Part shown: piece after piece, positions 1 to 64,000 of the stretch
Numbering within the stretch: the first letter of the stretch is position 1
Layout of the letters: every line of letters begins with the position of its first letter
Source: Deltaproteobacteria bacterium
GTDB taxonomy: Bacteria > Desulfobacterota > Desulfuromonadia > Desulfuromonadales > BM103
Direction of reading: 5' to 3'
NCBI GenBank assembly: GCA_024636155.1
Contig: JAGXHM010000038.1
Coordinates: 1-64,000 of the forward strand
Length of the DNA stretch: 64,000 nucleotides
Notes under the pieces: generated by a model
What the model was told of the DNA's origin: nothing
The model's database searches: none
Seen by the model: the letters and a program-made list of their open reading frames with translations, nothing else
Made by a program: the position numbers and the translations under genes

Positions 1-21
1 ACACCACACACTACAAATAGA

Positions 22-60
22 AAAAGGGCCACCTTCTATTTTCCAGAAGATGACCCTTTC
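22..60 (-). terminator. Intrinsic terminator downstream of tRNA-Glu
   Basis: Minus strand reads AAAGGGTCATCTTCTGGAAAATAGAAGGTGGCCCTTTTTC: hairpin followed by a U-tract. Confidence 0.7.
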
Positions 61-66
61 AAGTTT

Positions 67-144
67 TGGTATCCCGTAGCGGATTTGAACCGCTGTCGCC
101 GCCGTGAAAGGGCGGTGTCCTGGGCCAGGCTAGACGAACGGGAC
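67..144 (-). tRNA. tRNA-Glu (anticodon TTC)
   Basis: Minus strand GTCCCGTTCGTCTAG...CCGCCCTTTCACGGCGG...GGTTCAAATCC...ACGGGATACCA: acceptor, anticodon and T arms pair; CCA encoded. Confidence 0.93.
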
Positions 145-155
145 TAAAATTAAAA

Positions 156-184
156 TACCCAGCAGAGGATAATCCTGCTGGGTA
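156..184 (-). terminator. Hairpin/terminator between tRNA-Lys and tRNA-Glu
   Basis: TACCCAGCAGGATTATCCTCTGCTGGGTATTTTAATTTT on the minus strand. Confidence 0.55.
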
Positions 185-198
185 CCTCATCGTAAAAG

Positions 199-275
199 TG
201 GTGAGCCGGGGGGGGATCGAACCCACGACCATCTGATTAAAAGTCAGATGCTCTACCAACTGAGCTACCGGCCCA
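199..275 (-). tRNA. tRNA-Lys (anticodon TTT)
   Basis: Minus strand GGGCCGGTAGCTCAGTTGGTAGAGCATCTGACTTTTAATCAGATGGTCGTGGGTTCGATCCCCCCCCGGCTCACCA. Confidence 0.95.
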
Positions 276-346
276 CAGAGGGCGTTTTATAAACTGCCCC
301 GTACTACGTTGTCAACCTTTTTCTACAAGCTATTGAGTACTAAGCT

Positions 347-1195
347 TTACTGCCCCTGTAACATTTGTTTGGCTTTTTTAGCTTCGTCGGAGAGCGGGAA
401 GCGTTCAATGACACGTTGCAACAACACGCGTCCTGTTGCTTTGTCGCCGGTAGAATCAAAAGCCATCGCCTGCTTGAGCATGGCCGAGGCAACTTTCGGC
501 TGCTCACCATACTTCTGGATAATCTCTTCAAACTGCAGGATCGCCTTTTCGTAGGCTTTCTCCACATAATAAGTTTCGCCGATCCAGTAAGACGCGTTGA
601 CGGCCAGACCATCGTTCGGATAGCGCTTGAGGAATGTCTCCATCAGTTCGCGACCAGCGACAAAATCCTGCTTTTCACGAATCTTTTTCAGTGCCCGCTC
701 GTAAAGCTCCGGAGCACTTTCACCTGCCGGAGCAGCGACAACCGGAGCGGGGCTGGCAGGTGAAGCAACCACTGGAATCGATGGGTTGCTGGTCGAAGGT
801 TTAATTTCAGTTCCACCTACCTCCAGACGCGCCAACCGCTGTTCATGGTCAGCAACCTGAAGACTCAATTCATCGCGCAACAAAACCAGATCCTGGCGCA
901 GATTATCATTGAATCGCTCCTGATCACCGGTGCGACCCTGCATCGATTGCAGGTCAACACGCACGCCATCGAGCTCAGCCTGAAAATCGGCCTGGTTGCG
1001 CGCCAGAGTCTCGACATGCGCCCTGACGCCACCGGAGGTGTCGTCCTGCAATTCCTTAAGTGAGCGCTCGGCATCACCGAGACGACGCTTCATTTCCAAC
1101 CGATCGCGCTGCGACTGCAGGTCCTGCTCAGTGACCAAACAACCACTCAACACCAGGCCACTAAGCAAAATGCTCAGGAAACGGACTTGTGACAT
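347..1195 (-). CDS. ybgF: Tol-Pal system protein YbgF/CpoB (coiled coil + TPR)
   Basis: Lipobox LSGC, C-terminal AYEKAILQFEEIIQKYG TPR repeats; position next to pal. Start moved to the internal ATG at 1195. Confidence 0.85.
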   Translation of the reverse strand: MSQVRFLSILLSGLVLSGCLVTEQDLQSQRDRLEMKRRLGDAERSLKELQDDTSGGVRAHVETLARNQADFQAELDGVRVDLQSMQGRTGDQERFNDNLRQDLVLLRDELSLQVADHEQRLARLEVGGTEIKPSTSNPSIPVVASPASPAPVVAAPAGESAPELYERALKKIREKQDFVAGRELMETFLKRYPNDGLAVNASYWIGETYYVEKAYEKAILQFEEIIQKYGEQPKVASAMLKQAMAFDSTGDKATGRVLLQRVIERFPLSDEAKKAKQMLQGQ

Positions 1196-1238
1196 GAAGA
1201 ACTCCAAAAACAACGCAGCGTGCGCTGCGATAATCTAG

Positions 1239-1763
1239 TTAGTTGACGGATTTAAACTCAGCGCGGCGATTTTGTGCCCAGGCTTCTTCATTAGAGGCGT
1301 CAACCAGGGGTTTCTCTTCACCATAAGAGATAACAGAAAGGCGCTTGGCACTGACACCCAGAGAAACCAGGTAGCTTTTCGCTGCCAGGGCACGGCTTTC
1401 ACCGAGGGCCAGGTTGTATTCATCAGAGCCGCGCTCGTCGCAATGGCCTTCGATAACAACGTTAACATCACCCATGGTATTCAGGTATTTGGCATTGGCG
1501 CTGAGAATCTGGCGGGCTTCGCTGGAAAGAGTGAACTGGTCGAAATCGAAATAGATCCGCTCCATGCCAGCCATCTGGTCATGACTTGGCACAGCCTCGC
1601 CCTGCATCGACTTATCATCAACACCTTTGGCTTCCTGCTGCTGGCTCATATCGGCCTGAGTAACAGGAGCCTGATCTTCAGTGACAGGCTTGGCGCAGCC
1701 AACCAGACCACTAAAAAGAAAGAGAACGATCAGAACCAGCTTGAGAGTTTGAACTGTTTTCAT
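1239..1763 (-). CDS. pal: Peptidoglycan-associated lipoprotein Pal (OmpA-like)
   Basis: VGC lipobox; IEGHCDERGSDEYNLALGESRA OmpA/Pal motif. Confidence 0.95.
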   Translation of the reverse strand: MKTVQTLKLVLIVLFLFSGLVGCAKPVTEDQAPVTQADMSQQQEAKGVDDKSMQGEAVPSHDQMAGMERIYFDFDQFTLSSEARQILSANAKYLNTMGDVNVVIEGHCDERGSDEYNLALGESRALAAKSYLVSLGVSAKRLSVISYGEEKPLVDASNEEAWAQNRRAEFKSVN

Positions 1764-1880
1764 TGTAGACTCCTTTGGTAAGACAGTAGTTCATGGCCTC
1801 TTCTGACAAATCAGAGACGCCGACTAAATTCATTGAAAGCGATCATTATATCTAGCTGACGAGGAAATAACAACTACTTG

Positions 1881-3179
1881 CTACCAGCGAGGCGACCAGG
1901 CCGGATGACGACTGTCACTTTCCAGTGTTGTCAGTCGTCGGGAGCCGGTACCGTCGGCACGCATGACATAGATGACCCGGTTGCCACCCTTGTCTGAAGA
2001 ATAGATGATGAAGCGGCCATCAGGGCTCCAGCGAGGGTGTTCGCTGTTTCCCGGACCGAAAGTCAGACGACGCTCGTCAGTGCCATCGATCTTGATGGTA
2101 TAGACATCGAATCGTCCGCCTTCCTGACGAGTAAAGGCAATCCGCTCACCTTTCGGGCCCCAGGCCGGTGTTGCGTTGTACTTGCCTCTTGTGGTCAGCC
2201 GTTCCGTCTTACCAGAAAAGATGTCGGCAATAAAGACATGCGGGTTGCCCTGGCGGTTGGAGACAAAAGCTAGCCGGCTACCATCCGGGCTCCAACTCGG
2301 ATCACTGTCAATCCCCCAGTTGTCGGTAATTCGCTTACGCACCTGGCCACTGGTGCCGATCAGGTAGATTTCCGGGTTGCCGTCTTTGGACAGGGTCAGG
2401 GCGATCTCGCGCTCGCTGGGAGCCATGCGGCCAGCCACATTGAGACCCTGCTTGTAGGAAACTTTTGCCTCTTTGCCGGAATAGATCTCCTTACGATAGA
2501 GGTCGGGATTGTTGGCCCGGTAAGAGGTAAAGAGGATCTCCTTGCCACGCGGCGAGAAGTCGGGATTGAGTACGATGGAGCGATGATTCGTCAGACGGAC
2601 CGGGCGCTTGCCATCGACATCCATCAACCAGAGCTCCTTGTCGCCGCTCTTGTCGGAGATGTAAGCGATGCGGGCACTGAATGGCCCCTCTTCACCCGTC
2701 AGCTCCTTGAGCACCAGATCGGCAAAGGCGTGCGCCATGCGCCGCACATCTTTAGGCTCACCGACATAACGGCGACCGGTCAGCAGGCGGCGATTGACGA
2801 CATCAAAGAGACGTGCTTCGACGATCAGCTTTTCACCTTGCAGAGAGTAGGTGCCCTTGATCAGGGTTTCGCTGCCAAGCATCCGCCATTGCGGGAAATT
2901 GACCTGGGTGCTGTAAAGGCCGATGAGCTTGGCATCATCGAGGAAGGCGCCGGGATCAACGAAACGAAACAGGCCGGAGAGATCAAGGTCGGCGACAAGT
3001 ACTTCATTAAGCTCGCCGGAGATCTGTGCCGACGGAACGCCCTCGCTCGGCAGAAATTCTGTCAACGCCAACGGGATCGACTGCTCGCCGGGAGATGAAA
3101 TCTCTATTTCGGTAGCGGCCAAAGCTGACCACGGCAAAGCGCAGCAAACGAATAAAACAATGAACCAACGCAACAACAT
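1881..3179 (-). CDS. tolB: Tol-Pal system beta-propeller protein TolB
   Basis: Repeated PSWSPDGSRLAFVSNRQG / PRWSPDGRFIIYSSDKGG blades; neighbours pal. Confidence 0.95.
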   Translation of the reverse strand: MLLRWFIVLFVCCALPWSALAATEIEISSPGEQSIPLALTEFLPSEGVPSAQISGELNEVLVADLDLSGLFRFVDPGAFLDDAKLIGLYSTQVNFPQWRMLGSETLIKGTYSLQGEKLIVEARLFDVVNRRLLTGRRYVGEPKDVRRMAHAFADLVLKELTGEEGPFSARIAYISDKSGDKELWLMDVDGKRPVRLTNHRSIVLNPDFSPRGKEILFTSYRANNPDLYRKEIYSGKEAKVSYKQGLNVAGRMAPSEREIALTLSKDGNPEIYLIGTSGQVRKRITDNWGIDSDPSWSPDGSRLAFVSNRQGNPHVFIADIFSGKTERLTTRGKYNATPAWGPKGERIAFTRQEGGRFDVYTIKIDGTDERRLTFGPGNSEHPRWSPDGRFIIYSSDKGGNRVIYVMRADGTGSRRLTTLESDSRHPAWSPRW

Positions 3180-3181
3180 GC

Positions 3182-4030
3182 TTATCTCCTCGCCGCAGCG
3201 ATATCCTTGAGGTTAAAAGTCACCACCAGTTCGAGATCTTGCGGCAGTGGTTGCGGCAGCTGCTCGGACTTAGTGATGGCGCGTTTCAATGAATCGTCAA
3301 ACTGTTGATTGCCCGACGGTGCATTGATTCGAAAACTCATTAATTTTCCTGCAGCAGAATAGACTAACGTCGCTTTAGCCTCGATATCCGCGATGCGAGC
3401 CTGATCAATCAGGTATGGTGACAGTACCCAGTTCTCCTGAATAACGGTTCGGACAAAATCGACATGTGCGCTGCCTACTTCATCGCCCGAACCATCTAGC
3501 GAACCCACCGGCACATCGGCCGGCACGGTCGCGGCCACACTGGTGGATGCAGCCAATTTGGCGATCTTGTCCTTCATAGCTTCGCGTGCATCTTTACGTG
3601 CCTGACGCTCACGAATCTCGTCAAGGGCGCTTTGCACCTTCTGATCTTTACGCGTATCAGCTTTAACTATGGGCTTAGTCACAGGTTTTGGCTTTGCTAC
3701 TGTCGCTGGCTTGACCTGAGGTTTTACCGCAGGCTTGACCTCTGGTTTGGGCACAGCAGGGGTGACGGTCTGAGCTGTTGGTTTGACCGGCGCGGCCTGC
3801 GGTTTTTTGGCCGGACGCGGATCGGGACGACCGGCCTGGGGGTTGAGGACCGGCTTATGAATCAGGTCGACATAGTAGATCGGTGGCTTGGGGCGGGTAT
3901 TGGTGCCGAACAGGTCAAAGCTGAACGCGACCCAGATCAGGCCGTGGACAATCAGCGAAACCAGTAGCAGGCGACCGAACTTCGGGTCGCTATGAAAGGC
4001 ATTGCTTTGGCGCAAAGGCGCAACTGACAT
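3182..4030 (-). CDS. tolA: TolA/TonB-family energy transducer
   Basis: N-terminal TM, Pro/Lys-rich linker (KPEVKPAVKPQVKP), C-terminal TonB-like domain; tol cluster. Confidence 0.8.
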   Translation of the reverse strand: MSVAPLRQSNAFHSDPKFGRLLLVSLIVHGLIWVAFSFDLFGTNTRPKPPIYYVDLIHKPVLNPQAGRPDPRPAKKPQAAPVKPTAQTVTPAVPKPEVKPAVKPQVKPATVAKPKPVTKPIVKADTRKDQKVQSALDEIRERQARKDAREAMKDKIAKLAASTSVAATVPADVPVGSLDGSGDEVGSAHVDFVRTVIQENWVLSPYLIDQARIADIEAKATLVYSAAGKLMSFRINAPSGNQQFDDSLKRAITKSEQLPQPLPQDLELVVTFNLKDIAAARR

Positions 4031-4046
4031 CAGACTGCTCGCTTGC

Positions 4047-4469
4047 TCACTTCACTGGCTCCTGGGCGACCATGCCAAGCTTGACAACACCGGCTCGCTT
4101 GACGGCTGCCATGACCTTGACCACCTGACCATAGGGGACCGCTTTATCTGCCTCGAGATAGACGGTTTTATCTTCTCGCTCACTTAATATCTGCTGCAAA
4201 ACCGGGGTCAATTTATTTGCATCTTCAACCCGGTTGTTGCCGACCATGATCTCTCCCTTGCGGGTCACGGTAATCACCAACGGTTCTTTGACTGCAGAGA
4301 GGTTTGGCGCATTCTCAACTTCAGGCAGGGTGACATCAACACCCTTTTCCATCATCGGTGCGGTAATCATAAAAATGATGAGCAGCACCAACATGACATC
4401 GACAAAAGGTGTGACATTGATCTGCGCCAGCATGGTGCGCCGACGGTTGCTGTTCTGACCGACTTCCAT
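4047..4469 (-). CDS. tolR: ExbD/TolR family protein
   Basis: INVTPFVDVMLVLLIIFMITAPMM motif. Confidence 0.93.
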   Translation of the reverse strand: MEVGQNSNRRRTMLAQINVTPFVDVMLVLLIIFMITAPMMEKGVDVTLPEVENAPNLSAVKEPLVITVTRKGEIMVGNNRVEDANKLTPVLQQILSEREDKTVYLEADKAVPYGQVVKVMAAVKRAGVVKLGMVAQEPVK

Positions 4470-4470
4470 C

Positions 4471-5142
4471 TTATTTGCCTCGGCTCATGCGCTGAACAAT
4501 GTTCAGCATCTCCTGGCTGAAATTATCCATCTCACCAAGCAGCACGTTGACCTTGTTAACAAAGTGGTTGTATCCGATAACGGCCGGAATCGCCGCGACC
4601 AGGCCAATCGCAGTAGCGACCAACGCTTCAGAGATGCCCGGTGCAACAACGGCCAGTGAAGCGCTGCCACTGGTACCGATGCCGTGGAAAGCGTCCATGA
4701 TGCCCCAGACGGTGCCGAACAGGCCGATAAAAGGCGCTGCTGAACCAGTGGTGGCGAGGAAGGAAAGATACTTTTCGAGACGGTGGGTCTCCGATGTTGT
4801 GGAACGGCGCAGCACGCGGGCAACCCGTTCCTGCTCACCGAGATCGGCCACAAGGTTGCCCTCCTCCTGACCATCGACCTGGCGTCGATTCTGAGCCAAC
4901 TCGCGATAAACTTCACGAAAGAGAACTGTAAGCGGTGAGTGAAGATAATCATCCAACCCCTGACCGATAGCATCAAAGCGTTTCTTCGACCAGAAAAAAT
5001 CGAGGAAACGTTCCGAATCACGAATCGCGCGATGGATAATCAGCTGCTTGTAGAAAATAATGGCCCACGAGACCACGGAAAAATAGATCAGAATCAACAG
5101 GACCAGCTTGACGACCGGGCCGGCATTGAGTACCAGTTCCAA
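4471..5142 (-). CDS. tolQ: MotA/TolQ/ExbB proton channel protein TolQ
   Basis: APFIGLFGTVWGIMDAFHGIG motif. Likely start is TTG at 5142 preceded by GGAGAAAG; the longer ORF (to 5244) runs into a repeat. Confidence 0.88.
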   Translation of the reverse strand: MELVLNAGPVVKLVLLILIYFSVVSWAIIFYKQLIIHRAIRDSERFLDFFWSKKRFDAIGQGLDDYLHSPLTVLFREVYRELAQNRRQVDGQEEGNLVADLGEQERVARVLRRSTTSETHRLEKYLSFLATTGSAAPFIGLFGTVWGIMDAFHGIGTSGSASLAVVAPGISEALVATAIGLVAAIPAVIGYNHFVNKVNVLLGEMDNFSQEMLNIVQRMSRGK

Positions 5143-5192
5143 GGGCTTTCTCCTTAAACGACGGGATGTCGGGCCAGTGGCCCGTCTATCTG

Positions 5193-5333
5193 GTTTCTGT
5201 CCGGAAACCGCCCTTTTCCGTAATCTCAGCGTCAATCTGCGCATTTGATTGTGCGGCGTAAAGTACTACGCCTCCGCTCAAACGCTTGATTTCCTTGATC
5301 TTGCGAAAAATTGCTGGTTTCCAAATCAGAAAC
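5193..5333 (-). repeat. Copy A of a ~140 bp dispersed repeat with terminal inverted repeats
   Basis: Reverse complement matches 13247-13386 over its full length; ends GTTTCTGATTTGGAAAC / GTTTCCGGACAGAAAC. Confidence 0.9.
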
Positions 5334-5447
5334 TCAAGCTGTAACCATCCAGAGTTTCCGGATGGACACCATATCTATCAGATTTTGATTATCGGGTAGC
5401 GCTGACGGCAAGTCAACCGGACAGCACACTTTTCTCTCTACATGCCC

Positions 5448-6146
5448 CTAAAGCAGTTCACTCAACTCTGCAACAATATGACGAGCCGTCTGTGACTCGG
5501 GAGAGCGGGCCACCAATTGTCGCAAGTCATCAAGCTCATCAAGATCCTGCCAACCTTTCGTTTCATGACAAGTCAAACCGAGCAACCGACTGCGTTGCCG
5601 GGTCGCCTCCAGCACCCGGGAGGTGCTCCAGGGAATCTCCGCAAAAAGTTCCGTCGTCGGCCCTCGCATGCCGATGATGGCATAACCGCCATCCCGACAG
5701 GGAACGGTGGCAACATCCACTTTCTGCAACTGCTCCACGACCTCTTCAATCAGCGCAATGGGCAAGTCCGGACTATCGGAACCGGCCAACAGAACCGGGC
5801 CAGCACCGGCAGCGAAAAGTGCCTGCACAGCATTCGTCATGCGAACCCCGAGACCGTCGCCACTCTGGGCAAGCAACGGCAGGCCAGGGAAGGCCTCCCT
5901 GAACCAGTCACGCTCTCCGGCATAACAGATGACCAACGGCAAGCCAGCAGAAAGCAACCGTGCGACCGTCTCCTGCAAAGCGGTCTGATAGAGCAGGCAA
6001 GCCTGCTCTGCCGACAACGACGGCGTCAACCGCGTCTTGACCTGACCGGGTACTGGTTGCTTGGCAAACAAACCAATAACGGGCTCAGGATGACTAAAAA
6101 TAAGGCGATTTAAGGAGTTGTCCACCTTATCCACAGGCTTATCCAC
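5448..6146 (-). CDS. DUF2064 / TIGR04282-type glycosyltransferase
   Basis: IGLFAKQPVPGQVKTRLTP, LAGSDSPDLP, DGGYAIIGM motifs; GTG start proposed. Confidence 0.8.
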   Translation of the reverse strand: MDKPVDKVDNSLNRLIFSHPEPVIGLFAKQPVPGQVKTRLTPSLSAEQACLLYQTALQETVARLLSAGLPLVICYAGERDWFREAFPGLPLLAQSGDGLGVRMTNAVQALFAAGAGPVLLAGSDSPDLPIALIEEVVEQLQKVDVATVPCRDGGYAIIGMRGPTTELFAEIPWSTSRVLEATRQRSRLLGLTCHETKGWQDLDELDDLRQLVARSPESQTARHIVAELSELL

Positions 6147-6147
6147 G
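6118..6147 (+). promoter_or_regulatory. Cluster of three DnaA-box-like 9-mers
   Basis: TTGTCCACC TTATCCACA ggc TTATCCACG in the same orientation. Confidence 0.5.
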
Positions 6148-6987
6148 TTCGGTAGAGTTTTGGCTCTCGACCATGGCATAGGCAGAATGGTTGTGAATTG
6201 ACTCAAAATTTTCACAGGCAACCCGAAACCAGGTCACCTCTGGCACCTTGAGCAGACGCTGAGTCACCGCCCGGACGACATCCTCGACAAACATCGGGTT
6301 ATCGTAGGCCTGTTCAGTCAGTGCTTTCTCGTCTTCGCGCTTGAGCAAAGCAAAGACCGGGGCGCTGCCACACTCCTCCACCCACTCGATCAGATCTTCG
6401 AGCCAGACATGATCGGTGTAACGAATCTCGACTTTCACGGCACTACGTTGGTTATGTGCACCGCGAGCACTGATTTCCTTTGAGCAGGGACAGAGCGAGG
6501 TCATCGGTACAGTGACACCAAGAATAAAATCGTAATCTTCACTGAGACTCCCCTGCATGCGACACTGGTACTCCATCAGACTGCGTGCTCCTGAGACAGG
6601 GGCCTGCTTCTCAATGAAGTAGGGAAACTCCAGTTCCAGATGGGCACTGCTCGCTTCAAGATGCTTCTTCATGTCGCTCAGCATTGTATTCATACGGTCA
6701 ATGCTGATCTGACCGTGATACTGATTGAGAATCTCTATGAAGCGACTCATATGTGTGCCCTTGAAATGATGGGGCAGGTCAACATACATGTTGATGCGCG
6801 CAACCGTCTGCTGTTGATCTTTGCTCTTGTCCATAACCACAATCGGGTAACGGATATCCTTGACACCGACCTTGTCGATAGCGATGTTGCGATTGTCGCG
6901 GGATTTCTGCATGTCGGGCATGCCGGCGGCGGGACGAGGGACGCGCGACGCGGGACGCGAGGAAGCATTATTATTGTTTGTACTCAT
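6139..6987 (-). CDS. folE2: GTP cyclohydrolase FolE2
   Basis: VTSLCPCSKEISARGAHNQRS motif. Confidence 0.93.
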   Translation of the reverse strand: MSTNNNNASSRPASRVPRPAAGMPDMQKSRDNRNIAIDKVGVKDIRYPIVVMDKSKDQQQTVARINMYVDLPHHFKGTHMSRFIEILNQYHGQISIDRMNTMLSDMKKHLEASSAHLELEFPYFIEKQAPVSGARSLMEYQCRMQGSLSEDYDFILGVTVPMTSLCPCSKEISARGAHNQRSAVKVEIRYTDHVWLEDLIEWVEECGSAPVFALLKREDEKALTEQAYDNPMFVEDVVRAVTQRLLKVPEVTWFRVACENFESIHNHSAYAMVESQNSTERG

Positions 6988-7019
6988 GAGTGATGTCCTG
7001 AAGTTTTTAAATGTTCACG

Positions 7020-7709
7020 TTACGCGCCACGCGTCACGTATTCGATCGGATCTTCGAGCCCGGCCTCTCTGAATCCCTTCAACCGCAAGTAACAGGAATC
7101 ACAACGGCCACAGGAGATACCTGCTTGAGTCGGATCGTAACAGGAGTGGGTCAGGCTGTAGTCGACACCAAGGTTCAGACCAGTACGAATAATCTCCGCT
7201 TTGCTGAGCTGGATCAACGGCGAGTGGATAGTGTAGGGGTGGTCGCCTTCAACCCCGGCCCTGGTGGCCAGGTTCGCCATATTTTCGAAGGCGCTGATAA
7301 ATTCCGGGCGGCAATCCGGATAGCCGGAATAGTCCAACGCATTGACGCCGACATAGATATCAAAAGCGCCAAGCACCTCAGCCCAGCCAAGGGCGAAACT
7401 TAAAAAAATGGTATTACGGGCCGGAACATAGGTAATGGGGATATCGTCAGTTGAAGTTTGATCTTTCGGTACTTCGATCTCTGCGGTCAGAGCGCTACCA
7501 CCAAACTGGCGCAGATCAATTTGCATCACCTGATGACTTACCGCGCCGATCTTTGGCGCATATTCACGTGCTTTATCCAGCTCTACGGAATGCCGCTGAC
7601 CATAAGCAAAACTCATGGCATAGGGCTCAAAGCCGTCTGCCCGGGCAATCGCCATACAGGTCGTCGAATCAAGACCACCACTATAAAGAACTACCGCTTT
7701 TTTAATCAT
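7020..7709 (-). CDS. queC: 7-cyano-7-deazaguanine synthase QueC
   Basis: [17 protein letters not shown]-terminal [22 protein letters not shown]. Confidence 0.96.
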
Positions 7710-7750
7710 GCTTTTCCTCGTCCCTCGTAACGCGTCCCGGTTTTTATCGA

Positions 7751-9205
7751 TCAGCTGCCAAGCTGGTGAACTTTGAGCAGGTTGGTGGTGCCTGGGTCAG
7801 AAAGTGGACTCCCCATGGTAATCACCACGATTTCCCCTTTTTTGAGCACCCCGGCCTCGAGTACCGCAGCGTCCACTGAACGAATCTGCGCTTCCGTATC
7901 ACCCTCGATATCAACCCGGATTGAACGTATTCCGGCATAAAGAGCCATGCGCCGCCGCACGGCCTGAGACGGCGTGACCGCATAGACCGGCATCGGCGGC
8001 CGGTTCTTGGCGACCAGGGCAGCGGTGCTGCCGGTTTGGGTGAAAGCCAGAATGGCTGCAGCACCAACGCTTACGGCAACCTGGCAGGCAGCCTGACCGA
8101 TCGCTTCAGGTAGACTACGGTGGCCTCTCGGTTCAGAAAGGGGATGGAAGAAACTCTCCTTCAGTTGCGGATCACGTTCAACATCGACAGCAACCCGCAC
8201 CATCATCTCCACAGCCTCGCAGGGGTATTTCCCTGAAGCGGTTTCCGCTGACAGCATGACTGCGTCAGTACCATCAAGAATGGCGTTGGCCACATCCGAG
8301 GTCTCGGCACGGGTCGGGCGCGGATTGTACACCATGCTCTCCAACATCTGGGTTGCTGTGATGACTGGCTTGCCAGCCAGATTACACTGCCGGATAATAT
8401 GCTTCTGGATCAACGGTACTTTTTCCGAATTAATTTCCACACCAAGATCGCCACGCGCCACCATGATGCCGTCAGAAACCGCGAGGATTTCCGCAAAAGC
8501 TTCTACCGCTTCAGGTTTTTCGATTTTGGCAATAATCTGGATTGATGATTGACGCTGCGAGAGTAGTCCCTTGAGTTGCACGACGTCAGCAGCTGAGCGG
8601 ACAAAAGAGAGCGCAAGGTAATCAAGGCCCAGTGTCAGGCAGAAGTCCAGATCGATTAAGTCTTTCTCCGTGAGTGCGGGCGCAGAAACCGCCACACCGG
8701 GTAAGTTCATGCCTTTGCGATTTTTAAGTTCGCCACCAACCACAACACGGCAATGCACGTCATTGCCTGCGATCTTTTCAACCCGTAGCTCAAGCAGGCC
8801 GTCATCGAGCAAAATCCTGTCACCACAACTCACGTCCTGCGGCAACGCATGATAGGTGGTTGGAATCAAACCATTCTCTCCGAGCACATCCGCCGTGGTA
8901 ACGACTACTGATTGGCCATCAATCAACGTCATGGCATCCCCACGCATCATGCCGGTACGGATCTTCGGTCCCTGCAGGTCACCGAGAATGGCAACTGCCT
9001 GACGGCGGTGACGGGAAAGTTCACGGATCATGGCGACTATTTCAGTCAATTCCGCATGCTGGCCATGGGAAAAGTTGAGCCGAAAGACATCGGCACCAGC
9101 TCTCATCAAGGCCAACAGCATCTCCCGCGAGGAACTCGCCGGGCCAACGGTAGCGACAATTTTGTTACGACGAAAAGTTGTGACAGGCAAATTAGACTCC
9201 TTCAT
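7751..9205 (-). CDS. pyk: Pyruvate kinase
   Basis: [45 protein letters not shown] motifs. Confidence 0.97.
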
Positions 9206-9359
9206 TCATTACTTGTGACGGTCCAAAAACCTTCACATGATGAACATTATGTTCGTGTAGCACTAAACTATAGCATAGCGCAGACCCTGATTAAACCGGC
9301 AAAACGGTTGCCGCGGAGGGAATAGCTATGATAGAAGTATCTGTTGAATTGAGGTTTTT

Positions 9360-11795
9360 ATGCCGAAGCAGACAGACAAACAAACAAAATCGTTCCTCGC
9401 CATCCTGATCCGCTCCTTTTTTGGTCTGGGTCTACTTGGTTTGTCGCTGGCCGTCATCGTGCCGATCGGCGCCTATCTTTACATGTCCAAGTCACTGCCT
9501 CGCGTCGACACGCTTTCAGATTATCGGCCGCCGATCGTCACCAGGATACTTAGTAATGACGGGGCAATTATAGCTGAGTTTTTTGAAGAACGACGCATTA
9601 TCGTTCCTGTCTCACGCATGCCTAAGCAGTTGATTCAGGCGTTTGTCGCTGCCGAAGATTCAAATTTTTTCAAGCACCAGGGCGTCGACCTCGTCTCGAT
9701 CCTGAGGGCGGCTATAAAAAACATTGAAGCAGGCGGCATTGTCCAGGGCGGCAGCACAATCACCCAACAGGTTGCCAAGAGTCTGCTTTTGACTCCGGAG
9801 CGCAAGTTTAAACGTAAGTTCAAAGAGGCAATTCTCGCCTACCGTATGGAGAAGCGCCTGTCCAAGGAAGAGATCCTCTATCTTTACCTCAACCAGATTT
9901 TTCTCGGCCATGGCGCCTATGGCGTACAGGCCGCCGCCGAGAACTACTTCGACAAGGATGTCGAGAACCTGACCCTCGCCGAATGCAGCATACTCGCCGG
10001 TCTACCGAAAGCCCCCAGCCGCTACTCTCCCTACAGTCACTATGAACGCGCCAAAGATCGACAGGTCTACGTTCTCGGCCGCATGGTCAACGAAGGCTTC
10101 ATCAGTCAGGCAGAAGCCGATCAAGCTAAAACGGAAGAGTTGGAAATTCGACCACGCATCAATCAACACATTGCTGACGCAGCTTATTTCACCGAACAGG
10201 TCCGTCGCTACCTGGAAGACACCTACGGCGAAGAACTGCTTTACCGCGGCGGCCTCGAAGTCCATACCAGCATGAACCTGCAAATGCAGCTGGCTGGCCA
10301 GGCAGCGGTCCAGGCTAATCTGCGTGACCATGACAAGCGCCAGGGCTACCGCTGCCCCCTTACGGTTCTGAGCGTTGACGAAGAGACTGAGTTCCTCAGC
10401 CAACAGGCCAAAGATTTTGCCGAGCAACAACCACAACTTGATGACGTTATCGAAGCCGTAATCAGCGGCGCCGACAAAGAGAATCTTCATCTGCGCATTT
10501 CTGAACAGGAAGGCCGCATCGCGCTGAAAAGTGCCCAGTGGGCCGGCCCCCCACTCCTGGTTAAACGTTCTATCGAAGCGACCGGTAACGCCACCGAAAA
10601 GACCACCCGCCTGCCCCTTGGAGCCAAAGTACAGGCTCGGATTGTTGACATACCCAAAGAGGGGCCGTGGCAGCTGTCCCTTGAGCAAACGCCACAAGCC
10701 CAGGGGGCGTTGCTGGCGATGGATCCGCATAATGGTCAGATCAAGGTGATGGTGGGCGGCTATGATTTCCGCACCAGTCAGTTCAACCGTGTCCTCCAGG
10801 CTCACCGCCTGCCCGGTTCGGCAATGAAGCCACTTATCTACGCTGCCGCCCTCGATAAAGGCTACACCCCGGCCACCATAATTCTCGACACCCCCCTGAT
10901 TTACAAAGAGCGCCTTGAGAGTGGTGAAATAAAAGAGTGGAAACCGAAAAACTACTCCAAGCGCTTCTACGGGCCGGTGCCGTTACGCACCGCGCTAGCT
11001 AAATCGTACAATGTCATTACGATCAAAATTCTCGAAGACATCGGCGTGCGCTATGCCGCCAACTACGCCCACAAACTCGGCATTGAATCGCATCTCGACG
11101 AGGACCTGACGCTCGGCCTCGGCTCGTCCGCGTTAACGCCGATGGAGCTGGCACGCAGCTATTCGGTTCTGGCAAACGGTGGCGTCAAGGTTATGCCGAC
11201 CTATATCAACAGGGTTCTGGATCGTGACGGCAAGATCATCGAGTCGAATGATCCGGCGGATTTCCCCGCAGGACCACAGGCGGGACAGAAGTTGATCGGC
11301 CAATCACGCAGTCGGGTCATCAGTGCAGAGACCGCTTACCTGACTACCAATATCCTGGAAAGCGTGGTCCAAAATGGCACAGGCTGGCGCGCCAGAGCCT
11401 TAAATCGTCCAACTGCGGGCAAGACTGGCACCACCAACGAGCTGAAGGACGCCTGGTTCATCGGCTATGTCCAGCAACTCCTGGCGGTCACCTGGGTCGG
11501 CTATGATCTCGAACGCCCGCTGGGCAGAACGGAAACCGGCTCCCAGGCTGCCGCACCAGCCTGGGTCGCTTTCATGTCGGAGGCTACCAAGGATATGCCG
11601 GTCGAGCACTTTCCGGTGCCTGACAGCATCGAGTTCCGGCCGATCGATCCTCTTACCGGTTTGTTGGCACCCGAGGATAGTCCTGAAATTGTTATCGAGG
11701 CTTTTGCACCCAACACAGCGCCGGTGCGTTATGCGATTGAGGAGAAGACTCCTCAGGCTAGGGATTTTTTCCGGTTGGATATGGATGAACTCTGA
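9360..11795 (+). CDS. mrcA: Penicillin-binding protein 1A
   Basis: EDSNFFKHQGVDLVSILRA, GGSTITQQ (transglycosylase); RLPGSAMKP and AGKTGTT (transpeptidase). Confidence 0.95.
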   Translation: MPKQTDKQTKSFLAILIRSFFGLGLLGLSLAVIVPIGAYLYMSKSLPRVDTLSDYRPPIVTRILSNDGAIIAEFFEERRIIVPVSRMPKQLIQAFVAAEDSNFFKHQGVDLVSILRAAIKNIEAGGIVQGGSTITQQVAKSLLLTPERKFKRKFKEAILAYRMEKRLSKEEILYLYLNQIFLGHGAYGVQAAAENYFDKDVENLTLAECSILAGLPKAPSRYSPYSHYERAKDRQVYVLGRMVNEGFISQAEADQAKTEELEIRPRINQHIADAAYFTEQVRRYLEDTYGEELLYRGGLEVHTSMNLQMQLAGQAAVQANLRDHDKRQGYRCPLTVLSVDEETEFLSQQAKDFAEQQPQLDDVIEAVISGADKENLHLRISEQEGRIALKSAQWAGPPLLVKRSIEATGNATEKTTRLPLGAKVQARIVDIPKEGPWQLSLEQTPQAQGALLAMDPHNGQIKVMVGGYDFRTSQFNRVLQAHRLPGSAMKPLIYAAALDKGYTPATIILDTPLIYKERLESGEIKEWKPKNYSKRFYGPVPLRTALAKSYNVITIKILEDIGVRYAANYAHKLGIESHLDEDLTLGLGSSALTPMELARSYSVLANGGVKVMPTYINRVLDRDGKIIESNDPADFPAGPQAGQKLIGQSRSRVISAETAYLTTNILESVVQNGTGWRARALNRPTAGKTGTTNELKDAWFIGYVQQLLAVTWVGYDLERPLGRTETGSQAAAPAWVAFMSEATKDMPVEHFPVPDSIEFRPIDPLTGLLAPEDSPEIVIEAFAPNTAPVRYAIEEKTPQARDFFRLDMDEL

Positions 11796-11824
11796 TGCTA
11801 TCTTTTGATGACTGTTTGTAAAAA

Positions 11825-11854
11825 GGGTCCGGCGAAAGCCGGATCCTCTTTTTT
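11825..11854 (+). terminator. Intrinsic terminator of the PBP1A gene
   Basis: GGTCCGGC GAAA GCCGGATCC then TCTTTTTT. Confidence 0.85.
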
Positions 11855-11903
11855 GTTACCCTTTTTGCTTTTGACTTTCCCTATGAACTGCAAAACCAGA
11901 ACC

Positions 11904-12410
11904 GCGGGTCGCGTCCCGCAGACGCCATACTCTTTTGATGGCCCAAAAGAGTATGCAGAAAAGGGCCTTGCGCTGCGCTAGGCATTTCTTGCGCCGCGGG
12001 TCGGTGCGTTGAACACTTTTGTGCTATGGGATCGGGGGTGCGTCGTTGTTTGCTTCGACTTACTTGCAGTCGTAGTTGGCGTTGCTCTCTGCTGATTTAG
12101 CGTAGTTTACATTTCAGGAGGCCTGAGAACCTAAGCGAGAAACCTGCACATTAATTCAGGAGTTATTGCTTTGTGGTTCAATGACACTTAATGGCAGAAC
12201 TATTAAAGATTAGAACAGTGCTTGTTAGTAACAAGAATGGGTCCTCAAGGGCCCGTTCTCGTAATGGCTCCGAGACTATTATGTCTGTGCGCACATTGTT
12301 AATGACACCGTTTGCACCGCACATGGAGGTGCCCACCGCAAGGTGAAGGCATTTTTGCTTACTTTTGTTGCCGGACAAAAGTATGGCGTCTGGCGGGACG
12401 AGCCCCGCCG
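11904..12410. repeat. Non-coding segment bounded by imperfect inverted repeats (>=60 bp arms)
   Basis: 11904-11966 GCGGGTCGCGTCCCGCAGACGCCATACTCTTTTG..CAAAAGAGTATGCAGAAAA pairs with the reverse complement of 12349-12408 GCGGGGCTCGTCCCGCCAGACGCCATACTTTTG..CAAAAGTAAGCAAAAATGC. Confidence 0.8.
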
Positions 12411-12478
12411 GTCTTGTTTCTGATGTTGGTTTGGTTAACAGCCACAGAATACCCCCTCTTTAACAACGGGGACAGTTC

Positions 12479-13132
12479 CTACTTCTGACGCCCAACCCCA
12501 ACCTGTGGACAACGATCAACCACCGGACAAGCCGAACACCAGGCAGTCTGAGCCCGGCAGCATTGCCGACCATGAAAAATAAGAACGTGCGCAGCCTGCG
12601 TCCAACGCTCGGCAGGCAATAACTTACAGAGCTGCTTTTCCACTCCTTCTGCTGTGGATGCTGTCGTCCAACCGAGCCGCCCGGCAATCCGACCAACGTG
12701 GGTATCCACAACCATTCCTGGAACATCAAAAGCATTTCCCAAAACCACATTCGCAGTTTTACGACCAACTCCAGGTAAGGCGACCAGAGATGACATCTGT
12801 CGAGGAACTTCACCACTGTGCAAGGTTACCAGTGCTGTCGCACAGCCGATCAGGTTTTTTGCTTTATTCCGGAAAAATCCTGTTGAACGGATCAGATTTT
12901 CAACTTCTGCCACTTCTGCATTCGACATACTTACAGGATCGGGAAAGCGATTAAAAAGCTCTGCCGTCACCATGTTTACTCGAACATCTGTACATTGTGC
13001 AGAGAGAATTGTTGCAGCCAGAAGCTGCCAAGGGTTCTGATGGGTGAGGGCGCAATGAGCATCCTGATAGGTCGCTTCCAGACAATCGAGTGTCGCGAGT
13101 GCGTGGAGAGGTGTAATTCGGAGCGTTTTCAT
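12479..13132 (-). CDS. nth: Endonuclease III
   Basis: HhH LVALPGVGRKTANVVLGNAF, VDTHVGRIAGRLG; C-terminal Cys cluster. Confidence 0.95.
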   Translation of the reverse strand: MKTLRITPLHALATLDCLEATYQDAHCALTHQNPWQLLAATILSAQCTDVRVNMVTAELFNRFPDPVSMSNAEVAEVENLIRSTGFFRNKAKNLIGCATALVTLHSGEVPRQMSSLVALPGVGRKTANVVLGNAFDVPGMVVDTHVGRIAGRLGWTTASTAEGVEKQLCKLLPAERWTQAAHVLIFHGRQCCRAQTAWCSACPVVDRCPQVGVGRQK

Positions 13133-13246
13133 CGTTATGGGGTTGCTACCAGCTTCGCTTTAAATATAGTGATCAACCTTGGTCACAGATTTTTCCACAA
13201 CAGGCCAACTGGACTCATTTGTAAACCCTGGAAGGGCGCTATGTCT

Positions 13247-13386
13247 GTTTCTGATTTGGAATCTAGCACTTTTTGCAAAGTCCAGGAAATCAAGCCTTTG
13301 AGCGGAGGCGTAGTAATTTACGCCGCACAATCAAATGCGCAGATTGACGCCGAGCTTGCGGAAAAGGGCGTTTTCCAAAGAGAAAC
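13247..13386 (+). repeat. Copy B of the ~140 bp dispersed repeat
   Basis: Matches reverse complement of 5193-5333; 54-nt block TTTGAGCGGAGGCGTAGTA(A/C)TTTACGCCGCACAATCAAATGCGCAGATTGACGC differs at one position. Confidence 0.9.
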
Positions 13387-14124
13387 TCAGCCGGGTGCTG
13401 CTTCCATACGACTCGCAGCAAGTGGCCGCAAACGCACTGACCGACGCGTATCCGTAACCTGCACCGTCATCGTCAGCGGCAGATGACTGGACGCCTGGCG
13501 GGCCATGAAGCTGCGATTGATCGAAGCCTCAAGTACGCGCACTTCACCCCTCAAGTAAGCTCGATCACGCCCAAAAACCGGCAGGCGGGAGGGGTAAGTG
13601 CCTCGCCAAAGCGGCCGGCGGGTTCGACGCAGGACTGAAGCTAACTCCAGGTTACCTGCGCCGCAGAAATAGTCGGCAAAATCACCCAGAATCAGCGTCG
13701 GGCAAACCAGAGACGGATGACCAAGCAGTTCCGGGCCAAGCAGCTTCGCAATCTGGAGACTACGAAAACGGGGGAAACTGTCAAGACAGACGTTGAGCAG
13801 ATGCATACGCTTACCACCAAGTTCCACATCGGCGCGCAGACACTGACCACCGAAACCAAGATCGAATTTTTGCACAGCCTTGAGTGGGAAAAAAGAAAGG
13901 TAGGCAAGCGTACCGCCGCCACCCGCATCACGAAACACACTGAGGCCGAGACGTTCTGCCAAATAGGGCAGGATATCGAGATGATGGGCACTACCGAACT
14001 CCTGGATAGCGATGATATCGGGAGCGGTATCTGCGATCACATTCAAGATTCGGTCAGGATTAATCTGACCGTCACTGCCACGGCAATGCTGTATGTTGTA
14101 CGTCATAATGCGAGCGGTGGTCAT
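13387..14124 (-). CDS. Endonuclease/exonuclease/phosphatase family protein
   Basis: IMTYNIQHCRG, PDIIAIQEFG, LILGDFAD, SSHLPLTM motifs. Confidence 0.85.
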   Translation of the reverse strand: MTTARIMTYNIQHCRGSDGQINPDRILNVIADTAPDIIAIQEFGSAHHLDILPYLAERLGLSVFRDAGGGGTLAYLSFFPLKAVQKFDLGFGGQCLRADVELGGKRMHLLNVCLDSFPRFRSLQIAKLLGPELLGHPSLVCPTLILGDFADYFCGAGNLELASVLRRTRRPLWRGTYPSRLPVFGRDRAYLRGEVRVLEASINRSFMARQASSHLPLTMTVQVTDTRRSVRLRPLAASRMEAAPG

Positions 14125-14146
14125 ACCTACCTCGCTACGGTTCGTC

Positions 14147-14180
14147 AAGTCTGGCAGATTTCAGGGAATCTGCCAGACTT
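14147..14180. other. Perfect 14-bp stem hairpin
   Basis: AAGTCTGGCAGATT tcaggg AATCTGCCAGACTT; no clear U-tract on either side. Confidence 0.75.
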
Positions 14181-14218
14181 AACATGAATCAACCACCACA
14201 AAAAGTGTGGCGATCAGT

Positions 14219-14788
14219 TTATTGCTGTGTCGCGCGTTTGACACTACGAATAATAACCGGCTCGACAGGGACATCACTAAACCGGCGATAGGTGTGGGTT
14301 GCGGTGGCACCGATCTTGTCAACCACATCCATACCTTTGACGACCTTGCCGAATACGGCATAGCCATAACCTCTGACCGTGGTATCTCTGTGATCGAGAA
14401 AACCATTATCCTTGAGATTGATGAAGAACTGACTGGTCGCACTGTCAACCTCCCCGGTACGCGCCATGGCAATGGTGCCACGCAGGTTGCGCAGACCGTT
14501 GCTGGCCTCATTCTTGATCTTTCCTCTGGTCTCTTTGGGCACCATCTCTGTGCTGAAATTTCCGCCCTGGATCATGAAATCTTTGATGACCCGATGGAAG
14601 ATCGTGTCGTTATAGTGCAGACCGTCAGTATAGGTCAGGAAGTTGGCAACCGACTGCGGGGCCTTTTCGGTGTTCAGTTCCACTGTAATCTCACCATAAT
14701 TGGTCTCAATAACAACCAGCTCTACAGCAAGAACCGGGGTGCTCATAAACATGGCCACGACAAATAGACTCAATAAAATTCTTTTCAT
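14219..14788 (-). CDS. Cyclophilin-type peptidyl-prolyl isomerase (exported)
   Basis: NFLTYTDGLHYNDTIFHRVIKDFMIQGG; SQFFINL; N-terminal signal peptide. Confidence 0.94.
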   Translation of the reverse strand: MKRILLSLFVVAMFMSTPVLAVELVVIETNYGEITVELNTEKAPQSVANFLTYTDGLHYNDTIFHRVIKDFMIQGGNFSTEMVPKETRGKIKNEASNGLRNLRGTIAMARTGEVDSATSQFFINLKDNGFLDHRDTTVRGYGYAVFGKVVKGMDVVDKIGATATHTYRRFSDVPVEPVIIRSVKRATQQ

Positions 14789-14836
14789 GGTTCTTATCCC
14801 TTTCTTGTCTCTGCAACGACGGGTAAGTAGCAGGCT

Positions 14837-15841
14837 TTATTCCTCCTCAGAGGAAAGTGCCCGATTCATTAAATCGGTGACAGCCTGCTGAGGATCCTTG
14901 TTTTCGTAAAGAATCTGGTACATCTGTTCGGTGATCGGCATGGCGACACCGAGCTTGGTCGCCAACTGATAAGCCGAGAGGGTGGTCTTAACTCCTTCAG
15001 CAACCATACGCATCTGGTTGAGAATTTCATCCAACTTGCGGCCGCGCCCCAGCTCGATACCAACCGAACGGTTTCGGGAAAGGTCTCCGGTGCAGGTCAA
15101 CACCAGGTCGCCCATACCGGCCAAACCGGCAAAAGTCGCTTCCTGAGCCCCCAGCGCTTCACCGAGACGGGCTATTTCAGCCAAGCCGCGCGTAATCAGG
15201 GCGGCGCGTGCATTATGGTTGAAGCCAAGCCCGTCAGCGACACCGGCGGCCAGTGCAATAACGTTCTTCAACGCTCCACCAATTTCAATACCAACAACAT
15301 CCTGGTTGGTGTAAACCCGGAAATACTCCGTACTGAATATCTTCTGCACCTGACAAGCGACAGCTAAGTCATCACTGGCCACAGCGACTGCAGTAGGTTG
15401 CTCTGCGGCGACCTCTCTGGCAAAGGACGGACCGGAGAGAAAAGCACTACGCTGCTTGACGTCTGTGCCAAGCACCTCCTGCAGAACTTCTGACATGGTT
15501 AGCAGCGAATCGTTTTCAATCCCTTTGGCTGCCGAAATCAGCAGACAGTCGTCTGACAAATAAGATTTAAGCCGGTTGAGAACAGGGCGCATGACCTGCG
15601 ACGGTGACACCAACAGCAACGCCTTACGGCCTTGAACAGCATCAGCGAGAACATTGGTATAGGAAAGGTTGGGGGAGAGGGGTATTCCGTCCAGGTAAAG
15701 ATCGTTGATGCGGGTCTCAGTCAGGCGAACGGCCAGATCTTGTTCATAAACCCAGAGAGTAACATCGTAACCTTTTTTTGCTAACAGGTTGGCAAGGGTT
15801 GTTCCCCAACTACCAGCGCCGATGACCCCGATTTTCGTCAT
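14837..15841 (-). CDS. gpsA: Glycerol-3-phosphate dehydrogenase (NAD(P)+)
   Basis: IGVIGAGSWGTTLANLLAKKG; ALKNVIALAAGVADGLG; start at MTKIGVIG. Confidence 0.96.
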   Translation of the reverse strand: MTKIGVIGAGSWGTTLANLLAKKGYDVTLWVYEQDLAVRLTETRINDLYLDGIPLSPNLSYTNVLADAVQGRKALLLVSPSQVMRPVLNRLKSYLSDDCLLISAAKGIENDSLLTMSEVLQEVLGTDVKQRSAFLSGPSFAREVAAEQPTAVAVASDDLAVACQVQKIFSTEYFRVYTNQDVVGIEIGGALKNVIALAAGVADGLGFNHNARAALITRGLAEIARLGEALGAQEATFAGLAGMGDLVLTCTGDLSRNRSVGIELGRGRKLDEILNQMRMVAEGVKTTLSAYQLATKLGVAMPITEQMYQILYENKDPQQAVTDLMNRALSSEEE

Positions 15842-15895
15842 GATAAAACCTCTGCAGGTTGTAAGCAGTCTGTCGGACAAGCAGTGGACTGGCCG

Positions 15896-16780
15896 TTAGA
15901 TGGCTTTCTTCTTCTTTTCGATTCGCTCGCGCACCTGCGCTGTTTTCCGTTCCAGTATATCCTGATTGGGATAAATTCCTGCCAGACCTTCGAGAATTTC
16001 CAACGCATCAAGCAGCTCTTCCTGCTCTTCCAGAACGGTTGCCAGACCGAAACTAGCTTCGAGGGCGTAAGGACTATCTGCCCACCGTTCTATAACCAAC
16101 CGATAAGCACCGGCAGCCTCGGGAAGCTTACCCTCCAGAGCATAGGTCATAGCAATACGATACTGCACTTCGGCAATCAGGCTACTCTGTGGATAATTCT
16201 TAAACAAACTCTCGAACTCAATCCGGGCCTGATCGAAATTATTTAATCGGAAGTAGCAGTCAGCAACCTCGTACTGCAACAGATCGTTTTCCGGGTCAGG
16301 CTGATCGAGGACTTTCTGGTAAACCGCTATCGCCTGGCTGCAGTCGTTGAGGCGGTACTTGTAAAGGACGGCAACCTGTTTTCTGGCAGGCCCGACCTCT
16401 GTGGCGTCAGGAAAATCCCGTTCCAGAAGAAGATAGGTCAACAAGGCATCGGAATAGCGCCCCAGATACAAATCCTGGATCTCAGCCGTCTGCAAAAGCG
16501 ACTGGGGACTTCGTGAAGAATTAGGATATTCATCGTGCAGTTTCTCGAAAAGATCCACTGCCTCGACATATTTCCCTGCTTGTCTAAGTGCCAAACCTCT
16601 CTGAAACGTCTCTTCGAGCCTCGTCTGCAGGTTGGCGTAATGCCAGAAACTTCCGGCGGTAACCAGTAGTACAAAAATCAGACCGAGAAAAACCCAGAGC
16701 CGTTTTTTAGGCGCCTTCCTCTGGCGCTTCAACTCCTCCATCAGGAGTTGTTTCTTCAATTTCTGGATTTCCTTCGTCAT
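15896..16780 (-). CDS. Membrane-anchored tetratricopeptide repeat protein
   Basis: N-terminal TM; repeated [18 protein letters not shown] / [15 protein letters not shown]; 5' end overlaps gyrA. Confidence 0.75.
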
Positions 16781-19211
16781 CTTCCTTCTCTGCCAGTTTG
16801 GCGACCGCGACAATTCGTTCTTCTGCTTCCAACACCATCAGGCGTACGCCCATGGTGTTGCGACCAATAATCGAAAGAGCGCTGACGCGGGTGCGCAGCA
16901 CCTTACCGCGGTCGGTAATAAACATTAGATCAGATTCGTTGTCCACCAGTTTAACATCAACCACCTGGCCGTTACGACCACCGGTCTTTATGGTAATAAT
17001 ACCTTTGCCCCCGCGACTCTGAACACGATACTCGGTGAGACTGGTGCGTTTGCCGTAGCCGGTTTCGGTTACAGACACGAGCGTTGCCGAAGTCGCATCA
17101 GAGACAACTTCCATACCGATGAGTTCATCGCCACCCTCAAGCATCATGCCGCGTACACCCCGAGATGTGCGCCCCATCGGCCTGGCGTCCGATTCGTTAA
17201 AGCGAATCGATTTACCGTTGTGGCTGGCCAACAAGATATCCATAGAGCCATCAGTCAGGCGTGCCGCAATCAGGCTGTCACCCTCATCGATAGTCAGAGC
17301 AATGATACCCCCCTGACGGGGGTGTGAGTAGGCCATCAGATCAGTTTTCTTGACCGTGCCCTTTGCAGTGGCGGTAATAATGAAACGACCCTCACTGAAT
17401 TCCTTGACGGGCAGGATCGTCGTGACACTCTCACCCTCTGCCAGATTCAGCAGGTTGACGACCGCCTTGCCACGCGCCGCACGGCCGCCTTGCGGGATTT
17501 CATGAACCTTAAGCCAATAAACCTTACCTTTACTGGTAAAGATCAGCACATAACTGTGCGTCGACGCAATAAAGAGGTTTTCGACGAAATCTTCCTCTTT
17601 GGGACGCATACCAGTCGCACCTTTACCACCACGTCTTTGCGCACGGTAAAGAGAAACTGCGTTGCGTTTGATGTAACCGGAATGGGAGACGGTGACAACC
17701 ATATCTTCTTCAACAATCATGTCTTCAATGGAGAGATCAGCTGCCACGGCGAGGATCTGGGTGCGGCGCGGGTTGCCGAAACGATCCTTGATATCAACCA
17801 ATTCACCCTTGATGATCTTGAGAATTTCGATCTCACTGGCAAGGATCTCATTGAGTCTTTGGATCAAGTCGAGAAGCTGTTTGTATTCCTCTATAATTTT
17901 GTCACGCTCGAGCCCGGTCAAGCGGTGCAGGCGCATCTCTAGAATCGCCTGAGCCTGTATCTCGCTCAACTCAAAGCGAGCAACCAGTCTTTCCTTCGCT
18001 TCAGCCGGATTGGCGCTGGACTTGATGACCTGGATCACTTCATCAAGGTTGTCCAGAGCGATCTTGAGACCTTCGAGGATGTGGGCCCGGGCCTCGGCTT
18101 TCTTCAGCTCGAACAACGTTCGGCGGGTGACGATCTCTTTACGGTGCTCAATGAAAAGATCAAGCACTTCGCGTAGTGTCAGAATCCGCGGTTGTCCATT
18201 GACAATTGCCAGCATGATGATGCCGAACGAGGAATGCATCGCCGTCATCTTGTAAAGCTGGTTAAGCACCACCTGAGGAATGCTGTCGCGCTTCAGTTCG
18301 ATGACGATCCGCATGCCATCACGGTCCGACTCGTCGCGAAGATCGGAGATTCCTTCTATTTTCTTGTCTCTAACCAGATCAGCGATCTTCTCGATCAGAC
18401 GTGCCTTGTTGACCTGGAAGGGAATCTCGGTGACGATAATACTCTCGCGACCGGTACGGCTGTTCTGCTCAACCATCGCCTTGGCGCGCATAGGAATGAT
18501 GCCGCGACCAGTGCGGTATGCTTGATGAATACTGTCCCGACCCATTATGAAACCAGCGGTTGGAAAGTCTGGACCAGGAATCAGCTCAAGCAAGGCATCG
18601 ACTTCAAGTTTTGGATTGTCGATCACCGCAATCAAGCCATCAATCACCTCGCCCAGGTTGTGCGGCGGGATTTTGGTTGCCATACCAACCGCGATCCCCT
18701 CGGAACCGTTGACCAGCAGATTGGGATACTTACATGGCAACACCAGGGGTTCTTCAAGAGAATCATCGTAGTTTGGGCCGAATTCGACGGTCTCTTTGTC
18801 GAGGTCGTTAAGTAGTTCGTGAGCCAGACGATCCATGCGAATTTCAGTGTAACGCATAGCCGCCGCCGAGTCGCCGTCAACCGAGCCGAAGTTACCTTGA
18901 CCATCGACGAGAGGATGGCGCATGGAGAAATCTTGAGCCATACGAACGATGGTGTCATAAACCTCAGAGTCACCGTGCGGATGGTACTTACCAATCACAT
19001 CACCAACCACGCGAGCCGATTTCTTGTACGGTTTGTTGTAGTCGTTGCTTAGCTCACTCATGGCGAAGAGAACCCGGCGGTGAACTGGCTTGAGACCGTC
19101 TCGCACGTCAGGTAGAGCCCGGCCGACAATTACGCTCATCGCATAATCCATGTAGGATTTGCGCATTTCGTCTTCGATATTGACGCTGACTTTGTTCTGT
19201 TCGGAAAGCAT
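16707..19211 (-). CDS. gyrA: DNA gyrase subunit A
   Basis: [27 protein letters not shown]; GyrA-box QRRGGKG. Confidence 0.98.
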
Positions 19212-19239
19212 CTAGTATTTTCCTCCGGAAAATCTGGAT

Positions 19240-22732
<3,493 letters not shown>

Positions 22733-22742
22733 ACAACTATCA

Positions 22743-22777
22743 AGAAAAAAGCCCTAAATTTTTAAAGGCTTTTTTTT
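22743..22777 (-). terminator. Terminator-like hairpin between dnaN and recF
   Basis: AAAAAAGCC...GGCTTTTTTT. Confidence 0.5.
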
Positions 22778-22787
22778 AAAATTCTGA

Positions 22788-23900
22788 TTAGAGCCGCATC
22801 GGCATAATAACAGCGAGATAGCCATCTTCATCAACTGGTTTAATTAATCCTGGTGATAGATTATCTTTAAGAACCATACAAATATTATCCTGATTTTGTA
22901 CCTGTAATATATCTAGTAAATAACGCGCGTTGAAACCAACCGATAGTTCAGGACCTTGGTATTTAATATCCAACTCTTCTCGGGCATCACCAAGTTCCGG
23001 GTTCGATGATGAAACTTCAAGAAGATTGTTTTTAAAAATCATTTTTACTCCACGTGATTTTTCACTTGATAGAATAATCATACGTCGCAAAGCATGCAGA
23101 AAGGGATAAACGGCAATTGTAGCAACCTGTTCATTTGTTTTCGGTATTACTCGACTATAGTCAGGGAACTCCCCATCAACCAAACGCATAATAATAACTG
23201 TCTTATCCTTGCTGACGACGGCGTTATTATCCATGAATCCTAGTTGCAATTCTCCTTCACCTTCTTCTGCCAGTTTTTTTAATTCAAGAATTCCTTTTCG
23301 AGGAAGAATAACACCTTTAGACAATTCTGAACTTTCAATAGCCTCTATCTGTTTATCTATCATCGAAAGTCTATGACCATCCGTAGCAACGAGCCGCAAC
23401 AAATTTGTTTTTTCCTGCAGCTGACAGAAAATTCCATTCAGATTATATTTACTTTCATCTTGAGAGACGGCAAAAAAGGTTTTTTCTATCATTTCTTTAC
23501 AAAGAGAACTGGCTAAATTTATGTAGTTGCCTTTATCCGGTTTGGGAAATGTAGGGAATTCATCAGCTGACAAGCCAACAATATTAAATTGTGCTTTGCC
23601 ACACTCCACTTCAATCCAACAGTTATCCTTAGCATTAAAACTGATTTCGTTTTCAGGCAACTCCTTTATTATTTCATAAAGCTTTTTAGCCGAGACTGTT
23701 ACTTTGCCTGGCTTCTGTATATTTGCCGGATAGGATGATTGCATGCCAACTTCGAGATCTGTTGCTGTCAAGTGCAGTTCACCATCACGTCCTTCTAAAA
23801 GAACATTGGAAAGAACCGGTATGGTATTTCGTTTTTCAACAATTCCCTGGACCCTGGCCAGACCTTTGAGAAAAACCTCTTTTTCAATGGTGAAATTCAT
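22788..23900 (-). CDS. dnaN: DNA polymerase III beta subunit
   Basis: MNFTIEKEVFLKGLARVQGIVEKRNTIPVLSNVLLE; VIMPMRL terminus. Confidence 0.97.
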   Translation of the reverse strand: MNFTIEKEVFLKGLARVQGIVEKRNTIPVLSNVLLEGRDGELHLTATDLEVGMQSSYPANIQKPGKVTVSAKKLYEIIKELPENEISFNAKDNCWIEVECGKAQFNIVGLSADEFPTFPKPDKGNYINLASSLCKEMIEKTFFAVSQDESKYNLNGIFCQLQEKTNLLRLVATDGHRLSMIDKQIEAIESSELSKGVILPRKGILELKKLAEEGEGELQLGFMDNNAVVSKDKTVIIMRLVDGEFPDYSRVIPKTNEQVATIAVYPFLHALRRMIILSSEKSRGVKMIFKNNLLEVSSSNPELGDAREELDIKYQGPELSVGFNARYLLDILQVQNQDNICMVLKDNLSPGLIKPVDEDGYLAVIMPMRL

Positions 23901-24133
23901 AATGTTATCCTCCATCCACAGGCTTTACTTATATTTAATAACTAATAAACTTAAAAACTAGTAGTAGTAATAGGGCCTGTTAATTAGTGTAAAAGCTATT
24001 TTTATCGTTAAATATTAAATAGTTATTAGACTTAAAACTTAAAGTAAAAACTGTTAACGAAATGGGGATAAAGTAAATTTATAAAAAAAACTCTTTTTAC
24101 CCCCAGGTTATCCTTGTCATTATAAACAAGTTA

Positions 24134-25489
24134 TCAGTTGGTTAATTCCTTACGCAATGTTTCAATGGTGGAACGTATTTGAATATCTTCGATCATAAGT
24201 TTTTCTATTTTGCGAATAGCATGAATAATCGTTGAATGATCTTTACCACCAAATAAATCGCCAATTTCTGGATAAGAAGAAGGTGTCAGTTGCCGTGAAA
24301 GATACATAGCAATTTGTCTTGGTAAAACAACAGCCTTGTGTCTTTTTGCTGACTTCATTTCAGATATTTTTATATTAAAATGGCTGCCCACTCTTTTTAT
24401 AATTTCCTCTACCGATAATTCTCGATTACGCTCAACGAGTATATCTTTGAGAACATCACGCGCCATTTCAAGTGAAACAGGAATAGCCGTTAGACTGGCA
24501 TAGGCGCCTATTCTTATTAGGTAACCTTCTAGTTCGCGAACATTATTGCAGATAGAATTAGCCAGAAAAAGAGCAACATCTTCGGGAATATTTATACTGT
24601 TTTGTTCCGCTTTCATCTTTAAAATAGCTAATTTGGTTTCTACGTCTGGTGGTTGTATATCGGCAATTAATCCCCATTCAAATCTGGAGCGTAATCTTTC
24701 TTCGAGGCCCGGGATCTCTTTTGGAAATTTATCGGAAGTAACAATTATTTGTTTATGTGATTCATAAAGAGCATTGAAGGTATGGAAAAACTCCTCCTGA
24801 GTACGTTCCTTACCCGCTATAAATTGTATATCGTCAATCAAAATAACATCCATGGAGCGAAATTTGTTACGAAATTCATCCATGCGATTATAGCGTAATG
24901 AATTAATAAGTTCATTCATGAATTTTTCAGACGTATAGTAGCAAATCCGCATCTGTGGGGATTTTTTTAGTATGGCGTTGCCTATAGCATTTGCTAGGTG
25001 GGTTTTACCTAAACCTACAGCACCGTAGATGAATAGTGGATTGTAGGTTGTTGCAGGGTTGTTGGCGACAGCCATAGCTGCAGCATATGCAAATTGATTT
25101 GATGAACCTGCTACAAATTCGTCAAAGGTATATTTACGATTTAAATTTATATCTGCTGAATAATTATTGGTTATAGGTTTTAGGTCAATCACCGCAGAAT
25201 TTGTTGATGTTTCCGCAATAGTGGTAGTTTTTGGTATGCTGTCTCTGTTTTTGCTGTCAACAGTGAAGTGAAGTTGATAGGTAATTGCAGAGAGCTCGGA
25301 GAGAATTTTTTGGATGAGTTTGCTATAATTATCTTTAACCCAATCGAGAACAAACCGGTTTGGTACTTCAAGATAAACCATATCTTGCTCGATTTTGACG
25401 AGCTTCAACGGTTTTATCCAAGTTGAAAAGTGCTGAGGACTGAGATTCAGTTCCAGATGTGCGAGGGTATCACCCCAGAGTTTATTCAT
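24134..25489 (-). CDS. dnaA: Chromosomal replication initiator DnaA
   Basis: NPLFIYGAVGLGKTHLANAIG; FGGKDHSTIIHAIRKIE. Confidence 0.98.
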   Translation of the reverse strand: MNKLWGDTLAHLELNLSPQHFSTWIKPLKLVKIEQDMVYLEVPNRFVLDWVKDNYSKLIQKILSELSAITYQLHFTVDSKNRDSIPKTTTIAETSTNSAVIDLKPITNNYSADINLNRKYTFDEFVAGSSNQFAYAAAMAVANNPATTYNPLFIYGAVGLGKTHLANAIGNAILKKSPQMRICYYTSEKFMNELINSLRYNRMDEFRNKFRSMDVILIDDIQFIAGKERTQEEFFHTFNALYESHKQIIVTSDKFPKEIPGLEERLRSRFEWGLIADIQPPDVETKLAILKMKAEQNSINIPEDVALFLANSICNNVRELEGYLIRIGAYASLTAIPVSLEMARDVLKDILVERNRELSVEEIIKRVGSHFNIKISEMKSAKRHKAVVLPRQIAMYLSRQLTPSSYPEIGDLFGGKDHSTIIHAIRKIEKLMIEDIQIRSTIETLRKELTN

Positions 25490-25794
25490 ACCGGTATTAT
25501 TCTTTACTTAAATTTCCAGATGACATAATAAAAGTTGGCTTATCCACAAACTTTTAAACAACCGTGGATAACTTCAAAAACATCGAAACATCAGTAGGTT
25601 AGGGGAAAAAACAGAGTTAATATTGCTGTTGAAGATTAGCAGAGGATTTTTTTTATTGCAAGTGAAAATTCTATTAGGATTTTTGGTTTAAACCTTTGAT
25701 ATTTTTTTAGTTCTTTACTTTTTTTTTCAACTATGCTTAAAAGTGCTGTTCACTAATACTACTAACATCCCGATAAACAGGAGATATATCTGTC
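25490..25794. other. oriC: Putative chromosomal origin region (oriC), dnaA-rpmH intergenic
   Basis: DnaA boxes TTATCCACA (25540-25548) and CGTGGATAA (25563-25571), AT-rich tract to 25740, divergent gene polarity on either side. Confidence 0.7.
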
Positions 25795-25944
25795 ATGAAA
25801 CGTACTTATCAACCAAGCAAAGTCAGCCGCAAACGTACCCATGGTTTTCGCAGGCGTATGCGTTCGAATGGCGGTTCAAATATTATAAAACGTAGGCGTG
25901 CCCGGGGCCGTAAGTCTTTGGCTGTGTCTATTCCAATCAAGTAA
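25795..25944 (+). CDS. rpmH: 50S ribosomal protein L34 (49 aa, absent from ORF track)
   Basis: [49 protein letters not shown]. Confidence 0.98.
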
Positions 25945-25958
25945 TAACAAGTTAACGG

Positions 25959-26315
25959 GTGAAAGGTGAACAAACCTTTGAGAGGTTTCGCAGAATACGT
26001 CGCTCAAGTGATTACAAACGGACTTGGCAAGAAGGACGACGTTATCACACTACCCATTTTGTTGTGATTGTGAACCCTGGACGGGAGTTTTCTCGTCTGG
26101 GGATAACCGTAAGTCGCAAAGTCGGCAATGCTGTTTGCCGCAATCAACTCAAACGCTGGATTCGCGATTTATTTAGAAATAACTATAAACAGTTTGGTTT
26201 AATCGTGGATCTATCGATTATTGCCAAGCGTCAAGCAGGCCCCCTGAGTCGTTCGCAAGTGGATCGGGAACTTCTGACAGTCTTTGCCCGCCTGGAGACC
26301 GAAGATCATGTTTAA
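25959..26315 (+). CDS. rnpA: Ribonuclease P protein component
   Basis: GTG start; [23 protein letters not shown]. Confidence 0.95.
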
Positions 26316-26520
26316 ACGGTTAGCCTTAGCGGGTATTCGCTTTTATAGAGTATTTATTTCCCCACTAAAACCACCCACCTGTCGTTTTTACCCTTCTTGC
26401 TCTACGTACACCCTGGATGCTGTTACCAAGTATGGCGCCATGAGTGGTATTTGGTTGGGAATTAAACGTTTAGCCCGTTGTCATCCCTGGCACCCTGGGG
26501 GATTTGATCCGGTTGATTAG
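26308..26520 (+). CDS. yidD: Membrane protein insertion efficiency factor YidD
   Basis: [40 protein letters not shown]. Confidence 0.96.
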
Positions 26521-26549
26521 GATCTATAAACAGGAGTTTTTCTCAAATT

Positions 26550-28187
26550 ATGAATACATCTGAAAATAAAAATTTAGTCCTCGCTATGGTTCTCATGCTT
26601 GCAGTCTGGTTGGGCTTTTCCTTCTTTTTTCCACCGACCCCAAAAGAGCAGACGCAACCAGTTGTAAATCAGAAAGAACAGTCGGTCGTAGCGCCAACAA
26701 CCGAGGAGCAACATGTCGCCAATAATGTTGCTGAAGTTACAGCACCGGTTGTTGATCCCGTAGCGGTTCTTATTGCTGAGACTTCCGCACCTGCGCGAGA
26801 TATTGTTGTTGAGACAGATAAATATCAGGCTGTTTTTACCACCCAGGGCGCGCGTCTGGTTTCTTTCAAATTGAAGGATTACCATATAACAGCTGACCAA
26901 GCGTCTCCTCCTGTGCAGATGTTTGAAGAAGGGCCACAGCGCTATTCAACCTTGCGTACAACAGGTTCTGAGGGGTTTCTCTTAAGCGAGGATGCCCGCT
27001 TTGAAACAATAGCGCAGGATCTTGTTGAGGTCGCAGGGAGTGAGCGAGTTACCATCCGCTTTCAGCATGTTGCTGCCAATGGCATGCAATACGTAAAGAC
27101 CTTCGTTGTGAGTGGTAATGAATATCTGATCGACACTGGCTTTGAATTACACAACCCTGGTCCAACACCACTACGCGGCACAGTTGATCTTGCCCTGGTA
27201 CAGCGCTGGGATGAGTCTCTTAATGATGACAGTTACTCCTTCTCTGGCCCAGCAACTCTGGTAGAAGATAAAATCGAAGAGGTGGACGTTGACGACCTGA
27301 AAGAAGGTTCTGTTGCGTACAGTAAAGGCCTTGTCTGGACATCTTTTCAAACCAAGTACTTTCTTTCGGTTGTGGTGCCTGGAGAGAGAACCGTAGAACG
27401 AATTCAGATTTCGCGTAACGGTGATGCCATAGAGAATGTTTTGGAAACCCCTTACTTCACTTTACAGGGCGGAGAGAGTCGTAAGCTTGATTACCTGGTC
27501 TTCATTGGCCCGAAAGAACCTCAACTACTCACTGCTGCTGGTCATCAGTTGGATAAAATTGTTGGTTTTGGCTTTTTTGACCTTCTGGCTCAGCCTCTTT
27601 TTGTGGTTCTGACTTTTCTCTATGGTTATTTTAAAAATTATGGCGTGGCTATTATTCTCTTGACGGTGTTGATCAAGATAGTCTTCTGGCCCTTGACCCA
27701 CAAGAGCTATTCTTCAATGAAGTCGATGCAAAAACTGCAACCAGAGATGCAGAAGATGCGTGACAAGTACAAGAATGACAAAGAACGTCTGAATAAGGAG
27801 ATGATGGCGCTTTATAAGACTAATAGCGTCAATCCCTTAGGTGGTTGTTTGCCCATGTTGGTGCAGATTCCGGTTTTCTTTGCGCTATATCAGGTGCTGC
27901 TTAACTCTATCGCTCTTCGGCACGCCCCTTTTGCTTTTTGGTTGATGGACCTCTCTGCTAAAGACCCTTACTACATTACGCCTCTTCTGATGGGCGCGAG
28001 TATGTTTGTGCAGCAGAAGATGACCCCGACAACGGCAGACCCGATGCAGGCAAAAATCTTTATGATGATGCCGATCGTCTTTACTTTCATGTTCCTCAAC
28101 TTCCCGTCAGGGTTAGTTATTTATTGGTTAGTGAACAATCTTTTAACTATTTTGCAGCAGTATTTCATTCATCGTAAAGCCACCTGA
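26550..28187 (+). CDS. yidC: Membrane protein insertase YidC
   Basis: YidC C-terminal domain LTHKSYSSMKSMQKLQPEMQKMRDKYKNDKERLNKEMMALYK. Confidence 0.97.
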   Translation: MNTSENKNLVLAMVLMLAVWLGFSFFFPPTPKEQTQPVVNQKEQSVVAPTTEEQHVANNVAEVTAPVVDPVAVLIAETSAPARDIVVETDKYQAVFTTQGARLVSFKLKDYHITADQASPPVQMFEEGPQRYSTLRTTGSEGFLLSEDARFETIAQDLVEVAGSERVTIRFQHVAANGMQYVKTFVVSGNEYLIDTGFELHNPGPTPLRGTVDLALVQRWDESLNDDSYSFSGPATLVEDKIEEVDVDDLKEGSVAYSKGLVWTSFQTKYFLSVVVPGERTVERIQISRNGDAIENVLETPYFTLQGGESRKLDYLVFIGPKEPQLLTAAGHQLDKIVGFGFFDLLAQPLFVVLTFLYGYFKNYGVAIILLTVLIKIVFWPLTHKSYSSMKSMQKLQPEMQKMRDKYKNDKERLNKEMMALYKTNSVNPLGGCLPMLVQIPVFFALYQVLLNSIALRHAPFAFWLMDLSAKDPYYITPLLMGASMFVQQKMTPTTADPMQAKIFMMMPIVFTFMFLNFPSGLVIYWLVNNLLTILQQYFIHRKAT

Positions 28188-28196
28188 TCGCTTGTT

Positions 28197-28829
28197 ATGA
28201 ATCAACTGTACCTGCATGTTGAAGTTGCAGCAAAGAGCCTGGATGTTGCTGTCGAACAGGCTCTTGTGCAATTGAATTGCACAAGAGCCGAGGCAGACAT
28301 TGACGTTTTGCAGCTCTATTCATCAGGACTTTTTGGTCTCTTTGGTCGGCGCTTGGCGCGGGTTCACGTCACAATACATGATCGCGGTATTCTTGCGCGT
28401 CAGTTTGCTCGTCGCTTGTTGTCTTTAAGTGGTCTGGAAGCCACTGTTGATTTGGTTTCAGCTAGTACCCAGACTGAGCTTCACTTGTCAGCACATGATA
28501 CGAGCCTTGTGATTGGTCGTCATGGCCAGACATTAGAGGCACTGCAAAGCCTGGTTGGCACTATGACGGATCGGTTGACGACTGATCGTACGCCAATTAT
28601 TCTCGATGTGGACGGTTACCGTGGGCGGCGACGTAATTTTCTTAATCGTCTGGCCCAACGTTTGTCTCAAAAGGTACGTCAATCAGGCAAACCAGCCTCT
28701 ACCCCTCCCCTTGTTCTCAGTGAGCGCCGCATTCTACACGAATTATTTAAGCAGGAGTCGGACCTGCAATCTCATTCCAAGAATCACGAAGGTGGTCGCA
28801 AAATAATCATTCTGCAGCCACGGGGTTAA
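28197..28829 (+). CDS. jag: Jag/SpoIIIJ-associated KH-R3H protein
   Basis: Jag-N, KH (LVIGRHGQTLEALQSLVG) and R3H-like region; position after yidC. Confidence 0.9.
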   Translation: MNQLYLHVEVAAKSLDVAVEQALVQLNCTRAEADIDVLQLYSSGLFGLFGRRLARVHVTIHDRGILARQFARRLLSLSGLEATVDLVSASTQTELHLSAHDTSLVIGRHGQTLEALQSLVGTMTDRLTTDRTPIILDVDGYRGRRRNFLNRLAQRLSQKVRQSGKPASTPPLVLSERRILHELFKQESDLQSHSKNHEGGRKIIILQPRG

Positions 28830-28832
28830 CGG

Positions 28833-30203
28833 ATGTTGTCGTTTAATACAATTGTTGCTCCAGCTACACCGCCTGGCGAGGGAGGGGTCGGTATTATCCG
28901 CCTTTCCGGCCCTCGTGCTGTTGAATTTCTTGACGTTGTTTTTCAAGGAAAAACCCTCGCCACTGCGATGAAGTCACACCGTCTCTACCACGGTCATTTG
29001 TTCAATCAGCACTCTGTGCGGGTTGATGAGGTCCTTGTTGTGGTTATGCGAGCTCCTCGATCGTATACTGGCGAGGATGTGGTTGAGGTTCACTGCCATG
29101 GCGGCAGTCAGATACTCCGCACTGTTTTGGATCTTTTCTTGGCTTCAGGTGCCAGTATGGCGACCCCTGGAGAGTTTACCCAGCGCGCTTTTTTGAATGG
29201 TCGCATTGATCTGACGCAAGCTGAAGCGGTTGTTGATATGATCAAGGCCCGTTCAGAGCGTGCCAGTCGCGTTGCTATGGACCAACTTGACGGTCACCTC
29301 TCACGGAAAATTTACCATTTTTCGGGGCAACTGAAAGATGCTCTGGCTTTACTTGAGGCCCATATCGATTTCCCGGATGACGAAGTCGGCACTCTGGATC
29401 TTCCTGGTTTACTCGTTCCGGTTCATGAGTTATCCCTTGAGATGGCATCTTTGGCGAGTAGCTTTGATGTTGGTCGTGCTTTGCGGGAGGGGATAAAGGT
29501 TTTGATTCTTGGTCGCCCCAATGTTGGTAAAAGCTCCTTGATGAATGCACTGTTAGGTGAATCAAGGTCGATTGTGACAGAGATAGCTGGTACCACCCGT
29601 GACACGTTGGAAGAGCAGTTGATTCTTGATGGTTTTCCGATCAGGTTGGTTGATGCGGCTGGTGTGAGGGACACTTTTGATCTGATTGAGCAAGAGGGTG
29701 TTCGTCGTGCTCGCGCAAAGGCGCTGACCGCAGACCTTATTTTGATGGTCGTGGATGGATGTTGCCCTTTGATTGATGAAGACTTCCTGGCGCTGGAATT
29801 ATGCCACCCAAGTAAAACCGTGATTGTCGTCAATAAGAGCGATCAAGCTCAAGCTTGCGATTTAGAACTTTTGTCGAGTTTTCCGCAACAGGTTTCAATT
29901 TCAGCTAAATATAATTTAGGTCTTACAGCGCTGCGGGAAGCTATTGTGGGACGACTCTCCAGCGACAAAGCACTCTCAGGTAGTGAGGGGGTCGTAATCA
30001 CGGAGAGGCGACACCGAGACGCTCTCTTGCGAGCGATTGCAAGTTTGGAAGAGTTACAGAGGTCTGTGGACGCTGTTGCTCCACTTGAATGTTTGGCTTT
30101 GGAATTACGTGAAGCCTTGTCAGCCCTTGGTCAAATTACCGGTGAAACCACACCTGATGAAATTCTAGATCACATTTTTAGCCAGTTTTCTATTGGTAAA
30201 TAG
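28833..30203 (+). CDS. mnmE: tRNA modification GTPase MnmE
   Basis: TIVAPATPPGEGGVGIIRLSG; LGRPNVGKSSLMNALLG; C-terminal CIGK-like FSIGK. Confidence 0.96.
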   Translation: MLSFNTIVAPATPPGEGGVGIIRLSGPRAVEFLDVVFQGKTLATAMKSHRLYHGHLFNQHSVRVDEVLVVVMRAPRSYTGEDVVEVHCHGGSQILRTVLDLFLASGASMATPGEFTQRAFLNGRIDLTQAEAVVDMIKARSERASRVAMDQLDGHLSRKIYHFSGQLKDALALLEAHIDFPDDEVGTLDLPGLLVPVHELSLEMASLASSFDVGRALREGIKVLILGRPNVGKSSLMNALLGESRSIVTEIAGTTRDTLEEQLILDGFPIRLVDAAGVRDTFDLIEQEGVRRARAKALTADLILMVVDGCCPLIDEDFLALELCHPSKTVIVVNKSDQAQACDLELLSSFPQQVSISAKYNLGLTALREAIVGRLSSDKALSGSEGVVITERRHRDALLRAIASLEELQRSVDAVAPLECLALELREALSALGQITGETTPDEILDHIFSQFSIGK

Positions 30204-30207
30204 TATC

Positions 30208-30223
30208 TGTTCCACGTGAAACT
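30208..30223. promoter_or_regulatory. parS: parS-like site 1
   Basis: TGTTCCACGTGAAACT. Confidence 0.8.
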
Positions 30224-30243
30224 TTGAGTGTTTTTTGAATAAC

Positions 30244-30259
30244 TGTTCCACGTGAAACA
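30244..30259. promoter_or_regulatory. parS: parS site 2
   Basis: TGTTCCACGTGAAACA, 16-bp near-palindrome close to the canonical TGTTTCACGTGAAACA. Confidence 0.88.
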
Positions 30260-30296
30260 TGTTCTCGGTGTTGATTGGCGTAAAAGGAAGGAATCT

Positions 30297-32144
30297 ATGG
30301 CTGAAAACTACGATGTAATCGTGGTTGGTGCTGGTCACGCTGGTTGCGAGGCTGCGCTGGCTGCAGCCCGTATGGGGTGCCGAGCTCTACTTCTGACCCT
30401 TAATCTGGACGCTGTCGCTCAAATGTCGTGCAACCCGGCGATAGGTGGGTTAGCTAAAGGACACCTGGTGCGTGAAATTGATGCGCTTGGTGGCGAGATG
30501 GCACGCAATATTGACGCTACAGGTATTCAGTTTCGTGTTTTGAATACAAAGAAGGGGCCCGCGGTGCAGGCCTCGCGAGCTCAAGCTGACCGTGATCTTT
30601 ACCGGGCTCGTATGAAGCAGGTGATTGAAGGTCAATCATGCCTCGATCTTAAACAGGGTCAAGTTGTTCGGTTGCTTGTTGAGGGAAATGTCGTTAAAGG
30701 AGTTGAAACCCGCGATGGCCTGCTTTTTTCAGCACCAAGCGTTATACTGACAACCGGCACCTTTATGCATGGCCTAATCCATATTGGTTTGGTTAATTAC
30801 CCCGGAGGCCGTGCCGGAGAACCGCCATCTGAAGGACTTTCAAGCCATCTGCGTTCGCTTGGTTTTACTGTCGGGCGCTTGAAAACCGGAACACCACCCC
30901 GCCTCTCTGCGGCAACGATTAACTTCTCCGAACTCGAAGAACAGCCCGGTGACCCCTGCCCCAAGCCGTTTTCTGCCGACACCGCGAAGATTGATCGCCC
31001 GCAAGTTCCCTGTCATATTACCTATACTAACGAACGCACCCACGAGGTGATCCGTGCTGGCCTGGATCGCTCTCCCTTGTATTCAGGCGTCATAGAGGGT
31101 GTTGGTCCGCGTTACTGTCCGTCTATCGAAGACAAGGTTGTGCGCTTCCCTGACAAGAATCAGCACCAGATATTCCTTGAGCCGGAAGGTCTTGCGAGCG
31201 GCGAGATCTACCCGAATGGTGTCTCTACCTCATTGCCTGTTGATGTGCAGTTGGCTTACCTGCGAACGATGAAAGGCCTCGAGAAGGTTGAGATAACGCG
31301 ACCAGGATACGCGATAGAGTATGACTACGTCGATCCTATTCAATTGTATCCAACCTTGGAAACTAAACGCTTGCACGGTCTCTATCATGCTGGTCAGATT
31401 AACGGCACCTCCGGTTATGAGGAAGCGGCTGCCCAAGGGCTTCTGGCGGGTATAAATGCGGCACTGCAGACGAAAGGGTGTGAGCCGGTAGTGATTGGTC
31501 GAGATCAGGGTTATCTTGGTGTGCTGGTGGATGATCTGGTTAATTTGGGCGCCAAAGAACCTTATCGGATGTTTACCTCGCGGGCTGAATATCGTCTTTT
31601 ATTGCGTGAAGATAATGCCGACCAACGCCTCAGCCCCCTCGGACGAGAGATAGGATTATTGACCGATGATCGCTGGGAACGCTTCTCGGATAAGCTTTCT
31701 GGCCTGGGTCGGGGCCACGAGCGTTTACGTCAAGTGCGAATTTCTCCAGGAAATCGTGAGGTTTTGGCTCGACTTGGATTGCTGGATTTAAAAAATGGTG
31801 CTTCCCTTGAAGAGTTACTACGCCGGCCGGAGATCTGTATCGATGACCTTGGTTTCCTCGATGCGGAGTTGGCTGGCCTTTCTCACGAAGTCCGTAGAGA
31901 GCTGGAAACGGAAGTCAAGTATGCCGGCTACATTGGCCGACAGAAAGAACAGGTTGAACGCTTTAAGCGTCTAGAAAATCTTGTTATTCCAGCTGACTTT
32001 GATTATGACGCAATAAATGGCCTGTCCGCTGAGGTTCATGAAAAGCTTAAACTGGTGACACCTCGTACCCTTGGTCAGGCTGGACGAATTCCTGGCGTTA
32101 CCCCGGCAGCGATTGCCATACTGGCGATTCTTTTGCGGCGTTAA
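30297..32144 (+). CDS. mnmG: tRNA uridine-5-carboxymethylaminomethyl synthesis protein MnmG
   Basis: [23 protein letters not shown]; start after AGGAAGGA; upstream ATG at 30252 overlaps parS. Confidence 0.97.
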
Positions 32145-32154
32145 GGTGGAATGT

Positions 32155-32787
32155 ATGGTGTTGTCGGAACTGCTGGGCAGGCTCGACCTTGATGTCTCTT
32201 TGGAGGTCTTGCCTCCGTTGGAAGGCATAGTTGATGAGCTTTTGCGCTGGAATCCTCGCCGTAACCTAACCGCTATCACTGATCGAGAAGAAGTTTTGGA
32301 GAAGCATTTGGTCGATTCTTTGACTCTGCTCCCCTTTGCCCGCCAATCAACTCACCTGCTTGATATCGGCTCCGGTGCCGGTTTCCCGGCTTTGCCATTG
32401 AAGGTTGTCTGTCCAGAACTCGAAGTTGTTTCTGTTGATGCGGTCGGTAAAAAAATAGATTTCCAGCGCCATATTGTCAGAAAGCTTAGTTTGCAAGGCT
32501 TTGTAGCGCTTCATGCTCGTGTCGAGACGCTGACCGAATATCATGCCGGTTTTGATCTGGTAACCGCCCGGGCGCTGTGCTCTTTGGCGGAATTGGTTGC
32601 CCTGGCGGAGCCTTTTCTGTCTCCAGGCGGCCGTTTGGTGGCGATGAAAGGCTTGGAGGGAAGCCGTGAGCTTAACGAGCAACAAGGAGCTTTGAAGCAG
32701 GCTGGTTGGTTTGTCGTTTTGCATCGGTTAAACCTGCCCCTGTCCGGGGCTGAACGTTGCCTGATAGAGTTGACCCGTTTAGAGTGA
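32155..32787 (+). CDS. rsmG: 16S rRNA (guanine527-N7)-methyltransferase RsmG
   Basis: LLDIGSGAGFPALPLKVVCPELEVVSVDAVGKKIDFQRH; ATG at 32155 preferred over ORF-track start. Confidence 0.93.
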   Translation: MVLSELLGRLDLDVSLEVLPPLEGIVDELLRWNPRRNLTAITDREEVLEKHLVDSLTLLPFARQSTHLLDIGSGAGFPALPLKVVCPELEVVSVDAVGKKIDFQRHIVRKLSLQGFVALHARVETLTEYHAGFDLVTARALCSLAELVALAEPFLSPGGRLVAMKGLEGSRELNEQQGALKQAGWFVVLHRLNLPLSGAERCLIELTRLE

Positions 32788-32931
32788 TTTTCCACCAGAT
32801 GTAGTGTTTGTTTCAGGTTCTACCTCAATATCTGGTGGTTTGCAGTTGTCAGGCAAATTTCCTTTGAAGATCCAGGTGCTTATGTTAATCTGAGCGACTT
32901 GAAAAACATCACCCGAAGGAGTTATTAGGGC

Positions 32932-33696
32932 ATGGTCCAGGTAATCGCGATCGCCAACCAGAAAGGTGGTGTAGGCAAGACCACGACAGCAGTAAATCTT
33001 GCTGCGTCTCTGGCTGTTGCAGAAAAGCGCACCTTGTTGGTCGATTTAGACCCTCAGGCCAATGCGACCAGCGGTGTTGGTGTCGATCCTAACCGCGTGA
33101 AGCAGACGGTCTACCATGCGTTGCTTGGTTCGGTTCCGGTTAGTGAATTGCGGCAAACAACAAGCATCGAGCCCCTTCATCTGTTGCCCGCGAATCCGGA
33201 TCTGATTGGTGCCGAAGTAGAGTTGATCTCTGCGCTGGCACGCGAGAACAAATTAAAGACAGCCCTGTCTGAGATCACTGACGAATATGACTATATTCTT
33301 ATCGACTGCCCACCTTCTCTTGGACTGTTGACAATTAATGCTCTGACTGCTGCTGACAGTGTACTGATCCCTTTGCAGTGCGAGTATTACGCCATGGAGG
33401 GGATGACACAGTTGATCAACACGGTACGTCTGATCCAACGTGAGTTGAACCCGAGATTAGTTATTCGTGGCATTCTTTTGACAATGTTTGATGCTCGCAA
33501 CAACTTATCCCATCAAGTCAGTGCCGGGATTCGTGAACATTTCACCAAACAAGTTTTTGAAACCATGATTCCACGCAATGTGCGCCTTTCTGAGGCGCCC
33601 AGCCATGGTTTGCCAGCCCTCCTCTACGACATCTCTTCGCGGGGTGCTGTTGCTTATCTGGATTTGGCGCGTGAAATCATCGGTATGGAGTCGTAA
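32932..33696 (+). CDS. parA: Chromosome partitioning protein ParA/Soj
   Basis: IAIANQKGGVGKTTTAVNLAASLA; DLDPQANATSG. Confidence 0.97.
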   Translation: MVQVIAIANQKGGVGKTTTAVNLAASLAVAEKRTLLVDLDPQANATSGVGVDPNRVKQTVYHALLGSVPVSELRQTTSIEPLHLLPANPDLIGAEVELISALARENKLKTALSEITDEYDYILIDCPPSLGLLTINALTAADSVLIPLQCEYYAMEGMTQLINTVRLIQRELNPRLVIRGILLTMFDARNNLSHQVSAGIREHFTKQVFETMIPRNVRLSEAPSHGLPALLYDISSRGAVAYLDLAREIIGMES

Positions 33697-33701
33697 GAAG
33701 A

Positions 33702-34559
33702 ATGGTTAAACGTCCCGCGCTAGGCAAGGGCATTGGTGCCCTTTTGACGTCCGCTTCCCAGGATGGCCGTCACAAGTATTTCGTCTGTCCGGTCGAAGAA
33801 CTCAAGCCTCATCATCAGCAACCCCGTAAAACATTCAATGATGCCAAAATGGCAGAACTGGTTGCGTCGATCCGTGAGAAGGGCGTGATCCAACCACTGG
33901 TTGTTCGCCACACGGGTGATCATTATCAGATTATTGCTGGCGAACGACGCTGGCGGGCCGCCCAAAAGGCGGGTCTCAAGGAAATCCCGGTTGTTATTCA
34001 GGATGTCTCTGAAGACTGGGCCTTGGAGATGGCTCTGATTGAGAATATTCAGCGTGAAGATCTAAATCCGATCGAGGAGGCCGAGGCCTACCGTTACCTG
34101 ATGAGCACTTTTGATCTGTCGCAGGAAGAAGTTGCACGGCGCGTTGGGCGGGAGCGGCCGACGGTCGCCAACACTTTACGTCTTTTGCGCCTGCCTGCGA
34201 CAATTCAGCAGGATGTGGTTACCGGTCTGCTTACCATGGGGCATGCCCGGGCCTTGTTGGCACTGGAAAATGCTGCACGTATCAAAGAGGTTCGCGACCA
34301 GGTTATTAAGAAGCAGTTTTCTGTGCGCCAGACCGAAGCTTTGGTTAAGAAGCTTAAAGGTGGCCAAGATAAAGTCGTGTCGCGCAAAACCCAGCTTGAT
34401 CCAGAGTTGGCGGACCTGGCTGCTCGCTTACAGCGTAGTCTTGGCACCAAGGTGAGTATTCAGCCTCAATCCCGTGGTGGTAAAGGCGGTAAGATTGAAA
34501 TCAGTTATTATTCTCCTGAAGAATTTGAGCGGCTACTGGATATTTTTGAAAGTCGGTAG
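33702..34559 (+). CDS. parB: Chromosome partitioning protein ParB
   Basis: KGIGALL start; YQIIAGERRWRAAQKAG; ALIENIQREDLNPIEEA. Confidence 0.97.
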   Translation: MVKRPALGKGIGALLTSASQDGRHKYFVCPVEELKPHHQQPRKTFNDAKMAELVASIREKGVIQPLVVRHTGDHYQIIAGERRWRAAQKAGLKEIPVVIQDVSEDWALEMALIENIQREDLNPIEEAEAYRYLMSTFDLSQEEVARRVGRERPTVANTLRLLRLPATIQQDVVTGLLTMGHARALLALENAARIKEVRDQVIKKQFSVRQTEALVKKLKGGQDKVVSRKTQLDPELADLAARLQRSLGTKVSIQPQSRGGKGGKIEISYYSPEEFERLLDIFESR

Positions 34560-34612
34560 ATAAATCTTTGTAATTACAGTGTTTTAACTATTAACATCCA
34601 GGAACCCAAGAC

Positions 34613-35032
34613 ATGTTTAAAAAGAAGGAAAAAGGAACCATGCGAAAAGAAACTCCTATTGAAAAGAGTGAAATCAAGGCTTTTCTCGGCCCCGGCAGTC
34701 AGTTTGAAGGGAAGCTGGTGTTTAACGAAATTGTTCGTCTGGATGGTGCTTTTCGTGGCGAAGTGACCTCCCACGATACCCTGATCGTTGGTGAGAGCGC
34801 TGAGATCCAAGCTGACGTGCAAGTTGGCACCTTGATCTTGAGTGGACGCTTCAAGGGTAACGTCAAGGCCAAGACGCGGGTTGAGTTGCGGGCTCCAGCT
34901 CAGGTTGATGGCACGATAGAGACACCAGCCCTGTCAGTTGAGGATGGCGTCATCCTCAACGGTACAATCACCATGACCCTTGGTGAAAACGCCCCCAGTG
35001 CAAAGCCTGTTGAGGTCAGTATTAAAAAGTAA
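34613..35032 (+). CDS. Bactofilin family protein
   Basis: FLGPGSQFEGKLVFNEIVRLDGAFRGEV ... DUF583/bactofilin pattern. Confidence 0.92.
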   Translation: MFKKKEKGTMRKETPIEKSEIKAFLGPGSQFEGKLVFNEIVRLDGAFRGEVTSHDTLIVGESAEIQADVQVGTLILSGRFKGNVKAKTRVELRAPAQVDGTIETPALSVEDGVILNGTITMTLGENAPSAKPVEVSIKK

Positions 35033-35172
35033 GCGCTTTGGGGTTTCTGCCTGCAGGCTTCAGCTTGCTTTTTGAGGCAGGTTCTTGTGAAAAGAGCCTT
35101 GACATGGCTGAAATGCTATGGTAGTTCTCTCCTGCTTTTTCCTACAGGTTAAAGCGTTTCGGCCCTTTTTGA

Positions 35173-35189
35173 CTGTATACAGTATACTG
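35173..35189. promoter_or_regulatory. GTATAC operator-like palindrome upstream of atp operon
   Basis: CTGTATACAGTATACTG; matches site at 42572-42588. Confidence 0.65.
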
Positions 35190-35227
35190 CTGTGCGATGG
35201 CAGTAAGAACTCAAATGAGGTTAGACA

Positions 35228-35653
35228 GTGATCAAGCTTGACTGGACACTGCTCCTGCAGTTTGTCAATTTCATGATTCTGATGGCGGTGCTCAATGCCC
35301 TGCTCTTCAAGCCGTTGCGAGCTGCTTTAAAGGCACGCAGGGATACCATTGAAGGTTCCCGGGCGAAGGTGCAGGATATCGACGAGCAGGTGCAGGCACA
35401 AATTGCTCGCTACGAAGCCCAACTTCAAGAGGCTCGTCAACAGGGCGGAGAAGAACGCTCTCTTCTGCGTAAGACGGCTCAGGAAGAAGAGGCTCGTATC
35501 CTTGGAGGTGCAAACCAGAAGTCTGCTGAAAAACTGCAGATGATCAAGGAGCAGATTCAGGAAGAGGCCGAAGTCGCCCGTCAGGCCCTGCGCAGTGAAA
35601 CGAAGGCTCTGGCCAAGGATATTGCTGGCAAAGTTCTTGGGAGGGCGATCTGA
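35228..35653 (+). CDS. atpF': F0F1 ATP synthase subunit b'
   Basis: N-terminal TM then long amphipathic helix; GTG start; precedes atpF. Confidence 0.85.
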   Translation: MIKLDWTLLLQFVNFMILMAVLNALLFKPLRAALKARRDTIEGSRAKVQDIDEQVQAQIARYEAQLQEARQQGGEERSLLRKTAQEEEARILGGANQKSAEKLQMIKEQIQEEAEVARQALRSETKALAKDIAGKVLGRAI

Positions 35654-36242
35654 TGAAACCATCCAACATTCAATCGACACTCCTCAAGGGTATGTTAATC
35701 GCCTCTCTGGTATTGGTTCCCGCCCTTGCGCTTGCTGCTGGTGGCGGTGGTCATGCTGAGAGCGGTGTTATCCTCAAAGACTTCCTCTATCGTTGCTTAA
35801 GCTTTGTTTTGATGGTTGGTCTGGTTGCTTATTTCGTGACCAAGCCGATTCGCAAAGGGCTCAAAGATCGCACGGTAGAGATTGAGAAGACTCTCGCTGA
35901 TGCTCAAGCTGCTAAAGAAGCGGCAGAGGCTAAACATCGTGAATATAGTGAGAAGCTGGCCAAGGCTACAGAAGAAATTGGCTCCATCACCGCTTCGATT
36001 CGTCGTGAAGGTGAGCTTGAACGTGGAAAAATTCTGACTGCCGCTAAAGATATGGCCGTTAAAATAGAAGAGGAAGCTGAAAACAAGGCTTCCAGTGTGG
36101 TTGCCAAGGCACGCATCGAATTGCGTCAGGAAGCGGCCAACCTGGCTGTAGAGCTTGCAGAAGACATGCTTAGAAAGCAGGTCTCTGCTGACGACCAGAA
36201 ACGTCTGGTCGATGAATATATGCAGAAAGTGGGAGAACTCAA

Positions 36243-36246
<4 letters not shown>
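35653..36246 (+). CDS. atpF: F0F1 ATP synthase subunit b
   Basis: TM plus coiled coil; position in atp operon. Confidence 0.9.
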
Positions 36247-38319
<2,073 letters not shown>

Positions 38320-38344
38320 CAACACAATGATCGGGTAAGATGAG

Positions 38345-39220
38345 ATGGCAAATCTTAAAGACATTAAAAAACGAATAGGCACGGTCAAGAACACCCAGCA
38401 GATCACCAAGGCCATGAAAATGGTTTCGGCGGCCAAGCTGCGGCGTGCTCAGGATGCAGTTGTTGCGGCCCGTCCCTACGCGGACAAGATGGCTGATGTC
38501 CTTTCCAGCCTTGCTTTACGAGTAGATGCCGATGGCCATGCGTTGCTGGCAGAACGCGGCAAGGGCAAGGCCCTGATCGTACTGATCACTGGTGACCGTG
38601 GTCTCTGTGGCGGCTTTAATGCCAATATCTCAAAGGCCGCTGAACGGTTTATCCGTGATAATAAAGAGGGCTTTGAGAGCTATGAGCTGCTGATCGTTGG
38701 CCGTAAAGGTAACGATTATCTCAAGCGCCGCGCTGGAATGGTCATTGGCAAGGTGCACGAAAATCTGGTCGGTTCCGGCCAGGTGAGCTACCCGATTGGT
38801 GCCTTACTCGGACAAGAAGTCATCGAGCTTTATCGTAACGGTGAATACGACAGCGTCTTCCTGATTTATAACGCTTTCCAGAGCGCTATGACTCAGATCC
38901 AGACAGTGACTCAACTGTTACCAATCGTGCCGAAGGTTGTGGACGAAGGTACGCAGCTTACCGATTATATCTACGAGCCGAATGCCACTCAGGTTTTGGA
39001 TGAAATTCTGCCAAAGCACATCGAAGTGCAGATCTTTCGCTCATTGCTCGAATCCTCTGCTTCAGAACATGGCGCACGGATGACGGCTATGGATAGTGCA
39101 AGTAAGAACGCTTCGGAAATGATTGGCAAACTGACTCTGCTGTACAACCGTGCACGTCAGGCTGCTATCACTAAGGAATTGCTGGAGATCATCTCCGGCG
39201 CAGAGTCAATCAAGTCTTAA
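38345..39220 (+). CDS. atpG: F0F1 ATP synthase subunit gamma
   Basis: [45 protein letters not shown]. Confidence 0.98.
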
Positions 39221-40696
<1,476 letters not shown>

Positions 40697-40729
40697 TCAG
40701 TAGATTCCGGCTTAAAGGAAGATATAGGC

Positions 40730-41143
40730 ATGGCAGAAAAGCTCAAATTAGAAATGGTCACCCCCTATAAGCGCGTCTTATCGGAAGAAGTTGACGAAGT
40801 AACTGCTCCCGGTGCTGTCGGTGAGTTTGGTGTGCTTCCTGACCATACTTCCCTGCTGACCACCTTAAAGGTCGGCGAACTGACCTACAAGCAGGGCACT
40901 GAGACGTTTCGCGTTGCTGTGAACTGGGGTTATGTGGAAGTAGAAGATAACGTCATGACCGTTTTGGTAGAAACGGCTGAACCAGCTGACCAGATTGACG
41001 TGGAACGTGCCAAAGCTGCCCTTAGTCGCGCTGAAGAAGCTCTTAAGAAGCTCACCAACGAAGACAAGGAATTCAAGATCATGGAAGCTGCGTTAGAGCG
41101 CGCCCTGATCCGCGTTCAGGTGGCAGGAAAAACGCTTCACTGA
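40730..41143 (+). CDS. atpC: F0F1 ATP synthase subunit epsilon
   Basis: EVDEVTAPGAVGEFGVLPDHTSLLTTLKVGEL. Confidence 0.97.
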   Translation: MAEKLKLEMVTPYKRVLSEEVDEVTAPGAVGEFGVLPDHTSLLTTLKVGELTYKQGTETFRVAVNWGYVEVEDNVMTVLVETAEPADQIDVERAKAALSRAEEALKKLTNEDKEFKIMEAALERALIRVQVAGKTLH

Positions 41144-41166
41144 TTCGTAGCAGAGTGATAATATCG

Positions 41167-41197
41167 AAAGGGCGGCTCATTTGAGTCGCCCTTTTTT
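41167..41197 (+). terminator. Terminator of atp operon
   Basis: AAAGGGCGGCTCATTTGAGTCGCCCTTTTTT. Confidence 0.85.
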
Positions 41198-41235
41198 ACG
41201 TATCGATGCGCCATTTCCTTTTGTTTGCTACCTGA

Positions 41236-42009
41236 TTAACAGAATAAAGCTTTCGTCTGTTGTATGGATCGTTTCAGGTGATCAAGCGTGTGTGCCTCCA
41301 GTGTCATACTGGGCAGTCTTGAGATACGCTGTAGTTTGATTTGTAAAGGTGTAAAGTCAATTGTTCCCTCACCAACCGGCAGGTGCTCGTCAGCTCTACC
41401 GTGGTTATCGTGCAGATGTAGATGAAAAAGTCGTGGACTGATTGCATCCAACCACTCCGCCATAGGCCGTTTACCAAAGAGGTGCCAGTGTCCGGCATCA
41501 AAGCAGTGGCCAAACCACTCTGAATCAATTTCTTCCACCAGCTCCACCAGTAGATCAGGTGTTTCCTCATAAATATTCTCGACCGCCAAGCGACAATCAC
41601 AAGCTGCCGCCTGCTCGATAAGTGGCGGAAAAAAATCCTTAGCCAGGGACTTCCATACCTGGTCAAGGTTCGGGTAGCGCCATTTATCAACGCCTGGGTG
41701 AATTACCATTAAGTGGGCGTTCAGTTGCTCAGCGACAGATAACGATTGCTTGAGGCGGTGGTATGTTACTTGACGGATCAAAGGGTCAAGAGCACCTGGA
41801 TTGAGATCGAAGAAGGGCGCGTGCACTGTTGGCCTGATCGCGGCTGTTGCAAGAATCTGCGCTACATGGTCGAGAAGGGTTGGGTCTAAAGTGTCAAGCT
41901 CTGGTCCCTTAATGGCGATTTCAGGAGCCATGTAGAGATTGAGAACCAGCTTCAGATAAGTATCAACCTGAGCCCATGGAACGTGTGCACCCAAATGGAG
42001 ATTGCTCAC
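41236..42009 (-). CDS. Sugar phosphate isomerase/epimerase (xylose isomerase-like TIM barrel)
   Basis: LAVENIYEETPD, FGHCFDAGHWHLFG, LFHLHLHDNHGRADEHLPVGEGTIDF; GTG start with 4-bp overlap to upstream ORF. Confidence 0.85.
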   Translation of the reverse strand: MSNLHLGAHVPWAQVDTYLKLVLNLYMAPEIAIKGPELDTLDPTLLDHVAQILATAAIRPTVHAPFFDLNPGALDPLIRQVTYHRLKQSLSVAEQLNAHLMVIHPGVDKWRYPNLDQVWKSLAKDFFPPLIEQAAACDCRLAVENIYEETPDLLVELVEEIDSEWFGHCFDAGHWHLFGKRPMAEWLDAISPRLFHLHLHDNHGRADEHLPVGEGTIDFTPLQIKLQRISRLPSMTLEAHTLDHLKRSIQQTKALFC

Positions 42010-42464
42010 AGTTGCGAACCTCCGGCAATCCTTTCAAGTTGGTGCGGGTTTTTTTCCACGACCACGAAAGGTGTTGGTCTGGATTGGAATTCGCGACAGA
42101 TGCGATGCCCTATACGGCCAAAACCGCAAATGATGTAATGATCTCTGAGTTTGCTGATGCGACTTTCCAATTTCTTTCTCCCAAGAATTGTGCGCAGCTG
42201 ACCTTCAAGCGTGAACTGAAGCAGACAGCTGAGGGTATAGGCAATCATGCCTGTGCCTCCGATGATCAGGACAATGGTGAATAATTTACCTTCTTGATAC
42301 AGGGGTCGTACTTCATTAAAGCCAACGGTGGCCAAGGTAATGACAGTCATATAGAGGGCGTCAAATGATTGCCAGCCCTCAATTGTGCTATAGCCGAGCG
42401 TGCCGAGGGCAATGATGGTAACAAGCGAGGCAAGAGAAATGCGAAGGTGGCGAACGGGATCCAT
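42006..42464 (-). CDS. Two-TM ion channel with incomplete RCK/TrkA-N domain (possibly truncated)
   Basis: Pore TLATVGFNEVRPL; RCK start DHYIICGFGRIGHRICREF then stops after FVVVEKNPHQLERIAGG. Confidence 0.75.
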   Translation of the reverse strand: MDPVRHLRISLASLVTIIALGTLGYSTIEGWQSFDALYMTVITLATVGFNEVRPLYQEGKLFTIVLIIGGTGMIAYTLSCLLQFTLEGQLRTILGRKKLESRISKLRDHYIICGFGRIGHRICREFQSRPTPFVVVEKNPHQLERIAGGSQL

Positions 42465-42571
42465 GAATTACCCTTTAATATAACGTATTCGATGATAATC
42501 ATGGAAAGCTTAAAAGGCAAGCAGTTAAGTGGCTTAGCTCGTTATGCCGACCAGAAAGAGCTTGACAATAG

Positions 42572-42588
42572 CTGTATACTGTATACAA
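42572..42588. promoter_or_regulatory. GTATAC operator-like palindrome overlapping the GntR gene promoter
   Basis: CTGTATACTGTATACAA inside TTGACA(42562)-N16-TACAAT(42584). Confidence 0.7.
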
Positions 42589-42620
42589 TTTGCCGAAGAC
42601 AAATATAACGGAGTTTCCTT

Positions 42621-43322
42621 GTGCGCAGAAAACAAATAGAAAGACACCAAACGTTACGCGAAAAAATCCTGGAAACAATTCGGGATGCTATCCTGAAAGG
42701 AACCATGAAGCCAGGCGAGCGTGTTTCCGAGCCGGATTTGGCAGAACGTTTTGGCATCAGTCGAACACCAATCCGGGAGGCCTTCCGCCAGCTGGAATCG
42801 GAAGGTTATCTGGAAGTAGTGCCACGCAAGGGAGCTGTGGTTGCGTCTCTCTCTGAGCGGGATATTGAAGAGTTTTATGCGATCAAGATAATTCTTGAAG
42901 GTTTTGCCGCCAGGATGGCCGCGGAAAAATTAACCGGGAAAGAGATTGAACGTCTTGAATCGATCAATGAGCGCCTGCACAAAATTGCCAAAGAAGGTGA
43001 TGTGAAGACCTTCTTCCGCGTTCACAATGAGTTCCATGAGGTTTTTATCAAGGCTGCCGGCAACGATAAGCTTTCGGAAATGATCAATCAGTTGGTCATG
43101 AAGTTCAAACGTCTGCGCCTGGCCTCTTTGTCACAGCCGGGTCGCATGGAAGTTTCCATAGAAGATCATAGCGACATGATTCAGGCCTTTAAGGATCATG
43201 ACGGCAATCGTGCCGACAGTCTGATACGCCACGCAGCAACGATTGGAGCCGAGGTGTTGATTCAAAGCATGCCCCAGGCAGAAACGGAAAAAGCAAAGCT
43301 TCTTCCGCGAACTAGTCTTTAG
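42621..43322 (+). CDS. GntR family transcriptional regulator with FCD domain
   Basis: GTG start; wHTH DLAERFGISRTPIREAFRQLESEGYLEVVPRKGAVV followed by FCD helices. Confidence 0.93.
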   Translation: MRRKQIERHQTLREKILETIRDAILKGTMKPGERVSEPDLAERFGISRTPIREAFRQLESEGYLEVVPRKGAVVASLSERDIEEFYAIKIILEGFAARMAAEKLTGKEIERLESINERLHKIAKEGDVKTFFRVHNEFHEVFIKAAGNDKLSEMINQLVMKFKRLRLASLSQPGRMEVSIEDHSDMIQAFKDHDGNRADSLIRHAATIGAEVLIQSMPQAETEKAKLLPRTSL

Positions 43323-43356
43323 CAAATAGCAGGCAATTGATATTTTACATGCAGAA

Positions 43357-43392
43357 GAAGAGCGGCCCGTCCATCAGGACGGGCCGCTCTTC
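43357..43392 (+). terminator. Strong hairpin terminator
   Basis: GAAGAGCGGCCCGTCC atca GGACGGGCCGCTCTTC. Confidence 0.75.
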
Positions 43393-43477
43393 CTATTGAT
43401 AAGGAAGTATGAGCGTAGAGAGTGAGAAGTCTTCGAGTCTGGAAGCGAAAGGGTCAAGCCGTTGGGAAGAAGCTGGC

Positions 43478-44266
43478 TTAGTTCCGGAGTCGATGACTAC
43501 GGGAAATAAGGCTGGCGGCCCAAAGGAAAAGGATCACAGCCATGACCGTAACAACGCTAAAGGAGACGGTGAAAGGGAGATCGCCAACCCCGAGTAGAGC
43601 ATAACGGAAGCCATCGATCAGATAGAAGAGAGGGTTGAGGTGCGAAAGCTTGGCCCAGAGCGGCGGCAAGATGGAGATCGGGTAAAAGACGCCACCAAGA
43701 TAAATCAACGGTAAGATGACAAAGTTGGTGTACATTGACAGGGAGTCAAAATTTTCGGCGTAAATAGCGGCAATGATGCCGAACTGGGCGAAGAGAAAGC
43801 TGGCCAGGCAGGCCATAACGAGGGCGGCAAAAGGGTGCGCCCAGGGTAACGAGGCAAACAGGCAGGAGATCAGCCAGACGACAAAACCGACAGCCAGACC
43901 CCGCAACATAGCGGCTAAAGTATAGGCCATGATGAACTGGGTCGGAGTGACCGGTGTGACCAATAGATCGACAATGCTGCCAAGATAGCGTGACATGAAA
44001 AGCGAGGAGGCCACGTTGGCGAAGGAATTATTAATGACCCCCATCAGGATCAGCCCCGGAATAACAAACTGAGCATAGCTGAAGCCGTCAAGCACGCTGA
44101 TCCGTTCGCCGAGGGTGGCTCCAAAAATAAAGAGATAAAGTGACGCAGTAATGACCGGGGTCACCAAGGTCTGTGATGCAACCCGTAAAAAACGACGTAT
44201 TTCCTTCTGCAGAAGAGTGTAGAAGGGCAACCAGGCTATGAAAGGTTGGTCTTGGCGAGGCGTCAT
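43478..44266 (-). CDS. ABC-2 type transporter permease
   Basis: Multiple TM helices; FVIPGLILMGVINNSF, NPLFYLIDGFRYALLG. Confidence 0.9.
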   Translation of the reverse strand: MTPRQDQPFIAWLPFYTLLQKEIRRFLRVASQTLVTPVITASLYLFIFGATLGERISVLDGFSYAQFVIPGLILMGVINNSFANVASSLFMSRYLGSIVDLLVTPVTPTQFIMAYTLAAMLRGLAVGFVVWLISCLFASLPWAHPFAALVMACLASFLFAQFGIIAAIYAENFDSLSMYTNFVILPLIYLGGVFYPISILPPLWAKLSHLNPLFYLIDGFRYALLGVGDLPFTVSFSVVTVMAVILFLWAASLISRSHRLRN

Positions 44267-44269
44267 GTC

Positions 44270-45187
44270 TCAGCTCTGTCCGCTAGTCATCTGCAAAAAG
44301 ATCTCTTCAAGGCCAGCTTTTCTGGTTTCAATGTCGGCGATCGGTAGACCAATATCGCAAAGGTTTTTCAGTAGGTCGCCGGTGGACTGGCTGGCTGACA
44401 GTGTTAAGTGCAGTATGGTGCCGGCGCCATTGAGTTCGGCACCCTGACAGCAGAGGTTCTCGGGCAAAGCCTTGACAGGCGTTTGCAGGTGAACCAGAAT
44501 AGTGCGGGTTCCAAGCTCTTTCAGCAACGTCTCAGTAGATTCAAGAGCAATCACTTTGCCATGATTCATGATGGCGATGCGATCGCACATCTGCTCGGCT
44601 TCTTCCAGGTAATGAGTTGTCAGCAGGATGGTCGTCCCATGTTGGTTGATCTCGTGAACAAAGTCCCAGAGAGTGTGCCGTAACTCCACGTCGACACCGG
44701 CCGTTGGCTCATCAAGAATTAAGAGCCGTGGCTTGTGAATCAACGCTTTGGCAATCATGAATCGGCGTTTCATGCCACCAGATAATTTGATCATGACTTT
44801 GTGCAGGTGAGGCTTGAGTCCAAGACGGTCAATCAAGCGCTGACGCCATGCCGGGTCATCGCGAACGCCATAGTAACCCGCATGAAAACGTAGAGCCTGA
44901 TCAATAGTGAAGAAGTTGTCAATAACAATTTCCTGGTGCATAACGCCAACCATGCGTCGGGTGGTAAGAGAGTCCCTTTGATTATCAAAGCCGAAGATTT
45001 CGATTGAACCGCTGCCGATGCGAGAGACGCCACCGATCATATTGATCGCTGTACTCTTGCCAGCACCATTCGGTCCAAGCAGACCGAAAATTTCTCCCGG
45101 CTCAATCGTAAAAGAGATATCGTCGACGGCCAATGTGCCATCGTATTCCTTTAATAGATTTTTTATAGCAAGCGCTGGAATTGACAT
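44270..45187 (-). CDS. ABC transporter ATP-binding protein
   Basis: GLLGPNGAGKSTAINMIGG; LSGGMKRRFMIAKALIHKPRLLILDEPTAGVD. Confidence 0.96.
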   Translation of the reverse strand: MSIPALAIKNLLKEYDGTLAVDDISFTIEPGEIFGLLGPNGAGKSTAINMIGGVSRIGSGSIEIFGFDNQRDSLTTRRMVGVMHQEIVIDNFFTIDQALRFHAGYYGVRDDPAWRQRLIDRLGLKPHLHKVMIKLSGGMKRRFMIAKALIHKPRLLILDEPTAGVDVELRHTLWDFVHEINQHGTTILLTTHYLEEAEQMCDRIAIMNHGKVIALESTETLLKELGTRTILVHLQTPVKALPENLCCQGAELNGAGTILHLTLSASQSTGDLLKNLCDIGLPIADIETRKAGLEEIFLQMTSGQS

Positions 45188-45244
45188 GATGATTCAAGTT
45201 ATGCCGCTGCCCGGAGTGAATGTCAAGGGTTGTACGGGTCAAGA

Positions 45245-45273
45245 TTGACATGGCAGAGGCTAGCAGGTAATTA
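45245..45273 (+). promoter_or_regulatory. Sigma70-like promoter of the DsbA-family gene
   Basis: TTGACA-N17-TAATTA. Confidence 0.5.
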
Positions 45274-45355
45274 TGTCTAAGAGTGAAACTTTTTAAGATT
45301 GTACCGCAGCATGGAGCGGTGTCTTTCAAAACCTAAAAATGGGAGGACGAGTATA

Positions 45356-46201
45356 ATGACAGGAGTTCGACGTATTATGGTTTTTCTGCTTGGACTGGTT
45401 TTAACCACCAGCCTGGTTTATGCGGAGGTGGAAAAGAATCTGGTCAAAAGTCAGCCATTGGGCAGAGCGCCTCTGGATATCGCGCAGAGTGTAAGTGATG
45501 GTCGTCTGTTTGTACTGCTTGACGATGGAGTTGTCCAAATTTTTTCTGCTGATGGCCAAAAACAGGAACGAATCCAGATCGACAAGAATGTAACCACTAT
45601 GACGGTCTCCCCGGACGGGCAAAGACTTTATCTTGGTAATGCAAAGAGTAATGAGCTGCAGTTTTATGACCTCTCATACGTACAACAACTGCCGGTGAAC
45701 AATTCGGCGGTCAAGGGTGCGAAAAACGCTCCCGTCACGATTACCCTTTTCGATGATTTCCAGTGTCCTTACTGTGCTCGACTGGTGCCAACTCTGGACC
45801 AGATCTTGGCTACTTACCCGACGCAGGTTCGGGTGGTGTATAAGCATTTCCCCTTAAGCATGCACACGTTTGCCAGACAAGCGGCTATTGCCAGTATCGC
45901 CGCACGCAACCAGGGCAAATTCTGGCCGTTGCACGATCAGCTCTTCGCCAATTACAATAAGCTTGACGATGCAAAAATTCGAGAACTGGCCGAGAGTGTT
46001 GGCCTTGATATGGCGCGCTTTGATCAAGATATAGTAAATCCCGCATTGCAACAGGAAGTAGACGCTGATTTGCAGCTTGGCGCCAAGGCTGGAGTTCGTG
46101 GAACACCCGCAGCTTACATCAACGGCTTGTCGCTTCAGGATCGAAGTATCAATGGTTTTAAGAAAATTATTGATGCGGAGTTGAAGAAGGCTGCCAAGTA
46201 A
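45356..46201 (+). CDS. DsbA-family thioredoxin-fold protein with N-terminal beta-propeller-like segment
   Basis: FDDFQCPYCARLVPTLD (CPYC); GTPAAYINGL; N-terminal SPDGQRLYLGNAKSNELQFYDL. Confidence 0.85.
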   Translation: MTGVRRIMVFLLGLVLTTSLVYAEVEKNLVKSQPLGRAPLDIAQSVSDGRLFVLLDDGVVQIFSADGQKQERIQIDKNVTTMTVSPDGQRLYLGNAKSNELQFYDLSYVQQLPVNNSAVKGAKNAPVTITLFDDFQCPYCARLVPTLDQILATYPTQVRVVYKHFPLSMHTFARQAAIASIAARNQGKFWPLHDQLFANYNKLDDAKIRELAESVGLDMARFDQDIVNPALQQEVDADLQLGAKAGVRGTPAAYINGLSLQDRSINGFKKIIDAELKKAAK

Positions 46202-46228
46202 AAATCAAGCAACTGTTGATCAGATAAG

Positions 46229-46256
46229 GCGGGCCTGGATTTCCATTCAGGCCCGC
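46229..46256. terminator. Hairpin between convergent genes
   Basis: GCGGGCCTG...CAGGCCCGC. Confidence 0.65.
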
Positions 46257-46293
46257 TTTCTTCTCGAAAGGAAGAGAGTGAGATGGTTTTTTC

Positions 46294-47055
46294 TTACAGC
46301 GAGCCTTTGTCTCCTTCTTCATCAGCAGAATCGCGTGTTTTGCCAAAGAATCTGGCAACGATAATACCGACTTCATAAAGGATGACAAACGGAACGGCGA
46401 GCGCGGTTTGTGAGAAGACATCTGGAGGGGTCAGCATGGCGCCGATCACGAAGGCGGTCAGAAGTGCAAACTTGCGGTTGCGCGCCAACATCTTGTGGTC
46501 GACAATGCCGAGACGTGCCAGGAAGAAAATCACTATTGGCAGTTCGAAGACCAGACCGAAAGCAAGGAGTAGCTTACTGGAGAGAGAGAGGTATGAACCC
46601 ATGGAGAGCATGGCACTCAACTGGCCATCACCTGTGCCGAACTCGATGAGCACCTTGAAAACCATGGGGAATACAAAGCGAAAGCCAAAAAAAGCACCCG
46701 TCGCAAAACAGAGGGTGCTGGCTAGTACAAAAGGAAAGACGTAACGCTTTTCGTTCTTGTAGAGTCCTGGTGCGATAAAGGACCAGATTTGCCAGAAGAT
46801 CACCGGCATAGAGACCAACAGGGCAGCCAGAGCACCGATTTTCAAATAAGTGAAGAATGGCTCCGTCGCGGTTATAAAGACCAGTGAAGAGCCTTCTGGC
46901 AAAGCCTGGCGGACCGGATCGGCAATGAGATTAAAGAGCTGTTCAGCATAAGTGTAGCAAGCCAGAAAGGCGACCAGCCATGAAATACCGGCAATGATCA
47001 ACTTGCGGCGCAGTTCTTCCAGGTGAGTGGTCAACGGCATCTGTTCGTTACTCAT
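46294..47055 (-). CDS. tatC: Sec-independent translocase subunit TatC
   Basis: [36 protein letters not shown]; start MSNEQMPL. Confidence 0.95.
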
Positions 47056-47401
47056 CCGGAGTGCCCTCAGCTTTGATCTTCTGCTCTGGAGTGATCTGCT
47101 CCTCATGACTGGCAGAGACGCTGTCGGAAACGGGTTCTGCTTCGACAGGATTGGCTTTCGGTGGATATGGATCGAATATGGCACCGGGCGGCGTAAGTTT
47201 GCCAGGCTCTCCTGGCGGTCGTTTGAGGTCGTTACTGCGGATTTCATCGGAGAAGGTCTGCTTAAGTTCGTCGGACGCCCGTTTAAATTCCGAGAGGCCG
47301 CGACCGAGGGCCCGTGCCAGATCGGGTAGGCGCTTCGGGCCGAGGACGATCAGGGCGAGAGCCATTATCATGAGCAGTTCAGGAAAGCCAATACCAAACA
47401 T
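47048..47401 (-). CDS. tatB: Twin-arginine translocase subunit TatB/TatA
   Basis: [35 protein letters not shown]. Confidence 0.92.
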
Positions 47402-47498
47402 GTGTGGTCACCTTGATCAGGGTTTAAAGTCCGTGAAGTGTGCTGAGAATACCGGCAAAAAGAGGTCCTGTCAAGAACCGAGAGAGGGGTATAAGCAT

Positions 47499-47527
47499 TT
47501 GACATATCAAGGTTTTTACTCTACTAT
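47499..47527 (+). promoter_or_regulatory. Sigma70-like promoter upstream of nadA
   Basis: TTGACA-N17-TACTAT. Confidence 0.55.
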
Positions 47528-47560
47528 ACGGCAATCTTCAGGTAAGGAAACGGTTGTATC

Positions 47561-48475
47561 ATGAACGAGAACGAAATCATTAGTGAAATCCTGCGATTGG
47601 CAGACGAACGCGATGCCTTGATTCTGGCACATAATTATCAGCGTGATGAAATTCAGGAGTTAGCACACGTTACCGGCGATTCTCTCGCTCTGTCGATAGA
47701 GGCCGCACGCACCGACAAGCCGGTGATTGTCTTCTGCGGTGTCCACTTTATGGCAGAAAGCGCCGCTATCCTGGCTCCTGAAAAGATCGTTCTGCTCCCT
47801 CGCCTGGATGCAGGCTGTCCAATGGCGGATATGATTACTGCGGAAGGGTTGCGCGAGTTTAAAAGCCAACATCCCGGAGTGCCGGTGGTGACTTATGTCA
47901 ATTCAAGCGCTGCCGTCAAAGCCGAGAGCGATATCTGTTGCACGAGTTCTAACGCCGTCAATGTTGTTGCCTCGCTTGCGGAGCAGGAAGTGATTCTTGC
48001 CCCAGATCGTAACCTGGCTCGCTACATTGCTGCCCAGGTTGATAAAACCTGTTATTTCTGGGATGGTTACTGTCCGACCCACGAACGCTTTACCGTTGCA
48101 GATGCCAAGACGGCCATGGCTGACTATCCCGACGCCCTCTTTATGGCTCATCCGGAATGCCCCCCTGAGGTTCTGGCGCTGGCGGACCATGTCTGCTCTA
48201 CCAGCGGCATGTACACTTTTGCTCAGGAAAATCCGGCACAACAATTCATTGTCGGCACCGAAGCAGGTATTCTCTATCGTCTGCGCAAGGAGAATCCTGA
48301 CAAGGAGTTTATCCTGCCGACGACGAGACTGATCTGTCCCAATATGAAACTGACCTCCCTTGAGGACATTCTCCTGGCGTTGCAGACCATGAGCCCGCGA
48401 GTGACGGTTCCCGAAGAGATCAGGCTTCCGGCCAAGGTGACTCTGGATCGTATGCTGGCCGTCCCACGTGATTGA
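47561..48475 (+). CDS. nadA: Quinolinate synthase NadA
   Basis: [35 protein letters not shown]; cluster Cys residues. Confidence 0.97.
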
Positions 48476-48525
48476 TTTCCCCACGATAAAAAACAGCAAG
48501 ACGTTTCCCTACGTCGAGTACCGGC

Positions 48526-51500
48526 ATGTCCGAAACGATTGAACCCCGCGTTCTAAATTTTACCTTATCCGGTCTCCTTGAACCATTTACCTCCGGGATC
48601 TTCGGCCGTACGGAGATCCTCGGCCTGAATGGCAGCAGTGATGCCTGGTTCGCTGCCGGGTTATTGGCTCGCAATGCACGCGCTGAATGTCTGCTGATCG
48701 TCGCCCCCAGTCAAGCTGAGGCACAACGCTTCCATCGAGCCTTGAGCTTTTTCCATGGCCGTCAGGCTGACATCCTTTTCTTTCCGCACTGGGAAACCGA
48801 ACCCTACGCTCCGCTCAGCCCTCATTCTGAAATAGAAGCGACTCGGTTGGCTACCCTGGCAGCTCTCGCCAAAGGGCGTGGCAAAGCCATCGTCACCACC
48901 GTCAAGGCGTTGCAACAGAAGATTCTTCCACGCAAGGTACTCGACGCTTTACGGCTGCAACTCGAAGTCGGCAGCGAGATCTCACGTGATCTGTTGTTGC
49001 AGGGGGTGTCCTCGCTCGGTTATCAGCGCGTTACTCTGGTCGAAGATCGCGGCAGTTTTGCCGTGCGCGGTGATCTGGTGGACCTCTTCCCACCGATGCT
49101 GGAGCAGCCGGTGCGTCTGGCCTTTTTCGGTGACGAACTGGAAGAGATCCGTTGTTTTGATCCAGCTAGCCAACGTTCCTCTGATCATCACCTGACACGG
49201 CTTGAGCTTGCTCCAGCTCGGGAAATGATTCTGGCCGGAAGTCATCTGGAGACCTTTACCCGTCGGTTCAAGGAGCGCTGCGACGACCTGGAAATCCCGC
49301 GTGCCCAGCGTGAGGCGATACTCGACGAAGTTCGTGAGGGTCTGCTTGGCCCCGGTCGGGAAAACCTTCTGCCGCTCAATTATGATGTGCTTGATAGCCT
49401 CTTCGATTACCTGGATCGCTTCTGTTGGTTGATGCTGGATCCTACAGCGATCACAACTGCCGCTGATGAGTTTGCCGAAGCGATAGAGTGCGGGCAAGAA
49501 CGGGCGACGCGTAGCGGCGAGCCGTTTGTCCCCGCTGCCGATTTTTATCTTGACAACCAGGAGCTGGAAACACGTCTGAGTCAGGGACCGCGCATCGATT
49601 TGGTCTCCTTGCAGCTTTACCAGCTTGAAGAAGATCATCCCGTCTACCGTGTGCCAGTAACGAACAATGCAGATTTACGCCCCGATAACGTGGAACATGA
49701 TGGCAGCCTTGCCCCCTTGGTCGAGCGTTTACGGGGGTGGCTGAGCGACGGCTGGAAGATCCTCGTGGTTTGCCACCAGCGTGGTCAGGCAGAGCGCTTG
49801 CTTGACCTGCTGGCGCCGCATGAACTGCCGGTCTCCTGGGTGCCGGAGTTGGTGCCAGGCCGGGAGTTCCCGATCGGCTTGACCGTGACTATCGGTTCTC
49901 TGGATAGTGGTTTCAGGCATACCGAGGGGAAAAGAGTCATTATCTGTGATGACGAAATCTTTGGGCCGCGCACTCACCGCAAAGTCCGCCAGCGGCAAAG
50001 GGTCTTCGAATCCTCTCTGGCCGACCTGAAAGCCGATGATCTGGTGGTGCATGCTGATTACGGTATCGGTCGTTACCTTGGTCTGGTCCATTTGCAGACC
50101 GGTGATGTCGAAGGTGATTTCATACACCTTGAGTATGCGGGTAACGATCGTCTCTACCTGCCGGTTGAGCGTATTGAAAAAGTTCAGAAATACGTGGCTG
50201 ATGGCTCTACGCCGCGGCTTGACAAGATGGGTAGTGGCGCCTGGGAAAAGGCCAAGTTACGTGCGCGCGCAGCGATTGAGGAGCTATCTCGCGACCTCTT
50301 ACAGGTTCAGGCGCGGCGGCAGATGGCAAAAGGCTTCAGCTATACGCCGCCGGATCGGCTGTTCCGTGAGTTCGAGGCGGCCTTTCCTTATGAGGAAACA
50401 CCAGACCAGCTTGAAGCGATAGAGGCAGTGCTTGATGATATGACCTCAGAACGGCCAGTGGATCGTCTGATCTGTGGCGATGTTGGTTATGGCAAGACCG
50501 AAGTCGCCATTCGTGCGGCGTTCAAGGCGGTGCTCGACAGTCGCCAGGTCGCAGTTTTGGTGCCGACTACGGTGTTGGCCCGTCAGCATCTGGAGACGTT
50601 CCGACAGAGATTTGCCGACTATCCGGTTAATGTGGAGATGTTGTCACGTTTTCGTACGCCTGCGGAGCAGAAGCGGATCCTTGGGCGCACGGCGGCCGGA
50701 CAGGTTGATATCCTGATCGGTACGCATCGCCTGTTACAGCGGGACATGCGCTTTAAGAACCTTGGCTTGATCGTTGTTGATGAAGAACAACGCTTTGGGG
50801 TGACGCACAAGGAACGCTTGAAAAAGATGCGCGCCGAAGTCGATGTCTTGACTCTGACCGCGACGCCGATCCCGCGTACTTTGCATTTGAGCTTGGCCGG
50901 TCTGCGCGAACTGTCGATTATTGATACCCCGCCGGTAGACCGTCAAGCGATCCGCACCTATGTTACCCGTTTTGATGATGATCTGATCCGCGATGCAATT
51001 TTGCGTGAACTGCGTCGTGGTGGCCAGGTCTATTTTATTCATAACCGGGTGCAGTCGATCGATGCCATGGCGGAGTTCCTGCAGCGCCTGGTTCCGCAAG
51101 CCAAGGTTGGTGTCGGCCATGGTCAGATGCCGGGGAAAACGCTGGAAAAGGTCATGCTCGATTTTATCGAAGGGCGCACCAATCTGCTGGTCTGTACGAC
51201 GATCATTGAAAACGGCATCGATATTCCTACGGCCAACACCATGATAGTCAATCGGGCTGACTGCTTCGGCTTGTCGCAGCTTTATCAGCTGCGCGGTCGG
51301 GTCGGCCGCTCTCATCAGCGCGCTTATGCTTATCTGATGATTCCTGGCGAGGGACTGCTGACGAGAGATGCTCGCGAGAGACTGAAGGTTCTGCAGGAGC
51401 AATCGGAGCTGGGGGCCGGTTTTCGCATAGCGCGCCACGACCTCGAATTGCGCGGCGCAGGGGACCTGCTTGGTGCCCGGCAAGCTGGACAGGTGGCTGC

Positions 51501-52014
51501 CATCGGCTTTGAAATGTATACTGAGCTTCTCGAAGAAACGATTCAGGAGTTGCAGGGGCAGAGTCGTGAAGAACGCATTGACCCGGAGATACGCCTTGGC
51601 CTTTCTGCCTTCCTGCCGGAGAATTATGTCGCTGATCCCAACCAGCGTCTGGTGCTTTATCGCAAACTGGCGTCAGCCCGTGAAGATGTGGAAATTTACC
51701 AGGCTGGCGATGAGTTGCGTGATCGTTACGGTGAGTTGCCGGTCGCAGCGGAGTTGCTGCTTGAGGTCATGAAGCTACGGGTGCTCATGAAGCAGCTGCA
51801 TGTCGAGCTGGCTGAGTTTGACGGTCATAACCTGGTGTTTGCATTTCCGGCTAACACCAAGGTGGCTCCTGAGCAAATAATGGCTTTGTTGGAAGATGGC
51901 AAAAAGTACAGCTTCAGCCCGGATTACCGCCTAAGCATTCGTCTCGGTCGATTATCCCGGGAAGAGGTTTTGGCTATTGCTAAAAAGGAATTGCAAGCAT
52001 TTTGTCGGCTATGA
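48526..52014 (+). CDS. mfd: Transcription-repair coupling factor
   Basis: DRLICGDVGYGKTEVAIRAAFKAV; LIVVDEEQRFGVTHKE; RVGRSHQRAYAYLM. Confidence 0.98.
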   Translation: MSETIEPRVLNFTLSGLLEPFTSGIFGRTEILGLNGSSDAWFAAGLLARNARAECLLIVAPSQAEAQRFHRALSFFHGRQADILFFPHWETEPYAPLSPHSEIEATRLATLAALAKGRGKAIVTTVKALQQKILPRKVLDALRLQLEVGSEISRDLLLQGVSSLGYQRVTLVEDRGSFAVRGDLVDLFPPMLEQPVRLAFFGDELEEIRCFDPASQRSSDHHLTRLELAPAREMILAGSHLETFTRRFKERCDDLEIPRAQREAILDEVREGLLGPGRENLLPLNYDVLDSLFDYLDRFCWLMLDPTAITTAADEFAEAIECGQERATRSGEPFVPAADFYLDNQELETRLSQGPRIDLVSLQLYQLEEDHPVYRVPVTNNADLRPDNVEHDGSLAPLVERLRGWLSDGWKILVVCHQRGQAERLLDLLAPHELPVSWVPELVPGREFPIGLTVTIGSLDSGFRHTEGKRVIICDDEIFGPRTHRKVRQRQRVFESSLADLKADDLVVHADYGIGRYLGLVHLQTGDVEGDFIHLEYAGNDRLYLPVERIEKVQKYVADGSTPRLDKMGSGAWEKAKLRARAAIEELSRDLLQVQARRQMAKGFSYTPPDRLFREFEAAFPYEETPDQLEAIEAVLDDMTSERPVDRLICGDVGYGKTEVAIRAAFKAVLDSRQVAVLVPTTVLARQHLETFRQRFADYPVNVEMLSRFRTPAEQKRILGRTAAGQVDILIGTHRLLQRDMRFKNLGLIVVDEEQRFGVTHKERLKKMRAEVDVLTLTATPIPRTLHLSLAGLRELSIIDTPPVDRQAIRTYVTRFDDDLIRDAILRELRRGGQVYFIHNRVQSIDAMAEFLQRLVPQAKVGVGHGQMPGKTLEKVMLDFIEGRTNLLVCTTIIENGIDIPTANTMIVNRADCFGLSQLYQLRGRVGRSHQRAYAYLMIPGEGLLTRDARERLKVLQEQSELGAGFRIARHDLELRGAGDLLGARQAGQVAAIGFEMYTELLEETIQELQGQSREERIDPEIRLGLSAFLPENYVADPNQRLVLYRKLASAREDVEIYQAGDELRDRYGELPVAAELLLEVMKLRVLMKQLHVELAEFDGHNLVFAFPANTKVAPEQIMALLEDGKKYSFSPDYRLSIRLGRLSREEVLAIAKKELQAFCRL

Positions 52015-52072
52015 TAGTTTGATGACGCCACCCATGTGCCCTTACTCTCTCAAAGTCGACCTGCTCAACATC

Positions 52073-53032
52073 ATGCGTATATATCATTTACGAATTCTGC
52101 TTGTTCTTCTCCTTTGTCTCTTTGGCTTCGTCGCCGGTTGCGATTCTGAGCCAGTGGTTGAAAAGGTCTTGCCACTGATCCAAATTAATGATCAGGAAAT
52201 AAGTAAGACAGAATTCCTTGCTGAGTTTGAAAAAAATCTGCAAAAGGATCAGACGCTGAGCGGAATTGAGCGTGAGGAGCTGCAGAGATTATTCCTGGTA
52301 CAGCTGATTGATCGTGAATTGATTCATGCTGAGGCCACGCGCCTCGGCATTACTCTCACAGACGCTGATGTTGAAACCGCACTGCAAAGTTATCGTCAGG
52401 ACTATCCTGATGCCAGCTTTGAGTCTATGCTTCAAGAGCGTGGCTTAACCGTGCAGTTCTGGCGAGAGGAGCTCAAGGAAAGCCTGATCATTGAGAAGCT
52501 TCTAGAAGAGGCCGTCTACTCCATGGTTGTGGTTACCGATACGGAGGTGGCAGCCTATTTCGAAGCTAACCGCGACCAATTTGATCGCCCCGCTCAAGTT
52601 CGGGCCCGACAGATTGTCGTGGCTGATGAGGCAAAAGGATTGGAAATTTTAGGCCTACTGCGCCAGGGGCAGTCCTTTGCGGAGGTTGCTATCGAATATT
52701 CCCTGTCGCCGGATGCTCAGCAGGGTGGCGATCTCGGCTTTTTCGGTCGAGGCGAAATGCCACCGGTTTTTGACGAAATCGTTTTCGATTTGCCGGTTAA
52801 TCGTGTGAGCGATCTGGTCAAAAGCGAGTACGGATATCATGTTTTCCTGGTTGAAGAAAAACGCAATGCGACCCGCCTCAGCAAAAATGAAGCGACAGAA
52901 GAGATCAGGTCGATTCTGGAGGGACGTAAAAAGGAGGAAGTCTACCTTGGGTGGCTGCAGGAGATGAGGGCCCGTGCCGTGATTTCCGTCGACTGGGCTC
53001 AGCTTGAAAAGAACGATAGAAAACATAAATAA
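52073..53032 (+). CDS. PpiC-type peptidyl-prolyl isomerase lipoprotein (SurA/PrsA-like)
   Basis: FVAGC lipobox; parvulin domain GGDLGFFGRGEMPPVFDEIVF. Confidence 0.9.
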   Translation: MRIYHLRILLVLLLCLFGFVAGCDSEPVVEKVLPLIQINDQEISKTEFLAEFEKNLQKDQTLSGIEREELQRLFLVQLIDRELIHAEATRLGITLTDADVETALQSYRQDYPDASFESMLQERGLTVQFWREELKESLIIEKLLEEAVYSMVVVTDTEVAAYFEANRDQFDRPAQVRARQIVVADEAKGLEILGLLRQGQSFAEVAIEYSLSPDAQQGGDLGFFGRGEMPPVFDEIVFDLPVNRVSDLVKSEYGYHVFLVEEKRNATRLSKNEATEEIRSILEGRKKEEVYLGWLQEMRARAVISVDWAQLEKNDRKHK

Positions 53033-53046
53033 AGGAAGAGAAGACC

Positions 53047-53994
53047 ATGAGACTTTTGGGAATGACTTTGTTATTGTTCTGTAGCATTGGTTTGAGCTCG
53101 GCGACTGCGCAAGTTGTCAGTCGTATTGCGGCTGTAGTCAATAAAGACATCATCACGACGTATCAACTTGACCAGAAGTTGCAAGAGCAGCTGGCCAAAA
53201 AAGAACGGCAGCCATCTCCCGCGCAACTGGGAGCCCTGCGCCAGGAGCTGCTTTCCCGTATGATCGAGGAAACTCTGGTTCAGCAGCGGATAAGAGCCCT
53301 CAACCTTAGCGTGTCCGAGGAGGAGATTGAAACGGCTCTGCTCGATGTGCAGCAAAAAAACCAGATGACCCGTGAGGCACTGGAGGATGCAGTCCAGACT
53401 CAAGGGCTGGAGTTTGATGCCTACCGTGAGAACCTGAGTAAGCAGATTCTGCGCTATAAATTGATTAGTGAAGAAGTGCGGAGCCAGGTCGATGTCTCCG
53501 AAGGTGAAGTCGTGGAATATTACCGTGCCCATCTGGATGATTACCGATTGGCCCCTGAAGTTCAGCTTAGTGCCATCACCTTCCCGATATCTGAAAAAGC
53601 CTCTGCTCAGGAACGTCAACAGATTCTAAACGTTGCTAATGATGCCTTGGCTCTTTTGCGACAAGATGAAGAGCTGGAACAAGTGGCCAGCAAATACAAT
53701 GAGACTTACGGTGCCACAGGTGGAGAATTGGGGCTCTTTGTCTATGAAGAGCTGGTTCCGGAATTTGTCGATGCAATCAATGGGGTTGCTGACGGGGCCT
53801 TCAGTGAGCCAGTGCAAACAGCCTCTGGCATCCATCTGTTGCGGGTTGATAAACGGTTGCCTGGTGGACTGCGGCAGTTTGATTCTGTCAACCATGAAAT
53901 TTATCAGATGATTCTGGACCAGAAGACTGATGCTCGTATCAAGGAATGGACCCGGGCGCTTAAGACAAAGTCATTTATTGATATCCGGTTATAA
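53047..53994 (+). CDS. SurA N-terminal/PpiC-type peptidyl-prolyl isomerase
   Basis: Signal peptide; RIAAVVNKDIITTYQLDQ; TGGELGLFVYEELVPEFVDAI. Confidence 0.92.
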   Translation: MRLLGMTLLLFCSIGLSSATAQVVSRIAAVVNKDIITTYQLDQKLQEQLAKKERQPSPAQLGALRQELLSRMIEETLVQQRIRALNLSVSEEEIETALLDVQQKNQMTREALEDAVQTQGLEFDAYRENLSKQILRYKLISEEVRSQVDVSEGEVVEYYRAHLDDYRLAPEVQLSAITFPISEKASAQERQQILNVANDALALLRQDEELEQVASKYNETYGATGGELGLFVYEELVPEFVDAINGVADGAFSEPVQTASGIHLLRVDKRLPGGLRQFDSVNHEIYQMILDQKTDARIKEWTRALKTKSFIDIRL

Positions 53995-54061
53995 GGTTTC
54001 AGGAGTCTATCGTTGGAAAAGGAGCAGCCCCCGCAAGGGGACTACTCACTTAAGGGTAAAA

Positions 54062-54096
54062 AAAGCCCACCTGTTGTTGCAGGTGGGCTTTCCTTT
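54062..54096 (+). terminator. Intrinsic terminator after SurA-like genes
   Basis: AAAGCCCACCTG ttgttg CAGGTGGGCTTTCCTTTT. Confidence 0.85.
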
Positions 54097-54115
54097 TCGG
54101 ATGTGTATGTTACGC

Positions 54116-54475
54116 CTACTGTTCGAGCGCATCTTTCAAGGCTTCGAAATGCTTTTGGTAGGTGCGGCGTTCTGCCTCGTCAAATTCAATAAACATGACG
54201 CCGCTGGTGCAAAGATCATCGGTCTCCGGTTGAGAATTGACCACCTGACCATTGACCTGAATGAGGTCATTGTCGAGACCAAGCGTGATGCGCAGTTGTT
54301 GCCCCGGTTCAAAGAACTGGCCGGTTTCCAGGCGTAGGCCGGTTTCGCTGACGTTAAGCGTGCGGGCCAAACTGCGGCCGAGAACCTCACCAGTTGCAGA
54401 GAGGACTTCGTAGTCAAGAAAGTTCAGGGCATAACGGCGCTCCGCTTCGCGGCGCTCAAACAGGTCATCATTCAT
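54116..54475 (-). CDS. PilZ-domain protein
   Basis: LFERREAERRYALNFLDYEVL; NVSETGLRLETGQ PilZ pattern; start MNDDLFERRE. Confidence 0.75.
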   Translation of the reverse strand: MNDDLFERREAERRYALNFLDYEVLSATGEVLGRSLARTLNVSETGLRLETGQFFEPGQQLRITLGLDNDLIQVNGQVVNSQPETDDLCTSGVMFIEFDEAERRTYQKHFEALKDALEQ

Positions 54476-54655
54476 CACATACTCTCCAATTCCGCATAAC
54501 ACGATGAAATTAGGCAAAGTATAACTGCTTATGGCCGGTTTGAAAACCGCTTTCCTTTTTTGTCGTTCTTAAACAGAATTTGCAAATCAGGTTGAGGAGA
54601 CTTTTGCACTTGGGTTACACTGTAATTTAGTGCTGAATTTAAAGTAGAGGGAGTT

Positions 54656-55705
54656 ATGCAAAAACCACTTATCGTAACTATGGGAGACCCAACGGGTGTT
54701 GGCCCGGAAATCATTGTCCAGGCCCTCTGCTCTGGAGCCTTCAGTGCCTTTACCCGGCCCCTGGTTGTCGCAGGCGACATTGCGGTGCTGCAGCGAGCCG
54801 CGGCAGTATGCGGAGTTGGTGCTCGTCTGCAATCAGGTTCACAGGTAGAGTTGGCCTCCGCTGAAATGCTCATCGGTAATTATGTCCTACCGGTTCGTGC
54901 GCTTTCGCAGCTTGATCTGGTGCAACAGAAATATGGCCAGCCGCAGCCCTCTTCCGGGCGTGCCATGGCTGACTATATCACTTGGGCCTGTGATACCTGC
55001 ATCAGTGGTGACGCGGCCGGTATGGTGACAGCGCCAATCAATAAACAGGCACTGCAGGCTGCCGGAGTGGATTTTCCCGGGCATACCGAAATGTTGGCGG
55101 CTCGCTGTCAGGCCGACGAAGTTGTCATGATGTTGGCCGGTGTGCGTCTGCGGGTTTGCATGGTAACGACTCACTGTGCTTTGCGTGAAGTCCCACAGCG
55201 ACTAACCGCCGAGCGGATCCTGACGACCATGCGTATTACATCTGACTCTCTGCAGAGACAGTTTGACCTGGTGCAGCCACGCCTGGCGGTTCTGGCTCTT
55301 AACCCTCATGCTGGAGAAGGTGGCCTGTTCGGCGATGAAGAGGCCCGTCTCATCGTTCCGGCTATCGTAGCGGCTTGTGACGAGGGTATTGTTGCCAGCG
55401 GGCCGCATAGTGCGGACACCCTTTTCTGGTTTGCGACGCAGGGACAATATGACGCGGTGATCTGCATGTATCACGATCAGGGCCTTATTCCACTCAAGCT
55501 GCTGCACTTTGACGATGCGGTTAATGTCACCCTCGGCCTGCCGATCGTGCGTACATCTGTGGATCATGGTACTGCTTATGATCTGGCCGGGACCGGTCAG
55601 GCGAGTCCAGCCAGTCTGATTGCCGCAGTTAAGATGGCCGACAAGATGGCTGAGAAGCAGGAACGCGGCACGAGGTACGAAGAAAACCCCACTCTTAAAG
55701 CGTAG
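54656..55705 (+). CDS. pdxA: 4-hydroxythreonine-4-phosphate dehydrogenase PdxA
   Basis: VTMGDPTGVGPEIIVQAL; PINKQALQAAGVDFPGHTE; MYHDQGLIPLKLL. Confidence 0.95.
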   Translation: MQKPLIVTMGDPTGVGPEIIVQALCSGAFSAFTRPLVVAGDIAVLQRAAAVCGVGARLQSGSQVELASAEMLIGNYVLPVRALSQLDLVQQKYGQPQPSSGRAMADYITWACDTCISGDAAGMVTAPINKQALQAAGVDFPGHTEMLAARCQADEVVMMLAGVRLRVCMVTTHCALREVPQRLTAERILTTMRITSDSLQRQFDLVQPRLAVLALNPHAGEGGLFGDEEARLIVPAIVAACDEGIVASGPHSADTLFWFATQGQYDAVICMYHDQGLIPLKLLHFDDAVNVTLGLPIVRTSVDHGTAYDLAGTGQASPASLIAAVKMADKMAEKQERGTRYEENPTLKA

Positions 55706-55741
55706 GCTTTTGACTTTCGCGTGCCTCGTACCGCGTTCCGA
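55661..55741. repeat. Inverted repeat at the pdxA/uvrA junction
   Basis: GGAACGCGGCACGAGGTACGAA (55661-55682) versus reverse complement of 55715-55740 GGAACGCGGTACGAGGCACGCGAAA. Confidence 0.75.
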
Positions 55742-55780
55742 AAGTCTCGCCTTACGCAAGAAAAGTTAAAGATAAAAACC

Positions 55781-58594
55781 ATGGTTAATAAAATCATCAT
55801 CAAAGGTGCTTGCGAGCACAATCTGAAAAATATCGACATTGAAATCCCGCGCGATCAGCTGGTTGTCATCACCGGGGTTTCTGGGTCAGGCAAGAGCACG
55901 CTGGCTTTCGATACCATCTACGCTGAAGGTCAACGACGTTACGTCGAAAGTCTCTCGGCCTACGCCCGTCAGTTCCTCGAACAGATGGACAAGCCGGATG
56001 TCGAAAGTATTGAAGGGCTGAGCCCGGCTATCTCCATCGAACAAAAATCCACCTCGAAAAACCCACGTTCAACGGTGGGTACCGTCACCGAAATCTACGA
56101 TTACCTGCGTCTGCTCTTTGCCAGGATTGGTCGGGTGCACTGCCCGTCCTGCGGTAAGGAGATCGCTTCACAGACGGCTGAGCAGATGGTGGAACGCGTG
56201 CTGGCTCTGCCGGAAAAGAGCAAGTTGTTGCTGCTTGCACCAATGGTTAGAGGGCGTAAGGGAGAATATCGTAAGGAGTTGCGCCAACTTCAGGCTGATG
56301 GCTTTGTACGCGTACGCATCGATGGCGAAATGCAGGAGCTGGGTGAAGAGATTGCCCTCGACAAGAACAAGAAACACACCATCGAAGTCGTCGTCGACCG
56401 GCTCGTGGTTAAGGATGGCATTACCAGCCGCCTGGCCGATTCACTGGAGACAGCCTTGCGACTTGGTGAAGGTCTGGTTCGGGTCGAAGTGATCGGTGGC
56501 GAGAGTCACCTCTTTTCAGAATGGCATGCTTGTGTGAAATGTGGCATTTCCCTGCCTGAGATGACCCCGCGCATGTTCTCCTTCAACAACCCGTACGGTG
56601 CGTGCCCGGATTGTTCCGGTCTGGGAACTCGCATGTATTTTGATCCCGACCAGGTTGTTCCCAATCGCCAGCTGTCGCTGCGGGAGGGCGCAATCCTGCC
56701 TTGGTCGACCCGGACCGGCTATTATTATCTGCAGGTGATGGAAGCGCTGGCGAATTTTTACAAGTTTGATATCCGCACCCCTTTTGCTGAGCTACCAGAG
56801 CGTCTGCAAAATGTGCTTCTGCACGGTTCGGGCAAAGAGGAAGTAAAGTTTTTCTACGATCAGGGTAATCATCGACATTTCTATCACAAGCCTTTCGAAG
56901 GGGTCTTGCCGAACCTTGAGCGGCGACTGCGCGAGACTGATTCTGATGCGACCCGCGAGAAGCTTGAACAGTTTATGAACATCATGTCCTGTCCGAGCTG
57001 CAAGGGCGCGCGACTCAAGCCGGAGATTCTCTGTGTGCGAATCGCTGGTCGCAATATTCAGGAAATTTGCTCACTGAGTGTCACCGATGCGGAAGCCTTC
57101 TTTGGCCAGCTTGAACTGCCATCCAAGGAAGCGGAAATTGGCCGGCGCGTCCTCAAGGAGGTTCGCGAACGACTCTCTTTCCTGGTCAATGTCGGCCTTG
57201 ATTATCTGACTCTTGATCGGACTTCCGGCACACTCTCTGGTGGTGAGAGCCAGCGCATTCGACTGGCAACCCAGATCGGCTCGTCTCTGGTTGGGGTTCT
57301 CTATATCCTCGACGAACCTTCTATCGGGCTGCATCAGCGTGATAACCGACGGTTACTGGAAACCTTGAAACGCCTGCGCGATCTGGGCAATACCGTGCTG
57401 GTGGTTGAGCATGATGAAGAAACCATCCTTGAGGCAGACCACGTTATCGATATGGGGCCACGCGCCGGTCGCCACGGTGGCGAGGTGGTTGCCCAGGGGA
57501 CACCCTACGAAATCCTGAATCATCCCGACTCTTTAACCGGCGATTATCTCTCTGGTCGTCGGTCGATTCCGTTGCCAGATGTGCGGCGCAAGGCAACAGG
57601 AAAGTTGAGCATCAAGGGGGCAGTAGCCAACAATCTCAAAAGTATTGATGTCGATATTCCGTTGGGGGTTATGACCTGTGTCACCGGTGTCTCCGGTTCA
57701 GGTAAATCATCCCTGGTGCTCGACACCTTGCACAAGGCTCTGGCTCAACGGCTCTATCATTCCCGGGAACGGGCAGGTTCGGTGCGCGCCATTGAGGGTC
57801 TTGATCTGCTGGATAAGGTCATTGATATTGACCAGTCGCCGATCGGTCGTACGCCGCGCTCCAATCCCGCCACTTACTCTGGGCTTTTTACCGATATCCG
57901 CGACCTGTTTGCCCGACTGCCTGAAGCGAAAGTTCGTGGTTACAAGCCGGGACGCTTCTCTTTTAATGTCAAAGGGGGACGTTGCGAGGCCTGCCAGGGC
58001 GACGGTATCCTGCGCATTGAGATGCATTTTTTGCCCGATGTCTATATCCAGTGTGAGGCGTGCCTTGGGGCTCGCTATAACCGCGAGACGTTGCAGGTCA
58101 AATACAAGGGCAAGACCATCGCAGATGTGCTCGATATGACCGCTAATCAGTCGGCGGAATTTCTTGCCAATATCCCACGCATCAAGCGCAAACTGGAAAC
58201 CTTGCGTGACGTCGGTCTTGGTTATATCAAGTTGGGACAGAGCGCCACCACGCTCTCCGGAGGTGAGGCGCAGCGCGTCAAACTGGCCAAGGAGCTGAGC
58301 AAGCGCTCAACCGGTCGGACTATCTACATTCTCGATGAGCCGACCACGGGGCTGCATTTCCATGATATCGGCCGCCTGCTCACGGTCTTGCAGCGCTTGG
58401 TCGAATCAGGCAACAGCGTGGTAATCATCGAACACAACCTGGACGTCATTAAGACGGCTGATTACGTTATCGATCTTGGCCCGGAGGGGGGCAGTCGGGG
58501 AGGAGAGATTGTCGCCTGCGGGACACCAGAAGAGGTGGCCCGCTGTGCAAAATCTTACACAGGGCGCTATCTACGCTCTTATTTGAATCTTTAA
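55781..58594 (+). CDS. uvrA: Excinuclease ABC subunit A
   Basis: [41 protein letters not shown]; two ABC domains and CxxC zinc modules. Confidence 0.98.
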
Positions 58595-58661
58595 ACGAAA
58601 AAGCCAGTAGGGAGCTCCCTGCCAGCTTTGGCTTGTCAAGCTTGTCAATAAGGCTTAAACC

Positions 58662-59120
58662 TCAGCGGCGCGGATTGACGTCGCGAATTTGTGCTACGTT
58701 GACCAGGTAGAAAGCTTCCTGATTCTGTAACAGAAAAAACCCTTTCGTCGCGTTGAGAAAGTCAAAAAGCCGGTTGCGCCCCTCCGGCATCTCAATAGTG
58801 AGTGTGCCTGAAAGTTGCTCACCGCCGACAAACTTGATGTTTGCATCGACGCGATCTCCCAGCGAGTTATACGCAGCGGTTTCCGTTGGTGGGTCGAAGC
58901 GGATATGTGTGATGGTCGCCTTGTTGGCAACACAGAAAGCCCCCGCTTCACTGCGGAACGGAAAGAAGTTCCCCGGTTCCTTCATCAGGTCGAGCAGGGT
59001 CTGTCTTCCCACATGGCTGTAGGCGCTGGCGCTCAAGAAAACAACGCCCTTCATGACAGAGCCGTCAGCCTGAAATATAACAACGGGTAGCTCAGTTTTT
59101 TCGACACGGTAGACGGACAT
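58662..59120 (-). CDS. Conserved hypothetical protein (~152 aa)
   Basis: Start MSVYRVEKTELPVVIF; intact ORF divergent from rubrerythrin; family not confidently recognised. Confidence 0.6.
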   Translation of the reverse strand: MSVYRVEKTELPVVIFQADGSVMKGVVFLSASAYSHVGRQTLLDLMKEPGNFFPFRSEAGAFCVANKATITHIRFDPPTETAAYNSLGDRVDANIKFVGGEQLSGTLTIEMPEGRNRLFDFLNATKGFFLLQNQEAFYLVNVAQIRDVNPRR

Positions 59121-59161
59121 CGGCTTGCTCCTGATAAAATCCGGAAAGGGTTCGAATGCGG

Positions 59162-59189
59162 TTGACAAGATCACCGTGACCGATAATAT
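59162..59189 (+). promoter_or_regulatory. Sigma70-like promoter upstream of rubrerythrin
   Basis: TTGACA-N16-TAATAT. Confidence 0.5.
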
Positions 59190-59237
59190 TGATCTGCTTT
59201 TGTGTTTGTCAAACAATTTCATTAAGAGGAGAGCATT

Positions 59238-59747
59238 ATGGCTGACTTGAAGGGTAGTAAAACGGAAAACAATCTATTTGAGGCGTTTGCTGGAGAGTCT
59301 CAGGCTAATCGCAAGTATCTGGCTTTTGCCGACAAAGCTGATGCTGAGGGACAAAAGCAGGTTGCTAAACTGTTTCGGGCTGCCGCTGCTGCAGAGACGG
59401 TACATGCTCACGCACACTTGCGAGTCGTCGGAGGAATTAAGAGCACGGAGGAAAACCTTCAGGAAGCGATCGCTGGTGAGACCCACGAGTTTACCACCAT
59501 GTACCCGCAGATGATTGAAGAGGCCACAGCTGAAGGTCAGGATGCGGCTCTGCGCAGCTTCTCTTTTGCTAACACGGTTGAGAAGGTTCATGCCGAGCTC
59601 TACCAGAAGGCATTCGATAACCTCGGCAGCAATCAGGACGTTGACTACTACGTCTGCAAGGTTTGTGGTAACACCCTCGAAGGAGAGCCACATGGTCCCT
59701 GTCCGGTCTGCCAGGCCGGGCCTGCGGCATTCTTCAAGGTCGTTTAA
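59238..59747 (+). CDS. Rubrerythrin
   Basis: FAGESQANRKYLAFADKA; C-terminal rubredoxin-like YVCKVCGNTLEGEPHGPCPVCQAG. Confidence 0.97.
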   Translation: MADLKGSKTENNLFEAFAGESQANRKYLAFADKADAEGQKQVAKLFRAAAAAETVHAHAHLRVVGGIKSTEENLQEAIAGETHEFTTMYPQMIEEATAEGQDAALRSFSFANTVEKVHAELYQKAFDNLGSNQDVDYYVCKVCGNTLEGEPHGPCPVCQAGPAAFFKVV

Positions 59748-59768
59748 TCTCCATCCCGCACTTATCGC

Positions 59769-59800
59769 AAAAAGCCGGGCCCTGGAGGCCCGGCTTTTTG
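59769..59800 (+). terminator. Terminator of rubrerythrin gene
   Basis: AAAAAGCCGGGCC ctgga GGCCCGGCTTTTT. Confidence 0.88.
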
Positions 59801-59945
59801 TCTTTCAGAATTCTCAATGCTGCTCTCTTAACGTTTTTGAGTGTGACTCACCGACAACAGACTGGACAACTTTACCGGGAAATGATTATCTTGCTGGGAG
59901 AGAGGGCTCTCACTTGCTGGCTGAAATGGAATTTATTGAGGAGTT

Positions 59946-60278
59946 ATGATGGAAAAGTGCCCGGTTTGTAAAGAGATGACTCGCGGCAAGAACTGGTGTG
60001 ACTCATGTCATACGGTTTTTGTTTGCCCTGCGCCACGTTGCGAGGCTCCTAACCATCGCCGCGATGCCAAGGTTTGTGCAAAGTGCAGCCTGATTTTCGA
60101 AGACTATATCACCAACCGCAAGATGTACCGTGAGTGTCCCAAGTGCAAAAAGAAGCAGGGGCTTTCCGATCCCCAATGCAAGTATTGTCGCTATTGGTTT
60201 AATTGTCCGAGTTGTGGACACAAAGTGCCTTCGACCAGCATGTTTACTTGCCCACGATGTGCTACGAGTTTGCGCTAG
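59946..60278 (+). CDS. Multi-zinc-ribbon protein (16 Cys in ~110 aa)
   Basis: CPVC, CDSC, CPAPRC, CAKC, CPKC, CKYC, CPSC, CPRC pairs. Confidence 0.75.
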   Translation: MMEKCPVCKEMTRGKNWCDSCHTVFVCPAPRCEAPNHRRDAKVCAKCSLIFEDYITNRKMYRECPKCKKKQGLSDPQCKYCRYWFNCPSCGHKVPSTSMFTCPRCATSLR

Positions 60279-60372
60279 CAGCCAGTTCATTGATGGTCCG
60301 ACAGGCTGCTAGTAAGCGGTTGGATTCTCCATGAGCCACCTGTATCGTCAAACAGTCTCTCTCAGTGTGTAG

Positions 60373-60418
60373 ACACAACAACGCCTCGACTTACTGGTCG
60401 AGGCGTTGTTGTGTTTTA
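60373..60418 (-). terminator. Strong 18-bp-stem hairpin downstream of the 60.4-60.6 kb minus-strand gene (could serve both strands)
   Basis: ACACAACAACGCCTCGAC ttactg GTCGAGGCGTTGTTGTGT. Confidence 0.75.
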
Positions 60419-60432
60419 GTCGTAACCGTGGT

Positions 60433-60597
60433 TCAGGTCTCTTCCGTTTTTGCCACTTCTTTGGTTTCTTCATCCTCCCGCACGGGGAGTTCACAGGCTC
60501 CGGAGAGTCAAGTCTGAATTCCGAAGCGTGGTAAAATCCAGCGGTTGAGAATGTACCAGGCAGCAAAAATGCCGACAAGGATCAGTAAACTTTTCAT
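60433..60597 (-). CDS. Candidate small membrane selenoprotein (54 aa with in-frame TGA at codon 30); absent from ORF track
   Basis: AGGAG SD; MKSLLILVGIFAAWYILNRWILPRFGIQT-U-LSGACELPVREDEETKEVAKTEET*; hairpin-forming sequence immediately 3' of the TGA; reading frame ends just before a terminator. Confidence 0.6.
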
Positions 60598-60754
60598 AAT
60601 GTCTCCTCATGTTTATCTGAGTGTAACTCTTCAGCTCTTCTGTGAAGGCATGCGCTCAGCGTCCAACGTTGTCATTTAACTTCCCGCTGGTAACAGTAAC
60701 AGCCCACAAGCTGTGCAGAGAGAGCAGAGTGCTGAATAGTTACATCTTGGTTTC

Positions 60755-60783
60755 AATATATAGAAACTCTACGGGGCTTTCAA
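60755..60783 (-). promoter_or_regulatory. Sigma70-like promoter upstream of the candidate selenoprotein gene
   Basis: Minus strand TTGAAA-N17-TATATT. Confidence 0.4.
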
Positions 60784-60856
60784 TGTTTATAATGTTATGC
60801 AAGGCCAACTTCCGGTCGCCTCTGACAAAGACTCCGCCCAGCTCTCTTGTGATTAC

Positions 60857-61186
60857 CTATCCGGCAGAAATGCTGGCAAAGATTAATCCTGCACTGCCAG
60901 TGTTCTCAACGCCGTGGGAAATACCGGCAGGAGCGGAAAGAATAATCCCTGGGCTGATTGACAGTTCTTTTTGTCCCTCACTTAAGAAAAGCCCCTCACC
61001 TTCCAGCACGATCCAGACATGGTCACCGGCGTGCACGTGAGGATGGATATGCTGGCCAGGTTTAAGGCACCAGAGTGTGGTGCGAGCATGGATACCTTCG
61101 GCAAGAACCACTTTGCAGGCTTTTTCGTCACTGTAGTTGATCTTGTCGCGATAATCGCAGAATTCTGTATTCATTTTATTCTCCAA
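60857..61186 (-). CDS. Cupin-domain protein
   Basis: KPGQHIHPHVHAGDHVWIVLEGEGLFL cupin motif. Confidence 0.88.
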   Translation of the reverse strand: MENKMNTEFCDYRDKINYSDEKACKVVLAEGIHARTTLWCLKPGQHIHPHVHAGDHVWIVLEGEGLFLSEGQKELSISPGIILSAPAGISHGVENTGSAGLIFASISAG

Positions 61187-61394
61187 AGTGTTTAGTTGAG
61201 AAGGGTCACTATATGGACATTCCCCGATTCCATTATGAGAGATTTAACTTAACGCAAAGTCGCAAAAAGTAGATAATAAAAAAGACAGATGTAAATATCG
61301 AGAGGTTAAGAGGGGAACAGCGTGATATTCGTTTTGCTAAGTGGCCACTTTTTTTACAATGGGCAAATGTTTTGGAAAAGCTAGGGGTTATTAT

Positions 61395-62102
61395 ATGAAC
61401 ATTCGTTTTTGCGTTTTATCTCTGTTGGTTTTAGCTCTCAGTGCTGGCTGCGTGGCACAAAAGGTCACATTGAAAAAGCCAGAGATGTTTGCCTCTCTTG
61501 AAGATTACAAGTCAGGCCCCAAGGGTGGTACTGATCTGGTCTGGTCAACAAAAAGAATCCGTGATGCTGAAACGTTAAAGACGACTTTGCAGAAATATGA
61601 CAGCCTGATCCTTGATCAGACCTGGCTGGTGGTCGACAAGGAATCAGCCAGCAAGCTTGATGACAAACAAATTCTGGCAACATCCCGGCACATGCTCAAC
61701 GAGCTAAAAGCCAGGCTTGGTCAAGGGGTTAAGCTTGTTGATACGCCCACCGAAACCACTCTTCGCCTGAGTGTCGCGCTGACGAATATTGAAACATCTC
61801 TGCCGATTCTTGCCGTGACAAGCCATTTGTTGTACGTTGGATCGACTGCCTCGAGCGTATCAAGGATCGTTATGGGTGAACAGGTCAATACCGATCTTAT
61901 CACTGTCGAGTTGCTGGTCAGTGATGCCAGGAGTAGAGAATCTCTGGTTGCAGTAATCGACAAGCAGTTCGATCATCAGGATCTCGGCACGATGATAGAG
62001 TCACAGGATGGTGCGAAAGAGGCCATATCTTTGTGGGCTGATCGTCTCTGGATAACTCTGAGAGACTGGAATTGGATAAATAGTCGTACTGCCTACCCTT
62101 GA
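61395..62102 (+). CDS. DUF3313-like lipoprotein
   Basis: LSAGC lipobox; overall DUF3313-like pattern (family assignment tentative). Confidence 0.55.
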   Translation: MNIRFCVLSLLVLALSAGCVAQKVTLKKPEMFASLEDYKSGPKGGTDLVWSTKRIRDAETLKTTLQKYDSLILDQTWLVVDKESASKLDDKQILATSRHMLNELKARLGQGVKLVDTPTETTLRLSVALTNIETSLPILAVTSHLLYVGSTASSVSRIVMGEQVNTDLITVELLVSDARSRESLVAVIDKQFDHQDLGTMIESQDGAKEAISLWADRLWITLRDWNWINSRTAYP

Positions 62103-62144
62103 CAACAAAGGACCTCCCGATAAACGAGAGGCCCTTTGTTGTTT
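62102..62144 (+). terminator. Intrinsic terminator
   Basis: GACAACAAAGGACCTC...GAGGCCCTTTGTTGTTTT. Confidence 0.82.
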
Positions 62145-62196
62145 TACCAATTGCTGTGATGACTCCAGTAGAGACAGGGTCACTGTCTGGTGTTGT

Positions 62197-64000
62197 TCAA
62201 GCCTTGGTCGCTGTAACTGTAACGCAGTTGCTGCCACTCGGGAAAATTTGCTGAATATTCATGTCGGCGAAGTTATCAGCTGCTGTGAGAAGGCCAACCG
62301 GAACCATGGCATGAATCATTACCTTGCCGCTTGCTGAACCAGCCGGACCTGTCACTTTCAGCTGACCACCATCGGCAACACCTAACTTGGCGGCGTCTTC
62401 AGGATTGATAATGATCAGCCCAGCTGGTGCCAACTCATGGTTGGCGGCAGAGTAAGTGGTTGTTGTGCCGAACTGGAAAGGGCATTTCCCGACCAGTAGT
62501 TGCAGATCAGCAGCTTCTGGCGTCGTTAGTTCTGGTGTCGCGGCGAACAGGCTCTTCTCTGCAGGAGCATAGCCCTGTTTTGGGGTGCTAAGCCCCGCCA
62601 TCTCCTGCTGGATGGCGCTTTCGCTTGGTTCGGATTTGCCAGTCAGGCGAGCAAAAAGATCGCTTAAAATGGCAAGGTCAGGACGCGCTTCGCCGGGAGG
62701 TGCTACGGCAATCCTCAGCTTGTTGACGCGCCGATCAAGGGAGGTCATACTGCCACGTTTCTCGGCAGTAGCGGCTCCGGGGAGGACAACTGTTGCCATC
62801 TCTGTCAGCTCACTGGCCAGAATATCTTGAACCACTAAGATGTCGAGTTTTGCAAGCGCTTTACGCCAGCGACTGTTCTCCGGGAAGTTGACCAACGGGT
62901 TGGTTCCGGCGAGGAAAAGGGCACGAATGGTACCTTTTTCAATTCCGTCCAGAATCCCGGTTGCATCGGCGCCACCTTCCGGTAGCGTGGTTTGCCATAA
63001 GGCCGCGAACTTTTCTTTTCCAGCGGCATAATCTATCAGGCCGGGCAGGAATTCAGGAGCAGTACCAACCTCAATCAGACCTTGTGTGTTGCCTTTGGCG
63101 GCGATCGGGAAAAGCCCGCCGCAGTCACCTTGCAGAGCACCACTGACCAGGGCCAGGTTGACCAAGGCTGCAACACTTGCTTCCGCTTGGGTCGAGCCCA
63201 TGACATCACGACCAAAAATGATTGCTACAGAAGCAGCCTGACCGAGATGATCGGCAGCCTCTTCCAGTTGTTCACGGTTGACGCCGGTTGCAGCACAGGC
63301 TGCGTTGAGATCAAGCCCGTTCAAATATGCTTCGAGTTCAGCACGATTGGTGACGAAGCTGTTGAGAAAATCATTATCTGCCTGCCCCTTCTCGACCAGC
63401 AGTTTGGCCAGGGCACCGGCGAGATAGGCTTCACTGCCGGCACGGTACTGCAGAAAGCTTTCGGCCTGCTTGACTAATTTGGTCTGGCGTTGATTGGCGA
63501 CGATCAGACGGGTATCGTTTTTGCGGGCGGCCAACTGGACCTGCCAGTTGAGCGCCTGAGACTCGGAACGCAGATCAGCGCCAAAGACCAACACCGCCTC
63601 TGCCTGACCGATACGATCGATGTGGTTGCTGGCACCACTCAGTTTGAGCTGTTTATGTAGTACCTTGGCGGCACGCAGGCTGCTGAAGCGGGCTTCTGAG
63701 TCAATATTGTTGCTGCCGAGAGCGACGCGGAAGAGCTTTTGAAAAAGATAGTTCTCTTCGTTGGTCAGGTGTGGAGAAGCCAGACCGGCAATGGCCTGTC
63801 CGCCTTTATCGTCACGCAGGCTGGAGAGTTCGGTCACAACTTTATCGAGAGCGGTTTCCCATGAAGTCTCCTGTTGAGCAACCAGAGGCGCTGTCAGGCG
63901 CTGATCGCTGTTCAGATAGTCGTGGCCGAAGAAGCCACCGACACAGAGGTTGCCGTCATTAACTGTCGTGCCGTCTTCGGCAGTCACGCGCATGACTTTG
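62197..64000 (-). CDS. nuoG: NADH-quinone oxidoreductase subunit G-like molybdopterin oxidoreductase (5' end outside window)
   Basis: ANQRQTKLVKQAESFLQYRAGSEAYLAGALAKLL; LFLAGTNPLVNFPENSRWRKAL; VVLPGAATAEKRGSMTSLDRRVNKLRIAVAPPGEARPDLAILSDL. Confidence 0.85.
   Translation of the reverse strand, partial: KVMRVTAEDGTTVNDGNLCVGGFFGHDYLNSDQRLTAPLVAQQETSWETALDKVVTELSSLRDDKGGQAIAGLASPHLTNEENYLFQKLFRVALGSNNIDSEARFSSLRAAKVLHKQLKLSGASNHIDRIGQAEAVLVFGADLRSESQALNWQVQLAARKNDTRLIVANQRQTKLVKQAESFLQYRAGSEAYLAGALAKLLVEKGQADNDFLNSFVTNRAELEAYLNGLDLNAACAATGVNREQLEEAADHLGQAASVAIIFGRDVMGSTQAEASVAALVNLALVSGALQGDCGGLFPIAAKGNTQGLIEVGTAPEFLPGLIDYAAGKEKFAALWQTTLPEGGADATGILDGIEKGTIRALFLAGTNPLVNFPENSRWRKALAKLDILVVQDILASELTEMATVVLPGAATAEKRGSMTSLDRRVNKLRIAVAPPGEARPDLAILSDLFARLTGKSEPSESAIQQEMAGLSTPKQGYAPAEKSLFAATPELTTPEAADLQLLVGKCPFQFGTTTTYSAANHELAPAGLIIINPEDAAKLGVADGGQLKVTGPAGSASGKVMIHAMVPVGLLTAADNFADMNIQQIFPSGSNCVTVTATKA

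Follow-up and report, generated by a model that had tools for sequence, protein, structure and literature searches.

The repeat that lies upstream of tolQ is a MITE that belongs with an ISNCY insertion sequence, and its hairpin interior is unusually conserved. Taking all the evidence together, we are highly confident that the best explanation is an intergenic MITE mobilised by ISNCY, one copy of which landed in the tolQ leader. The features that are relevant in the window, i.e. the whole stretch of 64,000 nucleotides that was analysed, are given at the beginning of the next section.

Anatomy of the element and its place in the tolQ leader

5193..5369, minus strand: MITE copy A, complete, 177 bp, 97% identity to the consensus of the genome copies
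5354..5369, minus strand: left terminal inverted repeat (TIR) of copy A, GTGTCCATCCGGAAAC, identical to the ends of an insertion sequence in genome G009
5193..5208, minus strand: right TIR of copy A, GTTTCTGTCCGGAAAC in plus-strand reading
5205..5320, minus strand: core hairpin of copy A, model R1, 121.5 bits
5374..5379, minus strand: GATAGA direct repeat to the left of copy A, 4 nt off the element, a blurred target duplication
5185..5190, minus strand: GATAGA direct repeat to the right of copy A, 2 nt off the element
13211..13386, plus strand: MITE copy B, older, with a decayed left end
13260..13374, plus strand: core hairpin of copy B, model R1, 98 bits
4471..5142, minus strand: tolQ, TTG start, with start and ribosome site kept in relatives
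5150-5155, minus strand: tolQ ribosome site AAGGAG, conserved in relatives
5388..5416, minus strand: predicted sigma-70-type promoter of tolQ, TTGACT-17-GATAAT, with a predicted start near 5381

The element as a whole folds as a single long hairpin. The TIRs are 16 bp long and are present on both sides of the element; the left TIR of copy A forms, together with the adjacent bases, a separate small hairpin. An earlier note on this DNA had described a repeat of about 140 to 165 bp in which the reverse complement of 5193-5333 matched 13247-13386. This match is borne out (about 89%) and the central palindrome that was indicated is present, but the block fell 12 nt short at the left end of the 177-bp element. 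The ends do carry inverted repeats, as the note held, although the pair that it pointed to (GTTTCTGATTTGGAAAC) is an internal repeat and the true TIRs are those at 5354-5369 (minus strand) and 5193-5208. Likewise, the weaker extension of about 24 nt does belong to the repeat, but it is really what remains of the left end of copy B after decay. An exact flanking duplication is absent at copy A, where the GATAGA repeats are found beyond the ends instead. Copy B lies upstream of nth (12479-13132, minus strand) and abuts the stop codon of a minus-strand gene (13387-14148). A protein-coding reading of the repeat was dropped; an open frame does run along the consensus, but copy B shows a 1-nt indel relative to copy A within the core, and changes that preserve the pairing dominate.

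The ten other genomes of the genus are all syntenic around tolQ, and the element is absent from every one of them, i.e. the empty site whose search had been proposed was found. The promoter hexamers, their spacing and the ribosome site of tolQ are kept in 11 of the 11 genomes of the genus, and this conserved promoter, just upstream of the insertion, backs the location in the tolQ leader that had been suggested. Given a predicted start at about 5381, the leader would have roughly 239 nt, 177 of which correspond to copy A; its RNA fold reaches -102.7 kcal/mol, 6.7 sd below shuffled sequences. The tolQ frame as called mechanically (4471-5244) opens with an ATG at 5244, inside the MITE; since the relatives indicate the TTG at 5142 as the start, the automatic annotation of tolQ may be wrong. 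A palindromic insertion of another kind, about 170 bp long (CAGCCTGTCGGACAATCA ... TGATTGTCCGACAGGCTG), was observed in the same leader in two sister species, represented by G009 (loci L248/L257) and G010 (L253), therefore the tolQ leader took at least two different inserts.

Dispersal, target sites and the probable ISNCY transposase

The genome to which the window belongs is represented by an assembly of 2.94 Mb that is 72% complete and whose contigs end in repeats. In this assembly, the blastn search that had been proposed returned at least 40 matches to copy A (E 1e-59 or better, 87-100% identity), and about 53 places of the element were counted once TIR matches and the inspection of extra loci were added. 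The sequence beyond the element ends is unrelated between genome copies. Target duplications, which were also among the proposed checks, were analyzed in 68 delimited copies from four element-rich genomes, 65 of which have a length of 176-177 bp. Identical 6-bp flanks were found in 36/68 copies, as compared with 3.4% in mismatched left/right flank pairs, and flanks matching in at least 5 of the 6 positions in 48/68, as compared with 19% in mismatched pairs. The consensus of the duplicated hexamer is TARYTA in most copies.

The placement of 88 copies was determined relative to genes defined by simple ORF calls, in which small errors are possible. Among these copies, 24 are co-directional with both neighbouring genes, 28 are opposite to both, 20 have convergent and 14 divergent neighbours, one is located in a predicted ORF, and no placement was possible for the last one; hence, 86 of the 87 placed copies are intergenic. 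The TIR-bearing copies show no orientation bias (24 same vs 28 opposite, p=0.68), and the TARYTA sites that bear an element avoid the interior of ORFs when compared with the remaining sites of this motif (p=1e-4). We also considered whether the TIR-bearing form selects stop codons as targets, given that 23 of the 69 duplications share bases with a stop codon, yet this was rejected because at TARYTA sites the overlap is 28% vs 18% in the control (p=0.31), so that the motif and the avoidance of genes suffice. Short versions of 51-73 bp, with both TIRs but without the core, were also observed (L173, L174, L176), two of them with exact target duplications.

The 177-bp element has no transposase gene, it is a derivative of ISNCY and not an ISNCY insertion sequence itself. 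The mobiliser was sought among the DDE transposases of eleven related genomes, whose flanks were searched for the MITE ends. One insertion sequence was found in G009, a genome of the same genus; it comprises 1,663 bp, has perfect 16-bp ends GTGTCCATCCGGAAAC flanked by TAGATA/TAGCTA, and encodes a protein of 462 aa recognized as an ISNCY-family transposase (NF033593, E 6e-143; DDE_Tnp_1). A search for this family in 136 genomes of the order gave seven above the curated cut-off, only one of which is of the same genus (the sister species). One full-length ISNCY element was inspected in each of these seven genomes; all of them are bounded by the same TIR (at most 1 mismatch to the pattern) and 5/7 show perfect 6-bp duplications. 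The ISNCY elements (NCBIfam NF033593) and the MITE thus have the ends in common (23 bp at the left and 16 bp at the right) as well as the 6-bp target duplications of the TANNTA type. In contrast, the insertion sequence is about 1,660 bp long and includes the transposase, whereas the MITE lacks it and has an unrelated interior, so that within the elements the ends alone are held in common. Given these common ends and duplications, an ISNCY transposase acting in trans very probably moved the MITE.

The genome that carries the window gave no hit for an ISNCY transposase gene, possibly because the assembly is incomplete or because the insertion sequence was lost. Candidate pairs of TIRs separated by 1-3 kb were looked for in G000 and G002, none was convincing and the sole candidate corresponded to two separate copies. 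In Desulfobacterales (L061, L085, L143 and others) there is a variant with the ends GTGCCCATCCATAAAT / ATTTCTGGATGGAAAC in which the core and the 6-bp duplications are kept; this suggests that there is another ISNCY lineage, whose ends correspond to those of the variant.

Under the proposed mechanism, an ISNCY transposase made elsewhere would recognise the MITE ends and insert the element at TARYTA-like hexamers, duplicating 6 bp. Selection would then remove the copies within genes, leading to intergenic accumulation in either orientation. One copy would have landed between the tolQ promoter and the ribosome site, and judging from the arrangement of these signals the tolQ transcript very probably carries the MITE hairpin at its start; an effect of the hairpin on tolQ mRNA decay or expression is plausible.

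The core hairpin, with and without TIRs

The covariation of the core was analyzed in an alignment of forty-four diverse sequences. RNAalifold proposed 32 pairs, 18 of them with changes on both sides; 94% of the cells pair, vs 36-47% when the alignment is slid and 81% when it is shuffled, and there are 190 double-changed cells vs 65 in the shuffles. The sequences CAAGRTCAAGG and ACGCMGAGATT are conserved around internal loops, flanking variable stems. A compensatory swap of a helix was identified in the copies of one 5,136,364-bp genome, in which CGTCCTGGC with GCCAGGGCG replaces CGCAAGRTC with GAGATTGCG. G-U pairs outnumber A-C mismatches on the modelled strand (64 vs 25), a count biased by the fact that the structure was chosen on that strand; for the same reason little weight is given to the RNAalifold energy, which is -31 kcal/mol for the modelled strand vs -21 kcal/mol for its complement. 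The earlier note had raised a conserved structured RNA along with a MITE; the covariation supports the structured part, be it as RNA or as DNA. This covariation is stronger than a plain MITE needs, and it can be the result of selection on an RNA, of selection on a DNA hairpin, or of templated correction of the palindrome. At gathering thresholds, Rfam detected just two tRNAs across the window and no family at all at 12 related loci, so the repeat matches no Rfam family. In some Geobacter hairpins (L069, L091, L098, L146) the apical loop is interrupted by an additional repeat-like sequence (CACCCTATCCCTCTCCC...), that is, the repeats are nested.

The core model matches 97/136 genomes of the order and 88/297 genomes drawn across the phylum, and a DNA search found the core in 120/195 genomes drawn from the class. 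Among the carriers are Desulfuromonadales, Geobacter, Geotalea and Desulfobacterales; a few matches in MAGs labelled as other phyla may be binning errors. Two architectures were distinguished, type I with TIRs and duplications, and type II that consists of the core alone and is common in Geobacter; the same Geobacter genomes hold both TIR sites and bare cores. Neither target duplications nor TIRs were found at the type II bare cores. In 45/81 type II copies (L318, L327 and other Geobacter loci) a neighbouring gene that points toward the element has its end 7-31 nt beyond the 3' end of the core, mostly 8-12 nt, hence right at the hairpin, and on the other side of the core the same adjacency to a stop codon occurs in 7/81. 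In Geobacter sp. H2geo and AOG1 several bare cores are located between genes of an arginine biosynthesis cluster with argD, argF, argG and argH, as named from the translations.

A tentative and rather unlikely extension is that the core hairpin functions as a module in its own right, with a role in the host, e.g. in the processing or stability of operon mRNAs, and that an ISNCY MITE carries the core as cargo, or spread from the core, across the phylum. If true, the module would be a structured nucleic acid that is useful to the host and transposon-borne too. We consider improbable that the repeat as such is a cis-acting structured RNA, i.e. a leader regulator or a riboswitch-like element, kept for the control of the adjacent genes. 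The strong covariation, the excess of G-U pairs (with the bias mentioned) and the preferred orientation in which the bare core of Geobacter abuts stop codons could be accounted for in this way; nonetheless, a DNA hairpin or templated palindrome correction can also give covariation, and the modelled strand of the bare copies is mostly opposite to the genes. Moreover, the copies with TIRs have no orientation bias, carry target duplications and are next to unrelated genes, and the insertion is missing at the same place in the sister species. A REP/BIME-like palindrome, moved by RAYT or by the single-strand mechanism of IS200/IS605, would be palindromic, intergenic and of high copy number as is this repeat, and the bare-core form without target duplications would fit it too; but the TIR-bearing copies have two matching 16-bp ends and 6-bp duplications in common with an insertion sequence that has a DDE transposase, and the duplications already speak against this origin for the TIR-bearing form, making it very unlikely as a whole. 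Finally, the window contains just two copies, which agrees with a simple recent segmental duplication or with two unrelated palindromes alike by chance, an idea of negligible probability that is refuted by the many copies in the genome and their unrelated flanks. The MITE-like nature proposed from the letters of the sequence is upheld by the TIRs, the 6-bp target duplications, the approximately 53 dispersed intergenic copies, the empty site in relatives and the transposase-bearing insertion sequence with the same ends.

Comparison with known elements and significance

Correia elements, ERIC and YPAL are hairpin MITEs that are short, palindromic, non-coding and intergenic, some of them being within transcripts. 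By their description, these elements are set apart from the one analyzed here by their ends, target duplications and transposase families.

MITEs are already known as a kind, and the bare core was reported earlier in G. metallireducens, as a 24-member family of 'predicted short RNA' (Gmet_R1005 and others; PMC2700814, Figure S1). The central palindrome of this family, GRCGTAGCGCTGCTACGCC, is the apical stem of the core, the Geobacter cores align with the present ones, and the members are intergenic, in lysine/arginine gene clusters; the bare type II copies fit this published family. In contrast with our results, the family was described as an RNA prediction alone, and the text of that article mentions neither TIRs nor target duplications, nor a transposase or a mobile form. 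The second related case is Chunjie (Chen et al. 2008, as cited in PMC10969869), a MITE that occurs in Geobacter uraniireducens in tens of intergenic copies of 178-235 bp, with TIRs and direct repeats. According to this description, which is the sole basis of the comparison, Chunjie resembles the present element in that its host is a related species, in having TIRs as well as direct repeats, and in its intergenic location, and differs from it in that the reported range of lengths excludes 176-177 bp; copies of 176 bp of the present element occur in the 5,136,364-bp genome mentioned above. As far as the portions of the literature considered here go, and with Chunjie compared by description alone, the TIRs, the duplications, the cognate insertion sequence family, the phylum-wide range, the covariation and the connection of the mobile form with the bare one are new; if Chunjie proves identical, part of these findings was already known.

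These results connect a 'predicted short RNA' that is multicopy in Geobacter with a mobile element for which the ends, the target and a likely transposase family are known. They also provide a testable case of a MITE carrying as cargo a structure that compensatory changes maintain, and of the leader of the tol-pal envelope operon being rewritten by a MITE. In addition, they call for caution, since target duplications and orientation need to be checked before hairpins of this sort are counted as regulatory RNAs.
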